Shown: positions 1 through 64,000 of the stretch, piece by piece
Layout of the letters: the number at the start of each line of letters is the position of its first letter
Numbering within the stretch: position 1 is the stretch's first letter
Assembly (NCBI GenBank): GCA_016765495.1
Contig: JAESPV010000095.1
Location: 62,001-126,000 of the forward strand
Reading direction: 5' to 3'
Length of the DNA: 64,000 nucleotides
Source: Desulfocapsa sp.
GTDB lineage: Bacteria; Desulfobacterota; Desulfobulbia; Desulfobulbales; Desulfocapsaceae
Notes under the pieces: generated by a model
What the model was told of the DNA's origin: nothing
Seen by the model: the letters and a program-made list of their open reading frames with translations, nothing else
Database searches by the model: none
Translations under genes and position numbers: made by a program

Positions 1-173
1 GTTGAAACTGGAAAAATCTGCCGTTGGATGGAATAAATGTCGACACGCTTACTGCTTCAATATCTGATTGGACTATTCCTGATAGTCAATGATTGAATGT
101 ATGAGCAAGCTGAGTTATCCTCCCAAATCAACTGTTTGTGAATTCCAGACAGTTCAAACTGAAGAAGTATATC

Positions 174-800
174 ATGGGTAATTATTCTGTTATAGTCCTC
201 GATTTCGAGACAACCGGTCTTTCTCCGAATCATGGCGATAGAGCTATTGAAATTGGGGCTGTTCTTATTGAAAATAACCGGGTTGTAGATAGTTTTCAAA
301 AGCTGATGAATCCTGGATTCAGGATCAGCTCTTTTATCGAATCCTATACCAATATCAGTAACAGCATGGTTGAGAAAGCTGCACCTTGCGAGGAAGTTAT
401 GGTACAATTCGCTGATTTTATCGGTGATTATCCGCTGGTGGCCCACAACGCATCTTTTGATAGACGATTTCTGGATTCAGAGTTTCAGTTTATCGGAAGA
501 GCACGTTCCAATCCCATTGCATGTTCCATGCTGGCATCTCGTCGAATTTACCCCCATGCCTTTAACCATCAGCTTGGAACTCTTGTTGACTATTGCGACA
601 TAGAGAATGATGGAACCTTTCATAGAGCATTAGCTGACGCCCAGATGACCGGGCATCTTTGGATTTCTATGATTGAAGAGATAAAAAGTAACTACGGACT
701 TAAAAAAGTACCATTTACGCTCATGCAGAAAATATCTAAAATCAGCAAAACGAAAGTGTGCACTTTTCTTGAAAAGGAAGGCAGAAAGTCAAGAAACTAA
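174..800 (+). CDS. DnaQ-like 3'-5' exonuclease (DNA pol III epsilon-type)
   Basis: ExoI DFETTG motif (VLDFETTGLSP), AHNASFDRRFL, and HRALADAQMT ExoIII motif; start placed at MGNYSV. Confidence 0.85.
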   Translation: MGNYSVIVLDFETTGLSPNHGDRAIEIGAVLIENNRVVDSFQKLMNPGFRISSFIESYTNISNSMVEKAAPCEEVMVQFADFIGDYPLVAHNASFDRRFLDSEFQFIGRARSNPIACSMLASRRIYPHAFNHQLGTLVDYCDIENDGTFHRALADAQMTGHLWISMIEEIKSNYGLKKVPFTLMQKISKISKTKVCTFLEKEGRKSRN

Positions 801-831
801 TCTAGAACACTCCCTTGTTGCGGTGGGGCTA

Positions 832-1839
832 CTACGCCAACGCGCGCTCAAGCAACTCCAGCAACAAATCCTGTTTGCGCGAGGTATCAGCAAAGCTCGC
901 AGTAATACTATTTTTTGCCAGCTTCACCAGGGTTTTTCGATCCAGGTCAAATGCCTGCGCCATCACCAGATAGTTATCCGCTATGTAACCACCAAAATAA
1001 GAAGGATCGTCAGCATTAAGCGTGACTTTTAATCCCTTTGCCAACATCTTCGGCAAGGGATGGTTTTCTGCTGTATCCACCACACACAGCTTCAGGTTCG
1101 ACAAAGGGCATACCGTCAATGCAATCCCGGCATCAGCCACGCGTTGAGTCAAAGCGGCATCATCAAGAATCGAGTTGCCATGATCGATCCGCTCGATCTT
1201 CAGCAGATCCAGAGCCTGCAATACATAATCCGCGCTACCCTCTTCTCCTGCATGCGCGACCAGATGATATCCCTGCTTTTTCGCCTCTGCATAGACATGC
1301 TGGAATTTCTCCGGTGGATTGCCCTGCTCGGATGAATCCAGGCCGATCCCGATGATTTTGTCGCGATATGGTTTCGCCTGCACCAGCGTTTCAAATGCAT
1401 CCGCTTCGCTCAAATGGCGCAGAAAACACATAATCAGGCCAAAACTGATATCGTGTTTAACTTCTCCTTCAATCAGCGCACGATGGATACCATTCACCAC
1501 CGTTTCAAAAGCAACACCGCGCTCGACATGCCCTTGTGGATCAAAAAATATCTCTACGTGGCGTACACCATCGGACTTGGCCTTCATTAGATAGGCCAGC
1601 GTCAGATCAAAGAAATCCTGCTCAGTGATGAGCACGCTCATGCCCTGGTAATAAATATCCAGGAAATCCTGAAGATTTGAAAACTGATACGCTTCACGCA
1701 CCGCGTCTACGGAGTCAAAGGGCAATGAAATCTGATTACGTTCAGCCAGTTCAAACATCATTTCAGGCTCAAGCGAGCCTTCAATGTGCAGGTGTAGCTC
1801 CGCCTTCGGCAAGGAACGAATAAAATCAATTTGTGTCAT
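832..1839 (-). CDS. add: Adenosine/adenine deaminase
   Basis: AELHLHIEGS, HAGEEG, DHGNSI, LNADDPSYFGGY motifs; start placed at MTQIDF rather than the longer ORF start at 1914. Confidence 0.88.
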   Translation of the reverse strand: MTQIDFIRSLPKAELHLHIEGSLEPEMMFELAERNQISLPFDSVDAVREAYQFSNLQDFLDIYYQGMSVLITEQDFFDLTLAYLMKAKSDGVRHVEIFFDPQGHVERGVAFETVVNGIHRALIEGEVKHDISFGLIMCFLRHLSEADAFETLVQAKPYRDKIIGIGLDSSEQGNPPEKFQHVYAEAKKQGYHLVAHAGEEGSADYVLQALDLLKIERIDHGNSILDDAALTQRVADAGIALTVCPLSNLKLCVVDTAENHPLPKMLAKGLKVTLNADDPSYFGGYIADNYLVMAQAFDLDRKTLVKLAKNSITASFADTSRKQDLLLELLERALA

Positions 1840-2003
1840 ACACTTTTTTTGTATCAACTTCCCGATACCCTTCGTTTGCCAGCAACATTGCTCATAGTTT
1901 TCAATACCACCCACCTCTGCTTCAAATAAAGCAATTTTATCACCTGTACAATTATGCGTGACAGTGAGAAAAGCAAGAAAATAATTTAGAGCAAGCTTTT
2001 GCT

Positions 2004-2051
2004 ATATGTTTAAACATATTTACAGGCACTCGTATATGGTTTAGCATATAC
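2004..2051. promoter_or_regulatory. Two palindromic operator candidates for the downstream HipB-like regulator
   Basis: Perfect palindrome ATATGTTTAAACATAT (2004-2019) and GTATATGgtttagCATATAC (2032-2051); centres 30 bp apart, second site abuts the ATG at 2054. Confidence 0.6.
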
Positions 2052-2053
2052 TC

Positions 2054-2326
2054 ATGAGCAAGATTATCCAAACACTTAAGTCTGCACGTCAGAAGAAAGG
2101 GCTTACCCAAGCCGAACTTGGGAAAAAGCTCGGCCTGCCGCAAAGTCATATATCCAAGATTGAGCAGGAATTAACCAACCCCCAACTCTCCACATTAAGA
2201 GATATGGCTCGCATACTTGATCTGGAGCTGACCTTGGTGCCACGCTCTATGTTGCCAGCTGTTAGGTCACTTCTTGCCGGTGAAGATACAGACACACCCA
2301 GATGGCAACCTGATGAGGAAGACTGA
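2054..2326 (+). CDS. hipB: XRE-family HTH regulator, HipB-like antitoxin
   Basis: HTH_3 sequence LKSARQKKGLTQAELGKKLGLPQSHISKIEQELTNPQLSTLRDMARIL; overlaps start of hipA remnant (ATGA overlap). Confidence 0.85.
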   Translation: MSKIIQTLKSARQKKGLTQAELGKKLGLPQSHISKIEQELTNPQLSTLRDMARILDLELTLVPRSMLPAVRSLLAGEDTDTPRWQPDEED

Positions 2327-3091
2327 TGGCTGATATTTTAGATGTATGGTTAGCCAAAACCCGCATTGGCTAACTGACACTACTCCCAGGTGACCGTACT
2401 TTTTTTGTTTTTGAAGAAGAGTATTTGAATAACTCAAATCGTCCAGTCCTCAGCCAGTCATTTTTTACTGGATCTGGAGAGCTAATTCCAGAAACCAGAA
2501 CCTATAAAACCAAACTCCCTCCATTCTTTTCAAATCTATTACCCGAAGGTCATCTGCGGACATCCATTCCAACAGGTGGAGTCGGCGGCGATTGGATTGT
2601 CAAATTACCGCTCAAAATTTTGCCCAGGTTCCTGAAAATGAATGGGCTATGCTACATCTGGCAAAAGAGGTAGGTATTTCTGTTCCTGAAACAGATCTTG
2701 TTCCCCTTGAAAAGATTGCAGGCTTACCGGAGCTTGGATTTTTATCAGGAAATCTGGCTTTAGCAATAAAACGGTTTGATCGAAACGAGAAACAACGGAT
2801 CCATATTGAAGATTTTGCCCAAGTCTACAACGTATTCCCAAATGACAAATACAATAAAGTCAGCTATGACAATATTACCAATATGATATGGGCATGATAG
2901 GTTTGAAGCATTTCCAGAAGCTCACTCGCAAGGCTGAAGTACCGGAATATTTGGTCATCGATACTGTACGGGAAACGGTTGCGAGTACGTTTGAGAAATG
3001 GGAGAAGCAGAAAATGTCATACGAGCTTCCTTCAGCACTTCGCAAACGAATTGACATGCATTTGGAAGAAGTCTTGCTCAATTTTGACTGA
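2326..3091 (+). pseudogene. hipA: HipA-like kinase pseudogene (nonsense codon, frameshift, internal deletions)
   Basis: HipA pieces in three frames: MADILDVWLAKTRIG*LTLLPGDRTFFVFEEEYLN..., GGVGGDWIVKLP, AQVPENEWAMLHLAKEVGISVPE, and C-terminal RKAEVPEYLVIDTVRETVASTFEKW; in-frame TAA at 2371-2373. Confidence 0.85.
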
Positions 3092-3162
3092 CGCAGGGTG
3101 GATATTAGGTGACAGAGAAGACCTCTACCAGGAAGCTACTCAACCGTTACTGATTTAGATAG

Positions 3163-3579
3163 CAAAGTCGGCTTGTCGGGACGAGTGGTTCCCAAGCCGT
3201 AATTTGCCTTACCTCAGCCCTTTTCTTCCATGAAATGACGACTCAGGTCCCTCACTCTGTGTCAATTGCGATTGCAAAAGGATCGAATACTCCAAGAATT
3301 GATTATCCACCGATTTCAGTGCATCGCTTTTCAAAGGAGGCACAGCAGGCTGGTGTTACCGTACACCAAATCGATAATGTTCCCGTCAAATTTTTTAATC
3401 CTGAGAAAACGTTGGCCGATTGCTTTAAGTTCCGAAATAAAATTGGTATGGATGTTGTTCTTGAAGCGATCAAACTCTACAAAATCAGAAAAGTATTTAA
3501 CATTGATGAAATTTTGAGATATCCGAAAATCTGCAGAATTGAAAGAATTATACGGCAATATCTGGAGATGAACATATAA
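3163..3579 (+). pseudogene. AbiEi-like antitoxin/regulator (type IV TA), N-terminally truncated
   Basis: Continuous frame QAVICLTSALFFHEMTTQVPHSVSIAIAKGSNTPRIDYPPISVHRFS...NPEKTLADCFKFRNKIGMDVVLEAI typical of AbiEi C-terminal domain; stops at 3151 and 3160 end the frame upstream; no AbiEii partner. Confidence 0.75.
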
Positions 3580-3677
3580 AAGAACTACTTCCGCAACGAC
3601 AACAACATGTTTGACAAACATTATGTTTGTGATACATACTTATGAAAGAGTGTCTTGTCATTGAAGAAGGGGGATTT

Positions 3678-5051
3678 ATGCGACTACAATTTTTAAACCG
3701 AACCAGAGAAATTTCAAAACTTACCAGAGCACTCAACTCTGCAGAGCCAACATTTATTGTGGTGTATGGCCGTCGTCGTTGCGGAAAATCAACTTTGCTC
3801 CAACATATAGCCAGTGAAAAAGACATCTATTATCTGGCAGATCAACAAGAAGCGCCATTACAAATAAAAAGCCTTGCTAATGAAATTAGCAGACACATCC
3901 CTGGGTTTGATCAGGTCTCCTATCCATCATGGGAAGTTTTGTTCAATTCCATTCAAAATCAGGCACAAAGAAGAACCACACTCATTCTGGATGAATTTCC
4001 GTACCTGGTACAAAAATCACCGGAACTTCCAAGTATCCTGCAAAAGCAAATAGACAGCAGGAAAAACACAATTCATCTGATCATCTGCGGTTCCTCACAA
4101 CGAATGATGCAGGGACTTGTACTCGACAGCACAGCTCCTTTATATGGCAGGGCTGTGGAGATCATAAAACTTCGGCCCCTTGAACCGGGATGGCTCGTTG
4201 ATGCCCTTGGATTTGATGCGATCAAAACAGTTGAAGCATATTCCATTTGGGGCGGTGTCCCTCGCTATTGGGAGCTTGCAAAACAATTTTCAAGTATGGA
4301 TACTGCCTGCAAGGAACTGGTTCTGGACAGAGACGGAGTTCTTCATGAAGAGCCAATGCGTCTGTTACTTGATGATATGCGTGGAGCTAGTCAACCCCAT
4401 TCTCTCCTTGGTCTAATCGCCGGTGGTGCAAACAGAATGTCAGAGATTGCAGGCAGACTGGGAAAACCGGCAAGCAGCCTGACACGACCACTCGTGAACC
4501 TGATTCAGCTGGGCTACATCAGAAAAGATGTGCCTTTTGGCGAAAGCATCCGTTCCGGGAAGAAAACAATTTACAGGATTGAAGATCCTTTTTTGCAATT
4601 TTGGTACCGTATCGTATTGCCAAATCAGTCCCTATTAGAGCAGGATTTAATCGACGAAGTTTATACTGCTTCAAAACAAAAACTTACAATGCAGACAGCA
4701 GAAGTTTGGGAAGAGCTAGCACGTCTATCAGTATCACGGATGGACATTGCAGGCCAGCGATGGAAACCGGCAACACGCTGGTGGGGAAAGGGACAAACAG
4801 GCAAACAAATGAAAATTGATGTGGTAGCTGAATCTATGGACGGGAACAGCATTCTTTTTGGAGAAGCCAAATGGGAAAAAAAGACAAATGTAACACAAGT
4901 CATGGAAAAATTGTCTGACCATGCAAAAAATTTCCCCAAAATTGGTAAACGGAAAATTGTGTTGGCTGCTTGGTGTAAACATCCGCTGAATCCTCCCGGA
5001 GATACACTTATTTTTGACGCGGCTACTGTCTTGGATGTTGTAAAAAATTAA
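3678..5051 (+). CDS. ATP-binding protein, archaeal-type ATPase / DUF234 (DEXX-box) family
   Basis: Walker A VYGRRRCGKSTLL, Walker B LILDEFPYL, C-terminal nuclease-like GEAKWEKK; RBS-like GAAGGGGG before ATG at 3678. Confidence 0.85.
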   Translation: MRLQFLNRTREISKLTRALNSAEPTFIVVYGRRRCGKSTLLQHIASEKDIYYLADQQEAPLQIKSLANEISRHIPGFDQVSYPSWEVLFNSIQNQAQRRTTLILDEFPYLVQKSPELPSILQKQIDSRKNTIHLIICGSSQRMMQGLVLDSTAPLYGRAVEIIKLRPLEPGWLVDALGFDAIKTVEAYSIWGGVPRYWELAKQFSSMDTACKELVLDRDGVLHEEPMRLLLDDMRGASQPHSLLGLIAGGANRMSEIAGRLGKPASSLTRPLVNLIQLGYIRKDVPFGESIRSGKKTIYRIEDPFLQFWYRIVLPNQSLLEQDLIDEVYTASKQKLTMQTAEVWEELARLSVSRMDIAGQRWKPATRWWGKGQTGKQMKIDVVAESMDGNSILFGEAKWEKKTNVTQVMEKLSDHAKNFPKIGKRKIVLAAWCKHPLNPPGDTLIFDAATVLDVVKN

Positions 5052-5055
5052 ACCA

Positions 5056-5280
5056 TCAAAACCGCATGTCACGTGTTTTTGCTATTCTTGAATATTGCGA
5101 CAGTGTGGCAATAATTTCCTTGCCATAATCACCACGTTTTCCACTGAGTACTTCACGGCTTATTCGATCACCAATTTGCAAATAAAGTAGTCAACCCAGC
5201 ATTAACTGTTCATGCGACAACTGCACGCGCCTCTTCAATCAATTCCCTGAGTTCTCTAAGCAAATCAATATTATCTTGCG
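5056..5280 (-). pseudogene. DUF1016/YhcG-family (PDDEXK nuclease) N-terminal remnant
   Basis: Minus strand reads DNIDLLRELRELIEEARAVVA*TVNAGLTT then, after a frameshift, LYLQIGDRISREVLSGKRGDYGKEIIATLSQYSRIAKT; TGA at 5210-5212. Not in the ORF track. Confidence 0.7.
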
Positions 5281-5418
5281 AATGTCATAATATTGTTATT
5301 ACCATGATTCGCCGGTTATTGTTTGTACGTAAAGTTTTGAATTATTGGATAATAGATTTGGAAAATCTTGTTAAAGAAAAGTGTTGTCCTGGTTGCATTC
5401 TACTGTGCTGAGCGTTGA

Positions 5419-5598
5419 AGTGAAAAGCCATTACTTAAAGGTAAGGGAAAAATCAGTAAAGCTGTTATGGAGCAAAAAGTAAGGGAAACATATCAACTAT
5501 TTGACAAGAAGCGTAAAGAGTACGAGGCAAAACAGGCTGACCTTGATGACTTAGCAGAGTTGACACAGTTGGAGCAACAGATAAAGAAGGATCATTGA
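5419..5598 (+). pseudogene. Possible RhuM-family C-terminal remnant
   Basis: Open frame SEKPLLKGKGKISKAVMEQKVRETYQLFDKKRKEYEAKQADLDDLAELTQLEQQIKKDH resembles the RhuM tail (GKIS...); no start, upstream stop at 5416. Confidence 0.35.
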
Positions 5599-5615
5599 GT
5601 CCATGGAGGGGAATT

Positions 5616-5870
5616 ATGAGTGAACGGACCTATTTACTAAAAGTTAAATTACTTGATATCGAACCCGAAATCTGGAGAAGATTTGTCGTACCGGCAAGTA
5701 TAACACTGGACAGGCTACATGATGTTATCCAGATCGTGATGGGCTGGACTGACAGTCACCTTCACGAATTCACTATTGGTAAGAAACGGTACACTGAATA
5801 TCCGCAGGGAAGAGACGATCTAAACAGTGATAAGCGTAGCCAACTTACCCTAAACGCAAAAAAGCCGTAA
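5616..5870 (+). pseudogene. Plasmid pRiA4b ORF-3-like protein, truncated to its N-terminal part
   Basis: YLLKVKLLDIEPEIWRRFVVPASITLDRLHDVIQIVMGWTDSHLHEFTIG is the family signature; ORF runs into the tRNA-Leu terminator. Confidence 0.75.
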
Positions 5871-5902
5871 ATCGCTTTATACAAGCGACTTACGGCTTTG
5901 TT
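5862..5902 (-). terminator. Rho-independent terminator downstream of tRNA-Leu
   Basis: Hairpin AAGCCGTAAGTCGCTT gtata AAGCGATTTACGGCTT followed by T run on the minus strand. Confidence 0.8.
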
Positions 5903-5907
5903 GTTAA

Positions 5908-5993
5908 TGGTGCCGAAGGCGAGAATCGAACTCGCACGACCGAAGGCCACTGCCCCCTCAAGACAGCGTGTCTACCAGTTCCACCACTTCGGC
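5908..5993 (-). tRNA. tRNA-Leu (anticodon GAG), CCA encoded
   Basis: GCCGAAGTGGTGGAACTGGTAGACACGCTGTCTTGAGGGGGCAGTGGCCTTCGGTCGTGCGAGTTCGATTCTCGCCTTCGGCACCA; 7-bp acceptor, TTGAGGG anticodon loop, long variable arm. Confidence 0.92.
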
Positions 5994-6013
5994 ACACAAT
6001 TCAATATCTTTTT

Positions 6014-6394
6014 TTATTCCTGATCTTTTTGAGTCCCTGGAGCAGGTGCAGCTTCTTCAGCTGCTATTGTTGGTATTGGAATAACTTTTTCTGTAGCAGG
6101 TTCTATTTTTTCTTCCACCATGACTGCCTGCGAAGCTGTGCTCATCAGTGATCCGGTACTCGAGGTTGATGAGAAATAAGCAAGGCTGACAGATGTAACC
6201 ATAAAAATGATTGCAGAGGCAGTTGTAATTTTATTCAGCAATGGAACAGGTCCTTCTGATCCAAAAAGTGACTGACTAGACCCACCGCCACCGAAGACTG
6301 CCCCTGCATCAGCACCTTTTCCATGTTGAAGCAGGATGATGATAATCAGAAAGAGGCTGACTGAGATATGAGCAACTGTTAAAATGGTTGTCAT
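6014..6394 (-). CDS. secG: Preprotein translocase subunit SecG
   Basis: Two TM helices with LLQHGKGADAGAVFGGGGSSQSLFGSEG motif. Confidence 0.93.
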   Translation of the reverse strand: MTTILTVAHISVSLFLIIIILLQHGKGADAGAVFGGGGSSQSLFGSEGPVPLLNKITTASAIIFMVTSVSLAYFSSTSSTGSLMSTASQAVMVEEKIEPATEKVIPIPTIAAEEAAPAPGTQKDQE

Positions 6395-6412
6395 TTTCTT
6401 TTTCTATGGATC

Positions 6413-7168
6413 TCAAATAAAATTTATAATTCGACAAAACGATTCAGCATCCAATGCTGCACCACCAACAAGAGCACCATCTATATCAGGTTGCGCCATG
6501 AGTTCATCAACGTTATCAGGTTTAACCGAGCCACCATACAATATTCTGACAGAGTCGGCAATATCTTTTTCAAACATTTCTGCTATTAGCTTCCGAATAA
6601 AGGCATGAACTTCCTGAGCCTGCTCCTTAGTAGCTGTTTTTCCAGTACCAATTGCCCATACAGGTTCATAGGCCAAAACGGTTTTTTTCATTTCCAGAGA
6701 GCGTATCCCCGTAAGTCCCTTCCTGAGTTGCTCTTCAAGGACTTCAAAGGTTTTGTCACTCTCTCTTTCTTCAAGCGTTTCACCAATACAAAAAATAGGC
6801 ATCAAATCAAATTTCAATGCACCTTTCATGCGTTTATTGATGATTTCATTATCTTCATGAAATATCTGTCGTCTTTCAGAATGACCAATGATGACAGCAG
6901 TCGCCCCGGCAGACTTCAACATTTCTGGTGAAATCTCACCAGTAAAAGCGCCCTGCTCCTCCCAACAGACATTTTGCGCAGCTACTTCAACACAACTGTC
7001 TTTCAGGACTTTAGCCACTTCATGGATCGCTGTAAAGGGCGGAGCGAGTATAACATCCCGATCTTCAAGCCCAGCCGAACATTTCTCAATCTCGGTCGCC
7101 AGAGAATAAGCCTCAAGCACGGTTTTGTGCATTTTCCAATTTCCAGCAAGCAATGGTCTACGCTTCAT
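6413..7168 (-). CDS. tpiA: Triosephosphate isomerase
   Basis: GNWKMHKT, IGHSERR, AYEPVWAIGTG motifs. Confidence 0.97.
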   Translation of the reverse strand: MKRRPLLAGNWKMHKTVLEAYSLATEIEKCSAGLEDRDVILAPPFTAIHEVAKVLKDSCVEVAAQNVCWEEQGAFTGEISPEMLKSAGATAVIIGHSERRQIFHEDNEIINKRMKGALKFDLMPIFCIGETLEERESDKTFEVLEEQLRKGLTGIRSLEMKKTVLAYEPVWAIGTGKTATKEQAQEVHAFIRKLIAEMFEKDIADSVRILYGGSVKPDNVDELMAQPDIDGALVGGAALDAESFCRIINFI

Positions 7169-7200
7169 TCCATCTCCATATCACTTAGTTTTTTGAAAAA

Positions 7201-8379
7201 TCAATTTTTAAGAACTTCAACACCAGGCAATGTTTTACCTTCCATAAGGGTCAGAAAAGCCCCACCGCCAGTGGACATATAAGAGATATTTTCCGCTTCT
7301 CCTGATTTTTTCACAGCTGCATTAGAATCCCCGCCACCAATAACAGTTAAGGCATGAGAGGAGGCAACAACCTGGCACATGGCCATGGTGCCTCTAGCGA
7401 AGGCATCCATCTCAAATGCACCCATTGGGCCATTCCAGACAATTGTTCGAGCATCTGCCATGGCTTCCTGGAAATATGTGGTACTGGCAGGGCCAATATC
7501 GAGCGCCATCCAACCAGCGGGAACATCATGGAATGTGACATTTTTTACCACAGCATCAGCTGCAAATCGGTCAGCTACCACGAAATCTACGGGAAGATAG
7601 AGTTTCACCCCTTTCTTCTCTGCTTCTTTCACAAATTCACGGGCACTATCAAGAAGATCCTCTTCTATTTTGGAAGCTCCCATATCCACCCCCTGACTCT
7701 TCAGGAAAGTATTTGCCATGGCTCCACCGATAATTATGGTGTCAACCTTATCCAACATATTCTTTAACGCACCGAGCTTTGACGAAACTTTTGCACCACC
7801 AACGAGCGCAACCAGAGGACGGACCGGAGTATCCATGGCCTTATGGAAAAAATCCATTTCCGTCTGCAGCAAGTTTCCAGCAGCTTTTTCAGCAACATAG
7901 GCAGGAACCCCCACCACCGAGGCGTGGGCCCGATGAGATACGGCAAAGGCATCATTTACATAAACATCGGCCATACGGGCAATCTGTTCTGCAAAAGCAG
8001 CATCATTTTCGGTTTCTTCTTTGTGAAAACGCAGATTCTCCAGCATCACGACATCACCCGGCTGCATTCCAGCAACCAGGGATTCACTTTCTTCTCCGAG
8101 ACAATCCGGAGCAAGCAAAACGTTGCGTTTAAGGATAGCAGCAAGATGACTGGCCACAGGGGCAAGGCTGTAATCCATCACCCGTTGACCTTTTGGCCTT
8201 CCCATGTGGGAACAGAGAATCACTTTCGCCCCCTGGTCCAAAATATAATTGATGGTGGGCAGGGCCATACGAATACGAATATCATCGATGATATTCCTTT
8301 CTGCATCCATGGGTACATTAAAATCAACCCTTACCAGCACTCGCTTTCCCTTTAAATCAAGATCACGAATCGTATTCAT
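7201..8379 (-). CDS. pgk: Phosphoglycerate kinase
   Basis: RVLVRVDFNVPMD, GGAKVSSKLG, GGGDSNAAVKK motifs. Confidence 0.97.
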   Translation of the reverse strand: MNTIRDLDLKGKRVLVRVDFNVPMDAERNIIDDIRIRMALPTINYILDQGAKVILCSHMGRPKGQRVMDYSLAPVASHLAAILKRNVLLAPDCLGEESESLVAGMQPGDVVMLENLRFHKEETENDAAFAEQIARMADVYVNDAFAVSHRAHASVVGVPAYVAEKAAGNLLQTEMDFFHKAMDTPVRPLVALVGGAKVSSKLGALKNMLDKVDTIIIGGAMANTFLKSQGVDMGASKIEEDLLDSAREFVKEAEKKGVKLYLPVDFVVADRFAADAVVKNVTFHDVPAGWMALDIGPASTTYFQEAMADARTIVWNGPMGAFEMDAFARGTMAMCQVVASSHALTVIGGGDSNAAVKKSGEAENISYMSTGGGAFLTLMEGKTLPGVEVLKN

Positions 8380-8391
8380 GTAGACGTCCTT

Positions 8392-8844
8392 TTACTCTTT
8401 ATCGTTAACATTCAACCCGTGGACAAAAATAACTGCATCATCCGCAGGTTCTTTAAAATAGCTTTTTCGTCTTCCTACTTCCTGAAAATTATGTTTTGCA
8501 TACAACTTGAGAGCTGGGTGATTTTGCGAGCGTACCTCAAGATACACCTGCTGTACGCCCTGTTTTGCATAGAGTAGACACAGGCCCTTCAACAAAGCCT
8601 CACCGATCCCCAGTCTTTGCACCAGAGGATTCACCGTGATTTTCAAAAGCTCAGCATCAACTCCTGTGTGGAAACCGCAACACCAGGCCTGTATTTCTCC
8701 ACTTGGTGCAACAGCAACAAGGGAAACCCCTGATTTTCTCTGAATCTCTGAAGCTATCTGCCCCATGCTCCATGAAGAAACAGCACTTGCCTCAATAATA
8801 GCTACGGTCACAACATCTCCGACAAGCATCTGCCGGATAAACAT
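8392..8844 (-). CDS. rimI: GNAT acetyltransferase, RimI-like
   Basis: LLKITVNPLVQRLGIGEALLKGLCLLYAKQGVQQVYLEVRSQNHPALKLYAKHNFQEVGRRKSYF. Confidence 0.8.
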   Translation of the reverse strand: MFIRQMLVGDVVTVAIIEASAVSSWSMGQIASEIQRKSGVSLVAVAPSGEIQAWCCGFHTGVDAELLKITVNPLVQRLGIGEALLKGLCLLYAKQGVQQVYLEVRSQNHPALKLYAKHNFQEVGRRKSYFKEPADDAVIFVHGLNVNDKE

Positions 8845-8846
8845 GT

Positions 8847-10064
8847 TTATAGCATCTTGTCGGCAACTGAAACCGTCAAGTCACCTAAAGTATTTGTATA
8901 ACTTCCCAGTTCATTGTCATACCAGGCATACACAACAGCTTGAGTAATGGGAACATGGAGAATATGATCGGCCCCGGCATCAATGGAACAGCTTTTCAGT
9001 TTCTGAAGATCAACAGGAATTGTAGCTGTGCGGGTATGGGTTTCAGTTCCTTCGATCACCGCTGCAGCTTCTGGAGCCCCGATAATATCCGAAGAAACAT
9101 TCTGATCCTCAGTATATTCAAGGTATTTACTGTTCTCGCCATACTCACGGTAGATTGAATTAATTCGATCCCGCTTCAACGGACTGTCAAGATCATCCTG
9201 AAAATTCATAACGAGAACAATAAGAGACCCGGTGGAAATGGGAACCCGAACAGATTCAGCAATAAATCCAATGGACTTCATCTCTGGAATAACCAGAGCC
9301 AAAGTCTTGGCTGCACCGGTGGTGGTAAGAATAATATTATTTAAAATAGAACGATTTTTTCTAAGATCTACAGCGCCGGATTTAGGCAAAGTGTCAAGAA
9401 CCTTCTGGCTGCCCGTTGCCGCATGCACAGTTACCATGGATGCACTCAGGAACTTCTCAGCACCAATGGATTCCATCAGTGGTTTGATCATATAGGAGAG
9501 ACAGGTGGTGGTACAAGATGCAGCCGAGATGAGCGCATGCCTTGAAGGATCATAATCCTCATCATTAATCCCCATAACAGCAGTTACAGTATCCTCCGGC
9601 ATATCTATACCTTTGGATTTGATCTTAAATGGGGCTGACAGCATCACCTTTTCAGCACCTGCCTGCAGATGGCCACGCAAAGCACCCCAACCCGATTCAG
9701 CGTCTGCCGTGGGGTCAGTAAAAGCGCCGGTGGTATCCACCACCAGTTTTACATTATTTTCCTGCCAGGCGATATCTTTTGGATTTCGGGCAGTACGAAG
9801 AAATGTCACCGGTATACCATTAATTATCATGGTTCCCGCTTCTTCATTTAACTCTTCAATTACCCTTCCACCTCTATGGCCATGAAGATAGGTGCCGAGG
9901 CGCCCGAATGAAGAGTCCCTCTCAACAGATGCTGCAAGATCGTTCAACCCCTGACCAATCTCACGACCAACATTAATCACAAGTTCTGAAAAATGTTTTC
10001 TCGAGACGTGGTGCCAGAGCGAAAGTTTTCCGATCCGACCCATACCGTTTAGGCCTAATTTCAT
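8847..10064 (-). CDS. gap: Divergent glyceraldehyde-3-phosphate dehydrogenase (405 aa)
   Basis: LGLNGMGRIGKL, SAASCTTTCL active-site Cys, TTTGAAKTLALVIPEM, AWYDNELGSYTNTLGDL. Confidence 0.9.
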   Translation of the reverse strand: MKLGLNGMGRIGKLSLWHHVSRKHFSELVINVGREIGQGLNDLAASVERDSSFGRLGTYLHGHRGGRVIEELNEEAGTMIINGIPVTFLRTARNPKDIAWQENNVKLVVDTTGAFTDPTADAESGWGALRGHLQAGAEKVMLSAPFKIKSKGIDMPEDTVTAVMGINDEDYDPSRHALISAASCTTTCLSYMIKPLMESIGAEKFLSASMVTVHAATGSQKVLDTLPKSGAVDLRKNRSILNNIILTTTGAAKTLALVIPEMKSIGFIAESVRVPISTGSLIVLVMNFQDDLDSPLKRDRINSIYREYGENSKYLEYTEDQNVSSDIIGAPEAAAVIEGTETHTRTATIPVDLQKLKSCSIDAGADHILHVPITQAVVYAWYDNELGSYTNTLGDLTVSVADKML

Positions 10065-10253
10065 AACAATGTTTCTCCTCTAGAGCTAGAGTTTTTCCCA
10101 CCTGAACTATTGTAACGGACAATATCAAACAGTTGAAAACGAGCAGGGATGGTTGTTTATTCTTCCCCTTTCAGTATCTACTCTTTATACTGTATATCTA
10201 ATGTTTCTACAAAGATTAATCATAATTGATGTGAATTTTACTCCCTCTGAACC

Positions 10254-10952
10254 ATGTTATTTAAAACGCCTCTCCAGTCAGCAACGTTGATTAAACGTTA
10301 CAAACGATTTCTGGCAGATGTTACAACTGATGAAGGAAAGCTAATCACTGTATACTGCCCCAATACCGGTTCCATGCGTGGCTGTTCAGCTCCCGGCAGT
10401 CGGGTCATGCTCTCCACATCTCCTAATCGAAAGCGCAAATACCCTCAAACCCTGGAAATGGTGCAAGGAGACAACACATGGATAGGCGTGAACACCGGAT
10501 TAACCAATACTATTGTCGCGGAGGCTATCCTGGAAGGCCGTATTCAAGAATTTCAGGGTATCGACATATTAACGAGGGAAGTTACAGTATCAAAATCGAG
10601 CCGCCTTGATCTGCTCCTGGAACGGGGAGATGAAAAGATATATGTGGAGATCAAAAACTGCTCCCTTGTGGAAGATGGCTGGGCCATGTTTCCGGATGCA
10701 GTTACTGCACGAGGCACCAAACATTTAAAAGAACTGGCAAAGATTGTGGAGCAAGGGCACCGGGGAGTAATCTTTTTTTGTATTCAGCGCATGGATGCTG
10801 ATCGCTTCAGGCCCGCTGCCCATATTGATCCACTCTACGCAGAAACTCTTGCTGAAGTCAGCAAAAAAGGCGTACAGGTATTAGCCTATCAGGCTGAAAT
10901 AGGGTCTGAGTCCATAATCGTCAACAAATCGATTCCCTGCTTTCTTAACTAG
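10254..10952 (+). CDS. sfsA: SfsA family DNA-binding/sugar fermentation stimulation protein
   Basis: KRYKRFLADV, CPNTGSMRGCSAPGS, VEIKNCSLVEDG, FPDAVTARGTKHLKEL. Confidence 0.93.
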   Translation: MLFKTPLQSATLIKRYKRFLADVTTDEGKLITVYCPNTGSMRGCSAPGSRVMLSTSPNRKRKYPQTLEMVQGDNTWIGVNTGLTNTIVAEAILEGRIQEFQGIDILTREVTVSKSSRLDLLLERGDEKIYVEIKNCSLVEDGWAMFPDAVTARGTKHLKELAKIVEQGHRGVIFFCIQRMDADRFRPAAHIDPLYAETLAEVSKKGVQVLAYQAEIGSESIIVNKSIPCFLN

Positions 10953-10973
10953 AAAGCAATCCTATCCCTCATT

Positions 10974-11672
10974 ATGAAAACAAACAAAAAAGCGGTCATC
11001 CTCTTTAGTGGCGGCCTTGATTCCACCACGGTTTTAGCAATTGCCCGGCAGGAAGGCTACAGTTGTTACTGTCTCAGCTTTCAATATGGCCAAAAACAGA
11101 CGGTGGAACTTGCAAAGGCAAGACAGGCAGCCATTGAAAACCGGGTTGAAAAACACCTTATTTTAAACCTCGATCTGGACAAAATCGGCGGTTCTGCTCT
11201 TACTGATTCCATTGACGTTCCAAAAGACAGAAACCTTGAAACGAATCAGAAAGAAATCCCAATAACCTATGTGCCTGCCAGAAATACTATCTTTCTTTCC
11301 CATGCAGTGGCCTGGGCAGAGGTTCTTTGCGCCACAGATATCTTTATCGGGGTTAATGCAGTGGATTATTCAGGCTATCCTGACTGCCGTCCAGAATTTC
11401 TGGAGGCCTTTGCAAGGATGGCAAACCTTGGAACACGGGCAGGAGTCGACGGCAAGAGAAGATTTCAGATACTCGCACCTTTACTGAAAATGAGTAAGGC
11501 GGAGATCATTAAAACAGGGCTTGCGCTGGGGGTTGATTACGGCAAAACCCATAGCTGTTATGACCCGGTGGGAGAAAAAGCCTGCGGCAGGTGTGATGCC
11601 TGCGTACTGCGCAGAAAAGGCTTTATTGATGCTGAAGTCGCAGACCCGACCGACTATGTAAAATTACAGTAG
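10974..11672 (+). CDS. queC: 7-cyano-7-deazaguanine synthase
   Basis: [16 protein letters not shown]-loop; C-terminal [23 protein letters not shown]. Confidence 0.95.
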
Positions 11673-11677
11673 CACAA

Positions 11678-12955
11678 TTACAGCTCACTATGGGTAATCC
11701 GGCCCCCCATGATGGTCAGTACTGCCTTTCCCTGCAACTTCCAATCGAGAAAAGGGGAATTCTTCCCCTTGGAAAGAATAGACTCTTTTGTAAAAACAAA
11801 CTCTTTATCAGGATCAATCACAGTGACGTCCGCAATATTTCCAACGGCAAGTGTCCCACCCGCAACCTTCAGGATGCGAGCCGGTGCGACAGACATCAAT
11901 TCCACCAAACGCACAGCATCAATCACACCATCCCTCACAAGACTTAAGGCTAGAGGCAGGGAGGTTTCAAGCCCGATAATTCCATTGGCCGCCTGGTCAA
12001 ATTCGAGCTCCTTGTCAAGCACAGAATGGGGCGCATGATCAGTGGCGATGGCATCAAAAGTACCATCCTGCAAACCCTTCCTGATAGCCTGCCTGTCTTC
12101 TTCTGTTCGCAGGGGTGGATTCATTTTGGCATTGGTGTTGTAATCACCAACAGCCTCTTCGGTAAGAGTGAAATAATGGGGCGTGGTTTCGGCGCTCACT
12201 TGCACACCTCTTGCTTTGGCCTGTCGAATAAGCTCTGTTGCAGCGCCAGTACTTACATGTGCGATATGAACGCGCTGTCCGGTGAGTTCAGCTAAAGCAA
12301 TTTCCCGATAAACCATTATGGCTTCGGCGGCAACCGGGATCCCACGCAAGCCCAAACGAGTAGAAATCACCCCTTCATTCATGGAACCATTTTTGCTGAG
12401 AGCCATTTCTTCAGAATGAGACATTACCAGGAGATCATGGCTTCCTGCATATTCCATGGCCCGACGCATCAGCTGACTGTCAAGAACAGGAAGACCATCG
12501 TCAGTTACTGCAACAGCACCCGCCGCTTTCATCTCGCCATACTCAGCAAGGCCTGTTCCCTGGCTCGCTTTACTTATGGCACCAACAGGATACACTCGTG
12601 CCGCCCCTTTGCTTTGTGCAGTCTTGATGATAAATTCTGTGATGGGAGCACTATCATTTACAGGAGTGGTATTGGGCATACAGGCAACAGCCGTGAATCC
12701 ACCTGCAGCAGCCGCTTTTGTACCGGATTCTATGGTCTCCTTATATTCTTCTCCGGGCTCCCGAAGATGAACATGCATGTCAATAAGCCCTGGGACAACC
12801 CATTTTCCCTGCAAGTCAAAGAGTTGACAATTCTCAGGAAGAGTTTCTTCGGGAGAGATAGTCACACCATCTTTAATCCAGAGATCACCAATGCTGTCCA
12901 CACCACTTACCGGATCAATGATACGTCCATTTTGGAGAACTGTTCTATTTGTCAT
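11678..12955 (-). CDS. pyrC: Dihydroorotase
   Basis: DMHVHLREPG, ATDHAPH, overlaps pyrB. Confidence 0.95.
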   Translation of the reverse strand: MTNRTVLQNGRIIDPVSGVDSIGDLWIKDGVTISPEETLPENCQLFDLQGKWVVPGLIDMHVHLREPGEEYKETIESGTKAAAAGGFTAVACMPNTTPVNDSAPITEFIIKTAQSKGAARVYPVGAISKASQGTGLAEYGEMKAAGAVAVTDDGLPVLDSQLMRRAMEYAGSHDLLVMSHSEEMALSKNGSMNEGVISTRLGLRGIPVAAEAIMVYREIALAELTGQRVHIAHVSTGAATELIRQAKARGVQVSAETTPHYFTLTEEAVGDYNTNAKMNPPLRTEEDRQAIRKGLQDGTFDAIATDHAPHSVLDKELEFDQAANGIIGLETSLPLALSLVRDGVIDAVRLVELMSVAPARILKVAGGTLAVGNIADVTVIDPDKEFVFTKESILSKGKNSPFLDWKLQGKAVLTIMGGRITHSEL

Positions 12956-13902
12956 TACTCTGTCTTGCCTCCTTCCTGCCCAATTATCAGATACAGCAAG
13001 GCCATACGAACAGCCACACCGTTTGTCACCTGTTCTAGAATAACAGACCCTTTTCCATCGGCCACATCCGGATTCATTTCAACCCCGCGATTGATGGGCC
13101 CGGGATGCATAATAAGAGCATTGGGCTTAGCGTGTTGAAGCAGGGAATGGTTGATGCCATAAAATTGAGCATATTCACGAAGTGAGGGAATCAAAGGATC
13201 GTCCTGACGCTCCTGCTGGATTCGCAGCGCCATAACCACATCAGCATCCGTGACGGCTTCTTCAACCGACGAACACACTCGTGCTCCAAGAAGATCCAGA
13301 TGTGGAACCATAAATGTAGCCGGCCCTGCGACTCTTACCTCCGCACCAAGCTTTGTAAAAGCTAATATATTGGAATGAGCAACCCGACTATGGGCAATAT
13401 CACCAACAAGTGCAATCTTCAACCCCTCCAGGCTTCCCTTGTGTTCTCGTATTGTCATCGTATCAAGGAGTGCCTGACTGGGATGCTCGTGGGTTCCGTC
13501 TCCAGCATTTATAATTGATGCATCAATATGGCGGGTGAGCAACCCCGGAACGCCAGAACTTCCATGCCTGATAATAATCAGATCAGGCTTCATCGCCTCA
13601 AGATTACAGGCCGTATCAATCAGTGTTTCACCTTTTTGGGCAGAACTGGTGGAGGCCGAAATATTAAATGTATCTGCACTCATCCGCTTGGCGGCAATTT
13701 CAAAAGAGAGACGTGTTCTGGTGGAAGGCTCAAAGAAAAAATTAATAACTGTCTTTCCTTTAAGGGTGGGAACTTTTTTAATGGAACGATTGGAAATTTC
13801 TTTAAAAGAAACAGCGGTATCGAGAATATGATAAATATCAGCAACAGAAAACTGTTCTATTCCCAGTATATGCTTATGTTGAAATCGGTATATTTCTTTC
13901 AC
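12955..13902 (-). CDS. pyrB: Aspartate carbamoyltransferase catalytic subunit
   Basis: [25 protein letters not shown]. Confidence 0.96.
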
Positions 13903-13920
13903 TTTTTCCCTAACTGACTA

Positions 13921-14565
13921 TCAATGAACGATATCACCTATCCGACTCCAGCGAATAGAGCTAAACCGATCAACGGAAATGAGCGGCTTGTTCAGATCCC
14001 AGGACCAGTATAAAATAAATGCTTTACCGAGCACATCGTTAAGATCAACAAAGCCCCAAAATCTACTGTCAAAGCTATTATCACGATTATCTCCCATAAC
14101 AAAGATATTTCCTTCGGGAACTTTAACCGGCCCCATATTATCACGGGGGCCAGTGGTGGCTTTCATAATATCAGTCCCGGTAAAATAGGCATGGGGCTTG
14201 CTGATTGCCTCACCGTTTACATAGAGCTGTTTATTTTTAATCTCTATGGTGTCACCGGCAACTCCGACAACTCTCTTAATATAATCGATGGATCGATCCC
14301 TGGGAAATCGGAAAACAACAATGTCATCATGCTCAGGGGTTTTCCAGGGGATAAGGACAATCCCTGTCATTGGTATCTTAACGCCATATATGAACTTGTT
14401 GACAAGGAGATGGTCACCTATTTGCAAAGTCGGCAGCATAGATCCAGAAGGAATTTTGAAAGCCTGAACGATAAAACTTCTAATAAAAAGGGCAAGGATA
14501 ACAGCAATAATAATTGCTTCGACATACTCACGAATAACTGATTTTCCAGATTTTTGCTTACTCAC
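13921..14565 (-). CDS. lepB: Signal peptidase I
   Basis: KIPSGSMLPTLQIGDHLLVNKFIYG, YIKRVVGVAGD, VMGDNRDNSFDSRFWG. Confidence 0.95.
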   Translation of the reverse strand: MSKQKSGKSVIREYVEAIIIAVILALFIRSFIVQAFKIPSGSMLPTLQIGDHLLVNKFIYGVKIPMTGIVLIPWKTPEHDDIVVFRFPRDRSIDYIKRVVGVAGDTIEIKNKQLYVNGEAISKPHAYFTGTDIMKATTGPRDNMGPVKVPEGNIFVMGDNRDNSFDSRFWGFVDLNDVLGKAFILYWSWDLNKPLISVDRFSSIRWSRIGDIVH

Positions 14566-14972
14566 TACAACTCGCTCCAGTTAAATATCCATATTTTAAT
14601 ATTCCACACATTTTTTATTGAAATGAAAATACCCTAAAGGAACACCAATTACAAGAGACCTCATCATAGAGTTTCCAGGCATGAGCAATTCTGTTGTTTC
14701 AGGAAATATGGCCACAACCGGAAAGTACACCACATAGTGACGAGTAACAGCACAAAGCTACCACATACGGTGCCAAATGGCCATGACGACATGTTACGAG
14801 CCCTTAACATCTTGTTTTGGCATTAAGAAAAATGCCTATTATTTCTCCCCCCTCAACTTGACAAACAATTTTTTTTATGACCATATTAGAAATAACAACT
14901 TAATTTTTGTATTCTTATTAATACATTCTGAATACAGATATAATTTTTTCTCATGCAAACATAAAAACAATC

Positions 14973-16031
14973 ATGAACCTGCCTTTCTTCTCCAGTGATG
15001 ACCTTGTTGTCGGTATTGATATTGGGTCACATGCGATCAAAATCTGCCAGCTTAAACGTACGGACAAGGCTTACGCAGTCGTAAACCTTGGCAGTGCAAC
15101 CCTCCCGGAAGATGCCGTGGATGATGGGACTCTGAATGATCCGGAACTGGTTGGGAAAACAATCGCAGAACTCCTTAAGAATTTAAAAATAAAGAAGAAA
15201 AAAGTTGGTTTTTCCATATCGGGATATTCGGTAATTGTTAAAAAAGTCAATCTCGCAGTGATGTCTGAAGATGAGCTTGAAGAACATATCCAATCCGAAG
15301 CAGAGCAATATATCCCCTTTGACATTGATGATGTGTATCTTGATTTCCAGGATCTGAAAACAAATAAAGGCAACAGTGACCGTACCGATGTGATGCTGGT
15401 TGCTGCCAAGAAAGAAATTGTTGATGATTATCTGGAAATGCTGGAAGGCTTGAACTTAAAGCCCGTCATTGTGGATGTTGATGGTTTTGCACTCGAGAAT
15501 ACGTACGAGTATAACTATCCTAAAGATGAGAATGTGGCACTCGTTGATATTGGTGCATCAAAGATGAACATCAATATTATTTCTAATGGAATTTCCGTAG
15601 TTGCCCGAGACATAGTAGTTGGCAGCCGCCAGCTTACTGAACAAATTCAAGCCGCCTTTGATCTTGAATTTGCAGAAGCTGAAGCACTAAAACTTGGCCA
15701 TATTCCAGCAGAAGAAAAGCAGGAAGAGATTGCCGACATTTTTTCTTCAACCTGTACGCAATGGGTACTTGAGATCAAAAAAGCAATCGACCTGTATCAA
15801 GCAAATCACCCTGATTTTCCGCTCACTCGTCTGGTTCTCAGTGGTGGTGGAGCAAAGGTTTCAGGGCTTGTTGATTATCTGGCAAGTGAAACAGGGCTTG
15901 CCGTTGAACTGTTCAATCCTTTTAATAACATGACTGTCAATTCAAAAAAAATCGACCCTGAATACTTAAAGAGTGTCGGGCCGGAAATGGCAATTGCCAC
16001 AGGGATAGCCATCCGCCCCTCAGTTATATAG
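14973..16031 (+). CDS. pilM: Type IV pilus inner-membrane assembly protein PilM
   Basis: LVVGIDIGSHAIKICQLKR, actin-like fold; first gene of pilMNOP. Confidence 0.93.
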   Translation: MNLPFFSSDDLVVGIDIGSHAIKICQLKRTDKAYAVVNLGSATLPEDAVDDGTLNDPELVGKTIAELLKNLKIKKKKVGFSISGYSVIVKKVNLAVMSEDELEEHIQSEAEQYIPFDIDDVYLDFQDLKTNKGNSDRTDVMLVAAKKEIVDDYLEMLEGLNLKPVIVDVDGFALENTYEYNYPKDENVALVDIGASKMNINIISNGISVVARDIVVGSRQLTEQIQAAFDLEFAEAEALKLGHIPAEEKQEEIADIFSSTCTQWVLEIKKAIDLYQANHPDFPLTRLVLSGGGAKVSGLVDYLASETGLAVELFNPFNNMTVNSKKIDPEYLKSVGPEMAIATGIAIRPSVI

Positions 16032-16040
16032 GCTGTAATT

Positions 16041-16619
16041 ATGCTAAGAATCAATCTCCTTCCAATACGTCAGCTTAAAAAACGGGCAAAAGCGCGTAAC
16101 CAGATAAGTATTTTTATTACTCTGCTTGCCTTTATTTGTCTGATATTGGGTGCTGTAGGTTTTCTTCAAATCAGTAAAATCAAAAGCATTGAGACATCCA
16201 TTGCAAAATTAAGTGCAGAAAAACAAACATACGCCCCCATCCTTGCCGAAATGAAGCGGCTGGAACAGGCTAAAAAGGATTATGAGAATAAAACCAGTAT
16301 CATAAAACAGTTGAAAAGGGATTCAGCTACTACGGTTCATATTCTTGATGAAGTTGCCAAAAATGTTGATTCCAAACGAATGTGGTTAAAATCTCTTAAA
16401 CAACAGGGGGCAAGCCTGTCTTTAACTGGAATAGCACTTGACAATAGAACAATCGCACAATTCATGAATGCTTTGAAAGAATCACCATATATCAGTGGGG
16501 TAAACCTTTCCAACTCTTCTCTTGCAAAGGTATCAGGCCGGGATTTAAAGAGTTTTGCTCTCGCATGTTCTATCGCCGTCCCACAGGAAAATACTCAAGA
16601 AGAAACAAAGAAGAACTAA
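16041..16619 (+). CDS. pilN: PilN-like pilus assembly protein
   Basis: MLRINLLPIRQLKKRAKARNQ start, TM plus coiled coil, syntenic position. Confidence 0.9.
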   Translation: MLRINLLPIRQLKKRAKARNQISIFITLLAFICLILGAVGFLQISKIKSIETSIAKLSAEKQTYAPILAEMKRLEQAKKDYENKTSIIKQLKRDSATTVHILDEVAKNVDSKRMWLKSLKQQGASLSLTGIALDNRTIAQFMNALKESPYISGVNLSNSSLAKVSGRDLKSFALACSIAVPQENTQEETKKN

Positions 16620-16636
16620 GGTAAACACAGCGGTAT

Positions 16637-17269
16637 ATGAAAAATACTAACGCATTTGCGACCTTCATAGACGAACAATACATCCCGCTTGAAAAAAAGC
16701 TGAAAATTGCCATTGCAGTAATCCTTTTTCTGCTCCCAGTGGTTCTCTTTTACTTCTTTTGGTTTCAACCAAACGATGAGAAAAGCGTTCAACTTATACG
16801 ACAAAAAGAAACACTTGCCAAGGAGTTGGAAAAGGCAAAAGCAAAAGCCTCAAATCGAGCTAAATTGCAGGCAGAATTAGATGCAACAGAGACTCTTTTT
16901 GAAGAAACAGCAAAACTACTCCCAAAAGAAAAAGAGATTCCACGCCTTCTGACAGATATTTCAGCACGTGGCCGGGGTTCCGGTTTAGACTTTCTCACCT
17001 TCAAACCAGGGGCAGATGTACCTAAGGATTTTTACTCCGAGATCCCGATTGACATCAAAGTGCGAGGCCCATACCACAATATGGGAATGTTTTTGGATCA
17101 AGTGAGTAAGCTGGATAGAATAGTAACAGTGTCTAATATTACTATGGGTGCTCCCAAAAAGGAAGGGACTGAAATGTTGTTAGATTCCAATTGTCGCCTT
17201 GTTACTTATCGATTTACAAATATAAAAATTAGTAAACCAGAAGATAAAAAGAATAAACAAAGCAAATAA
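16637..17269 (+). CDS. pilO: PilO-like pilus assembly protein
   Basis: TM + coiled coil + LLPKEKEIPRLLTDISARGRGSGLDFLTFKPG. Confidence 0.9.
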   Translation: MKNTNAFATFIDEQYIPLEKKLKIAIAVILFLLPVVLFYFFWFQPNDEKSVQLIRQKETLAKELEKAKAKASNRAKLQAELDATETLFEETAKLLPKEKEIPRLLTDISARGRGSGLDFLTFKPGADVPKDFYSEIPIDIKVRGPYHNMGMFLDQVSKLDRIVTVSNITMGAPKKEGTEMLLDSNCRLVTYRFTNIKISKPEDKKNKQSK

Positions 17270-17282
17270 GACGTCTGCCCTT

Positions 17283-17822
17283 ATGAAAACATCACCTTCA
17301 CAAATAAAATATCCCGCCCCGAAGACTCTACCGGCTGTATTGTTTTTGTTCGGGATTATGTCAGTTGCTCCTGTTGTATTTGCTGTTCCAGTACCTTCTG
17401 GAACAAATGAAAGCTCTAAGGAGAGCATCGCTTTGCCAGAACAACGACTGGAAACACCCTTTGTATATCAAATTGAACGCAGGGCAGATCCGTTTATGCC
17501 GTTTATCTCAGAAAAAGCAGCATCTGCAAATATTAATGAAATCCTTCCCGTGGATGAACAACTATCAGGAATGCAGCTGTTTGAACCTGGCCAATTAAAT
17601 CTTGTAGCAATTGTCATGCAGGGAGACAGCGACTTCGCAATGGCTGAAGACACAACAGGAAAGGGATATATCCTTCACGCAGGAATGAAAATTGGTAAAC
17701 GGGGAATAATCACCGCCATTAAAGCCAACGAAGTGACTATTGAAGAAACCGCCTTTACACGGGCTGGAAAAAAATTAACAAGTAAGGTCGTAATGCTCCT
17801 CAAGAAAGAGGGAGAAGAATAA
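17283..17822 (+). CDS. pilP: PilP-like pilus assembly lipoprotein/periplasmic protein
   Basis: RRADPFMPF, LSGMQLFEPGQLNLVAIVMQGDSDFAMAEDTTGKGYILHAGMKIG. Confidence 0.88.
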   Translation: MKTSPSQIKYPAPKTLPAVLFLFGIMSVAPVVFAVPVPSGTNESSKESIALPEQRLETPFVYQIERRADPFMPFISEKAASANINEILPVDEQLSGMQLFEPGQLNLVAIVMQGDSDFAMAEDTTGKGYILHAGMKIGKRGIITAIKANEVTIEETAFTRAGKKLTSKVVMLLKKEGEE

Positions 17823-17826
17823 AACA

Positions 17827-19740
17827 ATGTATAAAAAACTCTCCACCTACTATCTGGCAATTTTCTGTTCCTTTTTCCTTTTCTGGGCAAGTAGTATTCA
17901 GGCAACGGATACACCTGTTACTGAAGGGGGTTACACAATCACAGATATCAAAACAGAACTGAAGGGGAACACGCTCCTTGTGTTGCTGAAGGGTGACAGT
18001 GCCCCCGCTTATACTGAGTATGAACTGTTTTCCCCGACCCGCCTTGTTCTTGACATTGCAGAAGCAGACTTGGCCGAGACCATTGATCCTGTAGCCATTT
18101 TACCTGAGAACAATATCGCGACTCTTACAATAACTGCCCTGAAAGATACAAATCCACAAATCAGCCGTTTTGAATTTACACTTGCAGAAAGCCATGCGTA
18201 TACAGTCAACAGAGAAGAAAATGATCTGTCAATCCACCTCTTCCCTCAAGGTAACGCTCCCTCAATCGCTGGTACTCAAGCTGCCAAGGCAGCAACTGAC
18301 GAACCTCCTGCTGCGTTGTATGACATTGTTGTACGAACCAAGGATAAAAAAACTGAGATACTCTTAAAGGCAGACAAGCCAATCAAAGACTACAGACAAA
18401 ACAGTGTTACTGGGCGGGAAGGTCTCCCAGATTCCATGTATATCGATATTAATAATATTGATGGATCTGAGTTAATTCGCGAAAAAACTATTGGCACCAA
18501 TCTTGATAAAATCCGTGTTGCCACCAGGGGCACAGGGGTACGCATTGTTTTTGATTCTGGACAAAAAGAGCTGTTTTCCTACGATATCAAAACAACTCCT
18601 CAAGGTCTGTTAGTAGTAATTAACGAGTCCACCCTTCCGGAAACACCTGGAAATGCTGGTGTCGCAAACACTATTGACTCTTCTCCTGTCACTGCCTCTG
18701 ACCCTACACTTGACGCACTCATTGATTCTTCTGAAGCTGCAATTACAAAAAAAGCACTGTCACCTGATGAAAATGTCACTGCGGCGCAAGCAATGGAAGA
18801 TTCCTTTGGCTTCTCTGGATATAAATCGACACGCATTAGCGTTGATTTTTATAAAATTGACCTGCACAACGTCTTCAGACTGTTTCGCCAAATCAGTGAC
18901 ATTAATCTGGTCGTTGACGAATCTGTTTCCGGCTCTTTGACGCTTGCCTTAAATGATGTTCCGTGGGATTTTGCACTGGATATTATTCTAAACCTGAAAA
19001 ACCTCAAAAAAGAAGAACGTCACAATACCATAGTTATCTACGCTGCCACAAATAATTTTTCATGGCCAGAAAGAGCGTCTGATAATCTGTCCTTTGAAGC
19101 AGATGATGAGGTCATTCAACAAGAAGCATTGATTATCCAACACTCAACAAACCATTCTGCAGAAATTATGCAGGCGAAAGAACTTCTTCGCAGAGCAAAA
19201 ATTGAGGAGCAAAATGATGACCTCGAAGATGCAGTCCTACTTTACGAAAAGGCCTTTACATTATGGTCAACGAACACGAGAATATCAAATCGGCTCGCCG
19301 CCCTCTATCTTGTTAATCTTGGAATGAATGCAAAAGCTGTCGACTATGCGAAGAAAACTCTCAACATTGACAAAAAGAATTACCAGGCTGCTCTTTATGC
19401 AGCCATAGCTTCTGCCAATATGGATCAAATTCCTGAGGCTATGGAATACTTTTCACAAAGTATCAATGGCACTCCTCCAATGAAAGATGCTCTTATCAGC
19501 TACGCGACTTTTAGTGAAGAAAAAGGTCAGCCAGAAGCAGCCCTTAAATTGCTCAACAGGTATGCAGAGTTCTATAGTGACAATGTTAATACCATGATCT
19601 CACGAGCCCGGTTATACGACACCATGGGACAAACCATGCAGGCAACTGAACAGTATAAAAAACTTTTATTGTCCGGTTATCAACTTGTTCCCGGGTTAAA
19701 AAATTATATTCGTAGCCGGCTGGCAACAAATCAGGAGTAG
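17827..19740 (+). CDS. AMIN-domain / secretin-N (STN) / TPR protein; PilQ N-terminal half without a secretin barrel
   Basis: AMIN-like repeats (YELFSPTRLVLDIAEADL), STN domain ISVDFYKIDLHNVFRLFRQISDINLVVDESVSGSLTLALNDVPWDFALDIIL, then TPR repeats; no secretin domain. Confidence 0.8.
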   Translation: MYKKLSTYYLAIFCSFFLFWASSIQATDTPVTEGGYTITDIKTELKGNTLLVLLKGDSAPAYTEYELFSPTRLVLDIAEADLAETIDPVAILPENNIATLTITALKDTNPQISRFEFTLAESHAYTVNREENDLSIHLFPQGNAPSIAGTQAAKAATDEPPAALYDIVVRTKDKKTEILLKADKPIKDYRQNSVTGREGLPDSMYIDINNIDGSELIREKTIGTNLDKIRVATRGTGVRIVFDSGQKELFSYDIKTTPQGLLVVINESTLPETPGNAGVANTIDSSPVTASDPTLDALIDSSEAAITKKALSPDENVTAAQAMEDSFGFSGYKSTRISVDFYKIDLHNVFRLFRQISDINLVVDESVSGSLTLALNDVPWDFALDIILNLKNLKKEERHNTIVIYAATNNFSWPERASDNLSFEADDEVIQQEALIIQHSTNHSAEIMQAKELLRRAKIEEQNDDLEDAVLLYEKAFTLWSTNTRISNRLAALYLVNLGMNAKAVDYAKKTLNIDKKNYQAALYAAIASANMDQIPEAMEYFSQSINGTPPMKDALISYATFSEEKGQPEAALKLLNRYAEFYSDNVNTMISRARLYDTMGQTMQATEQYKKLLLSGYQLVPGLKNYIRSRLATNQE

Positions 19741-19773
19741 CTTACACAGTATTTTTATTCAAAATTACTAAAG

Positions 19774-21546
19774 ATGAAACCGACATTATTGTTTTCAACG
19801 CCCAAGGGGTTTTATATGAAGCTTCAAAAATTAATGGTACAATTCAGTTGCCTTTTCTTCATCTCGATCTTTCTCTGCTCCTGCGTTCCTGACAAAACAG
19901 AGACAAACGTTCAACTGCCCGATGCTCCCCCAGTGCTCGTTGAACAGGTTGAAAAACACTATCAGCTTCCGGTACAATATCAAAGACCATCATATATGGT
20001 GGACAGTGGTAATGCAGACAACTTGGACGAAATCGTCGATGATGTTGCTATTAAGGTTGGCGCATCCATTCGTTCCACTCAAGGCCCGCAGCCTCTCTGG
20101 GACATTCTCAAACGTCTGGCTGCTTTAAAAAAGATGAGTGTTTCATGGGCAAGCGATGTTGATCAAAATGTTCTTGTTGATGTGGATATCAGTGCAAATG
20201 ATGACTTTTATTCTGCCATCGAAAATCTTCTGCGCCAGGTAGATTTTTATCATGAGATGAATGGCTCCACCATCGTAGTTAGATACAAGGAGACAAGGCA
20301 ATTTCATGTTGCAATGCCCTTTACTAAGCAACTCTACGAAACTGCAGTGGGTGGCAATGTTCTTGGTAGTACTGAGGAGGCTTCCAATATTGAAGGAACT
20401 ATTCGGCTCGATTCAAGAGGCAATGAATTTGATATATGGAAAAATATCCAGGACAATATGGATGCTATTCTCGATACGTGGTCCACAACCGCAACCACAG
20501 CAACACTTGCCTCAGAGAGTACGACAGCAAACGAAGAAAACCAACGCACTGAAACAACGGCTATATCCAGACAAATTTCTGCCTCTGGCAACAAATATAC
20601 CATTGATAAACCGATTGGCTTGATAACAGTCCATGCTCCAAGACCTCTCCTGAATAAACTTGACGTCTATTTTAAAAATCTAACGAAAGAACTCTATAAA
20701 CAAATTTCAATTGAAGCTAAAATCATAGAAGTTCAGCTGAATGATCGTTCCTCCATAGGACTTAACTGGAACTTACTGCTCGAAAATCTTTCAGTTGCAA
20801 CGGGATTCGCATCCGCAAATAAAACCAGAAATAAAACAGTTACAGACTCCTCAACAACCACCGATAATACGTGGAGCGCCTTTTCAGGAAACTACCGGCC
20901 AACATTCGGCGGAGACAGCAACTCTATTGTCAGTGCCGCAACAATTATTACCAATGGTGTCACGGAAGGTGCAGGAGGCTTAATTTCATTATCTGCTTTT
21001 ACTTTTGATACATTTCTTAATGCTGTGAAACAACAGGGCCAAACCACCATACTGTCCAACCCAAAACTGAGTGTATTAAACGGCCAGCCTGCCCTTATCA
21101 CAGTAGGCCGCAATGTTACCTATATTGACAACATTGAGTCTGATGTGAACAATGAGACCGGAACAATCTCATACACCGTCAACACTGAGCGTGTACTATC
21201 GGGCGTGGGTATGGCCTTAACTGCTAATATCCTAAACGACAACGAGGTCGTTCTCAATCTTGTCCCTGTTATCTCTGAGCTGGTGGAACCGATTGAATAC
21301 AGAACTGTAGGCCTGGGTGAAGTGGGACTACCCATAATCAATGTACGCGAAATGAGTACTACTGTAAAAATAAAAGATGGTGAGATGCTGGTTATAGGTG
21401 GGCTAATCTCCAACGTAGAAGAAGAAGATGGAACCTTTGTCCCCGGAACCAGTAATATTCCATTTTTTAAGTATTTCTTTGGTTACGAGGAGAAAATAAG
21501 CAGAAAACGTGAATTAATCATTTTACTTAAACCTAGTATTATTTAA
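19774..21546 (+). CDS. MshL/PilQ-like secretin lipoprotein
   Basis: Lipobox LCSC (M at ~19816), secretin core QGQTTILSNPKLSVLNGQPALITVG, VPVISELVEP, KDGEMLVIGGLISN, IPFFKYFFGYEEKISRKRELIILLKP. Confidence 0.88.
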   Translation: MKPTLLFSTPKGFYMKLQKLMVQFSCLFFISIFLCSCVPDKTETNVQLPDAPPVLVEQVEKHYQLPVQYQRPSYMVDSGNADNLDEIVDDVAIKVGASIRSTQGPQPLWDILKRLAALKKMSVSWASDVDQNVLVDVDISANDDFYSAIENLLRQVDFYHEMNGSTIVVRYKETRQFHVAMPFTKQLYETAVGGNVLGSTEEASNIEGTIRLDSRGNEFDIWKNIQDNMDAILDTWSTTATTATLASESTTANEENQRTETTAISRQISASGNKYTIDKPIGLITVHAPRPLLNKLDVYFKNLTKELYKQISIEAKIIEVQLNDRSSIGLNWNLLLENLSVATGFASANKTRNKTVTDSSTTTDNTWSAFSGNYRPTFGGDSNSIVSAATIITNGVTEGAGGLISLSAFTFDTFLNAVKQQGQTTILSNPKLSVLNGQPALITVGRNVTYIDNIESDVNNETGTISYTVNTERVLSGVGMALTANILNDNEVVLNLVPVISELVEPIEYRTVGLGEVGLPIINVREMSTTVKIKDGEMLVIGGLISNVEEEDGTFVPGTSNIPFFKYFFGYEEKISRKRELIILLKPSII

Positions 21547-21666
21547 TTATTTAGCACCTTATACCCCTCAAGAGGGGTCTGAAAAGAGTACCGGCTTACT
21601 TGCTGTTCACCAGTGTTAGATCACTTTTAATACCAAGATTTCACAAGAAATTTCAGGGAGAAAACC

Positions 21667-22656
21667 ATGCAGAAGTTCAAACACATACTCTATCTACTGT
21701 CAGCTGTACTCATTATGGGTTGCGGGCAAACCGTTGTGGAGACCCTTCATGTACCAGATTCACCAAACCCAAACGCCCCAGGTAAAGGTCAAACTGTTAT
21801 TATTCTCCCATTTGCCGACTACACTTATGCAAATTCCGTGGCTGGTGCATATAGGCGTAATCTTGCAATAACTGAGTCCCTTACAGACAGATTTGTTGCA
21901 AACGGCTTTGGCATAGTTATCCAGGAAGATGTCTTTGGCTACCTTGTTAAGGAAGATATCATCGATATTGTTCCATACGATGAGCAAAACACAACAAGCT
22001 TATCCGATGAACTGAACAATGAATGGTCTGATGTCATGAAGAATCACATTAAGGGGTATATTCAAAATCAGAAAATGCACTCTGGGAAAACTGTCTCAGA
22101 AAGCCCTGGTACCCACTCTCTTGATCAAAAAGCTGTCGCCAAAATGGGTCGTAAATTCAATGCCGATTATATTGTTCGAGGACGAATTCTTGAATTTAAA
22201 ACCCGAGAAGAACACACTTGGGCTCCATGGAGAAAGGGTCTTCTTCCCTTTACCATGGGCTTAAGCAGTCAAACACTCAATGGTTTTGCCCGGTCTGACA
22301 CCTATGATGACTGGGGACATATGCTCCTCCCCGGCACTTTAGGAGCCATCATTGGCTACAACTCAGATACCTTGGGATTCGATCATAATATAGGTGGTGG
22401 ACTTGTCTGGGGGGCTGCCGGCGCAGGCCTTGGACACATGGCGAAAAATGGCGGACAGGTAGATCAGGCCGTTGTACAAATGCGTATATGGGTACAGGAG
22501 GCAGCAACTGGTAATGTGGTCTGGACAAACAGGGTGGACGTGAAGGTCTCACCTGAGTCAATCTACGCGGATCGTCAATATGATATGCTTTTTGATAAGG
22601 CGATCAACAAAGGTGTTGATACACTGATAAACAATTTTGTAACAACTACTCTATAA
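21667..22656 (+). CDS. Lipoprotein with CsgG/GNA1162-like features
   Basis: Lipobox IMGCG; VIILPFADYTYANSVAG, NADYIVRGRILEF, Gly-rich segment, WVQEAATGNVVWTNRVDVKV. Confidence 0.6.
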   Translation: MQKFKHILYLLSAVLIMGCGQTVVETLHVPDSPNPNAPGKGQTVIILPFADYTYANSVAGAYRRNLAITESLTDRFVANGFGIVIQEDVFGYLVKEDIIDIVPYDEQNTTSLSDELNNEWSDVMKNHIKGYIQNQKMHSGKTVSESPGTHSLDQKAVAKMGRKFNADYIVRGRILEFKTREEHTWAPWRKGLLPFTMGLSSQTLNGFARSDTYDDWGHMLLPGTLGAIIGYNSDTLGFDHNIGGGLVWGAAGAGLGHMAKNGGQVDQAVVQMRIWVQEAATGNVVWTNRVDVKVSPESIYADRQYDMLFDKAINKGVDTLINNFVTTTL

Positions 22657-22680
22657 AAACATCCTGTATTAAAACAAAAA

Positions 22681-22717
22681 AGGCCCCTGAAGCAGTCTGC
22701 TTCAGGGGCCTTTTTTT
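22681..22717. terminator. Bidirectional rho-independent terminator
   Basis: AAAAAAGGCCCCTGAAGCA gtc TGCTTCAGGGGCCTTTTTTT between convergent genes. Confidence 0.93.
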
Positions 22718-22735
22718 ATTGACTCTACACTCCCT

Positions 22736-23221
22736 TTAGTTCTGTGCGGCAGCAGATTCCTTCTTGGAATTTTGATACAAAGCCATAAAGTTAATCGGCT
22801 CCATTAAAAATGGAATAAACCCACCATCCACTGATATCTGACTGACAATCTGCCGTGTAAATGGAAACAACAGGCTTGGACAATCAACACCGAGAACCAT
22901 TTCATGATGTTCATCCGGGATATTCTTCATCAAAAATGCTGCAGCATGCTCAATCTCCATGATGAACATAGTCTTATCATCATTCCCCTGATCAATGATT
23001 TTTGCGGTGATCTGCAAGGCCACTTCATAATGGTTATCATCGAGTTTTTTATTATTTAATTTTAAATTAACTTCAACTTTTGGTTCCTGGTTCGGGGCCT
23101 GAAAAACACTTGGTGCATTAGGATTTTCAAAAGAAAAATCCTTAATGTACATTTTCTGCATCCGAAAAACCGGATTTTCATCTTCTTCTGTACCACTGGT
23201 CTTAGCCTGTTCCTCTGCCAT
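22736..23221 (-). CDS. secB: Protein-export chaperone SecB
   Basis: MYIKDFSFENPNAPSVF, CPSLLFPFTRQIVSQISVDGGFIPFLMEPINFMALY. Confidence 0.93.
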   Translation of the reverse strand: MAEEQAKTSGTEEDENPVFRMQKMYIKDFSFENPNAPSVFQAPNQEPKVEVNLKLNNKKLDDNHYEVALQITAKIIDQGNDDKTMFIMEIEHAAAFLMKNIPDEHHEMVLGVDCPSLLFPFTRQIVSQISVDGGFIPFLMEPINFMALYQNSKKESAAAQN

Positions 23222-23345
23222 GTTAATCTACCTCAATAATGTATTCTTAAATGTTTGGTTAATGTTTCCTCACAATGGTGAGCACTTACAAATAACCTCC
23301 TTATTAAACAGCAAACTGAGCCTTTACGCAAAGTAAATTACACCT

Positions 23346-26180
23346 CTACCGTGCTGATAATTCATTTGCCAGATAGTATCCGGTATATGACTGTTCATGA
23401 GTAATCAACTCTTCAGGAGTGCCAGTGGCTACGATCGTTCCACCATGCTCACCACCTTCTGGACCCACATCAATAATCCAGTCCGCGGTCTTTACCACAT
23501 CAAGGTTATGCTCGATAACTATAACAGTATTGCCATCCTCAACAAGCCGGCCAAGAACTTTCAGCAGATGCTGAATATCTGCAGGGTGAAGGCCGGTTGT
23601 TGGCTCATCAAGAATATACAATGTTTTTCCACTGGCTCGTCCGGAAAGTTCTTTGGCCAACTTGACCCGCTGTGCTTCACCACCAGATAACGTTACAGAA
23701 GATTGCCCCAGGGTAATATATGTTAAACCAACATCAAAGAGTGTTTGCAGCCTGTTTTTGACAGGCGGAATATTTTTGAAAAATTCCAGCGCCTCCTCAA
23801 CTGTCATGGAGAGTACTTCATGGATGTTTTTCCCACGATACTTTATTTCCAGGGTATCACGGTTATACCGTTTTCCCCGGCACGCCTCACACTCCACATA
23901 AATATCCGGTAAAAAGTGCATAGCGATCTTATTGACCCCTTCCCCTTCACAAGCTTCACAACGACCGCCTTTCACATTAAAACTGAACTGTCCCAATTTA
24001 TAGCCACGCACTCTGGATTCTGGCAGCCTGGCAAACAGTTCACGCACAGGAGTAAAAACACCGGTATAAGTAGCGGGATTAGAACGAGGAGTTCTGCCAA
24101 TGGGACTTTGGTCAATATCAATGATCTTGTCCACTTTATTCAGCCCGGTCAGTTTTGTTTTCCCAATCTGTACACGGTCAAGCCTACGCCCTAAACCTTC
24201 CTTTACAAGGCGGAACAGGGTTTCTATAACCAACGAACTTTTTCCCGATCCGGAAACACCTGTAACGCAGGTCATGACACCTAAGGGAAAAGCCACATCG
24301 ACCTCTTTCAGATTATTTACAACTGCATTTTTTAACCTGAGAAACTGCCCTCTTCCTGCTTTCCTTCTCTTCCCGGGAACAGCAATACTCAAGCGGCCTG
24401 AAAGGTAATTTCCAGTTGAGGATTCTTCACAATTAAGAAGACCTGCAACATCACCGGAATACACAACCTCACCACCATGAACACCAGCCCCCGGCCCCAT
24501 ATCAAGTATATGGTCTGCTGTCATAATCGTATCAGTATCATGTTCAACAACGATGACACTGTTTCCCATATCACGCAGTTCTACAAGGGTATTTATAAGT
24601 TTCTGATTATCACGCTGATGCAGACCAATACTGGGTTCATCAAGAATATACAAAACTCCGGCAAGCCGTGAACCAATCTGAGAAGCCAACCTGATACGTT
24701 GTGCTTCACCACCTGAAAGTGTACCTGCACGCCTCTCTAAAGATAAATAACCAAGCCCGACATCTTCCAGGAATGACAATCTATCTATAATTTCTTTTAA
24801 AATGGGTTCACCAATCTGCCGCTCCCGGCTACTGAATGGGATAAGAGGTATGTACTCGATCATTTTATCAATTGACAGACAGGTCAGCTCATGAATTGTC
24901 CACTCACCCGCCTTCACTGCCAGCGCTTCAGATTTCAACCTCGCTCCGTGACATTTTGGGCAGGTCTGCTCATTCATATAGCGCCCAAGGTCCTCTCTGA
25001 TCATTGAGGAATGTGTCTCGTGAAACCGTCGATCAAGTTGTGGTATAACGCCCTCAAAAGGTTTCACAGTTGTCATGCTGCGACGCCCCTTTTGATATTG
25101 AAAAGAAATTTCTTCCTGTCCTGAACCATACAGCAAAATATGTTGTATTTTTTGAGATAACCTGGAAAAGGGTGTGGTCATAGAAAAAGAGTAATGTTTT
25201 GCAACGCACGCTAACATTTGCCCTGAGTAAGTCTTTCCACCGCGTTTTCCCCATGGTGCAATGGCACCGCTTTTGAGGCTGAGCGATGGCTCGGGAACAA
25301 TAAGTGCATCATCAAAAAACTGTTTCACCCCCAGGCCTCCGCATTCTTCACAGGCACCCTGCGGATTATTAAAAGAAAAAAGTTGTGTTGAAAGTCGCGG
25401 CATGGAAACACCACACTTATGACAGGCGGCATGTTCACTAAATAACTGCTCTTCCCCGGTATCCTGGAAATACGTCAGTAGAAAACCTTCGGTCAATTTT
25501 ACTGCAGTGGTTATAGAATCACTAAGGCGACGAATCCCAGAAGCCTTTACAACCACACGATCTACAACAATCTCAATAGTATGACGCTTATTCTTTTCCA
25601 ATGCCTGTACATCATCGGCATGAACAATATTTCCATCAACACGAATCCTCACAAAGCCTTCTTTTCTGATTCGCGCTAACAGCTGCTCGTGCCGTCCCTT
25701 TTTCTCGGTAACCATCGGAGCAAGTAGAATAAGCTTTGTTCCTTCAGGAAATGCTGCAAGGCTGTTCACCATATCCTCAATGGACTGAGATCTTATCTTA
25801 TCACCACATTCAGGACAATGCGGGCGCCCGCATCTCGCAAACAACAGGCGAAGATGATCGTAAATTTCGGTCACAGTCCCAACGGTGGAACGAGGATTTT
25901 GAGAAGTGGTCTTCTGTTCAATGGATACAGCAGGTGACAAGCCCTCAAGGGCATCCACTTCAGGTTTTTCCATTTGCCCAAGAAACTGTCTGGCGTAAGT
26001 AGACAATGATTCTACATAGCGCCTCTGCCCTTCAGCATAGAGGGTATCAAAAGCAAGAGTCGATTTTCCGGAACCAGACAGTCCTGTGAAAACCACGAGA
26101 CTGTTTCTCGGAATATCCACATCTATATTTTTCAAATTATGCATCCGCGCCCCGCGGACACTTATTTTATCAGGTTCCAT
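23346..26180 (-). CDS. uvrA: Excinuclease ABC subunit A
   Basis: GLSGSGKSTLAFDTLYAEGQRRYVESLS, LSGGEAQRIRLASQIGS, two ABC cassettes and CxxC zinc motifs. Confidence 0.98.
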   Translation of the reverse strand: MEPDKISVRGARMHNLKNIDVDIPRNSLVVFTGLSGSGKSTLAFDTLYAEGQRRYVESLSTYARQFLGQMEKPEVDALEGLSPAVSIEQKTTSQNPRSTVGTVTEIYDHLRLLFARCGRPHCPECGDKIRSQSIEDMVNSLAAFPEGTKLILLAPMVTEKKGRHEQLLARIRKEGFVRIRVDGNIVHADDVQALEKNKRHTIEIVVDRVVVKASGIRRLSDSITTAVKLTEGFLLTYFQDTGEEQLFSEHAACHKCGVSMPRLSTQLFSFNNPQGACEECGGLGVKQFFDDALIVPEPSLSLKSGAIAPWGKRGGKTYSGQMLACVAKHYSFSMTTPFSRLSQKIQHILLYGSGQEEISFQYQKGRRSMTTVKPFEGVIPQLDRRFHETHSSMIREDLGRYMNEQTCPKCHGARLKSEALAVKAGEWTIHELTCLSIDKMIEYIPLIPFSSRERQIGEPILKEIIDRLSFLEDVGLGYLSLERRAGTLSGGEAQRIRLASQIGSRLAGVLYILDEPSIGLHQRDNQKLINTLVELRDMGNSVIVVEHDTDTIMTADHILDMGPGAGVHGGEVVYSGDVAGLLNCEESSTGNYLSGRLSIAVPGKRRKAGRGQFLRLKNAVVNNLKEVDVAFPLGVMTCVTGVSGSGKSSLVIETLFRLVKEGLGRRLDRVQIGKTKLTGLNKVDKIIDIDQSPIGRTPRSNPATYTGVFTPVRELFARLPESRVRGYKLGQFSFNVKGGRCEACEGEGVNKIAMHFLPDIYVECEACRGKRYNRDTLEIKYRGKNIHEVLSMTVEEALEFFKNIPPVKNRLQTLFDVGLTYITLGQSSVTLSGGEAQRVKLAKELSGRASGKTLYILDEPTTGLHPADIQHLLKVLGRLVEDGNTVIVIEHNLDVVKTADWIIDVGPEGGEHGGTIVATGTPEELITHEQSYTGYYLANELSAR

Positions 26181-26197
26181 AACAACTCACACAGCAT

Positions 26198-26611
26198 TTA
26201 CGAGATCAAATTCGCATGATCGATCTTAATGCAGCGATCCATAACGACCTGCAACCCTGCCTTCTCAGCAAGGCGTGCTGCCGCATCATTCACAATTCCC
26301 TGTTGCATCCAGACAGCCTTTGCTCCTATTGCAATGGCTGCCTCTACAATGGGCAAAACATCTTCACTACGTCTGAATATATTCACCACATCAACGGGTT
26401 CTGGAACAGATGCAAGGTCAGGATAAGAGATATGCCCCAAAATCTCACGAACCCCTGGATTTACTGGATACACTGTAAAGCCTGCATTCAGCAAATACTT
26501 GCCCACCATATGGCTGGGTCTGTTTTCTTTTGGTGAGAAACCAACCACAGCTATAACACGGGCTGATTGAAGAATATCATCAGTGGGCGGAATGGGATGT
26601 AGTGAAAACAT
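26198..26611 (-). CDS. CoA-binding domain protein (YccU-like)
   Basis: VIAVVGFSPKENRPSHMVGKYLLNAGFTVYPVNP, VWMQQGIVNDAAARLAEKAGLQVVMDRCIKIDH. Confidence 0.9.
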   Translation of the reverse strand: MFSLHPIPPTDDILQSARVIAVVGFSPKENRPSHMVGKYLLNAGFTVYPVNPGVREILGHISYPDLASVPEPVDVVNIFRRSEDVLPIVEAAIAIGAKAVWMQQGIVNDAAARLAEKAGLQVVMDRCIKIDHANLIS

Positions 26612-26831
26612 AAACAGGAACCTGAAATATTTTTTTCATTCTGATTTCGGCAAGTTCCCTCACCATCAGAAAAATAATGATTTACCCCGTATATGGGCTA
26701 TGGTAAATATGATAGATTATATTTAAAATGCAGAAACATCTTTATCCATCGCAACAAACTCAGATAATCTGACTATGAAGAGTAATCAGTTAACAACAAA
26801 AATCAACCTTTCATCGTAGCAGGAATATTGA

Positions 26832-27713
26832 ATGAATTTTCAGGACGTTATCTCTCAACTCAACCAGTACTGGGCTGACCAGGGCTGCGTTATTCAGCAA
26901 CCCTACGACATGGAAGTGGGAGCAGGAACATTTCATCCGGCCACCCTCCTCCGTTCCCTTGGCCCAGAGCCATGGAAAGCCGCATACGTCCAGCCATCAC
27001 GACGTCCCACCGATGGTCGTTACGGGAACAACCCCAATCGCCTCCAGCACTATTACCAGTATCAGGTTGTCTTGAAACCGTCTCCAATTGACGTTCAGGA
27101 ACTCTACCTTGGAAGCCTGAAAAAATTTGGCCTGGATCTGCTTGAGCACGATATTCGTTTCGTTGAAGATGACTGGGAATCTCCAACTCTTGGCGCGTGG
27201 GGACTGGGCTGGGAAGTATGGCTTGACGGTATGGAAATTACCCAATTCACCTATTTCCAACAGGCAGGCTCCATCGACCTCTTTCCCACCACGGTTGAAA
27301 TCACCTACGGGCTTGAACGTATTGCCATGTATCTTCAAGGAGTTGATTCAGTGTATGATATCGCTTGGAACGATTCCGTAAGTTACGGAGATATTTTTCA
27401 TCAGGCAGAAGTCGAATTCTCTACATTTAACTTCGAAGAAGCAAATGTTGCGGAACTGATCAACTCATTTAGCACTTACGAAGAGGAAGGCCTTAAACTG
27501 GTGGAGAAAGGATTAATTCTTCCGGCATACGACTACTGTCTGAAATGTTCACATACCTTCAACCTTCTCGATGCCAGAAAAGCAATCAGCGTAGCTGAAC
27601 GAACCAGATACATTGGCCGAATACGAAACATTGCACGAAAAGTAGCAAGCGGATACGTAGAACAACGGAAAGAGCTGGGACATCCTCTCTTGAAAAAAAC
27701 GAAAAAGACATAA
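26832..27713 (+). CDS. glyQ: Glycyl-tRNA synthetase alpha subunit
   Basis: [56 protein letters not shown]-like. Confidence 0.97.
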
Positions 27714-27719
27714 AAAGGT

Positions 27720-27817
27720 TGGCGGAAGTGCATGGGAATCGAACCCACCTAGCGAGCTATTAACCCGCTACACCGGATTTGAAGTCCGGGAGCGCCACCA
27801 GTGCACTAACCACTTCC
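27720..27817 (-). tRNA. selC: tRNA-Sec (selenocysteine, anticodon UCA), CCA encoded
   Basis: GGAAGTGGTTAGTGCACTGGTGGCGCTCCCGGACTTCAAATCCGGTGTAGCGGGTTAATAGCTCGCTAGGTGGGTTCGATTCCCATGCACTTCCGCCA; CCGGACTTCAAATCCGG anticodon arm, long variable arm. Confidence 0.95.
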
Positions 27818-27972
27818 GCAATGTGCCAGCCACTGTAATACCAAAGATTACAGAAAACAACTTTTTTATAATTTGCTTTCTTAGGTTATAATGTTTATTT
27901 TTCTTGTCAATTAATTAATACAACGCAAGAATATAATTTTTCATCTCCATTATTCAGGTAAAATAAAATATC

Positions 27973-28272
27973 ATGCAGTGCGAAAGACTCATTAAACAGA
28001 TCAAAGGATGGTATACCCATGTAAGTAATGAAACCATGGCTCCAGCTCGTATGGTTTCATTCATAGAAAAACATGCTGCTGAATGCGAAATCTGTTTGGA
28101 GGATCCTGATCTTCCAGAAGAAATCGAGAAAATCACAGAAATGATCCTCCCGGAATCGAAAATTCCCAAAGCCGTTCGTATGCAGCAGGAACAAGCAGAG
28201 CTTGAAAAAAGAGCCGCTGAAAGTGATGACATCGACATCCCGAACGTGGAAGAGCTGTTGGATGAGGCCTAG
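27973..28272 (+). CDS. Small protein with HxxxCxxC (zf-HC2/ZAS-like) motif
   Basis: FIEKHAAECEICLED gives HX3CX2C; acidic/coiled C-terminus. Confidence 0.5.
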   Translation: MQCERLIKQIKGWYTHVSNETMAPARMVSFIEKHAAECEICLEDPDLPEEIEKITEMILPESKIPKAVRMQQEQAELEKRAAESDDIDIPNVEELLDEA

Positions 28273-28343
28273 GAGCCTGTCCGAGGATACAATTTTGCAA
28301 ATAACGAAGAGTTGGGGGAAAAGGGCATTCTCGGACAAGCTCC
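28272..28343. repeat. Imperfect inverted-repeat (REP/MITE-like) element
   Basis: GGAGCCTGTCCGAG (28272-28285) and CTCGGACAAGCTCC (28330-28343), 13/14 complementary. Confidence 0.65.
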
Positions 28344-28516
28344 CAGGGGAGAAGATTACAACAAGAAAGGCACACCCACCCTCAAGTGATTCACTTTTTT
28401 GTTTTTTGTTTATCAAGTAAGGCACGTACACGCAATACCTTAAGCATATTCGTTCCCGTCCCCACTTGACCCGACAAGCAGGATTTAAATCGGGTACCGA
28501 TGATTGCTCCTGATAA

Positions 28517-29410
28517 ATGGAAAATTTCATCCTCATATTCACCTGCCTTGTTTTTGGCATGTTCCTGCAGCGAAGGGAAGTTTTTGCTGAAAATGCCCCC
28601 CTGACACTGAACCTCTATGTTATCTGGGTGGCACTCCCAGCCCTCGTCCTATCCCAGGTTCCAAGGCTCTCTTTTTCAACAGACCTTGTTGTTCTGCTTT
28701 GGGTTCCCTGGTTTGTGACCGCTTTTGGAGCTCTTCTTGTCTGGTGTGCCAGTAGATTGTTTGGCTGGTCTACTGAGGTAAAGGCTGTACTTCTTCTTAC
28801 TGTACCTCTTGGGAACACATCATTTTTGGGTATTCCCATGATCGATGCTTTTTTCGGTTCTGACATGGTGTCCTATGGGATCATTTATGATCAGTTCGGT
28901 TCATTTCTGGCACTTTCCACTTATGGTTCTCTGATTCTCGCACTGTACAGTAAACAGCAGCAGAGTATGCTAAGTATAATCCGGAAGGTTTTTACATTTC
29001 CGCCTTTTCTGGCTTTGCTTATAGCGGTATCTTTTGCAAAACCTCTGCAGCATCCCGATATTGCGAAGAGTTTCTCAATGATTGGTTCCTCTCTGGTTCC
29101 CGTGGTTATGTTTGCCATCGGACTACAGTTAAAGATCAAACTCGCCCCGGGACAAGCCCAGGCGCTTTTCTATGGCCTCAGTGCAAGACTCCTGATTATT
29201 CCCTTTGTTGTCCTCTTTATCTGTCAATTCATGGGAATTGATTCCGATGCATCCCGTATCGCAATTTTTGAAGCTGGTATGCCTCCAATGGTTACCGCCG
29301 GTGCCATGGCAATGAGTGCCGGTTTGGCGCCAAGGCTAGCTGCTGCTTTAGTTGGCTGGGGAATTCTTGTTTCCTTTGCTACTCTGTCTCTGCTTGCCCT
29401 CTTTTTATAG
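28517..29410 (+). CDS. AEC (auxin efflux carrier) family transporter
   Basis: Ten-TM pattern; LLTVPLGNTSFLGIPMIDAFFG, FEAGMPPMVTAGAMA. Confidence 0.85.
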   Translation: MENFILIFTCLVFGMFLQRREVFAENAPLTLNLYVIWVALPALVLSQVPRLSFSTDLVVLLWVPWFVTAFGALLVWCASRLFGWSTEVKAVLLLTVPLGNTSFLGIPMIDAFFGSDMVSYGIIYDQFGSFLALSTYGSLILALYSKQQQSMLSIIRKVFTFPPFLALLIAVSFAKPLQHPDIAKSFSMIGSSLVPVVMFAIGLQLKIKLAPGQAQALFYGLSARLLIIPFVVLFICQFMGIDSDASRIAIFEAGMPPMVTAGAMAMSAGLAPRLAAALVGWGILVSFATLSLLALFL

Positions 29411-29640
29411 CAGAGAGCATTATTTTTTCCATAAGATCTCTTTTTTTTGCAAGTCTCCCCGGCAAATCCGGAAGCAGCAAAATCACCTGAAAGAGGTGCC
29501 TGCCAGATAGCGCATAGCCCTGTGCCAGGGAAAATACCAGAAAACAGAAAAATCTATTACTTTATGGACATGATACGTTATTATAGGCCAGATTTTTTAA
29601 CGTCAACTCTAAATACTGTTTAAAACGGCTCGAGGATACC

Positions 29641-31434
29641 ATGCCAGACACCATTGCTGCTTCACCAGCACATACTTTTCATATTCCTGTTATGGGAACG
29701 GGATTCACCATAGACACCCCATTAAGGGTAGCCAGATACGGTATTTCTTCATCCATCTCCATTGTGGATGATATATTAATCGAGCAGATACGAAAGTATC
29801 ACTGTGAAAAGGAAAATGAACCCTACGTAGAAATTGCCAAGGGTGACGATTCCCGTGCACTCCGGATTACAGCGTACCTGAATCTTGTTGATCGTCTGGT
29901 GGCCAGGCAGGTTGATGCATTACAGAATTCACCTTTTGACAACGGTAGCGAGATAACAAAATACTATGAAATGCTTCCAGATCATGCACCTGTGAAAAAG
30001 ACTTATCTGCAAATGCTGGCATTACCTGATGGTTCCGAAAAAAAATCAACCCAGGATCTGCTCCGCAGCCAGGCTGTTCCTGGGAGTATCGACGTGAATA
30101 TCATGACCAAGCTTGATCGGGATCAGTACAAAAAGGGAGAAATGCTGCCGCCTATATATGCTGATGCCATGAGTGCTCTTCGTGGCTTTGCAGAAAGTAC
30201 TCTTTCTGCTTCTATCGTGTTTTCCGCCGGGATTAATAAACGCCTTTATCGTTACATGACTGAGTTTAAAGACTTTTTCCCGGACAATAATGGCAAGATA
30301 AAGAAAAAAATTATCCTGAAGGTGAGTGATCATCGGTCAGCTGAAATTCAGGGACGATTCCTGGCCAAATTGGGCCTATGGGTTTCAGAATTTCGCATAG
30401 AATCAGGGTTGAACTGCGGTGGGCATACCTTTCCTTCCAAGGGGTTTCTAATGGGTGTGGTTTTGGAGGAATTTAAGCGAAAAAAGAATGAACTTCGTGA
30501 AAAACTTACTCCCATGTATGCCAAGGCTCTTTCTGCAAAGCAAGAATTTGCTGATACGCTTCCAGATAATTTTAAAGTTACGGTACAGGGTGGCGTGGGA
30601 ACCGCCGCTGAACATGATTTTTTAAGGAACTATTATGGTGTAGACAGTGTCGGCTGGGGTACTCCGTTTTTACTTGTCCCGGAAGCGGTACTTATGGATG
30701 CCGTGAATATTAAACGCCTTATGGAAGCCACGGGTGACGATGTTTTTCTCAGCGACGCATCACCTCTTGGAGTACCCTTCTGGAACATGCGCACATCCAC
30801 CAGCGAGGATTTGCGTCGCAGGCGGATAAAAGAAGGTAACCCCGGATCGTCGTGCCCCAAAGGGTTTGTCGGCTTTAATACAGAATTTACCAAGAGGCCG
30901 ATATGTTTGGCATCTCGTGCGTATATTAATAAGAAATTAGAGCTTCTCCCAAAAGAAGATCATTCTCCTGAAGCTTATGAAATAATCAAAGAAAGAATAC
31001 TCGCTAAGTCATGTGTTTGTCATGAACTTGGTGGGAACGCAACAGTACCGCTGGGTATTGATCCTGATGCTGCGGCTACTGTTTGTTGCGGCCCGGGAAT
31101 AGTTGATTTTTCAAAAATTGCCACGCTCCAGGAAATGGTTGGTCACATTTACGGACGTCTTTCATTAATTACATCGAAGGACCGGCCTCATATGTTTGTG
31201 AAAGAGCTTAGTCTTTATGTTGATTATCTCCGTAAAGAAATAGATAATTTTCCGCTGGGACTTAGCGTTAATAGTGCTTCTTTTCTAGGAGGGATGAGGG
31301 AAAACCTCCTTAAAGGTATCGAATACTATCAAACACTTTCAGGTGAACTTGTCGAAGATTCGCGGGAGAAGTTTTTGGCGGGATTACAAGAAATGAAGGC
31401 AACACTTGAGCCACTCATTCTCGAAAAAGCTTAA
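29641..31434 (+). CDS. Uncharacterised Cys-rich 597-aa protein, possibly TIM-barrel-like
   Basis: Long ORF with good codon structure; VTVQGGVGTAAEHDFLRNYYGVDSVGWGTPFLLVPEAV plus C clusters (NCGGHT, SCPKG, PICLAS, SCVCHELGG, VCCGPG). Confidence 0.7.
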   Translation: MPDTIAASPAHTFHIPVMGTGFTIDTPLRVARYGISSSISIVDDILIEQIRKYHCEKENEPYVEIAKGDDSRALRITAYLNLVDRLVARQVDALQNSPFDNGSEITKYYEMLPDHAPVKKTYLQMLALPDGSEKKSTQDLLRSQAVPGSIDVNIMTKLDRDQYKKGEMLPPIYADAMSALRGFAESTLSASIVFSAGINKRLYRYMTEFKDFFPDNNGKIKKKIILKVSDHRSAEIQGRFLAKLGLWVSEFRIESGLNCGGHTFPSKGFLMGVVLEEFKRKKNELREKLTPMYAKALSAKQEFADTLPDNFKVTVQGGVGTAAEHDFLRNYYGVDSVGWGTPFLLVPEAVLMDAVNIKRLMEATGDDVFLSDASPLGVPFWNMRTSTSEDLRRRRIKEGNPGSSCPKGFVGFNTEFTKRPICLASRAYINKKLELLPKEDHSPEAYEIIKERILAKSCVCHELGGNATVPLGIDPDAAATVCCGPGIVDFSKIATLQEMVGHIYGRLSLITSKDRPHMFVKELSLYVDYLRKEIDNFPLGLSVNSASFLGGMRENLLKGIEYYQTLSGELVEDSREKFLAGLQEMKATLEPLILEKA

Positions 31435-31444
31435 ATGCAAGCTC

Positions 31445-32008
31445 TTACTTTTCCCTTTTAACCCATACTTTTTCTGTTCTGGAAACTGTTTCCCGAATAA
31501 CAGGCCTTTTCTTGTATAAGGAAAGACCCTGCAGGAAATAACGGAGGAACTGGTCACCGCATTCTTTGTAATGTTTGTGACCTTTTTTTCTGAAAAACGA
31601 TGACAATTCTGATTTGGAAATTTCCATTCCCGAAAGCTTGAATACCTCCAGCATATCCCTTTCCTGATAGATCAGGGCTATACGAATTTTTCGTAATACA
31701 TCATTGTTGCTGAGAGCTTCGGGTGCTGGTACCGAAGGTTTATTTAAGGATCCACGGTAAAAAATAATCAAACCATCGAGGAATGTATTCAGCAGGGATT
31801 GAGAGCAAAGAACAAATCCCTGCTCATCCTCTTTTTTAAGTAAGGTATATAGTTTGATATCCTGTGACTCCTGTTTCTGAGCCTGGAATATCTGTACCAT
31901 TTCCTTGTCTTTTAGATCAAGGCTGTAGCGAATTTTTCGGAGTATGTCGTTGGCAAGCAATGGAATACACAAAAGTTGAAGGAATTTTGAGAAGCAGCTG
32001 ACAGTCAC
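31445..32008 (-). CDS. DUF1456 (YehS-like) family protein with two internal repeats
   Basis: Repeats ANDILRKIRYSLDLKDKEMVQIF and NNDVLRKIRIALIYQERDMLEVF. Confidence 0.8.
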   Translation of the reverse strand: MTVSCFSKFLQLLCIPLLANDILRKIRYSLDLKDKEMVQIFQAQKQESQDIKLYTLLKKEDEQGFVLCSQSLLNTFLDGLIIFYRGSLNKPSVPAPEALSNNDVLRKIRIALIYQERDMLEVFKLSGMEISKSELSSFFRKKGHKHYKECGDQFLRYFLQGLSLYKKRPVIRETVSRTEKVWVKREK

Positions 32009-32046
32009 TATTTTCCATAGTGACTGTCAGAAGGATATAACCCAAA

Positions 32047-33846
32047 TCAGGAGTCTTTACTTTCCTTCCAGTCAGGACGCAGATACAGCTCAGTGAGCTG
32101 TTTTCTTGCAACTCCTGCCGGTGCTTCGGTGAGAGGGCAGGTTGCACGCTGGGTCTTTGGAAAAGCAATGACGTCACGAATGGACTCGCTTCCAGTGATG
32201 ATCATCAACAATCGATCCAAACCAAAGGCCAGTCCACCATGAGGAGGCGCACCAAGCTCAAGTGCGCGGAGAAGGAAACCGAACTTATCATTGGCCTCTT
32301 CTTCACTGATACCGAGAGCCTTTAATACCTTAGACTGAATATCACGTTGATGGATACGGATGGAGCCGCCACCAATCTCGGTTCCATTTAAAACCAGATC
32401 GTAGGCCCGGCTGTAAACAGATGCAGGGTCACTTTCCAGCTTATCCATATCTTCGTCCTTAGGAGCTGTGAAAGGATGATGAAGCGCTTGAAAACGCTTT
32501 TTGTTCTCATCATATTCCACAAGTGGGAAGTCTGTAACCCAGATAAAATTAAAAATCTTCTTATCCAGTAATCCAAGGCGGCGGGCAATTTCCACCCGAA
32601 GTTCACTAAGCACCGAAAAGACAACAGATTCTTTATCGGCACCAAATAAGAGCAGATCACCTTCTTCCGCGTCAAGAGCCTTACTCATGGCCCCACGTTC
32701 TTCATCACTGAAAAACTTGGCAATTGGTGATTGCCAGTCGCCATCGGCCTTCATTTTCACCCAGGCAAGCCCTCTGGCACCAAACTGAGCAACATAATCG
32801 GTGAGAGTATCAAGTTCCTTGCGGGAAAAAGTCGCACACCCCTTAGCATTAATGGCGCGAACAGTTCCATCGCCATCTGCTATGGAACGAAACACTTTAA
32901 ATGAACAGGTTTTGGCAATCTCGGATAGATCCACAAGCTCAAAGCCAAAACGGGTATCAGGTCGATCAGTACCAAAGCGATTCATGGCCTCATCATAGCT
33001 GATTCGCTTAAATGGTGGAGCAACATCAATATCCAGAGTGTCTTTAAAGAGCTTGGCAATCATCCCTTCGGTGATTTCAATAATCTGCTCCTCGTCCATA
33101 AAGGAGAGTTCCATATCAATTTGAGTGAATTCAGGTTGCCGGTCTGCACGCAGATCTTCATCGCGAAAACATTTTACGATTTGATAGTAGCGATCCATGC
33201 CACCAATCATGAGCAGCTGTTTAAAGAGCTGGGGAGACTGGGGCAGGGCATAGAATTTTCCTGCATTGACACGGCTTGGCACCAGGTAATCCCGGGCACC
33301 TTCAGGAGTGGAGCGAGTGAGCATGGGAGTTTCCACTTCCAGGAATTCCTTGTCGTTCAGGTAATTACGTATGGATTGTACGGCCTTATGGCGCTGGTAG
33401 AGTTTTGCAGCCATCTCTGGACGTCTAAGATCCATGTAACGGTATTGGAGACGGATGTTGTCTGAGACTTCGCTCTCTTCGTCGAGTGGGAACGGTGGAG
33501 TTTCAGAAACATTCAGGATACGCAGCTCACTGACAAAGATTTCAATCTCGCCTGTGTCCAGTTTTTTATTGGCCATACCTTCAAGTCTGGCTTCGACCTT
33601 ACCCCGAATGGCAATAACCCATTCACTGCGAAGTTTGTGTGCTTTGTTATGCACTTCGGGGCTGACCTCCGGGTTAAATATGATCTGGGTGAGACCGTGC
33701 CGGTCACGAAGATCTATAAAAATCACTCCGCCATGGTCACGTCTGCGTAGTACCCAGCCCATGAGAATTACTTCTTCACCGATATTGGCACTTGTCAGAT
33801 CGTTGCAAGAATGACTTCTTCGGAGGGTTCCCATTGATTCCATAAT
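32047..33846 (-). CDS. aspS: Aspartyl-tRNA synthetase
   Basis: GWVLRRRDHGGVIFIDLRDRHGLTQIIF, FRDEDLRADRQPEFTQIDMELSF, GLDRLLMIITGS; start at MESMGTLRRSH. Confidence 0.97.
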   Translation of the reverse strand: MMESMGTLRRSHSCNDLTSANIGEEVILMGWVLRRRDHGGVIFIDLRDRHGLTQIIFNPEVSPEVHNKAHKLRSEWVIAIRGKVEARLEGMANKKLDTGEIEIFVSELRILNVSETPPFPLDEESEVSDNIRLQYRYMDLRRPEMAAKLYQRHKAVQSIRNYLNDKEFLEVETPMLTRSTPEGARDYLVPSRVNAGKFYALPQSPQLFKQLLMIGGMDRYYQIVKCFRDEDLRADRQPEFTQIDMELSFMDEEQIIEITEGMIAKLFKDTLDIDVAPPFKRISYDEAMNRFGTDRPDTRFGFELVDLSEIAKTCSFKVFRSIADGDGTVRAINAKGCATFSRKELDTLTDYVAQFGARGLAWVKMKADGDWQSPIAKFFSDEERGAMSKALDAEEGDLLLFGADKESVVFSVLSELRVEIARRLGLLDKKIFNFIWVTDFPLVEYDENKKRFQALHHPFTAPKDEDMDKLESDPASVYSRAYDLVLNGTEIGGGSIRIHQRDIQSKVLKALGISEEEANDKFGFLLRALELGAPPHGGLAFGLDRLLMIITGSESIRDVIAFPKTQRATCPLTEAPAGVARKQLTELYLRPDWKESKDS

Positions 33847-33913
33847 TATATTAGTAACTTTAAACAAGTTACATTCCGTGGTTATATTTTTTTAAAAAAA
33901 ATTAAAGTCTTAA

Positions 33914-35173
33914 TTACTGGCATCTTTGTATAAGTGAAGATGCTATTTCGTTGTTGTCAGACTGTATGCCAATATCTTGCTGTTCCTGAGTTTCCATATT
34001 TTTCAGCACGGCTTGTCCCTTCTCAAGTTCATTCTCGCCAATAATGAGAACAAACCTGGCGTTTACCTTGTTCGCCTGTTTCATCTGACTTTTCAAACTG
34101 CGCCCTTCGAAATCCATGGCGATATTTAAGCTGTTCTGGCGTAGGATATGAACAAGAGGAAATGCAAATTCAGATGCTTTTTCGCCAAGACCGGCAACAA
34201 AGATATCGACCTTGGCACTGTCTATTTTTACTTCCTGTTGTTGCAGAAGAAGGACAAGACGTTCCATGCCAAGTGCAAAGCCGATTCCTGGAACGCTGGG
34301 TCCGCCAAGCTTCTCAACAAGACCATCGTAGCGGCCACCGGCGCCAACCGCTGCCTGGGCACCAAGATCGCCAGTGATAAACTCAAAAGTAGTACGGGTA
34401 TAATAATCAAGACCGCGAACCATACACTTATTTAAACTGTATTGTACGTTAAGATTCTCCAATCCTTTTTGTACAGAAGCAAAATGTATATCACAGTCAT
34501 TGCAAAGATGTTTATGAATAGACGGCGCTTCTTCAACCTGCTCCCTGCATTTTGGGTTTTTACAATCAAGAACCCGTAGAGGGTTTGTTGTGCTGCGCCT
34601 TTTACAATCATCACAAAGCTCATCTTTACGATCATCAATAAAAGCAAGTAGTGTTTCACGAAATCCAGGACGGCAAACAGGGCAGCCAAGAGAGTTCATC
34701 TCAAGGCTTACTGGTATTTCAAGCTCTTCAAGAAGCATGGAGCCCATGGCCATGAGTTCGGCATCAACCCTTGGATTGGGGGTTCCAAGCACTTCAACAT
34801 CCATCTGGTGAAACTGGCGTAAACGTCCTTTCTGGGGACGTTCGTGGCGAAACATCGGGCCAATGGTAAAGAGCCTCTGCACCGGTTTCTGCACATACAG
34901 TCCATGCTGGATATACGCACGAAGAAGAGATGCAGTGGCTTCAGGACGCATGGTGACCTGTTTATCGACAAAGGTGTACATCTCCTTTTCTACGATATCA
35001 GTGGCCTCACCAATGGAACGGGCAAAAAGATCCGTTTTTTCCAGTATGGGCATGCGAATTTCGGAGAAATTAAAACGTGAGAAAATATCACGACCAGTAT
35101 TTTCTACTTTCTGCCACAATTCTATTTCACCGGGTACGATGTCTTTAAAGCCGTTCAGAGCCTTTATTTTCAC
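33914..35173 (-). CDS. hisS: Histidyl-tRNA synthetase
   Basis: LNGFKDIVPGE, FRHERPQKGRLRQFHQ, GLDYYTRTTFE. Confidence 0.97.
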   Translation of the reverse strand: MKIKALNGFKDIVPGEIELWQKVENTGRDIFSRFNFSEIRMPILEKTDLFARSIGEATDIVEKEMYTFVDKQVTMRPEATASLLRAYIQHGLYVQKPVQRLFTIGPMFRHERPQKGRLRQFHQMDVEVLGTPNPRVDAELMAMGSMLLEELEIPVSLEMNSLGCPVCRPGFRETLLAFIDDRKDELCDDCKRRSTTNPLRVLDCKNPKCREQVEEAPSIHKHLCNDCDIHFASVQKGLENLNVQYSLNKCMVRGLDYYTRTTFEFITGDLGAQAAVGAGGRYDGLVEKLGGPSVPGIGFALGMERLVLLLQQQEVKIDSAKVDIFVAGLGEKASEFAFPLVHILRQNSLNIAMDFEGRSLKSQMKQANKVNARFVLIIGENELEKGQAVLKNMETQEQQDIGIQSDNNEIASSLIQRCQ

Positions 35174-35347
35174 TCCAATTCCTCCAAAAAGTCTTTGTCA
35201 AAAAGAATAAAATAAACCGCAATTACTGCAAAATGTCAAGCATACGCAGGTCATACATGGAAAAATCGCTATTTTCTGATAAATTAACCTGTATTTGATG
35301 AAAACGTGCTTTTGTTATAGTGGACTGACTTTATCACGGAGGCAAGC

Positions 35348-35404
35348 ATGCTCCTTGACAAACCGGAACAAGCAAGTCATTATCTGTTGTTCATATTGAA
35401 GTAG
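35348..35404 (+). CDS. Possible 18-aa leader ORF upstream of pcnB
   Basis: MLLDKPEQASHYLLFILK* preceded by ACGGAGGCAAGC RBS-like sequence. Confidence 0.3.
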   Translation: MLLDKPEQASHYLLFILK

Positions 35405-35420
35405 TATCAGATTCTTCCCA

Positions 35421-36779
35421 GTGACCTGTTTTTCATTGCCTATGACCTTTTCCAACGAACCTCGAATCATCACCACCGATGATCATCCCATCCGTCATCA
35501 TATGATCGACAAGGATGCCATGAAAGTGCTGCGCATACTGCGTGAAAATGGCTATGCCGGATATCTGGTCGGGGGAGGCGTACGTGATTTATATCTGAAT
35601 AAATCTCCGAAAGATTTTGATATTTCCACCGATGCCCGTCCCGGACAGGTTCGAAAACTTTTTCGAAACAGCCGAACCATTGGCAGACGTTTTCGTCTGG
35701 TGCAGGTTTTTTTTCATGGCAAAGAAATAGAAGTTTCCACTCTCCGTTCCTTGAGTGAATATGATCTTGATGGCCCGGAATCCGTACTTGCACCCAATAA
35801 TACCTATGGAAGTCTCGGAGAAGATGCCCAACGTCGTGATCTTACCGTCAATGGTCTCTTTTACGAGATTGAGAATAATACCATTATTGATTATGTAGAC
35901 GGGATTAATGATCTTGATAAATCCGTTGTGCAATTTGTGGGAGAGCCTGTGCGGCGCATCACCAGAGATCCGGTACGCATGCTGCGGGCCATCAGGCATG
36001 CAGGGCGACTGGGGTTTCGTATTTCTCCTGAAAGTTGGCAGGCCATCTGTGAGAACCATGAAAAGCTCACCCTCTGCCCGCCATCACGGATTCGTGATGA
36101 ATTTTTTAAGGACCTTCACAGTGGTGCCTTGTCGGAATGGTTGAAACTGGCTCTGGATACGGAGCTGTTCTTCGATATTTTCGGATTGTACAAAAAACCA
36201 CTTTCTCAAAAAGAAGGTGCAGAAGAGAGGCCTTATCGTGAGCAGCTGTCGGCTATTGCAAAGGTCATTGATCGATGTGCAAATCTGGCAAAAGATTCTG
36301 GAAAACGAGGGCTTGCCAATGACTTCCTGCTGGCCCTGCTCCTTGTTCCCTGGGCCAATGCCAACTTTGATCTGGTACGTCAGAGAGTAAAAGGTGCCGA
36401 AGCATTCAGATTTTCAAAAATCCTTCGTGATGAGTTAGATAAAGGGTTGGGGATTCAGCTGAACCTCCGGCGTTCCATCCGCCAGGAAATGGTAATCCTG
36501 CTTTCCAATCTGCCGCAGTTTCTCAGGTATCATGAGAGTAATTCATGGCCGAAATGGATCAAAAAGAAGAGTTACTACAAGTCCTGCTCACTGTTCTGTG
36601 AGCTATACGCAGAATCTCTCACCGGAAATCAGGCTGAACTTCCTGTTTCACCTCTGAAACAGGAGTATCGTTCAAAGCCAACGGAACAATCCCGTTCCAA
36701 AGGGAATCGAAGCCGCAGGAAGAGCTATAACCCCTCATTCTCGTCAAAAAAGAAAGGGATTTTTGGCTTAAAGAAGTAG
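35421..36779 (+). CDS. pcnB: Poly(A) polymerase / CCA-adding-family nucleotidyltransferase
   Basis: GYLVGGGVRDLYLNKSPKDFDISTDARP, RRDLTVNGLFY, RDPVRMLRAIRHAGRLGF, basic C-terminal tail. Confidence 0.92.
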   Translation: MTCFSLPMTFSNEPRIITTDDHPIRHHMIDKDAMKVLRILRENGYAGYLVGGGVRDLYLNKSPKDFDISTDARPGQVRKLFRNSRTIGRRFRLVQVFFHGKEIEVSTLRSLSEYDLDGPESVLAPNNTYGSLGEDAQRRDLTVNGLFYEIENNTIIDYVDGINDLDKSVVQFVGEPVRRITRDPVRMLRAIRHAGRLGFRISPESWQAICENHEKLTLCPPSRIRDEFFKDLHSGALSEWLKLALDTELFFDIFGLYKKPLSQKEGAEERPYREQLSAIAKVIDRCANLAKDSGKRGLANDFLLALLLVPWANANFDLVRQRVKGAEAFRFSKILRDELDKGLGIQLNLRRSIRQEMVILLSNLPQFLRYHESNSWPKWIKKKSYYKSCSLFCELYAESLTGNQAELPVSPLKQEYRSKPTEQSRSKGNRSRRKSYNPSFSSKKKGIFGLKK

Positions 36780-36788
36780 ATTCTCCCC

Positions 36789-39026
36789 TCAGGGCATCAT
36801 GTTAAGTTTATCAATAATCGCATTAAAGGTTGCACTTGGGCGCATGGTAGCGGAAACTTTTTCGGGTTCCGGCATAAAGTAACCACCAAGATCAACAGCC
36901 TCTCCCTGACAACTAATCATCTCATCAACAATTACTGCTTCATTGTCACTAAGCTCTTGTGCAACTCGAGTAAACCTGACCTGCAATTCACTGTCTTTTG
37001 TTTGTGCAGCCAAAGCTCTTGCCCAGCTGAGAGCCAGATAAAAATGACTTCCACGAGTATCAAGTTCGCCAACTTTTCTGGATGGTGATTTTTCATTTTC
37101 GAGGAAATCCCCGATAGCCTGATCAAGGGTCTCAGCAAAAAGAGCCGCCTTTTTATTATTGTATGTCGCACTTATGTGTTCAAAGGAAGGTACCATAGCA
37201 CAGAATTCACCCAATGAATCCCAGCGCAGATGCCCTTCTGTCACAAACTGTTGAACGTGCTTGGGAGCAGATCCTCCAGCTCCTGTTTCAAATAATCCGC
37301 CACCATTCATCAGAGGGACAATGGATAACATTTTAGCACTGGTTCCAAGCTCTAAAATGGGAAAAAGGTCGGTGAGATAATCACGCAGAACATTTCCGGT
37401 TACGGAAATTGTATCATCACCTTTTCTGATACGGGCGATGGATTCCTTCATTCCCTCTATGGGAGTTACCACACGTATATCAAGGCCGCTTGTGTCATGA
37501 TTGGGAAGGTATTTATCGACCTTGGCAATAATTTCAGCATCATGACCACGTTTTGGATCAAGCCAAAAGAGTGCCGGAGCCCCGGTTGCCTGAGCACGGG
37601 TTACGGCAAGTCTTACCCAGTCCTCAATGGAGGCATCTTTTGTCTGGCACATCCTGAAAATATCTCCTTTTTCAACAGACTGCTGAAGAAGGATTGTACC
37701 ACAATCATCAACAACGCGAATGGTTCCATTTGCAGGAGCTTCAAAAGTCTTATCGTGCGAACCATACTCTTCAGCCTTCTGTGCCATAAGCCCAACATTG
37801 GACACACTGCCCATGGTCGCTGGATCAAAGGCACCGTTCTTCTGGCAATCAAGCACAACTTCCTGATAGATGGTTGCATAACAGCGATCAGGAATCATGG
37901 CATTGGTATCGTGGAGCTTGTCATCTGGGCCCCACATTTTACCACCATCACGAACCACAACGGGCATAGAGGCATCTACAATAACATTATTGGGAACGTG
38001 AAGGTTTGTAATTCCCTTGCTGGAATCCACCATGGCAAGCTCAGTATTGCTTTCGTAAACTGCCATTATATCTTTCCTGATCGTATCCTTTTGCGTCTCT
38101 GGCAAGGACTCTATGCGATCATACACATCGGCAAGACCGTTATTCACATTGACCCCAAGACTTGCAAATAGTTCTCCATGTTTATCAAAGACATCCTTAT
38201 AAAATACAGACACACAATGCCCGAATATAATAGGATCGGATACTTTCATCATGGTGGCTTTCAGGTGCAGTGAAAGAAGAACTCCATCTTTTTTGGCCTC
38301 TGCAATCTGTGCTTTAAAAAACTCACGTAAGCTTCGCACATTCATAACAGAGGTATCAATTACTTCCCCTGCAAGCAGCGGAATTTTCGCATTTAAAACT
38401 GTGATCTCACCACTTGCGGACACACACTCAATTATAACATCCCCTGGGGAAACCACGGTGGTCGATTTTTCAGTTCCATAAAAATCCCCGCCATCCATAT
38501 GACTTACCCGGCATTTGGAAACCTCAGGCCATGGTTTCATCATGCGATGGGGATTTTTCTGCCCGAATCGTTTCACAGAGGCTGCTGCCCGACGGTCAGA
38601 ATTTCCTTCACGAAGTACGGGGTTCACAGCACTCCCAAGAATTTTTGAATATCGACGATTTAATTCCTTTTCTTCATCAGTCCGGGGTTCTGCGGGATAA
38701 TCTAGAATGGCATACCCTTTACTTTGCAGCTCTTTAATCGCATCTGTCAGCTGCGGGATGGACGCACTTATATTTGGTAATTTAACGATATTAGTTGACG
38801 GCTCTTGTACGAGCCTGCCAAGTTCGCTTAAATCATCCGGAATCTGCTGTTCTGGAGTGAGGTTTTCAGGAAAGTTTGCAATAATACGACCGGCTAAAGA
38901 GATATCTTTTTCCACTAATGAAAACCCTGATCCTTTGGTAAATCCTTGCAAGATTGGCAACAATGAGTAAGACGCAAGAGCAGGTGCTTCATCAATTTTA
39001 GTATAAATAATTTTCTGGGTGGTCAT
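36789..39026 (-). CDS. icd: NADP-dependent isocitrate dehydrogenase, monomeric type
   Basis: 745 aa; [50 protein letters not shown]. Confidence 0.96.
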
Positions 39027-39162
39027 AAAAACTCCTCAAATTCATTCGATAATGGGATAATCCTCTATTCAAAAATGGTATTCTATACGATTTGTCGGCG
39101 CAAAGCCATATTGAAACAGATAGATGCAGAGAAAAGATGTGCTTCGAGGAATAAAAAAAAGA

Positions 39163-39220
39163 GTAACTTGTATGATGATTTATTGAGTGAAACGATTGAA
39201 TAAATCATCATACAAGCTAC
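39163..39220 (-). terminator. Long AT-rich hairpin between dnaA-family gene and icd (terminator/attenuator candidate)
   Basis: GTAACTTGTATGATGATTTATT / AATAAATCATCATACAAGCTAC: 22-nt arms with one mismatch, 14-nt loop; minus strand followed by CTTTTTTTT. Confidence 0.7.
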
Positions 39221-39241
39221 CAAAAAGAACGGAATTACAAC

Positions 39242-40564
39242 TTATAATTCAAGCATTTTTCGATCAAGTATTTCCACTTGACGACGTATCGAAGTATCAT
39301 GCCTGCAACGTTCAGAGACAACTTTTACAGCATGAAGAACTGTTGCATGATTACGATTAAAAGTCTTCCCAATACGTTCAAGAGACTCTTCTGTATACTT
39401 ACGGCCCAGATACATTGCTACCTGACGCGGGAAAGCTATTACCTTCTTTCTCGAGCGGGATTGTAAATCTTTATAACTGACATTGAACTCTCGACTGATC
39501 ATCTCACCTATCAGTTCCGTGGTCAGATTTCTGGGAAGCCCAATAACATCAGCCACAATTTCCCGCACCATATCCATATCCACGGGTCCGCCAAGAAGCG
39601 AAGCTCTGGCACTGAGTGAAAGAAGTGTGGACTCTATGCGACGCACATCACCCTGAACTTGCTGACTTATATAGGAAATTGCATTTTCAGAAAGATCAAG
39701 CCCGCCCTTGGCAGCCTTATGTTCTACAATGCGATACCTGGTTGCCAGGTCTGGCGCCTGAATGGTGGTAGTAAGTCCTGCACTCATGCGCGATTGCAAT
39801 TCATTATCGATTCCTTTGAGATCACGTAGAGGAGTGTTTGCGGTGAGAATTACCCTTTTTCCACTTTTAATAAGTGAATCCAACAGTTCATTTAATTCTT
39901 CCTGGGTTTTTTTCTTCCCCTTCAAAGCGTGGATATCTTCAACGAGCAGAAAATCGCACTGATCATGAAAAGATGTTTTGAACTGATCCATGGTTTTATT
40001 TTGAATACAACGTACCATCTCAGAAGAATATTGCTGTGCTGTCATATAACGGAGCCTGGTCGACGGTGACCCTGCAAGAAGGGTATGGGCTACTGCATGA
40101 GTCAGATGACTTTTGCCAAGTCCGCTGGAACTGTTAATATAGAGACAAGGTCCCACTGTGTCTTCACCTTTAACCATGGACTTACAGGCAGACTGAGCTA
40201 AGAAATTAGATTCACCAAGCATAAAAGCATCAAAGGTGTAACGGGGATGAAGAGAACGAACAATAGATCTTTTTTCAGGGATATGTGGCAAACGAAGCTG
40301 ACCCTTTGGTTGTGCAACGGGAAGTATGGGAGCTTCTTTGTCACAAAGCATTACCGTACAGGAAGAAGTACTGAGATCAGTCACTATTTCCTGAATAGTT
40401 GCAAGATGATTCCGATCAAGGTGTGCCCGGTAAAATCGATCGGGACAACCAAGTTGAATCTGACCACCATCGGAAGCGATGCATTCAAGAGGGTCGATCC
40501 AAAGGTTAAAAACTGCCTCTCCAAGACGATCCTTCAATACTGCTTTTGCCTGTTCCCACACCAT
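39242..40564 (-). CDS. dnaA: DnaA-family replication initiator protein (divergent)
   Basis: WEQAKAVLKDRLGEAVFNLWIDPL domain I, YINSSSGLGKSHLTHAVAH Walker A, FLLVEDIHAL, C-terminal NRNHATVLHAVK. Confidence 0.88.
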   Translation of the reverse strand: MVWEQAKAVLKDRLGEAVFNLWIDPLECIASDGGQIQLGCPDRFYRAHLDRNHLATIQEIVTDLSTSSCTVMLCDKEAPILPVAQPKGQLRLPHIPEKRSIVRSLHPRYTFDAFMLGESNFLAQSACKSMVKGEDTVGPCLYINSSSGLGKSHLTHAVAHTLLAGSPSTRLRYMTAQQYSSEMVRCIQNKTMDQFKTSFHDQCDFLLVEDIHALKGKKKTQEELNELLDSLIKSGKRVILTANTPLRDLKGIDNELQSRMSAGLTTTIQAPDLATRYRIVEHKAAKGGLDLSENAISYISQQVQGDVRRIESTLLSLSARASLLGGPVDMDMVREIVADVIGLPRNLTTELIGEMISREFNVSYKDLQSRSRKKVIAFPRQVAMYLGRKYTEESLERIGKTFNRNHATVLHAVKVVSERCRHDTSIRRQVEILDRKMLEL

Positions 40565-41248
40565 ATCTATTCCTTAACTCACATTTTTAAACAACGAAAA
40601 TACGTCATAGTCGCCGATTATACGGTTTTAACCACGTCTACAACATATATATGCTTCTCGAAAGTGCTCATTTGAAAAGAAGAAACAACGTTCATTTCTT
40701 CTGGATTTGACGGGATACGGAGGTGGGATTCACCGCCGCAACTCATGCAGGGGAATTAACTCTATTTTCGTTTTTTGGTCAAAGCCGATTTTGACATATT
40801 TTCCTATCAGTACCACATATTATCACACCATATCTGAATCGCCCAACAGGTGCGGGATTACAGGAAAATCCTTTTCAAAACCCTTTATCCATGGGACAAA
40901 CAGAGGTCACTCACCAATCCTCTGTTATCTTCATATCTTAGTCTATATCAGGGAGAGTTATTAACAAAATCACCTTTTTCTTTAACTATGAATTACTCAA
41001 TTTATCTAGATATTATGAGACATATCTAAATATATCTGCGACACAAAGTAAATGACTGCGCTATATCAAGGAGTACGCTGAGTTAGAGAAGATTTCTTTT
41101 TTTATTTTTTTTTACCATATCCTAAACATCATTTAACAACCCAATTCCTCCTAAAAAAAAGAAGGCTTCAGCGAACAAAGCATCCATATTTTGAATACTA
41201 TTGTTGGGAGATATGGTCAAAACTTAGGATAAAGGGTATGCTTTAGCC

Positions 41249-41995
41249 ATGAGGACATTGAAAGAAAAACTGGACGAAGTTGTCACAGCCAGCCTGGACA
41301 TATTATTTCCACCGTCCTGTCCTTTCTGTAAAAAAATGACAAAACCCGCTGAGAGATTCCTTTGCGGAGAATGTTTCTCCCAACTGAAATTTATAACAAC
41401 ACCTTACTGCACATGTTGTGGCCGGGTATTTGCTGGCAGTGAAGAAAATCATCTCTGCGGAGACTGCCTGAAATCATCCTGGGCTTTTGATACGGCCCGC
41501 TCACTTTTTTCCTATGAGAAAATCATCGCAGGTTTAATTCACAAGCTCAAATATTCTGGAAAAACAACGGGTCTTGAGACTTTTCGGTGGTTAAGCGAAC
41601 AAAGTAATTTGTTGCAGGATTTTGACGTCCCTGATTTCATTCTTCCTGTTCCCTTACACAGAAACCGTTTGCGGCACAGGGGATTCAATCAGGCTCTGGT
41701 ACTGGCAAAGTCCATTTTTCCCGGTGACAGAAAAAAGATCCGGCATGACCTCCTCACTCGTCAGGCAAACACCCCCACCCAAACCGGATTAAGTGGTATT
41801 GAACGGCGAAAAAATTTGAAACATGCCTTTGTCATTGAAAAACCAGCCGAAGTGAAAGGAAGGAAGATACTTCTTTTGGATGATGTTTTTACCACAGGAG
41901 CGACCGTGCAGGAATGTGCGAAAGCACTTAAATTCGCAGGAACTACCAGGGTAGATGTCTTAACGATCGGCCGAGCAGATAAAATCTTTTTATAA
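41249..41995 (+). CDS. comF: ComF family amidophosphoribosyltransferase-like protein
   Basis: Zn-binding CxxC pairs, VPLHRNRLRHRGFNQA, ILLLDDVFTTGATVQECAKAL. Confidence 0.92.
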   Translation: MRTLKEKLDEVVTASLDILFPPSCPFCKKMTKPAERFLCGECFSQLKFITTPYCTCCGRVFAGSEENHLCGDCLKSSWAFDTARSLFSYEKIIAGLIHKLKYSGKTTGLETFRWLSEQSNLLQDFDVPDFILPVPLHRNRLRHRGFNQALVLAKSIFPGDRKKIRHDLLTRQANTPTQTGLSGIERRKNLKHAFVIEKPAEVKGRKILLLDDVFTTGATVQECAKALKFAGTTRVDVLTIGRADKIFL

Positions 41996-42334
41996 CAGCT
42001 ACTGCTTAGCCCTTCCACCTTGATAGTTCAAACCATCAGCAGGTTAGTCACAGTTTGGTAACAGGAACCGCACAAATGATCGCCCGTACCAGCACTTCCC
42101 ACTTCGCGATTACATGCGGGATACCAGAGAGATTCTCTAAATGGTAGATTTTGGAGGCAATTTTTTTCCAACCTGCCAGTAGCAAAAAGATGATTTTTCC
42201 AATAGTTCGTGCTAGAGTAACAAATTAAATGATCAACACAAAAACAGGTAGTCCACAGGGAAGGCACGAACACTGACAAACAGTAAGCAGGCAAGCTAAC
42301 CACCTTATTTATACAAACATTAAACCACCACACA

Positions 42335-43486
42335 GTGACACAAGGAAAATTTTCTTCAAAAAAACTTGTAGGCATCCTTATTGGCGGCTCCGGACTTATT
42401 GGAGGTACGATTGCCCATTATTTTAAGACCAAAACTCCAGACACAATAGAAGTACGCGCTCCCAGCAGTAAGAAACTCTCCATCAGAAGTGCCGTTGACA
42501 TCAAAGACTACCTCAGACGTTTACAACCTGATTTTGTAATCAACACTGCCATTGCAAGTATTGGTGCAGATTCCCAACTTGCACTTGAAGTAAATTATAT
42601 CGGAGCCCTGAACCTTGCCAGGGCGTGCGCTGGTCTCAAGATTCCTTATATCCATGTCAGTTCTGCCGCCACCTTACCAAACGGCGAGAATCTAACTGAA
42701 GAAGACACTCTGTCCATCGACCCCAAGCTGAACAATTATGCAAAATCAAAGCTTATGGCCGAGAAGACCCTTGAGCACATGCACAAAACAGCAGGCCTCG
42801 ATTACACCATTATTCGGTTAGCCATTGTGTACGGTGAACATGACCACAAAACTCAAGGTTTCCATCGTCTTTTCTTCGCCATTGCCGATGAGTCCATGCC
42901 TGTTATGTTTACCAAAAAAAACGTCATGCACTCCTATTCCAATGCCAACAAATTTCCCTATTTTATTCATCATATTCTTTATAACCGTGAGGAATTCAGT
43001 GGTGAAACATATCACTTTGTCGACAAGTATCCCGTTACACTTGCAGATCTCATCCTCACCCTGCGTTCCTACCTTGAATTAAAAACTCCTAGAGAGATAT
43101 ACATTCCGTATTCAATGGCGATAATAGGTAAAAAAGCACTGGAAGTACTCCTTAGAGGACTCTCCCGCCTCGGGATTCATGGCGGCCTTCCTGCTGAACT
43201 TATGTTTCTGGAAAGTTTCTACAAAACCCAGTCGTTATCTGCTGAGAAACTGTACAATTCGAGCTTTGTTGATCCCTATCCCGCAGAAACTATTTACACT
43301 AAACTGCCTGATCTGGTTGTCTACTACCTCAACCACTGGACACATGAAAATATGATATCGACCTTTAACGAGGAAGTTCTGGGCCCAGACACCATGTCGT
43401 ATGATTTTGAAGAGTCCCCGGCAGAATTGCTGGAAAGCGTTCACCTTGATTCCACAACTCCATTCACAGATATTGCTGACTCTTAG
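42335..43486 (+). CDS. NAD-dependent epimerase/dehydratase (extended SDR)
   Basis: GILIGGSGLIGGTIAHYF, HVSSAATLPNGE, YAKSKLMAEKTL. Confidence 0.85.
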   Translation: MTQGKFSSKKLVGILIGGSGLIGGTIAHYFKTKTPDTIEVRAPSSKKLSIRSAVDIKDYLRRLQPDFVINTAIASIGADSQLALEVNYIGALNLARACAGLKIPYIHVSSAATLPNGENLTEEDTLSIDPKLNNYAKSKLMAEKTLEHMHKTAGLDYTIIRLAIVYGEHDHKTQGFHRLFFAIADESMPVMFTKKNVMHSYSNANKFPYFIHHILYNREEFSGETYHFVDKYPVTLADLILTLRSYLELKTPREIYIPYSMAIIGKKALEVLLRGLSRLGIHGGLPAELMFLESFYKTQSLSAEKLYNSSFVDPYPAETIYTKLPDLVVYYLNHWTHENMISTFNEEVLGPDTMSYDFEESPAELLESVHLDSTTPFTDIADS

Positions 43487-43686
43487 GATGCCTTCTTAAA
43501 CAAAACCTCTTTTTTCAATATAACTATGTACTCTTTGCAAAATCCACCAAACATGGCATAGTACAAAATTATTTTAAAATATTGTTTTGCTTTACTCCGG
43601 TTGAGCTACACCTTAAAACAGTATTAAGCACTGGCAGTATCTGAAGACTGAACAAATCTTTTCCTTTTAGAGAAACAGGATACCAC

Positions 43687-46386
43687 ATGGATCATTACAA
43701 AACAGTCAGCCCACTTCCCGGAATTATCAAACAGAAATACAGACCAAACGGTGTACTACTGGCTCTTATTGTTTCTATTTGTCTCATTTTCCCCGGATTT
43801 GCCTCAGCTATTGAACAAAATACGACATACCTTCCACTTAAAATCAACAGCCCGTCAGACCAGAGTAGAATAACAGAACTTGCTGACAAGGCCCTCAGCA
43901 GTGCTCTGCTCCCCACTTCATTTTCCATGATGGCTCGGTCAGAAGCCGAAACTCTTCTTAATTATTCGGGCACCTGGCCGCCAACACCGACGGATCTGCA
44001 AAAGATAGCTGCAGCCACGGGTCTTGATTACGTTGCCGCAGGAAGCCTCACTATGATAGGTGAACAGATCAGTATTGACTACAAAGTTTTTGATCTTCTG
44101 TCCCCTTCCACACCAAAGTATTATTACCGGCATGGAGATTCCATTGAAAACCTGACCGGTACCCTCACTGAAGTAATAAGAGATGTCATTGCTTATACCG
44201 AACGTAATTCCATAATTTCCACCATTGGTCCACGCGGTAATGTGCGTATCGACTCCGGTGCCATTTCCCGAAAGATTAAGAGTAAAGCAGGTGACTTCTA
44301 CAATCCGGCGTCTCTCAGGGAAGACTTGAAAGCTGTTTTTACAATGGGTTATTTTGAAGACGTTCGTATTGAAGTGGAAGAAAGTGAAAAGGGAAAAATT
44401 GTCACCTTTGAAATAACAGAAAAACCCATCATCAGAAGTGTGGAATACACAGGGCTCGATGCCCTCCCGGAAGAGGACGTGTCAGAAGTTGTGAACCTCG
44501 GAACAAATACCATCTTAAATCCAAATAAAGTTAATAATGGTGTTGAAGCAATCAAGGCTTTGTACAAATCCAAGGGGTATTACAACACCACTGTAACGGC
44601 TCAAATCAGCTACCCGGACAAAGGATATGCTGAGCTGCGTTATATTGTGGAAGAAGGCGATAAAATCTATATCAAAGAAATCAAGTTTATCGGAAATAAA
44701 ACTTTTGCAGGCGATGAGCTTGAGGACATAATCGAATCAAGCGAAAAAAACTGGCTTTCCTGGCTCACCGATGGTGGGCTGATGAAACAACAGATGCTGA
44801 CTCAGGATGTTGCACGACTTGGTTCTTTTTATAACAATCAAGGCTTTTTAGACGCAAAAATTGGAGAACCCAAAGTCGATCAGGATAAGGAGTGGCTCTA
44901 TATCACTTTTACCATAGAGGAAGGGCCTCGTTATCGTGTTGGAACTGTAACTTTTTCCGGTGATCTGCTTGAAGACGAACAGGTGCTGCGGAGTTTTATT
45001 TCCATCCAAAACGAAAAATTTATTAATCGTCAGGTACTGCGCGAGGATGTTTTAAAATTAACAGATTTTTACTCTGAAAACGGGTTTGCCTTTGCCGATG
45101 TTCGCCCCAGAACTAAAAAATCAGCCACCGGTACACGAGTTGACATTGATATTAATATCAACAAGGGTGAACTGGTATACATCCAACGTATTGTCACCAA
45201 AGGAAATAGCAGAACCCGGGATAATGTCATTCGACGTGAGCTGAACATTGCAGAAGGCGGAATTTTTGATTCAAAAGCACTTCGAACCAGTACCCAGCGC
45301 CTGCAGCGCCTGGGGTTTTTTGAAGAAGTCAATATTGTTCCAGAACCTGCTCTTGACCCGTCAAAGATGAATATAACCGTACAGGTTAAAGAGAAGTCCA
45401 CCGGACAATTCAGCATAGGCGCAGGATACAGCTCTGTCGACTCCTTTATGGTCATGGGTGAGATATCTGAGAACAACTTCCTTGGCCGCGGTGACAGACT
45501 TTCCCTTGCTGCCAATCTCAGCGGTACTTCAAATCGTTTCAATCTTGGATATACCGATCCTCACTATCGAGATTCTCAGCTTTCTGTCGGTGCTGACTTA
45601 TTCAACTGGTTTCGCGAGTTCGAGGACTATGACAAAGACTCCAAAGGTGGCGCCCTGCGATTTGGCTATCCTGTATTTGAAAAATGGCGTGGATATGGAA
45701 GCTATAGTTATACCGACACGGAACTTTCCAATGTTTCCGAAAACGCCTCTCAGATCATTATCGATTCCATGGATATTCGTATCACAAGTGCTGTGAAGTT
45801 TGGAATGGTACGTGATACCCGTGATCGTAGAAGTGGTGCAAGCAGAGGTTCTGAAAACTCTATCACAGTTAAATACGCCGGTGGTCCGTTAGATGGAGAT
45901 GCGGAGTTCACAAGACTCGAGGCCTTTTCCAGCTGGTATTTTCCTTTGCCGTGGACCACTGTCTTCCACTTTAAAGCCGCAGCTGGTCAAGTCTGGGAAA
46001 ATGAACCGGGTAAGCTGCCCGTCTATGAACGCTTTAACCTGGGCGGCATTAACACCATCCGAGGTTTTGAATATGGCAGAGCAAGCCCCATTGACCCTGT
46101 AACCGGTGATCGTATTGGTGGTGACAAGATGTGGTATACAAATATTGAATATATCTTCCCTCTTTTTGCGGAAGCCGGGATTCGCGGTGTGCTCTTTTTT
46201 GACGCTGGGAAGGCTTATGCCAGTGAAGAGGAGTGGAATCTTGATAGCCACAATAAAGCAGCAGGCTTAGAACTTCGATGGCTCTCTCCCATGGGTCCTT
46301 TGCGCCTGGTATGGGGGCACAACCTCGACCCTACGGATGATGAAGATACAACTGTCTGGGATTTCTCTATTGGTGGATCGTTTTAG
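43687..46386 (+). CDS. bamA: Outer membrane assembly factor BamA with N-terminal extension
   Basis: POTRA repeats, FNLGGINTIRGFEYGRASP, C-terminal WDFSIGGSF. Confidence 0.93.
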   Translation: MDHYKTVSPLPGIIKQKYRPNGVLLALIVSICLIFPGFASAIEQNTTYLPLKINSPSDQSRITELADKALSSALLPTSFSMMARSEAETLLNYSGTWPPTPTDLQKIAAATGLDYVAAGSLTMIGEQISIDYKVFDLLSPSTPKYYYRHGDSIENLTGTLTEVIRDVIAYTERNSIISTIGPRGNVRIDSGAISRKIKSKAGDFYNPASLREDLKAVFTMGYFEDVRIEVEESEKGKIVTFEITEKPIIRSVEYTGLDALPEEDVSEVVNLGTNTILNPNKVNNGVEAIKALYKSKGYYNTTVTAQISYPDKGYAELRYIVEEGDKIYIKEIKFIGNKTFAGDELEDIIESSEKNWLSWLTDGGLMKQQMLTQDVARLGSFYNNQGFLDAKIGEPKVDQDKEWLYITFTIEEGPRYRVGTVTFSGDLLEDEQVLRSFISIQNEKFINRQVLREDVLKLTDFYSENGFAFADVRPRTKKSATGTRVDIDININKGELVYIQRIVTKGNSRTRDNVIRRELNIAEGGIFDSKALRTSTQRLQRLGFFEEVNIVPEPALDPSKMNITVQVKEKSTGQFSIGAGYSSVDSFMVMGEISENNFLGRGDRLSLAANLSGTSNRFNLGYTDPHYRDSQLSVGADLFNWFREFEDYDKDSKGGALRFGYPVFEKWRGYGSYSYTDTELSNVSENASQIIIDSMDIRITSAVKFGMVRDTRDRRSGASRGSENSITVKYAGGPLDGDAEFTRLEAFSSWYFPLPWTTVFHFKAAAGQVWENEPGKLPVYERFNLGGINTIRGFEYGRASPIDPVTGDRIGGDKMWYTNIEYIFPLFAEAGIRGVLFFDAGKAYASEEEWNLDSHNKAAGLELRWLSPMGPLRLVWGHNLDPTDDEDTTVWDFSIGGSF

Positions 46387-46506
46387 TTCCTTCCTCCATA
46401 AAATCCTTGCTTCCACCAGTGTTAGAGCCTTAAAACGTACACTAAATAAATTCTCGGATCTGCCTTTCTTGGAAGTTCCCTGATAACCCCACAATTTTAT
46501 ATTCTA

Positions 46507-46543
46507 CCGGCTGTATGCTCTCCATGCAGCCGGCACTTTTTTT
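46507..46543 (+). terminator. Rho-independent terminator downstream of bamA
   Basis: CCGGCTGTATG ctct CCATGCAGCCGG CACTTTTTTT. Confidence 0.8.
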
Positions 46544-46548
46544 AACCC

Positions 46549-49500
46549 ATGCCTACTCCATTTTCCACTAGCCACATTCCAGCTGGCACACATAATCGTT
46601 TATCTGCACTTCGAGGCAGCGCAAAAAGTCTTCTGGCAGCACTGCAGGCCGAATCTCAACCCTGCTGCTGTGTTGTTCCCGATGAAGATATGGTGCCTCA
46701 GGTTGAGGAGGATTTAAAACTCTTCACTTCACTTCCAGTCCTCACCTACCCCGGTTACGAAATTCCACCCTATACTCCACTGTCACCCGATCAGCTCACA
46801 ACAGCAGCCAGACTTTCCACTCTGTACAGACTTCATGAAAGCAGCAACTCATTTGTGCTTGTGGTCTCGGCAGAAGCTCTGATGCGGCGAACACTTCCAG
46901 GAGAGGTGCTCTTTAATCATGCTGAACTTTTGTTGTCCGGTGAAGAGTGTGACCGTGATGATTTGTTGGAAAAATTACAGGATCTTGGTTACGAACAGGT
47001 CAATCTGGTGCAAAGAGTTGGGGACTATTCAGTTCGAGGTGGAATACTGGATATCTATCCGCCTGCTTTTCTCACCGGCAAAACTCTTCATAACACGCCT
47101 TTACGTCTTGATTTTTTTGGTGACACCATTGAGTCCCTGAGAGGATTTAATCCCATCAGTCAACGCTCCATTACAGATATCGATGAAGCCGTTATTCTCC
47201 CGGCAAGTGATATTTGTTACCCTGATATTGCTTCGACAGAAATGAAACAACTTCTGGCAGCCTTTGACAAATCCGCCTTACAGTACGGCTGGGACAAAGA
47301 TGAAAGTTTGAGAATCCGTTCCCGGATTGCAGCAGGCCAGCGCTTTGCCGGAATGGAATTTTTTCTGCCCATATTCTATCCCGGTATTGAGCAGACCAAT
47401 ACTCTTTACGATTTCCTCCCTGGAGATACCTGCCTGATCCACTTTGCACCTGAAATGGAAGAACAGGCCCGTGACATGGTGCAGGAACGAATTGTAACAA
47501 ATTTTGCAGAAGCACAAAGCACAGGGACTCCTGCACTTGAGCCGACACAGATATTTCTCCCGGCCGCCGAAACAAAAAAACGCATGGCATCTTTTGCCCG
47601 GATTCTCTGCACAGCCTTTACCGAGACGGAACAAATACATGCGCTTGCTGCAAACAACCATCAGGTTTTAAAACAGGAAATCAGCCTGCAGCGCAAAGAA
47701 CGGGGACTGATCCCTCCGCTCTCTGATCACATTCACACCTGGCAAAACTCTGGTGAACCGGTCATTCTCTGCTGCAGATCCCTTCGACAAACGAAGACTC
47801 TTGCGGAACTCCTTGAAAAACATCAACACCAAATAGAGATCCTTGAAAGTCCCATACAGGTAAGCAGCCTTCCGCAATTATTTGATCCTGATATTCTCTA
47901 CCTCTGTGACCAGCCGCTGAGTTCCGGGTTTTCTCTCGGCAGCCCTGCTATCCATTTCCTTTCCGAGAGCGAACTCTTCGGAGAAATGCGCATTGGCAAC
48001 AAAAAACAGCAACAGGAACAGCTCGGTGAACCCATCCGGTTTTCAGAACTCCACGATGGTGATATCGTTGTCCACAGTGACCACGGACTTGCCCGCTATC
48101 TGGGTATTGTAACCCTCACCCTGCAGGGCGTGATCAATGACTATATGCTTCTTGAATACCGTGATGGGGACAAACTCTACCTTCCCGTGGATCGGCTCAA
48201 CCTTATCAGCCGCTACGAAGGGCTCTCCGACAGAGAACCGCGTATAGATAAACTTGGTAGTGCGTCATGGCGTGCCACCAAAGCAAAAGTCAAAGAAGAG
48301 GTCTGGAAGGTTGCAGAGGAACTCCTCAAAATATACGCCAGGCGCGAACTGCGCGAAGGAAGACGCTTTTCAATGCCTGGGGAACTGTACCACGAGCTTG
48401 AAGAATCCTTTCCCTATGACGAAACCATCGGCCAGAGTAAAGCCATCACCGATGTCATAGAGGATCTCACCTCAGACAAACCAATGGATCGGCTCGTATG
48501 TGGAGATGTTGGCTACGGTAAAACAGAAATTGCCATTCGTGCCGCATTCAAGGTTGTGGAAGATGGACTTCAGGTGGCAATTTTAGTCCCGACAACAGTC
48601 CTTGCAGAACAGCATTTAAAAACATTTAAAGAACGAATGGAGGGCTTTCCGGTAAACGTTGAGTGCATCAACCGCTTTCGCAGTCAAGCGCAGCAAAAAC
48701 AGATTGTAAGTGACCTTGGCAGCGGCAAAATAGATATCATCATCGGAACCCATCGCCTACTCTCCAAAGACATCAAATACCGGGAACTTGGCCTGTTAAT
48801 CATAGATGAAGAGCACCGCTTTGGAGTCAGCCATAAAGAAAAGATCAAAAAGATCAAAGCGGAAGTGGATATTCTCACCCTCACCGCCACCCCCATTCCA
48901 AGAACCCTGCAGATGTCACTGCTTTCCATTCGTGATCTCTCGGTTATCTCAAGCCCACCCGAACACAGAAGACCTGTTAAAACCTTTGTTGCACGTTACG
49001 ATGACCTGGTTATAAAAGAAGCAATACTCAAAGAAATGCGTCGTGGCGGACAGGTATTTTTTGTCCATAACAGGGTAAAATCAATTTACAAAATGGCCGC
49101 AACTGTTCAAGGACTCACACCTGAAGCAAGAGTTGCTGTGGCCCATGGGCAAATGAGCGGTAAGGAGCTCGAAGGAATCATGGTTCGGTTTGTAAACCGT
49201 GAAATCGATGTTCTTATCGCCACCACCATCATTGAATCGGGGCTTGACATTCCGTCCGCAAATACCATCATCATCAACCGGGCCGATGCCTTAGGGCTTG
49301 CCGGAATCTATCAACTCCGGGGACGGGTTGGCAGATCTTCAGCCCAGGCCTTTGCCTATCTGCTGGTTCCCTCACTGGATACCCTAAGCAAAAATTCCAG
49401 GGATCGACTGCGGGCATTAATGGAATGTAATGAACTGGGCGGAGGCTTTAAACTTGCCATGAGTGATCTGCAGATCCGAGGTGGCGGCAACCTTCTCGGG

Positions 49501-50094
49501 GTCTCTCAATCCGGTCATATTGCTGCAATCGGCTATGAGCTGTACCTTGATCTCCTGCAAAAAACTGTTGCTGACATGAAGGCTCGCGCAGCTGCCGGCG
49601 TAGATGAGAACCTGCCGATGGATCTTCCTGAAACTGAAATTAATCTGCAGATTTCAGCGTATATCCCGGAACATTATATCCCGGATATCAGCCAGCGCTA
49701 TATTGCTTATCGTCGAATATCTGCACTTTCAACAGCAACACCTGCAATATATGATGATCTGTTGGATGAACTTGGCGATCGCTACGGAACAATCCCTGAA
49801 GAAACCCACAATCTCTTTAAAATTGTTGCGTTTAAAAAAGAACTGGCAGAGCTGGGAGTGCATAAACTTGAGAAAGGCAAGGATTCTTTTGTGTTCTCCT
49901 TTACAGATACTACTCCACTTGACCCGGCACTTCTCCTTGCGTATCTGCAAACGACAAGTAAAAAAAGGAAGGCAACTCCAAGTCGGCTTACCCCCGATGG
50001 ACGCCTTATTGTCCCTGGCCGCATTGATTCACCGAAGGATATGTTTACTGTCCTGCAAAAAATATTAACCGAACTTAAGAACTTAACCCAATAA
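46549..50094 (+). CDS. mfd: Transcription-repair coupling factor
   Basis: DIVVHSDHGLARYLGI, VCGDVGYGKTEIAIRAAFK, DEEHRFGV, QLRGRVGRS. Confidence 0.97.
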   Translation: MPTPFSTSHIPAGTHNRLSALRGSAKSLLAALQAESQPCCCVVPDEDMVPQVEEDLKLFTSLPVLTYPGYEIPPYTPLSPDQLTTAARLSTLYRLHESSNSFVLVVSAEALMRRTLPGEVLFNHAELLLSGEECDRDDLLEKLQDLGYEQVNLVQRVGDYSVRGGILDIYPPAFLTGKTLHNTPLRLDFFGDTIESLRGFNPISQRSITDIDEAVILPASDICYPDIASTEMKQLLAAFDKSALQYGWDKDESLRIRSRIAAGQRFAGMEFFLPIFYPGIEQTNTLYDFLPGDTCLIHFAPEMEEQARDMVQERIVTNFAEAQSTGTPALEPTQIFLPAAETKKRMASFARILCTAFTETEQIHALAANNHQVLKQEISLQRKERGLIPPLSDHIHTWQNSGEPVILCCRSLRQTKTLAELLEKHQHQIEILESPIQVSSLPQLFDPDILYLCDQPLSSGFSLGSPAIHFLSESELFGEMRIGNKKQQQEQLGEPIRFSELHDGDIVVHSDHGLARYLGIVTLTLQGVINDYMLLEYRDGDKLYLPVDRLNLISRYEGLSDREPRIDKLGSASWRATKAKVKEEVWKVAEELLKIYARRELREGRRFSMPGELYHELEESFPYDETIGQSKAITDVIEDLTSDKPMDRLVCGDVGYGKTEIAIRAAFKVVEDGLQVAILVPTTVLAEQHLKTFKERMEGFPVNVECINRFRSQAQQKQIVSDLGSGKIDIIIGTHRLLSKDIKYRELGLLIIDEEHRFGVSHKEKIKKIKAEVDILTLTATPIPRTLQMSLLSIRDLSVISSPPEHRRPVKTFVARYDDLVIKEAILKEMRRGGQVFFVHNRVKSIYKMAATVQGLTPEARVAVAHGQMSGKELEGIMVRFVNREIDVLIATTIIESGLDIPSANTIIINRADALGLAGIYQLRGRVGRSSAQAFAYLLVPSLDTLSKNSRDRLRALMECNELGGGFKLAMSDLQIRGGGNLLGVSQSGHIAAIGYELYLDLLQKTVADMKARAAAGVDENLPMDLPETEINLQISAYIPEHYIPDISQRYIAYRRISALSTATPAIYDDLLDELGDRYGTIPEETHNLFKIVAFKKELAELGVHKLEKGKDSFVFSFTDTTPLDPALLLAYLQTTSKKRKATPSRLTPDGRLIVPGRIDSPKDMFTVLQKILTELKNLTQ

Positions 50095-50119
50095 AAAATA
50101 AAAACAGTGTGGGAATTTC

Positions 50120-50794
50120 ATGACACAGACACAGATACAGCCGACATTTTCCTGGTCTCAGATAGATACTATTCTGCTCGATATGGATGGTACCCTGCTG
50201 GACAAATATTTTGATGACCATTTCTGGGAAGAATATGTCCCGAAAATATTTGCAAAAACCAATGGACTTTCTGATGAAGACGCACGAAAAATACTTTTGC
50301 AGCGCTACCAGCAGGTAGAAAACACCCTGCAATGGTGCGATCTTGATTACTGGTCCGAACAACTTGGCCTGGATATACCGGAACTAAAGTATAAAGTTAA
50401 GCACCTGATCAATGTACATCCTTATGTTGTCGATTTTCTGGATTATGCAAAAAGTATCAATAAAAATATTTATCTGGTCACCAATGCCCACTCCAAAACG
50501 CTTAATATAAAAATGGAGAAAACTGCATTGGGCTCACATTTTGACCGTATTGTTTGTGCTGAAGAAATCGGCTATGCCAAGGAACAACCAGAATTTTGGG
50601 AAAAACTGGAAAAACACCTCGGCTATGACAAAAATCGAACACTCCTGGCTGATGATACCGGGAAAGTACTCCGCTCCGCCAATCAATACGGAATAGGGTT
50701 CCTCGTATTTGTTGCCCGTCCCAGCTCGCGTAGCCCTGTTCAATTTTCTCCTGAATTTCCATCCATCACCTACTTTAATGAATTAATCTCCTGA
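50120..50794 (+). CDS. HAD-superfamily hydrolase (YrfG-like nucleotidase)
   Basis: LLDMDGTLLDKYFDDHFWEEYVP, LVTNAHSKTLNIKMEKT, LLADDTGKVL. Confidence 0.85.
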   Translation: MTQTQIQPTFSWSQIDTILLDMDGTLLDKYFDDHFWEEYVPKIFAKTNGLSDEDARKILLQRYQQVENTLQWCDLDYWSEQLGLDIPELKYKVKHLINVHPYVVDFLDYAKSINKNIYLVTNAHSKTLNIKMEKTALGSHFDRIVCAEEIGYAKEQPEFWEKLEKHLGYDKNRTLLADDTGKVLRSANQYGIGFLVFVARPSSRSPVQFSPEFPSITYFNELIS

Positions 50795-50899
50795 AAAGAG
50801 ATGTTATATCAAACTTTTCTTGTTGCTACTGGTACGGTATGCTAATATTTCCCACATAGGATTCATATCTTCCAATAATAATAACATTAGGAACTTCTG

Positions 50900-52060
50900 A
50901 TGACACTTGCCTCATACAAAGCAAAAGAGCTCTTTCAATGGCTGACAGATAAAAAAGACATTCTGGTTCTCGACGTACGAAACCAAACAGATTATTCACG
51001 TTTTCAAGTGGAATCACCATACCTCTTCGATATGCTTAATGTTTCCTATTATGACTTTATGGAGATTGAAGATGACAGCGTGGCTAAAGTTCCCAAAGAA
51101 CGTGCCATACGCATTGTCTGTGCCAAAGAAGGATCTGCCAAATATGTGGGAGAGATCCTTGTCAAACATGGGTTTGAAGATGTTCGCTACCTGAAAGGAG
51201 GCATTAAAACCTGGGGAAATCTTCTTGTTCCCAAGCCTCTCCACGAAGGTGAGGACTATAGCCTTTACCAGTTCATCCGTCCGGGCAAGGCATCCTGTAG
51301 CTATGGCCTCTGTTCAGGTCAGGAAATGATGCTCTTTGATCCCAGCCGCAATATAGACTTCTATCTCGACTTTGCAAAAAGCAAAAACTGCAAGATCATC
51401 AAAACATTTGAGACCCACCTTCAGGCTGACTATATCGCAGGATCACGCCAGATTGCAGAAAAGAGTGGGGCTGATTTTTTCGGGGGGATTGATTTTGACG
51501 GGACAAAAGCCGGCCACAAGGCCGTGAATGATAATGAGATTCATACCTTCAGTGACGGCGGCCCCGATGTCAAAGTGCTCTTTGCACCCGGTCATACCCC
51601 CGGATCTCTTCTCTTCATAGTGGACAACACCTTTATGATCTCAGGAGACACTGTCTTCATCCAGTCCATCGGACGTCCTGATTTGGGAGGTCAAGTTGAC
51701 CAATGGGCTGTTCTTCTCTTTAATACCATTAAAAAAGTGGAAAAACTTGATGACTCACTCCTTGTCCTGCCGGCCCATTATATGGATTGGAACGAAGCAA
51801 ATAAAGATCTCACCTTTTGTCTCTCGCTCAAGGAAGTAAAAGAACGTAACAAAGAGGTCTTTTCCCTGACTGAAGCAAAGGATTTCATCCAGTACATTAA
51901 GGATAACATGCGTGAACAGCCCCCGGAATATGCACTCATTCGTCTTGCAAATGCAAACACAGAACAATACGAAATAGACAAGCTGGAAGAACTTGATCTT
52001 GGCAAGAATGAATGTGCTGCGACAGCATACGCCAAAGCACGGGTTGAAAAGGACGGTTGA
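50900..52060 (+). CDS. Rhodanese-domain / metallo-beta-lactamase-fold protein (persulfide dioxygenase-like)
   Basis: N-terminal rhodanese-like ILVLDVRNQTDY...IRIVCAKEGSAKYV; MBL ETHLQADYIAGS, APGHTPGSLLF, ISGDTVF, LPAHYMDW. Confidence 0.85.
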   Translation: MTLASYKAKELFQWLTDKKDILVLDVRNQTDYSRFQVESPYLFDMLNVSYYDFMEIEDDSVAKVPKERAIRIVCAKEGSAKYVGEILVKHGFEDVRYLKGGIKTWGNLLVPKPLHEGEDYSLYQFIRPGKASCSYGLCSGQEMMLFDPSRNIDFYLDFAKSKNCKIIKTFETHLQADYIAGSRQIAEKSGADFFGGIDFDGTKAGHKAVNDNEIHTFSDGGPDVKVLFAPGHTPGSLLFIVDNTFMISGDTVFIQSIGRPDLGGQVDQWAVLLFNTIKKVEKLDDSLLVLPAHYMDWNEANKDLTFCLSLKEVKERNKEVFSLTEAKDFIQYIKDNMREQPPEYALIRLANANTEQYEIDKLEELDLGKNECAATAYAKARVEKDG

Positions 52061-52099
52061 CAGGCAGGCACCAGAACTATAAACTTCAGTTACATATTG

Positions 52100-52251
52100 G
52101 TAACTATTCAGTAAGGGTAACACATTCCCCTCAACTCTGAACTGACACTGTGTGGCAGTGCTTCAAATTCGTTCATTTGAGACTTCGAAGCATGCGAATG
52201 CTATTCGAGGAGGCTCAAGTGGACGTAGTTGGTGTGCTGCTGAATAGTTAC
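52100..52251. repeat. 152-bp inverted-repeat-bounded intergenic element (MITE/REP-like)
   Basis: Perfect 12-bp terminal inverted repeats GTAACTATTCAG (52100-52111) / CTGAATAGTTAC (52240-52251); nested CATTTGAG (52174-52181) / CTCAAGTG (52214-52221). Confidence 0.7.
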
Positions 52252-52277
52252 ACATCTTCTTACATTCCCCCACTGTT

Positions 52278-55178
52278 ATGAGTGAAAAAAACAAAGCCAT
52301 TCTTATTGTTGGAATCATTATCTTCGTTTTGTCCGGCGCATTTCTCTATCAGGGGTACGTCAGTCACAGTAACATTATTGACCGCACCATCAGCGCACAA
52401 AAAGCTGCGCTCAACAATACCATTAAAGATCTGGAAGAATTTTCTTTTACTCCATATCGTGCTCGCATTAAAAATCTGATAAATACCTCACCTGCAATCG
52501 TACAGGCCTTTGCCGAACGAGATCGGGAGCAACTCTATAAACTTTGCCTTCCAAAGTACGAGGCGTTAAAAAATGAGAATGCATTCTTCCATATTATGCA
52601 CTTTCATCTGCCTGATGCATCCACTTTTCTGCGGATACATAATAAGAACTTCCTTAGAGATGACTCACATACTATCAGGCCAATAGTAGGCGATGTGGGT
52701 GCAAACCAGAAAGCTCGCTCCGGATTTGAGATAGATAAACACGGTCCATTGTTTCGCATTGTACAGCCTGTCTTTTATGAGAATCATTATATTGGAGCTC
52801 TGGAATTCGGCATCAAGGCTCATACATTTCTCTATGCACTTGAGAAAAAAACCAACACCGTAGTGACTTCCTATTTCCTCACTGAAAGCCTGCCAAAAGC
52901 TGCCGATTTAGGTCAGATGAAGATTATCCGCTACGGACAATATGGGCTGCTCACCCATGACAATCCCATTTATACGAAACTTCCCCCTAACTTCACTCTG
53001 AACACTAACGACCAAAAAATCACCATTGAAGGAAAGACCTATGTCGCCCATTCACCTGCCATTTACCGTGACTTTCACGATAAAGCTATTGGAGGAATCC
53101 TCCTGCTACAGGACATTACGTTATTGCTAAACCAGAAGAAGGTGTTTCTGCTGAAGGGCTTATTTTTCTCAGCTGTGCTACTTGCTTTGGCCTTTGTCGC
53201 TCTCTATTTTACCTTCGGCTCAATAATGGGTAACCTGCTCCGTGAGATATGCGAGCGTAAAAAAACGGAAGCAGACCTTGTCGAAAGTCAACAAAAACTC
53301 CAGATGATCTTCGAATTATCTCCCGCTGCTATCTTTATTCATGACCTTGACGGCAAGATATTATCCCTAAACCAGACGATGCTTGAACTATACGGTGTGG
53401 AGAAAGAGGAAGGCCTCAACCTATCAATTATTGAAGACTACTCATCACCGGCTAACTCCCTGGAAAGGTTGTCATTTTACTGGAAAGAAGTCACTTTGGG
53501 CCGCCCACAGAGTTTTGAGTGGATTGCTCGCCGACCGCACAATAACAGCACCTTTCCTGCTCAAGTTACTCTAAGGAAAATTCGCTACGGGAACAAGGAC
53601 GTAATATATGCTACTGTGCTGGATATGTCTGCCAGAAAAGAAATGGAAGAAAAACTGGCCTCCGAGAAAGAAAGTCTGGCTGTCACACTGCGATCAATTG
53701 GTGATGGTGTAATCACCACTGATATTGAGGGAAGAATTGTTTTTATCAACAAAGTGGCCGAGCAGCTGACAGGGTGGAACAACGCGGATGTTAGCGGAAA
53801 ACATTCTACTGAAGTATTTAATATCATAAACGAAAGAACAGGGCAGAAATGTGCGAGCCCTGTTGCGAGAGTCCTTGCGCTTGGAAGAATCGTTGGGCTT
53901 GCAAACCATACTGCACTCATTGCAAAAGATGGCAACCAGATAAGCATTGCTGACAGCGGGGCCCCCATTCGCGATAGGGAAAGTAAGGTGGTTGGTGTTG
54001 TTATAGTCTTCCGGGACATCACTCACGAGAGAAAAATAGAAGAAGAGCTGGTCAAAATAAGGAAACTTGAATCCATCGGTGTCCTTGCCGGTGGTATTGC
54101 ACATGATTTTAACAATATTCTCTCCGCCATTCTGGGGAACATTGAGCTGGCGTCTTTTCGTGTAAAAAAAGATGACAGAACCGTCTCGCTTTTAACTGAG
54201 GCACAAAAAGCGGCTAAGAGAGCAGCAAAACTCACTCAGCAACTGTTGACTTTTTCCAAGGGAGGTGATCCGGTTAAAGAAATAACGTCCCTAACCGAAA
54301 TTATCCGGGATTCAGCCGATTTTGTCTTACATGGTTCACCGGTCTCCTGTGATTATATCTTCCCAGACGATCTCTGGATGGTTCTTGCCGACAGTGGTCA
54401 GGTTGGCCAGGTTATACAGAATATTATCCTGAATGCAAAACATGCCATGCCCGAAGGTGGAAAGATCAGGCTTAGCTGTTACAATGTAGAAGATGGTGTA
54501 GCTGAGTCACTTCTAAACATCCACGATGAATGTTTTGTCTGTATCAGGATTCAGGATTCGGGTATTGGTATCCCCAGGGAAATCACAGATAAAATATTTG
54601 ACCCCTACTTTACCACCAAAAATGAGGGTAGCGGACTTGGCTTGGCAATCTGTCATTCAATCATCAATAAACATGATGGACACATAATCGTGCAATCCAC
54701 CCCGGGCAAGGGGACAACTTTTACCATCTATTTGCCAGCCGTACAATCCAACGGAACAGAATTAACCAAGACTCGAAAAACACCACCAGCTATGAAAGCT
54801 GCGCGAATCATGGTGATGGATGATGATGAAATGATACGTGATGTGGCCACGGCGCAGCTCTCAATTCTCGGGCATGAGGTAATTCCAGTATCTGATGGCG
54901 AGCAGGCAATCAATAAATACCAGGAATTACAGGATAGCAAACTTCCTGTTGATCTTGTGCTCATGGATTTAACCATCCCCGGCGGTATGGGTGGCCAGGA
55001 GGCCTGCCAAAAGCTCCTCCAGATAGATCCTACGGCAAAGATTATTGTCGCCAGCGGGTATTCAAACGACCCGGTAATGGCTGATTTTCGCAAGTATGGA
55101 TTCTCTGCTGCTGTTGCAAAACCGTTTGACCTGCATGAATTGAGGAAGGCTGTCGAATCTGCTTTAGGGGTGGCTTAA
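52278..55178 (+). CDS. Hybrid sensor histidine kinase (periplasmic Cache-like sensor, two PAS, HisKA, HATPase, receiver)
   Basis: TM-flanked N-terminal sensor, PAS motifs, AGGIAHDFNNILSAILGNIELA, GSGLGLAICHSIINKHDGHI, VMDDDEMIRDV...VLMDLTIPGGMGG. Confidence 0.93.
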   Translation: MSEKNKAILIVGIIIFVLSGAFLYQGYVSHSNIIDRTISAQKAALNNTIKDLEEFSFTPYRARIKNLINTSPAIVQAFAERDREQLYKLCLPKYEALKNENAFFHIMHFHLPDASTFLRIHNKNFLRDDSHTIRPIVGDVGANQKARSGFEIDKHGPLFRIVQPVFYENHYIGALEFGIKAHTFLYALEKKTNTVVTSYFLTESLPKAADLGQMKIIRYGQYGLLTHDNPIYTKLPPNFTLNTNDQKITIEGKTYVAHSPAIYRDFHDKAIGGILLLQDITLLLNQKKVFLLKGLFFSAVLLALAFVALYFTFGSIMGNLLREICERKKTEADLVESQQKLQMIFELSPAAIFIHDLDGKILSLNQTMLELYGVEKEEGLNLSIIEDYSSPANSLERLSFYWKEVTLGRPQSFEWIARRPHNNSTFPAQVTLRKIRYGNKDVIYATVLDMSARKEMEEKLASEKESLAVTLRSIGDGVITTDIEGRIVFINKVAEQLTGWNNADVSGKHSTEVFNIINERTGQKCASPVARVLALGRIVGLANHTALIAKDGNQISIADSGAPIRDRESKVVGVVIVFRDITHERKIEEELVKIRKLESIGVLAGGIAHDFNNILSAILGNIELASFRVKKDDRTVSLLTEAQKAAKRAAKLTQQLLTFSKGGDPVKEITSLTEIIRDSADFVLHGSPVSCDYIFPDDLWMVLADSGQVGQVIQNIILNAKHAMPEGGKIRLSCYNVEDGVAESLLNIHDECFVCIRIQDSGIGIPREITDKIFDPYFTTKNEGSGLGLAICHSIINKHDGHIIVQSTPGKGTTFTIYLPAVQSNGTELTKTRKTPPAMKAARIMVMDDDEMIRDVATAQLSILGHEVIPVSDGEQAINKYQELQDSKLPVDLVLMDLTIPGGMGGQEACQKLLQIDPTAKIIVASGYSNDPVMADFRKYGFSAAVAKPFDLHELRKAVESALGVA

Positions 55179-55203
55179 CCTGGCTGTCGCTGCGCAGTCT
55201 TCT

Positions 55204-56325
55204 TCAGGAATCGCTGGTATTGTCAGCATCACCATGAGTTCTCAGTTGACCAACAGCTTTATTTGACGAAAGAAGAATAGCCAGCCAGCGAGTATTATCA
55301 GATCCATCAAGTGCAATACGTACAGCCATGGTAAGGGGTACAGACAGCAGCATCCCAACAGGACCCAGCACCCATCCCCAGAAGGCTAACGAAATAAACA
55401 CCACAAGCACTGAAAGCCCCACACCTTTGCCCATCACTCGCGGTTCAACAATACTTCCGATAATTACATTCACAGCAAGAAAAATGCTGCCTGTAACCAG
55501 TGCTGCCCCCCAACCAAGCTGAACCAGCGCAAGAAGTACAGCTGGAATTGCAGCAATGATTGAGCCAATATTGGGAATAAAGTTAAGCAAAAAAGCAACA
55601 ACTCCCCACATAATTGCATAGTCGAGCCCTTGTAATGAAAGAGCAAAACCAATAATCGCACCGGTAACAAGACTGGTAAGTGTTTTGATCCCGAGGTAAC
55701 GATTTACGCCCGTTGCAATCTCAGTATATTTACGAAGTGCCAATGATTGATCACCCTGAATGGCACGCATTTTACAAGGGAAACCGGCTGCTTCTGAAAG
55801 AATAAAGAAAAATGTCAGAAAAATTACAAATGTGTTTGTAACCATACCGCCAAGGCCATTCAGGGTATTAGCAGCCATTTTAAGCAACTTCCCCGGATTA
55901 AAGGTGTCGGTCAAAATGGATCGATCCAGGGTGATTCCCTTCTCCCCCAGCCATCGCCACCAACCGGCGGTCTGCTCAAGCATTCGGTCCTGATAAGCCG
56001 GAACATTCCGGGAAAAATCAGTCATTGAGGTACCAATCAGAGTAACAAGTGAAATCCATACTCCAACGATAACAACAATTAAAAGCAGCATACCTGCAAA
56101 CTCAGGTATCCCTTTCCTCTGCATCCAGAACAGAGGCGGAGCACAAATAATGGCAAGAAACACAGCAAGCAGAAAGGGAACAACTAACGGTGACGCAGCC
56201 TTCATACCAGCAACAACAATTACGAAGGCAGCCATATTAATCAGGGGGCTGTTTCGAACGGAAAAGGATGTCATGGAATAAAAATGATAGGCAAAAGTGG
56301 AAAAATAGCGTAAATTTTCCCTCAA
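55204..56325 (-). CDS. AI-2E family transporter
   Basis: Multi-TM; YAIMWGVVAFLLNFIPNIGSIIAAIPAVLLALVQLG, GSIVEPRVMGKGVGLSVLVVFISLAFWGWVLGPVGMLLSVPLT. Confidence 0.92.
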   Translation of the reverse strand: MRENLRYFSTFAYHFYSMTSFSVRNSPLINMAAFVIVVAGMKAASPLVVPFLLAVFLAIICAPPLFWMQRKGIPEFAGMLLLIVVIVGVWISLVTLIGTSMTDFSRNVPAYQDRMLEQTAGWWRWLGEKGITLDRSILTDTFNPGKLLKMAANTLNGLGGMVTNTFVIFLTFFFILSEAAGFPCKMRAIQGDQSLALRKYTEIATGVNRYLGIKTLTSLVTGAIIGFALSLQGLDYAIMWGVVAFLLNFIPNIGSIIAAIPAVLLALVQLGWGAALVTGSIFLAVNVIIGSIVEPRVMGKGVGLSVLVVFISLAFWGWVLGPVGMLLSVPLTMAVRIALDGSDNTRWLAILLSSNKAVGQLRTHGDADNTSDS

Positions 56326-56378
56326 TTATAAGCGGAAATCTCAGGCTGCCTCGACTATTCTTTTTTTACAGGTAAATC

Positions 56379-56879
56379 ATGCAGAAAACAAACTTTTTTT
56401 TCATTATGGTTCTCACAATTCTTCTCTCAGGTTGCGGTTCCCGCAAGACTGTATATGAAGGTGTTCGATTTCCAGAAACATCCACAAGTGACGTAACATT
56501 TCAAGAGCATGCAATTCCAGCAGACTGTTCTGCATTTGCTCATCTGTTGATGAACACCAAAATACATTCATCAGGGTATGACATTGCAGAAGCCATGCAA
56601 TTGGAAGCCCAGGAAAAAGGGGCCAATCTCATACTTGTTGGAATGGCACGAACACTAGTGGAAGAAGAGCTGGAGACCAATCGATTTGACTACTACGGCC
56701 CCAAATACGTCTACAATTTCAACAAAACCTGGCTTGGATGGAAATTTGGTTTTGATGCGTGGAACGATGGAGACAAGCTTGTTGGTTTAGGGTCTGACAG
56801 ATGGGGAAGCACAGACATACATTTTGATCACAGCCTTCTGATTAAGGCAGTTTTTCTGCGTTGTGGAGAGAAACTCTAA
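56379..56879 (+). CDS. Small lipoprotein (DUF4156-like)
   Basis: Lipobox LLSGCGS; AMQLEAQEKGANLILV. Confidence 0.55.
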   Translation: MQKTNFFFIMVLTILLSGCGSRKTVYEGVRFPETSTSDVTFQEHAIPADCSAFAHLLMNTKIHSSGYDIAEAMQLEAQEKGANLILVGMARTLVEEELETNRFDYYGPKYVYNFNKTWLGWKFGFDAWNDGDKLVGLGSDRWGSTDIHFDHSLLIKAVFLRCGEKL

Positions 56880-57301
56880 ACAAGATCAGGATTTGCTTTT
56901 ACCCACTCCTCAAATTCCACAAAAGCATTTTTTAATTCACCCATACGAGCACTCAGTCCCTGAATTTTCTTATCACGAGCCAGGTACTCAAATTCGAGTG
57001 CCAGGTTTGAGATCCGCCAGGCAAAAATCGTGGCACTGGCCCCCTTCATGCCATGACAGACCTCTCGAATCTCTTCACTGTTTTCAGACTTGATTCCTTC
57101 TTCTATGGCACCAACCCACTTTGGCCCGCTTTTCTGAGATAAATGATTAAGAAGTTCAACAATAATAGTAAGATTATCATTGCAGTTTTTTTTCAATCGA
57201 TCCAAATCCAGAACTATATCCGGTCGTTCTTCTGTCTTAGCTGATACAGGATCCATAGTATTTGTCTCAGATTTCTGTTTTGAGGGAAAATGTACTTGCA
57301 A
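56876..57301 (-). CDS. Hpt (histidine phosphotransfer) domain protein
   Basis: REVCHGMKGASATIFAWRISNLALEFEYLARD matches the Hpt H-x-x-KG-x-x motif. Confidence 0.8.
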   Translation of the reverse strand: MQVHFPSKQKSETNTMDPVSAKTEERPDIVLDLDRLKKNCNDNLTIIVELLNHLSQKSGPKWVGAIEEGIKSENSEEIREVCHGMKGASATIFAWRISNLALEFEYLARDKKIQGLSARMGELKNAFVEFEEWVKANPDLV

Positions 57302-57309
57302 CGAGCATA

Positions 57310-59571
57310 TTACCAGATTGCACGCATCCCCTTCTGTTTTCGTAAATGATCAATCCTTCGTTCCAGGTCTATACGCCACTCAGCATGAATCCTTGCAGCC
57401 GATGGAGCAATAAGCTCCGGGAGGCCGTAAACAAGCCTGTCCGATGCCCGACTGGCTTCAATGACAGCTTCAATGGAGCGTGCACCAAACTTATACCGAC
57501 TGAGCAAAAGACGCAACAGTAGACCAGAGGTTTTACGTGCTGCTTTCTTCCAGTGCGTATCCATCTGGTGGGCAATAATAAAGGCACGTTTCAGTAAAAT
57601 CCTGCGAAGCTCTTCAAGATCATCACTACTGGCAGAGTCACGAAGGATAATGTCTGGGATTTCAATACCATCGATATCAAGCACTACCCGCAGACGACTC
57701 ATAAAATCGGGAATTTTAAGGGTCTTCATCCTGGCAAGTGCCTCTTTATCCGTCGGATCAAGAAGCTTCTCCATGTCACTCCAGCTTGCCTTAACACCAC
57801 CTGCAAAAACAAAGATAGCACGTCCTATAAAATGTGGAATTCCATTTACATACGTCACGCCATCCTGCATTGAAGGAAGGAAATATCTGAGATATCCGAA
57901 CTCATGTCCATCATAGCGACAATCAAACTCATCCCAGAAAACTATGGGCACCTTCCCTTTTGCAACCGCTGCTCGTACCGGCTCAATCGCAGAGTTAATC
58001 TCATCGGGAGAGGCAAACTGAGTAAGGTTAAACTCAAAGAAATCAAAGGGATCACCCTCGAATCGTCCTGAGATAACCCGAGCCACCTCTTTCACAGCAA
58101 AGGATTTCCCTGAACCGGGAGGACCAAAAACACCAAGACAAAGGGGTCGAAGAACATTTTCTTTCGACACGTAGGAATCCATCACATTCTGTAGAGTGAT
58201 CACCGGATCAATCTCAGCAGGATCAGTTGTCCGAAGGTGTCCAACTTGAAAAATCGGTAAATTTCCAAAACCATCCTTACGATTCACCTCTTCTTTCAAA
58301 TCATGAAGAACTGAAACGATTTCATCCATATACCCATGGGATCCACCAGGTGAAGCAGCATTTATGGAAGATGCTGGCTTGCGAAAGTAGAAGAAACTCC
58401 TGAGTGCACGTTTTTTCTCTTCAGACCAGATTTGCGCAGCCACAAGATCAATAATTGCTTCAAAATCTCCAGAAAGAGGTGGTAGCTCAAAAAAGGATGG
58501 ATCCGAGCCATAATTAATAAACGAACGGGAATACCCGCCCGGAAAACTTTTAGCAAAATCAAGATTTGGAAATTCCAGAGTTTCTTTAAAATAATAGCCA
58601 TGACTATTCAACAGCCCCCAATTATTGAGAATTCGCTTTGAAAAATCATAGAAATAGTTTTTGCTGAAATTAAACTCACCAAAACGCATGGTATCCATAG
58701 CCAACATGGCAGGAAGCAGCGTATCGTAACAGGGAACAGAACCACGCTGACGCGGAGAACTTTTTTCCGGCAAACACCCCTTGCGATGCCTGAAGAAAAT
58801 AGCATCCGGGCCAATATAAAGCACGCCATGAGGAAACATTTCCACCACAATATGGCAACGAAACTGTGATGTCCTGTTATCCCAGAGACCAACCTCTTCA
58901 GTTCGAAGAGCCCGCAGACACATGGCGACGATGGTTTCCCAATTCACGGAACAATCCATCTCCATGCGGGTGGTCTCAAGATCTGAAAGTCTGCAGAAAA
59001 GAACGAATCTCTCCCCGAGCAGTTTGGCCCAATTCCCCCAATGCGCAGCAGAAATTCCCATGGCAATGGCCCAGAGATTTGGATTACGATCCAGATCTTC
59101 CCGGCTGATTTCCGGCGGATGACCGGAATCATCTATAACAATCAATCCATCATTATCAGTGAATATTTCTCTGTTAGAGTCATTCACCACAAAATCTTCT
59201 GCAAAGCTTGATCTTCCACCGGCAGGTAAGTACTGGTTGACCATAAACCATCCATGATCATCCCGTTCCACACCGGTATGCGGATACTTCCTGAATATCT
59301 GAAAAATATCCTTCTGCTCTCCATAGGTAATGGAATGAATTCTCGGATTGAGATCAGATTCTGACACATAAGCAGATAACCAAGTAAGTAACTGCTCCAG
59401 TCGTCCGTATTCTACTGATACATCACCGGCCATAAGTTCAATATGGTCACCAGGGTTATACCCATAGGCCGGTAGATTCCCCTCTTCCAAAAGACTAACC
59501 TGTTTAATCGGCAGGTTACGGATCTTGACATTGGACCCGAGCAGGGTCACTTTCTGGCTATATTCAGGCAT
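57310..59571 (-). CDS. AAA+ ATPase with large uncharacterised N-terminal region
   Basis: Walker A VFGPPGSGKSFAVKEVA, Walker B VPIVFWDEFDC; ~440-aa N-terminal region with no recognised standard domain. Confidence 0.75.
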   Translation of the reverse strand: MPEYSQKVTLLGSNVKIRNLPIKQVSLLEEGNLPAYGYNPGDHIELMAGDVSVEYGRLEQLLTWLSAYVSESDLNPRIHSITYGEQKDIFQIFRKYPHTGVERDDHGWFMVNQYLPAGGRSSFAEDFVVNDSNREIFTDNDGLIVIDDSGHPPEISREDLDRNPNLWAIAMGISAAHWGNWAKLLGERFVLFCRLSDLETTRMEMDCSVNWETIVAMCLRALRTEEVGLWDNRTSQFRCHIVVEMFPHGVLYIGPDAIFFRHRKGCLPEKSSPRQRGSVPCYDTLLPAMLAMDTMRFGEFNFSKNYFYDFSKRILNNWGLLNSHGYYFKETLEFPNLDFAKSFPGGYSRSFINYGSDPSFFELPPLSGDFEAIIDLVAAQIWSEEKKRALRSFFYFRKPASSINAASPGGSHGYMDEIVSVLHDLKEEVNRKDGFGNLPIFQVGHLRTTDPAEIDPVITLQNVMDSYVSKENVLRPLCLGVFGPPGSGKSFAVKEVARVISGRFEGDPFDFFEFNLTQFASPDEINSAIEPVRAAVAKGKVPIVFWDEFDCRYDGHEFGYLRYFLPSMQDGVTYVNGIPHFIGRAIFVFAGGVKASWSDMEKLLDPTDKEALARMKTLKIPDFMSRLRVVLDIDGIEIPDIILRDSASSDDLEELRRILLKRAFIIAHQMDTHWKKAARKTSGLLLRLLLSRYKFGARSIEAVIEASRASDRLVYGLPELIAPSAARIHAEWRIDLERRIDHLRKQKGMRAIW

Positions 59572-59606
59572 AACTTCTCACACAGTTGGAAAGAAAAATA
59601 TACAAC

Positions 59607-59637
59607 GCACAATGGGAGGCTGTAACCCCCCATTGCA
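59607..59637 (-). terminator. Hairpin terminator candidate after cydB/small ORF
   Basis: GTGCAATGGGGGG ttacag CCTCCCATTGTGC on minus strand, followed by a T-rich stretch. Confidence 0.6.
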
Positions 59638-59682
59638 CACAACTACTCTCAAGAGGATGTTTTACTTCCTCCTGATATTTTT

Positions 59683-59778
59683 TTACAAAAGGCCCGACTT
59701 ATCCAGGGCCATAACTGCTCCTTTGTACGATAAAACAATAACAGTCACATATCCAAGCAATAACAATGTTGTAGTCAT
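59683..59778 (-). CDS. CydX-like small membrane protein of cytochrome bd (31 aa)
   Basis: MTTTLLLLGYVTVIVLSYKGAVMALDKSGLL*, one TM, AAAAGGAGAAACTC RBS; sits directly downstream of cydB and is absent from the ORF track. Confidence 0.7.
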   Translation of the reverse strand: MTTTLLLLGYVTVIVLSYKGAVMALDKSGLL

Positions 59779-59863
59779 GAGTTTCTCCTTTTTTAGTACC
59801 TTTTCTTCTCTATCCCTCAAGGAAGTAACGACAGGCGTGTTGGCCTTTTATCCTTACCCGGAT

Positions 59864-61012
59864 TTAATATGCTTCGTGATCCGTTACCTCCTCCACTGAA
59901 AGCTTCTGTGAATCCATCTTTTTCCAAAGATAGGCTATGTAGGCAAGAACAAAGGGAATACCCAATGCCACATAGGTCATGATCTTCAGAGTATACTCAC
60001 TTGATGACGCATTATAAATAGTGAGGCTCGATTGCAGGTCAAAGGTTGAAGGATAAAATGCTGTACCATTGAATGCGGGTAAACAAAGTACACACAACCC
60101 TACAAGCACTGTACCAAGCCCAGCTGGCCATATTCCTTTGACACTCCCCTTACGCGCACCAAGAATCACCCCCCAGGTGACCAGTCCTATACCAGCAAGC
60201 AATGATAGAAGGAGATGCGGAAGAGCAAGCAGGTTAAAGAAATATTTAAAAGAAACCATTGACACCACCCCGTTCTCATCCACACCAAATCCTTTTCTCA
60301 ACAGGATTGAAACAAGCACATAAAGCAGGAAAGGAAGCGAACAGATAAAGTTTGTCAAGACGGCTTTACGTAATCTTTGTTCCATGGCAGAAACGGCACC
60401 AAGATCCAGATTGTTGAGTAGATAGAGTGCACCAAGTACTCGCGCATTGAAGACAAGAAAGAGACCAAGTGACAGGTTGAAAAGTGAAAATGCGGCTTCC
60501 AGTCCTCGGAGATTCACACCTCCAAGGGTATATTTCCAGGTAACCTGATTCATGTCATTGAGTACAAAAGATGAGCCGGTGTAAAAGGTACCAACAGCAG
60601 CACCAATGAGCAGAATGCCGACAGAACCGTTAATAAACATACACAGCTCATAGCTTTTTGTTCCCCATACATTACCCGGTTTTGTTCGATACTCATAACT
60701 CACGGCCTGAATAATAAAGGAAAAAAGAATAAGCATCCACACCCAGTAAGCGCCGCCAAAACTGGTGGAGTAAAATTTTGGAAATGCGGCAAAAAGGACC
60801 CCGCCAAACAGAACCAGGGTGGTAAAGGGGAGTTCCCATTTGCGCCCTAAAGAGTTTACAACAAAAGCACTTTCAGTTTCAGTCTTTGCCACCTGCCAAA
60901 GCAGGGTTTGCCCTCCCTGAACCAGGTTAAGAAAGAGAAAAAGTGCACCAACAACTGAGCAGATAACCCACCATAATTGCTGCAAGGTTACGTAATCTAA
61001 ATTTGATATCAT
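59864..61012 (-). CDS. cydB: Cytochrome bd ubiquinol oxidase subunit II
   Basis: LQQLWWVICSVVGALFLFLNLVQGGQTLLW; overlaps cydA. Confidence 0.92.
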   Translation of the reverse strand: MISNLDYVTLQQLWWVICSVVGALFLFLNLVQGGQTLLWQVAKTETESAFVVNSLGRKWELPFTTLVLFGGVLFAAFPKFYSTSFGGAYWVWMLILFSFIIQAVSYEYRTKPGNVWGTKSYELCMFINGSVGILLIGAAVGTFYTGSSFVLNDMNQVTWKYTLGGVNLRGLEAAFSLFNLSLGLFLVFNARVLGALYLLNNLDLGAVSAMEQRLRKAVLTNFICSLPFLLYVLVSILLRKGFGVDENGVVSMVSFKYFFNLLALPHLLLSLLAGIGLVTWGVILGARKGSVKGIWPAGLGTVLVGLCVLCLPAFNGTAFYPSTFDLQSSLTIYNASSSEYTLKIMTYVALGIPFVLAYIAYLWKKMDSQKLSVEEVTDHEAY

Positions 61013-62547
61013 TTTGTATGGCCCTCCGGTCCAGCTGCTATTGCTTTGAGCATAATGGATACTTCAGCAATCAAAAGCAGAGAAAAAACCACTGCAAACG
61101 CTGTAAATGAGACTTGGACAGCAGTGGCGGAAAGATCAGTTGTGGAAATTTTCACCGGCATCAACCCCTGAATAGCCCAGGGCTGACGGCCGACCTCTGC
61201 AGTTACCCAACCAGCCTGTTGAGCAAGAAGTGCCAGAAAACTGGCAAAAATACCAACAGGAAGCAACCATCGTTTTTCCGTCAGGGTTCCTTTTAAACTA
61301 AAAAAAAGAAATGCTCCAAAGATCACGGGAAAGAGTGACCCCACGGCTGCCATCAGATGAAAAGAATTAAAAACCAGAGCAACCGGTGGGATAGCTTCTT
61401 CTGGAGTGTCAAGATAGCCGTATCCCATAAAATCCTTATTCACGCCAAATCGGGTAAGGGCGTCCTCAGCAGCAGCAGCATCCTGATCTTTTTTTGCCTG
61501 CTTAAAGGCTAGCAAATCGGCAACGGCAAGCTTTCCTTTTTCCATTTTGGTGTTTACACCCATAATGTTTTCTTCTGCATTACCGTACACCAGGTCATCG
61601 ATACCCGGCACAAAAGAATCCAGCTCACGGTTGGCAAGCAGCGATAATACGAGAGGAATTTTCACTTCAAACAAAAATGCATCCTGAGAATCTCCTGCTG
61701 TCTTTTTATTATTGAGAATTCCAAAGGCCACAAGACCGGCCCCGCGTTCCCCTTTATAAAGACCTTCCATGGCAGCAAGCTTCATTGGCTGTTTCTGGGC
61801 TACTTCATAGGCAGACTCATCCCCGGTAAATGCAACAAAAGTGGATGAAACAAGGCCAAAAACAGCTGCCACCACTATTGATTTTTTGGCCATTTCCACA
61901 TGTCGTCCCTTGATAAGATACCAGCAGGAAACACTGATAACAAAGGCTGCACCCACCACAAAACAGGATGAAGATGTATGGGTAAACTTGGTTATTGCAA
62001 TGGGATTAAAGACAACTTCTGCAAAATTCTGCATCTCAAACCGGGCGGAATCTGCATTGAATGCCATACCGACAGGGTTCTGCATCCAGGCATTGGCAAT
62101 CAAAATCCAAACAGCAGACAGATTAGAACCAACGGCCACCATACAGGTGGAAAAACAGTGAAACCCTTTGGATACCCTGTTCCAGCCAAAAAACATGACT
62201 GCAAAAAAACCGGCTTCCAGGAAAAAAGCAAAGAGCCCCTCAATGGCAAGAGGTGCAGCAAAAATATCACCCACCATCCAGGAGTAATTGGACCAGTTGG
62301 TTCCAAACTGAAACTCCAGTATAATCCCTGTGGCAATACCACAGGCAAAGTTAATAACAAAAAGAGTCATCCAGAAACGGGTAATTCGTTTCCACTCCTC
62401 ATTTCCTGTTTTGAGGTAAATGAGCTCAAAAAATGCACACAGAACTGACAACCCAAGTGTTAACGGCACAAAAATCCAGTGAAACATCGCCGTAAACGCG
62501 AACTGAGCCCTCGACCAGTCCACTAAACTGGGATCCACATCAATCAT
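61009..62547 (-). CDS. cydA: Cytochrome bd ubiquinol oxidase subunit I
   Basis: WSRAQFAFTAMFHWIFVPLTLGLS, GRQPWAIQGLMPV, conserved His/Met. Confidence 0.97.
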   Translation of the reverse strand: MIDVDPSLVDWSRAQFAFTAMFHWIFVPLTLGLSVLCAFFELIYLKTGNEEWKRITRFWMTLFVINFACGIATGIILEFQFGTNWSNYSWMVGDIFAAPLAIEGLFAFFLEAGFFAVMFFGWNRVSKGFHCFSTCMVAVGSNLSAVWILIANAWMQNPVGMAFNADSARFEMQNFAEVVFNPIAITKFTHTSSSCFVVGAAFVISVSCWYLIKGRHVEMAKKSIVVAAVFGLVSSTFVAFTGDESAYEVAQKQPMKLAAMEGLYKGERGAGLVAFGILNNKKTAGDSQDAFLFEVKIPLVLSLLANRELDSFVPGIDDLVYGNAEENIMGVNTKMEKGKLAVADLLAFKQAKKDQDAAAAEDALTRFGVNKDFMGYGYLDTPEEAIPPVALVFNSFHLMAAVGSLFPVIFGAFLFFSLKGTLTEKRWLLPVGIFASFLALLAQQAGWVTAEVGRQPWAIQGLMPVKISTTDLSATAVQVSFTAFAVVFSLLLIAEVSIMLKAIAAGPEGHTK

Positions 62548-62562
62548 TTTCTCCTCCCTTTA

Positions 62563-62598
62563 TTAATTAATTAATTAGTTAGTTAGTTAGTTAATTAG
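62563..62598. repeat. Tetranucleotide repeat (TTAR)9
   Basis: TTAA TTAA TTAA TTAG TTAG TTAG TTAG TTAA TTAG between the DUF4492 gene stop and the cydA RBS. Confidence 0.9.
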
Positions 62599-62824
62599 TA
62601 GCGGATGGCCTGGTTAGCTGCTCCAGTACGTAATCACCACGTTGTTTATCTGTTTCAAAATTGGTTTCTAAATAGTTTGGAAAAAAGAACACCTCGAGTA
62701 CAGCAAACATGACAAAAAACTTTATGAAGACAATCTTCCACAACGTTTTCCCCACAGTCATCTGGGTAAACCCATCACGAAACAAGTTAAATACTTTTAC
62801 CATAAATTCAACCATTTGCGTCAT
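62591..62824 (-). CDS. DUF4492 family small membrane protein (cyd operon)
   Basis: VKVFNLFRDGFTQMTVGKTLWKIVFIKFFVMFAVLEVFFFPNYL; directly upstream of cydA. Confidence 0.82.
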   Translation of the reverse strand: MTQMVEFMVKVFNLFRDGFTQMTVGKTLWKIVFIKFFVMFAVLEVFFFPNYLETNFETDKQRGDYVLEQLTRPSATN

Positions 62825-63028
62825 CCTCCTTCTTTTTCCATAACAATCTATGATTTATAAAGAACATCATGCCCTGCGGGCAAAGCGTATTAGGTATTTG
62901 GTATTCGGTATCAGCAACTTATAACATATATAGGAAAAATTCTCGCAAAAACTTTACCTTTCAGGTACACGAACGTGTAACATTCTGAAACAATCACAGA
63001 AAAGCTACAGGATTCTTTTGGCAGTATC

Positions 63029-64000
63029 TTATTCGTCACTCCCGCAAGCGTTGTAAAACTCCTCAGTATCAATAACTTTCATTAACATATCAACGAGGAA
63101 AGGATCGAATTGGATTCCTGAAAATTTTCGAAGTTCTTCCTCTGCTTCTTCTCTGTTCTTGCCAACTTTTCCGGTCACCGGGGCCACCATGGCAACAAAA
63201 GAGTCCACCAGTGTGAAGATCCTGGCAGCCATGGGAATCTCATTGCCCTTTAACCCATCCGGATACCCGGATCCGTCAAAAAGCTCATGGTGGGCATAAA
63301 GGATCACTCGCTCAGAGGCAAAGAGATCAAACATGGTGGTCAGTTCTCGCAGCATAAGCGGTTGATCCAATACCACTTCTTCCTGCAGATCACTCAGAGG
63401 TCCATCTATTCCAAGGGAAGAATCGTAAATATAACAACGAAAAAGATCATGAAGTTTAATGGCCCGGCGAAAGGAATGAATAAGCTGATCAGGAAGATTC
63501 AACTGTTCAGCCAGACGATCAAGAACTTTAGTAAAAAGGAGGTTACGATCTGCAAGCATTTCGTATTCTCGAGTCTGCGCATGAACCATGGCTTCAAAAG
63601 AAGCAAGGGTCATGGCACGGGATTTTTCTATAGTTGCGGCGAGTTGGCTCTTCTGAGCCATTCCTATCATATCACTTATATGATCAACAACTCCGCCATG
63701 ATGCCCCCCAGAGGGTTTAAAATGACAAACCCTGTTTCGCCCTTCAGCTTTAGCCCGATAGAGAGCATTATCCACACAATCAATAACAACTCCAGCAGAT
63801 TCTGTTTCCGAACCAAACCCTGAATAGACCCCGATTGACACCGTTACATAACGGCTGTGTCTGGAGTTTGCAAAAACACTACTTGCAATTTTTTTTCTTA
63901 TTTTTTCGGCAACTATCCCCGCCTGCTTTTTATCAATACTCGGCAGGATAATCAGAAACTCTTCACCTCCATAGCGGCCAAAGATATCTGATCCCCTCAA
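63029..64000 (-). CDS. GGDEF + HD-GYP-type protein (5' end beyond window)
   Basis: GRYGGEEFLIILP and VTVSIGV; C-terminal HHELFDGSGYPDGLKGNEIPMAARIFTLVDSF. Confidence 0.9.
   Translation of the reverse strand: MRGSDIFGRYGGEEFLIILPSIDKKQAGIVAEKIRKKIASSVFANSRHSRYVTVSIGVYSGFGSETESAGVVIDCVDNALYRAKAEGRNRVCHFKPSGGHHGGVVDHISDMIGMAQKSQLAATIEKSRAMTLASFEAMVHAQTREYEMLADRNLLFTKVLDRLAEQLNLPDQLIHSFRRAIKLHDLFRCYIYDSSLGIDGPLSDLQEEVVLDQPLMLRELTTMFDLFASERVILYAHHELFDGSGYPDGLKGNEIPMAARIFTLVDSFVAMVAPVTGKVGKNREEAEEELRKFSGIQFDPFLVDMLMKVIDTEEFYNACGSDE

Follow-up and report, generated by a model that had tools for sequence, protein, structure and literature searches.

A cysteine-rich 597-residue protein from Desulfocapsa belongs to a widespread family of predicted FMN/[4Fe-4S] oxidoreductases with FabX-like architecture

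We analysed an open reading frame (ORF) from Desulfocapsa sp. within a window of 64 kb, the whole stretch of DNA under study. Translation of positions 29641-31434 of the forward strand gives a single ATG-started frame of 597 aa, which is far beyond chance. The gene stands alone, as the initial annotation had described, between an AEC-type transporter ORF and a convergent ORF.

28517-29410, + strand: upstream ORF, 297 aa, AEC-type transporter (named by inspection)
29641-31434, + strand: coding sequence, 597 aa, predicted FMN/[4Fe-4S] oxidoreductase of the NMO/FabK/FabX superfamily (alignment, AlphaFold, Foldseek and profile comparison)
31445-32008, - strand: convergent downstream ORF, 187 aa, unnamed (neighbourhood comparison)

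The AEC-type ORF ends 230 bp before the 597-aa gene and is conserved upstream at loci L001, L002 and L007, but not in every relative. In most of the Desulfocapsa loci whose sequence reaches that place, the 187-aa ORF adjoins the family gene, at 69-95% identity. Promoter and terminator scans returned counts expected by chance, and the 18 near-matches to FNR boxes in the window, against 13.8 expected, are likewise attributable to chance. Elsewhere in the window, glyQ (glycyl-tRNA synthetase alpha, 26832-27713) has no glyS directly after it, and a match to PF02092 (glyS) was located on a different contig of this genome (G000:C7).

Searches of the Pfam, NCBIfam, PHROGs and PDB sequence libraries with the 597-aa protein gave no relevant match. 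PF03060, the Pfam nitronate monooxygenase (NMO) model, matched none of 21 family members at E up to 10, and the window protein had no NCBIfam match, TIGR03151 (FabK) included, nor did the 21 members have a relevant one. The NCBIfam model for PfaD-type enoyl reductases was likewise unmatched, and inspection recognised no PKS neighbours. Apolipoprotein-like matches were rejected, as they involve the helical tail and resemble coiled-coil chance. No model in the searched libraries covers this highly conserved family of about 600 aa, and its superfamily kinship is visible only through profile-profile and fold comparison, not through PF03060.

Scanning named genomes recovered 19 relatives, and their conservation establishes the long, well-formed frame as a real gene. 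They span Desulfocapsa, other Desulfobulbales, Planctomycetota, Pontibacter, Sinomicrobium, Fluviicola and Neomarinimicrobiota; the protein had been called an orphan, a description that must be withdrawn given homologues in several phyla. A 21-row alignment, with 43-91% identity over the full length, contains about 90 invariant columns. Within the genus Desulfocapsa the gene is present in 13 of 23 genomes, although in G014 it is divided into two pieces that overlap; the rest of the order seldom carries it. One metagenome-assembled genome carries a split copy (L018, 7899-9796, a record shared with L034 and L035) as ORFs of 346 and 285 aa, which is either a pseudogene or an assembly error. Among sampled Bacteroidota, 146 of 398 genomes carry the gene; three of that phylum (G098, G509 and G652) have two family matches each, with two full-length places for G098 and G509. 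In a tree, the Desulfobulbales sequences cluster with one from Planctomycetota, separate from most Bacteroidota. No plasmid homologues were found. Thus, the family is widespread and occurs in several phyla.

The structure of the 597-aa protein was predicted by AlphaFold using the 21-row alignment (pLDDT 86.8, pTM 0.89). A Foldseek comparison of this model with the PDB placed Helicobacter pylori FabX first (9lt5, E 4e-9), followed by the DfnA enoyl reductase domain, FabK and nitronate monooxygenases; each of these hits had a probability of 1.0 and belongs to the NMO/FabK/FabX superfamily. Given the large inserts, it is unsurprising that the TM-scores were modest, at 0.39 for the query and 0.60 for the target. 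A fragment comprising residues 143-512, lacking the N-terminus, gave a weaker model (pLDDT 79), and its probability-1.0 matches were NMO/FabK-type structures only. FabX was not among these, so the link to FabX specifically rests on the full model and the profiles.

Profile comparison led to the same superfamily. Classical NMO proteins, collected by a PF03060 search of sampled Desulfobacterota genomes, aligned with their catalytic GGH on the NCGGH of the window protein and their FMN-phosphate loop on its QGG loop, and the GGH ending at His262 aligned with GGH in both the NMO and FabX-like sets. Comparison with FabX-like proteins raised the probability to 97-98, with the best values at 97.9-98.1. 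With a 61-member profile the values were 96.7 for FabX-like proteins, 96.1 for a short Desulfobacterota type (L062-type), 79.7 for NMO and 69.4 for a Bacteroidota type (L179-type); 31 unrelated control families reached at most 1.5, and these controls weigh more than the profile E-values, which apply to single comparisons. In Desulfobacterota, NMO-like domains also occur within very long open frames, possibly large synthases, of about 2500-2800 aa (L063, with additional places in G058 and G082).

Membership of the NMO/FabK/FabX superfamily, with FabX as the nearest fold, is therefore almost certain, where previously no named family had been assignable. The fold assignment, a predicted FMN-type TIM barrel, is well supported, and the aligned motifs make FMN a highly probable cofactor. 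Every motif quoted in the initial annotation is present in the translation, and its comparison of the GGVGT...GWGTPF stretch to a barrel phosphate/flavin site was apt, since GGVGT falls on the FMN-phosphate loop. The features of the protein are as follows.

29665-29769, + strand: residues 9-43 (HTFHIPVMGTGFTIDTP...), N-terminal barrel strand and first helix (alignment); M18-G19 corresponds by eye to GGMG of FabX-like proteins
29776-30081, + strand: residues 46-147, predicted helical (AlphaFold), making the stretch from the first strand to the VNIM strand about 60 residues longer than in FabX (spacing by inspection)
30097-30099, + strand: N153 in DVNIM, aligned with the FMN-contacting Asn of FabX (N99)
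30400-30426, + strand: E254...C259-G260-G261-H262, containing the superfamily's catalytic GGH (profile alignment, 61-member alignment)
30586-30594, + strand: Q316-G317-G318, FMN-phosphate loop, AGG[IV] in FabX/FabK/NMO (profile alignment)
30652-30669, + strand: GWGTPF, residues 338-343, aligned with Q-M-[GA]-T-R-F of FabX-like proteins
30853-30855, + strand: C405 (CPKGFV), predicted Fe-S ligand (profile alignment)
30904-30906, + strand: C422 (ICLAS), predicted Fe-S ligand (profile alignment)
31012-31020, + strand: C458-V-C460, predicted Fe-S ligands, matched by CIC/CLC in the short FabX-like relatives (profile alignment)
31084-31086, + strand: C482, fifth invariant Cys of the C-terminal part (61-member alignment)
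31177-31431, + strand: helical C-terminal tail, residues 513-597 (85 residues), no FabX counterpart (AlphaFold, Foldseek)

The N-terminal strand stretch used alone gave no significant profile match. Eight cysteines are present in the protein (55, 259, 405, 422, 458, 460, 482 and 483). All but C55 and C483 are invariant, so that each of the 61 homologues has C259, C405, C422, C458, C460 and C482. Likewise invariant in all 61 are N153, E254, G260, G261, H262, the QGG loop (Q316, G317 and G318), G338 and F343. E254 falls at about the position of FabX E175, and C259, adjoining the catalytic GGH, is specific to this long family.

FabX is an FMN/[4Fe-4S] acyl-ACP dehydrogenase/isomerase of described structure and mechanism. 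Its cluster is held by C300, C304, C308 and C320 within a C-terminal subdomain, located where FabK has its NAD(P)H motif, while His182, N99, E175, Q240 and T243 function in catalysis and with FMN; a [4Fe-4S] domain is absent from the other family members characterised so far (PMC8626469). In our alignment A2, the L062-type proteins have the first, third and fourth FabX cysteines and an extra one two residues past the last (CIC). Their cysteine set reads C-KGY, C.A and CIC, and that of the L179-type reads NCEGLGY, C and CLC. The profile alignment places C405, C422, C458 and C460 on the four L062-type cysteines, with limited local confidence in this region. The earlier guess of metal-binding cysteines thereby gains definition, with four of the six invariant residues as predicted ligands, and the protein probably carries a [4Fe-4S] cluster. 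Proteins of the unnamed L179 type (L179-L186; 420-460 aa, with NCEGLGY / CLC / CWTCG cysteines) occur in about 84 Bacteroidota genomes.

We surveyed the genomic context of 49 homologue loci, nearly all outside Desulfobulbales, naming neighbours first by inspection. No single fixed operon surrounds the family gene, but low-oxygen genes recur. A nosZ-nosB-like-nosL-nosD-nosF-nosY cluster lies immediately upstream at two loci (L141 and L147), and nos genes are nearby at three more (L160, L161 and L168). ScdA/RIC is found near the gene at L160, L165, L168 and L169, Rrf2 at L165, L166 and L169, cbb3 oxidase genes at L161 and L170, and NadA at several loci; in Fluviicola (L012/G098), NrdG and an NrdD match adjoin it. 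Pfam confirmed NosL, NosD, ScdA, a radical SAM protein, Rrf2, COX1-FixO (CcoN-FixO), NadA and CtaA among the neighbours. A recurrent neighbour (L144 and relatives) considered as NrdD was rejected, being an ATP-cone/PRK protein by Pfam. Upstream of the family gene at the 49 loci, FNR-type boxes were not enriched. The Bacteroidota neighbours do hint at function, although the initial annotation saw no such hint in neighbouring operon genes. In 18 of the 66 Bacteroidota genomes with both genes, nosZ lies at most 20 kb from the family gene (0.66 expected, with a P value that ignores relatedness). Such nos clusters have been described in Flavobacterium, with no mention of the family gene in the accessible part of that paper (PMC9697520).

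The distribution across Bacteroidota gave a further comparison. A FabX-type protein is present in none of the 146 family-carrying genomes and in 88 others (p 4e-21), a mutual exclusion confounded by phylogeny, as the 88 genomes look like one main lineage. After their removal, co-occurrence with nosZ (p 0.056, on a slightly smaller sample of approximated membership) and with NrdD (p 0.060) was not significant, and the link to anaerobic ribonucleotide reductase is weak. The family gene stands alongside FabK/NMO-type genes in 28 genomes. A link to FabA/FabZ loss within Desulfocapsa was rejected, since PF07977 proteins occur in 23 of 23 genomes, with or without the family gene; the family gene thus need not be the sole route there.

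The low-oxygen neighbours in many bacteria suggest that this may be an oxygen-independent lipid enzyme. In full, we propose, at even confidence, a low-oxygen FMN/Fe-S oxidoreductase, a long and divergent member of the NMO/FabK/FabX superfamily, that would most likely act on acyl thioesters in the manner of FabX and of its homologue UfaA of Neisseria gonorrhoeae (NGO1024). For the window enzyme we infer the cofactors, substrate, direction and electron partner. The TIM barrel would hold FMN through N153, E254, Q316-G318 and G338-F343, with His262 as active-site base. The C-terminal subdomain would carry [4Fe-4S] on C405, C422, C458 and C460, with C482 a possible alternative ligand, and would stand in for the NAD(P)H-binding part of FabK as in FabX, so that FMN would exchange electrons with a partner via the cluster. 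Dehydrogenation/isomerisation of an acyl thioester, or the reverse, could then proceed independently of oxygen and, like that of FabX/UfaA, yield unsaturated fatty acids when oxygen-dependent desaturation fails. Since identity to any studied enzyme is about 15-25%, the substrate is not readable from identity; an acyl substrate is plausible at slightly under even confidence, and anaerobic unsaturated fatty-acid synthesis proper is a tentative and rather unlikely assignment.

Other readings keep the barrel and differ in chemistry. Nitronate monooxygenases belong to the same superfamily, and the linkage to nosZ-L-D-F-Y, RIC and Rrf2 genes would suit an enzyme of the same fold and cofactors whose substrate, such as a nitronate or nitro compound, belongs to the metabolism of nitrogen oxides or nitrosative stress, and which protects N2O-reducing or NO-exposed cells. 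This is improbable, however: no such neighbours occur at the Desulfocapsa loci, many nosZ genomes lack the family gene, the Fe-S-like cysteine set favours FabX over NMO, and nitronate oxidation by NMO consumes O2. It is also doubtful, although conceivable, that the protein is an FMN reductase or dehydrogenase of another low-oxygen metabolite, from a cofactor, quinone or heme pathway, exchanging electrons through the cluster with ferredoxin or a membrane partner. The large family-specific insert and tail do suggest a different substrate, and NadA, NadB, a HemN-like radical SAM protein and CtaA are neighbours in single genomes, but they occur sporadically, without conservation from one lineage to another. 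That the cysteines of an FMN barrel bind zinc or form disulfides in a structural role only is very unlikely; their spacing is unlike that of FabX, yet six do not vary across phyla and match, in the alignments, the part of FabX-like proteins that holds the cluster.

If the acyl-thioester enzyme is FabX/UfaA-like and anaerobic, it could explain membrane fluidity without oxygen in N2O-reducing facultative Bacteroidota and would enlarge the [4Fe-4S] branch within the FabK superfamily. We suggest only speculatively that an uncatalogued family, found in more than one third of sampled Bacteroidota species, equips bacteria otherwise reliant on oxygen-requiring desaturation to make unsaturated fatty acids without oxygen, or to perform some other acyl redox step, through a new cysteine arrangement at the cluster. 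Either way, proteins without a family gain a placement and testable residues, which concerns those 146 of 398 Bacteroidota genomes and several phyla.

The closest known enzymes compare with this family as follows. FabK, NMO (PF03060) and DfnA-like PKS-type enoyl reductases share the FMN barrel and the catalytic His motif but have no [4Fe-4S] domain (PMC8626469), and the window family matches neither PF03060 nor TIGR03151. The short FabX-like proteins, represented in Desulfobacterota by the L062/L075 type and in Bacteroidota by the L179 type, share the C / C / CxC cysteine set, but they are 354-460 aa long, lack the long insert and tail, and are recovered by PF03060 or FabX-like profiles. For UfaA, the reported need for the gonococcal FabX homologue in anaerobic unsaturated fatty-acid synthesis, as cited in PMC11300592, fits the low-oxygen context. 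H. pylori FabX (HP0773; PDB 9lt5, 7e1q) shares the predicted FMN TIM barrel, the GGH motif, the N/E/Gly FMN contacts and a C-terminal cysteine subdomain at the same place. It is shorter, at 363 aa, with about 17% identity in the Foldseek alignment, and lacks the long helical insert, the C-terminal tail and the cysteine beside the catalytic GGH. Its CX3CX3CX11C spacing differs from that of the window protein, yet C405, C422, C458 and C460 lie in the same region. The window protein is not filed as FabX because of this spacing and because its identity falls below the homologue threshold of at least 50% (PMC8626469). Thus, it resembles FabX in architecture and differs in about 60 additional N-terminal residues, the cysteine spacing and an 85-residue helical tail.
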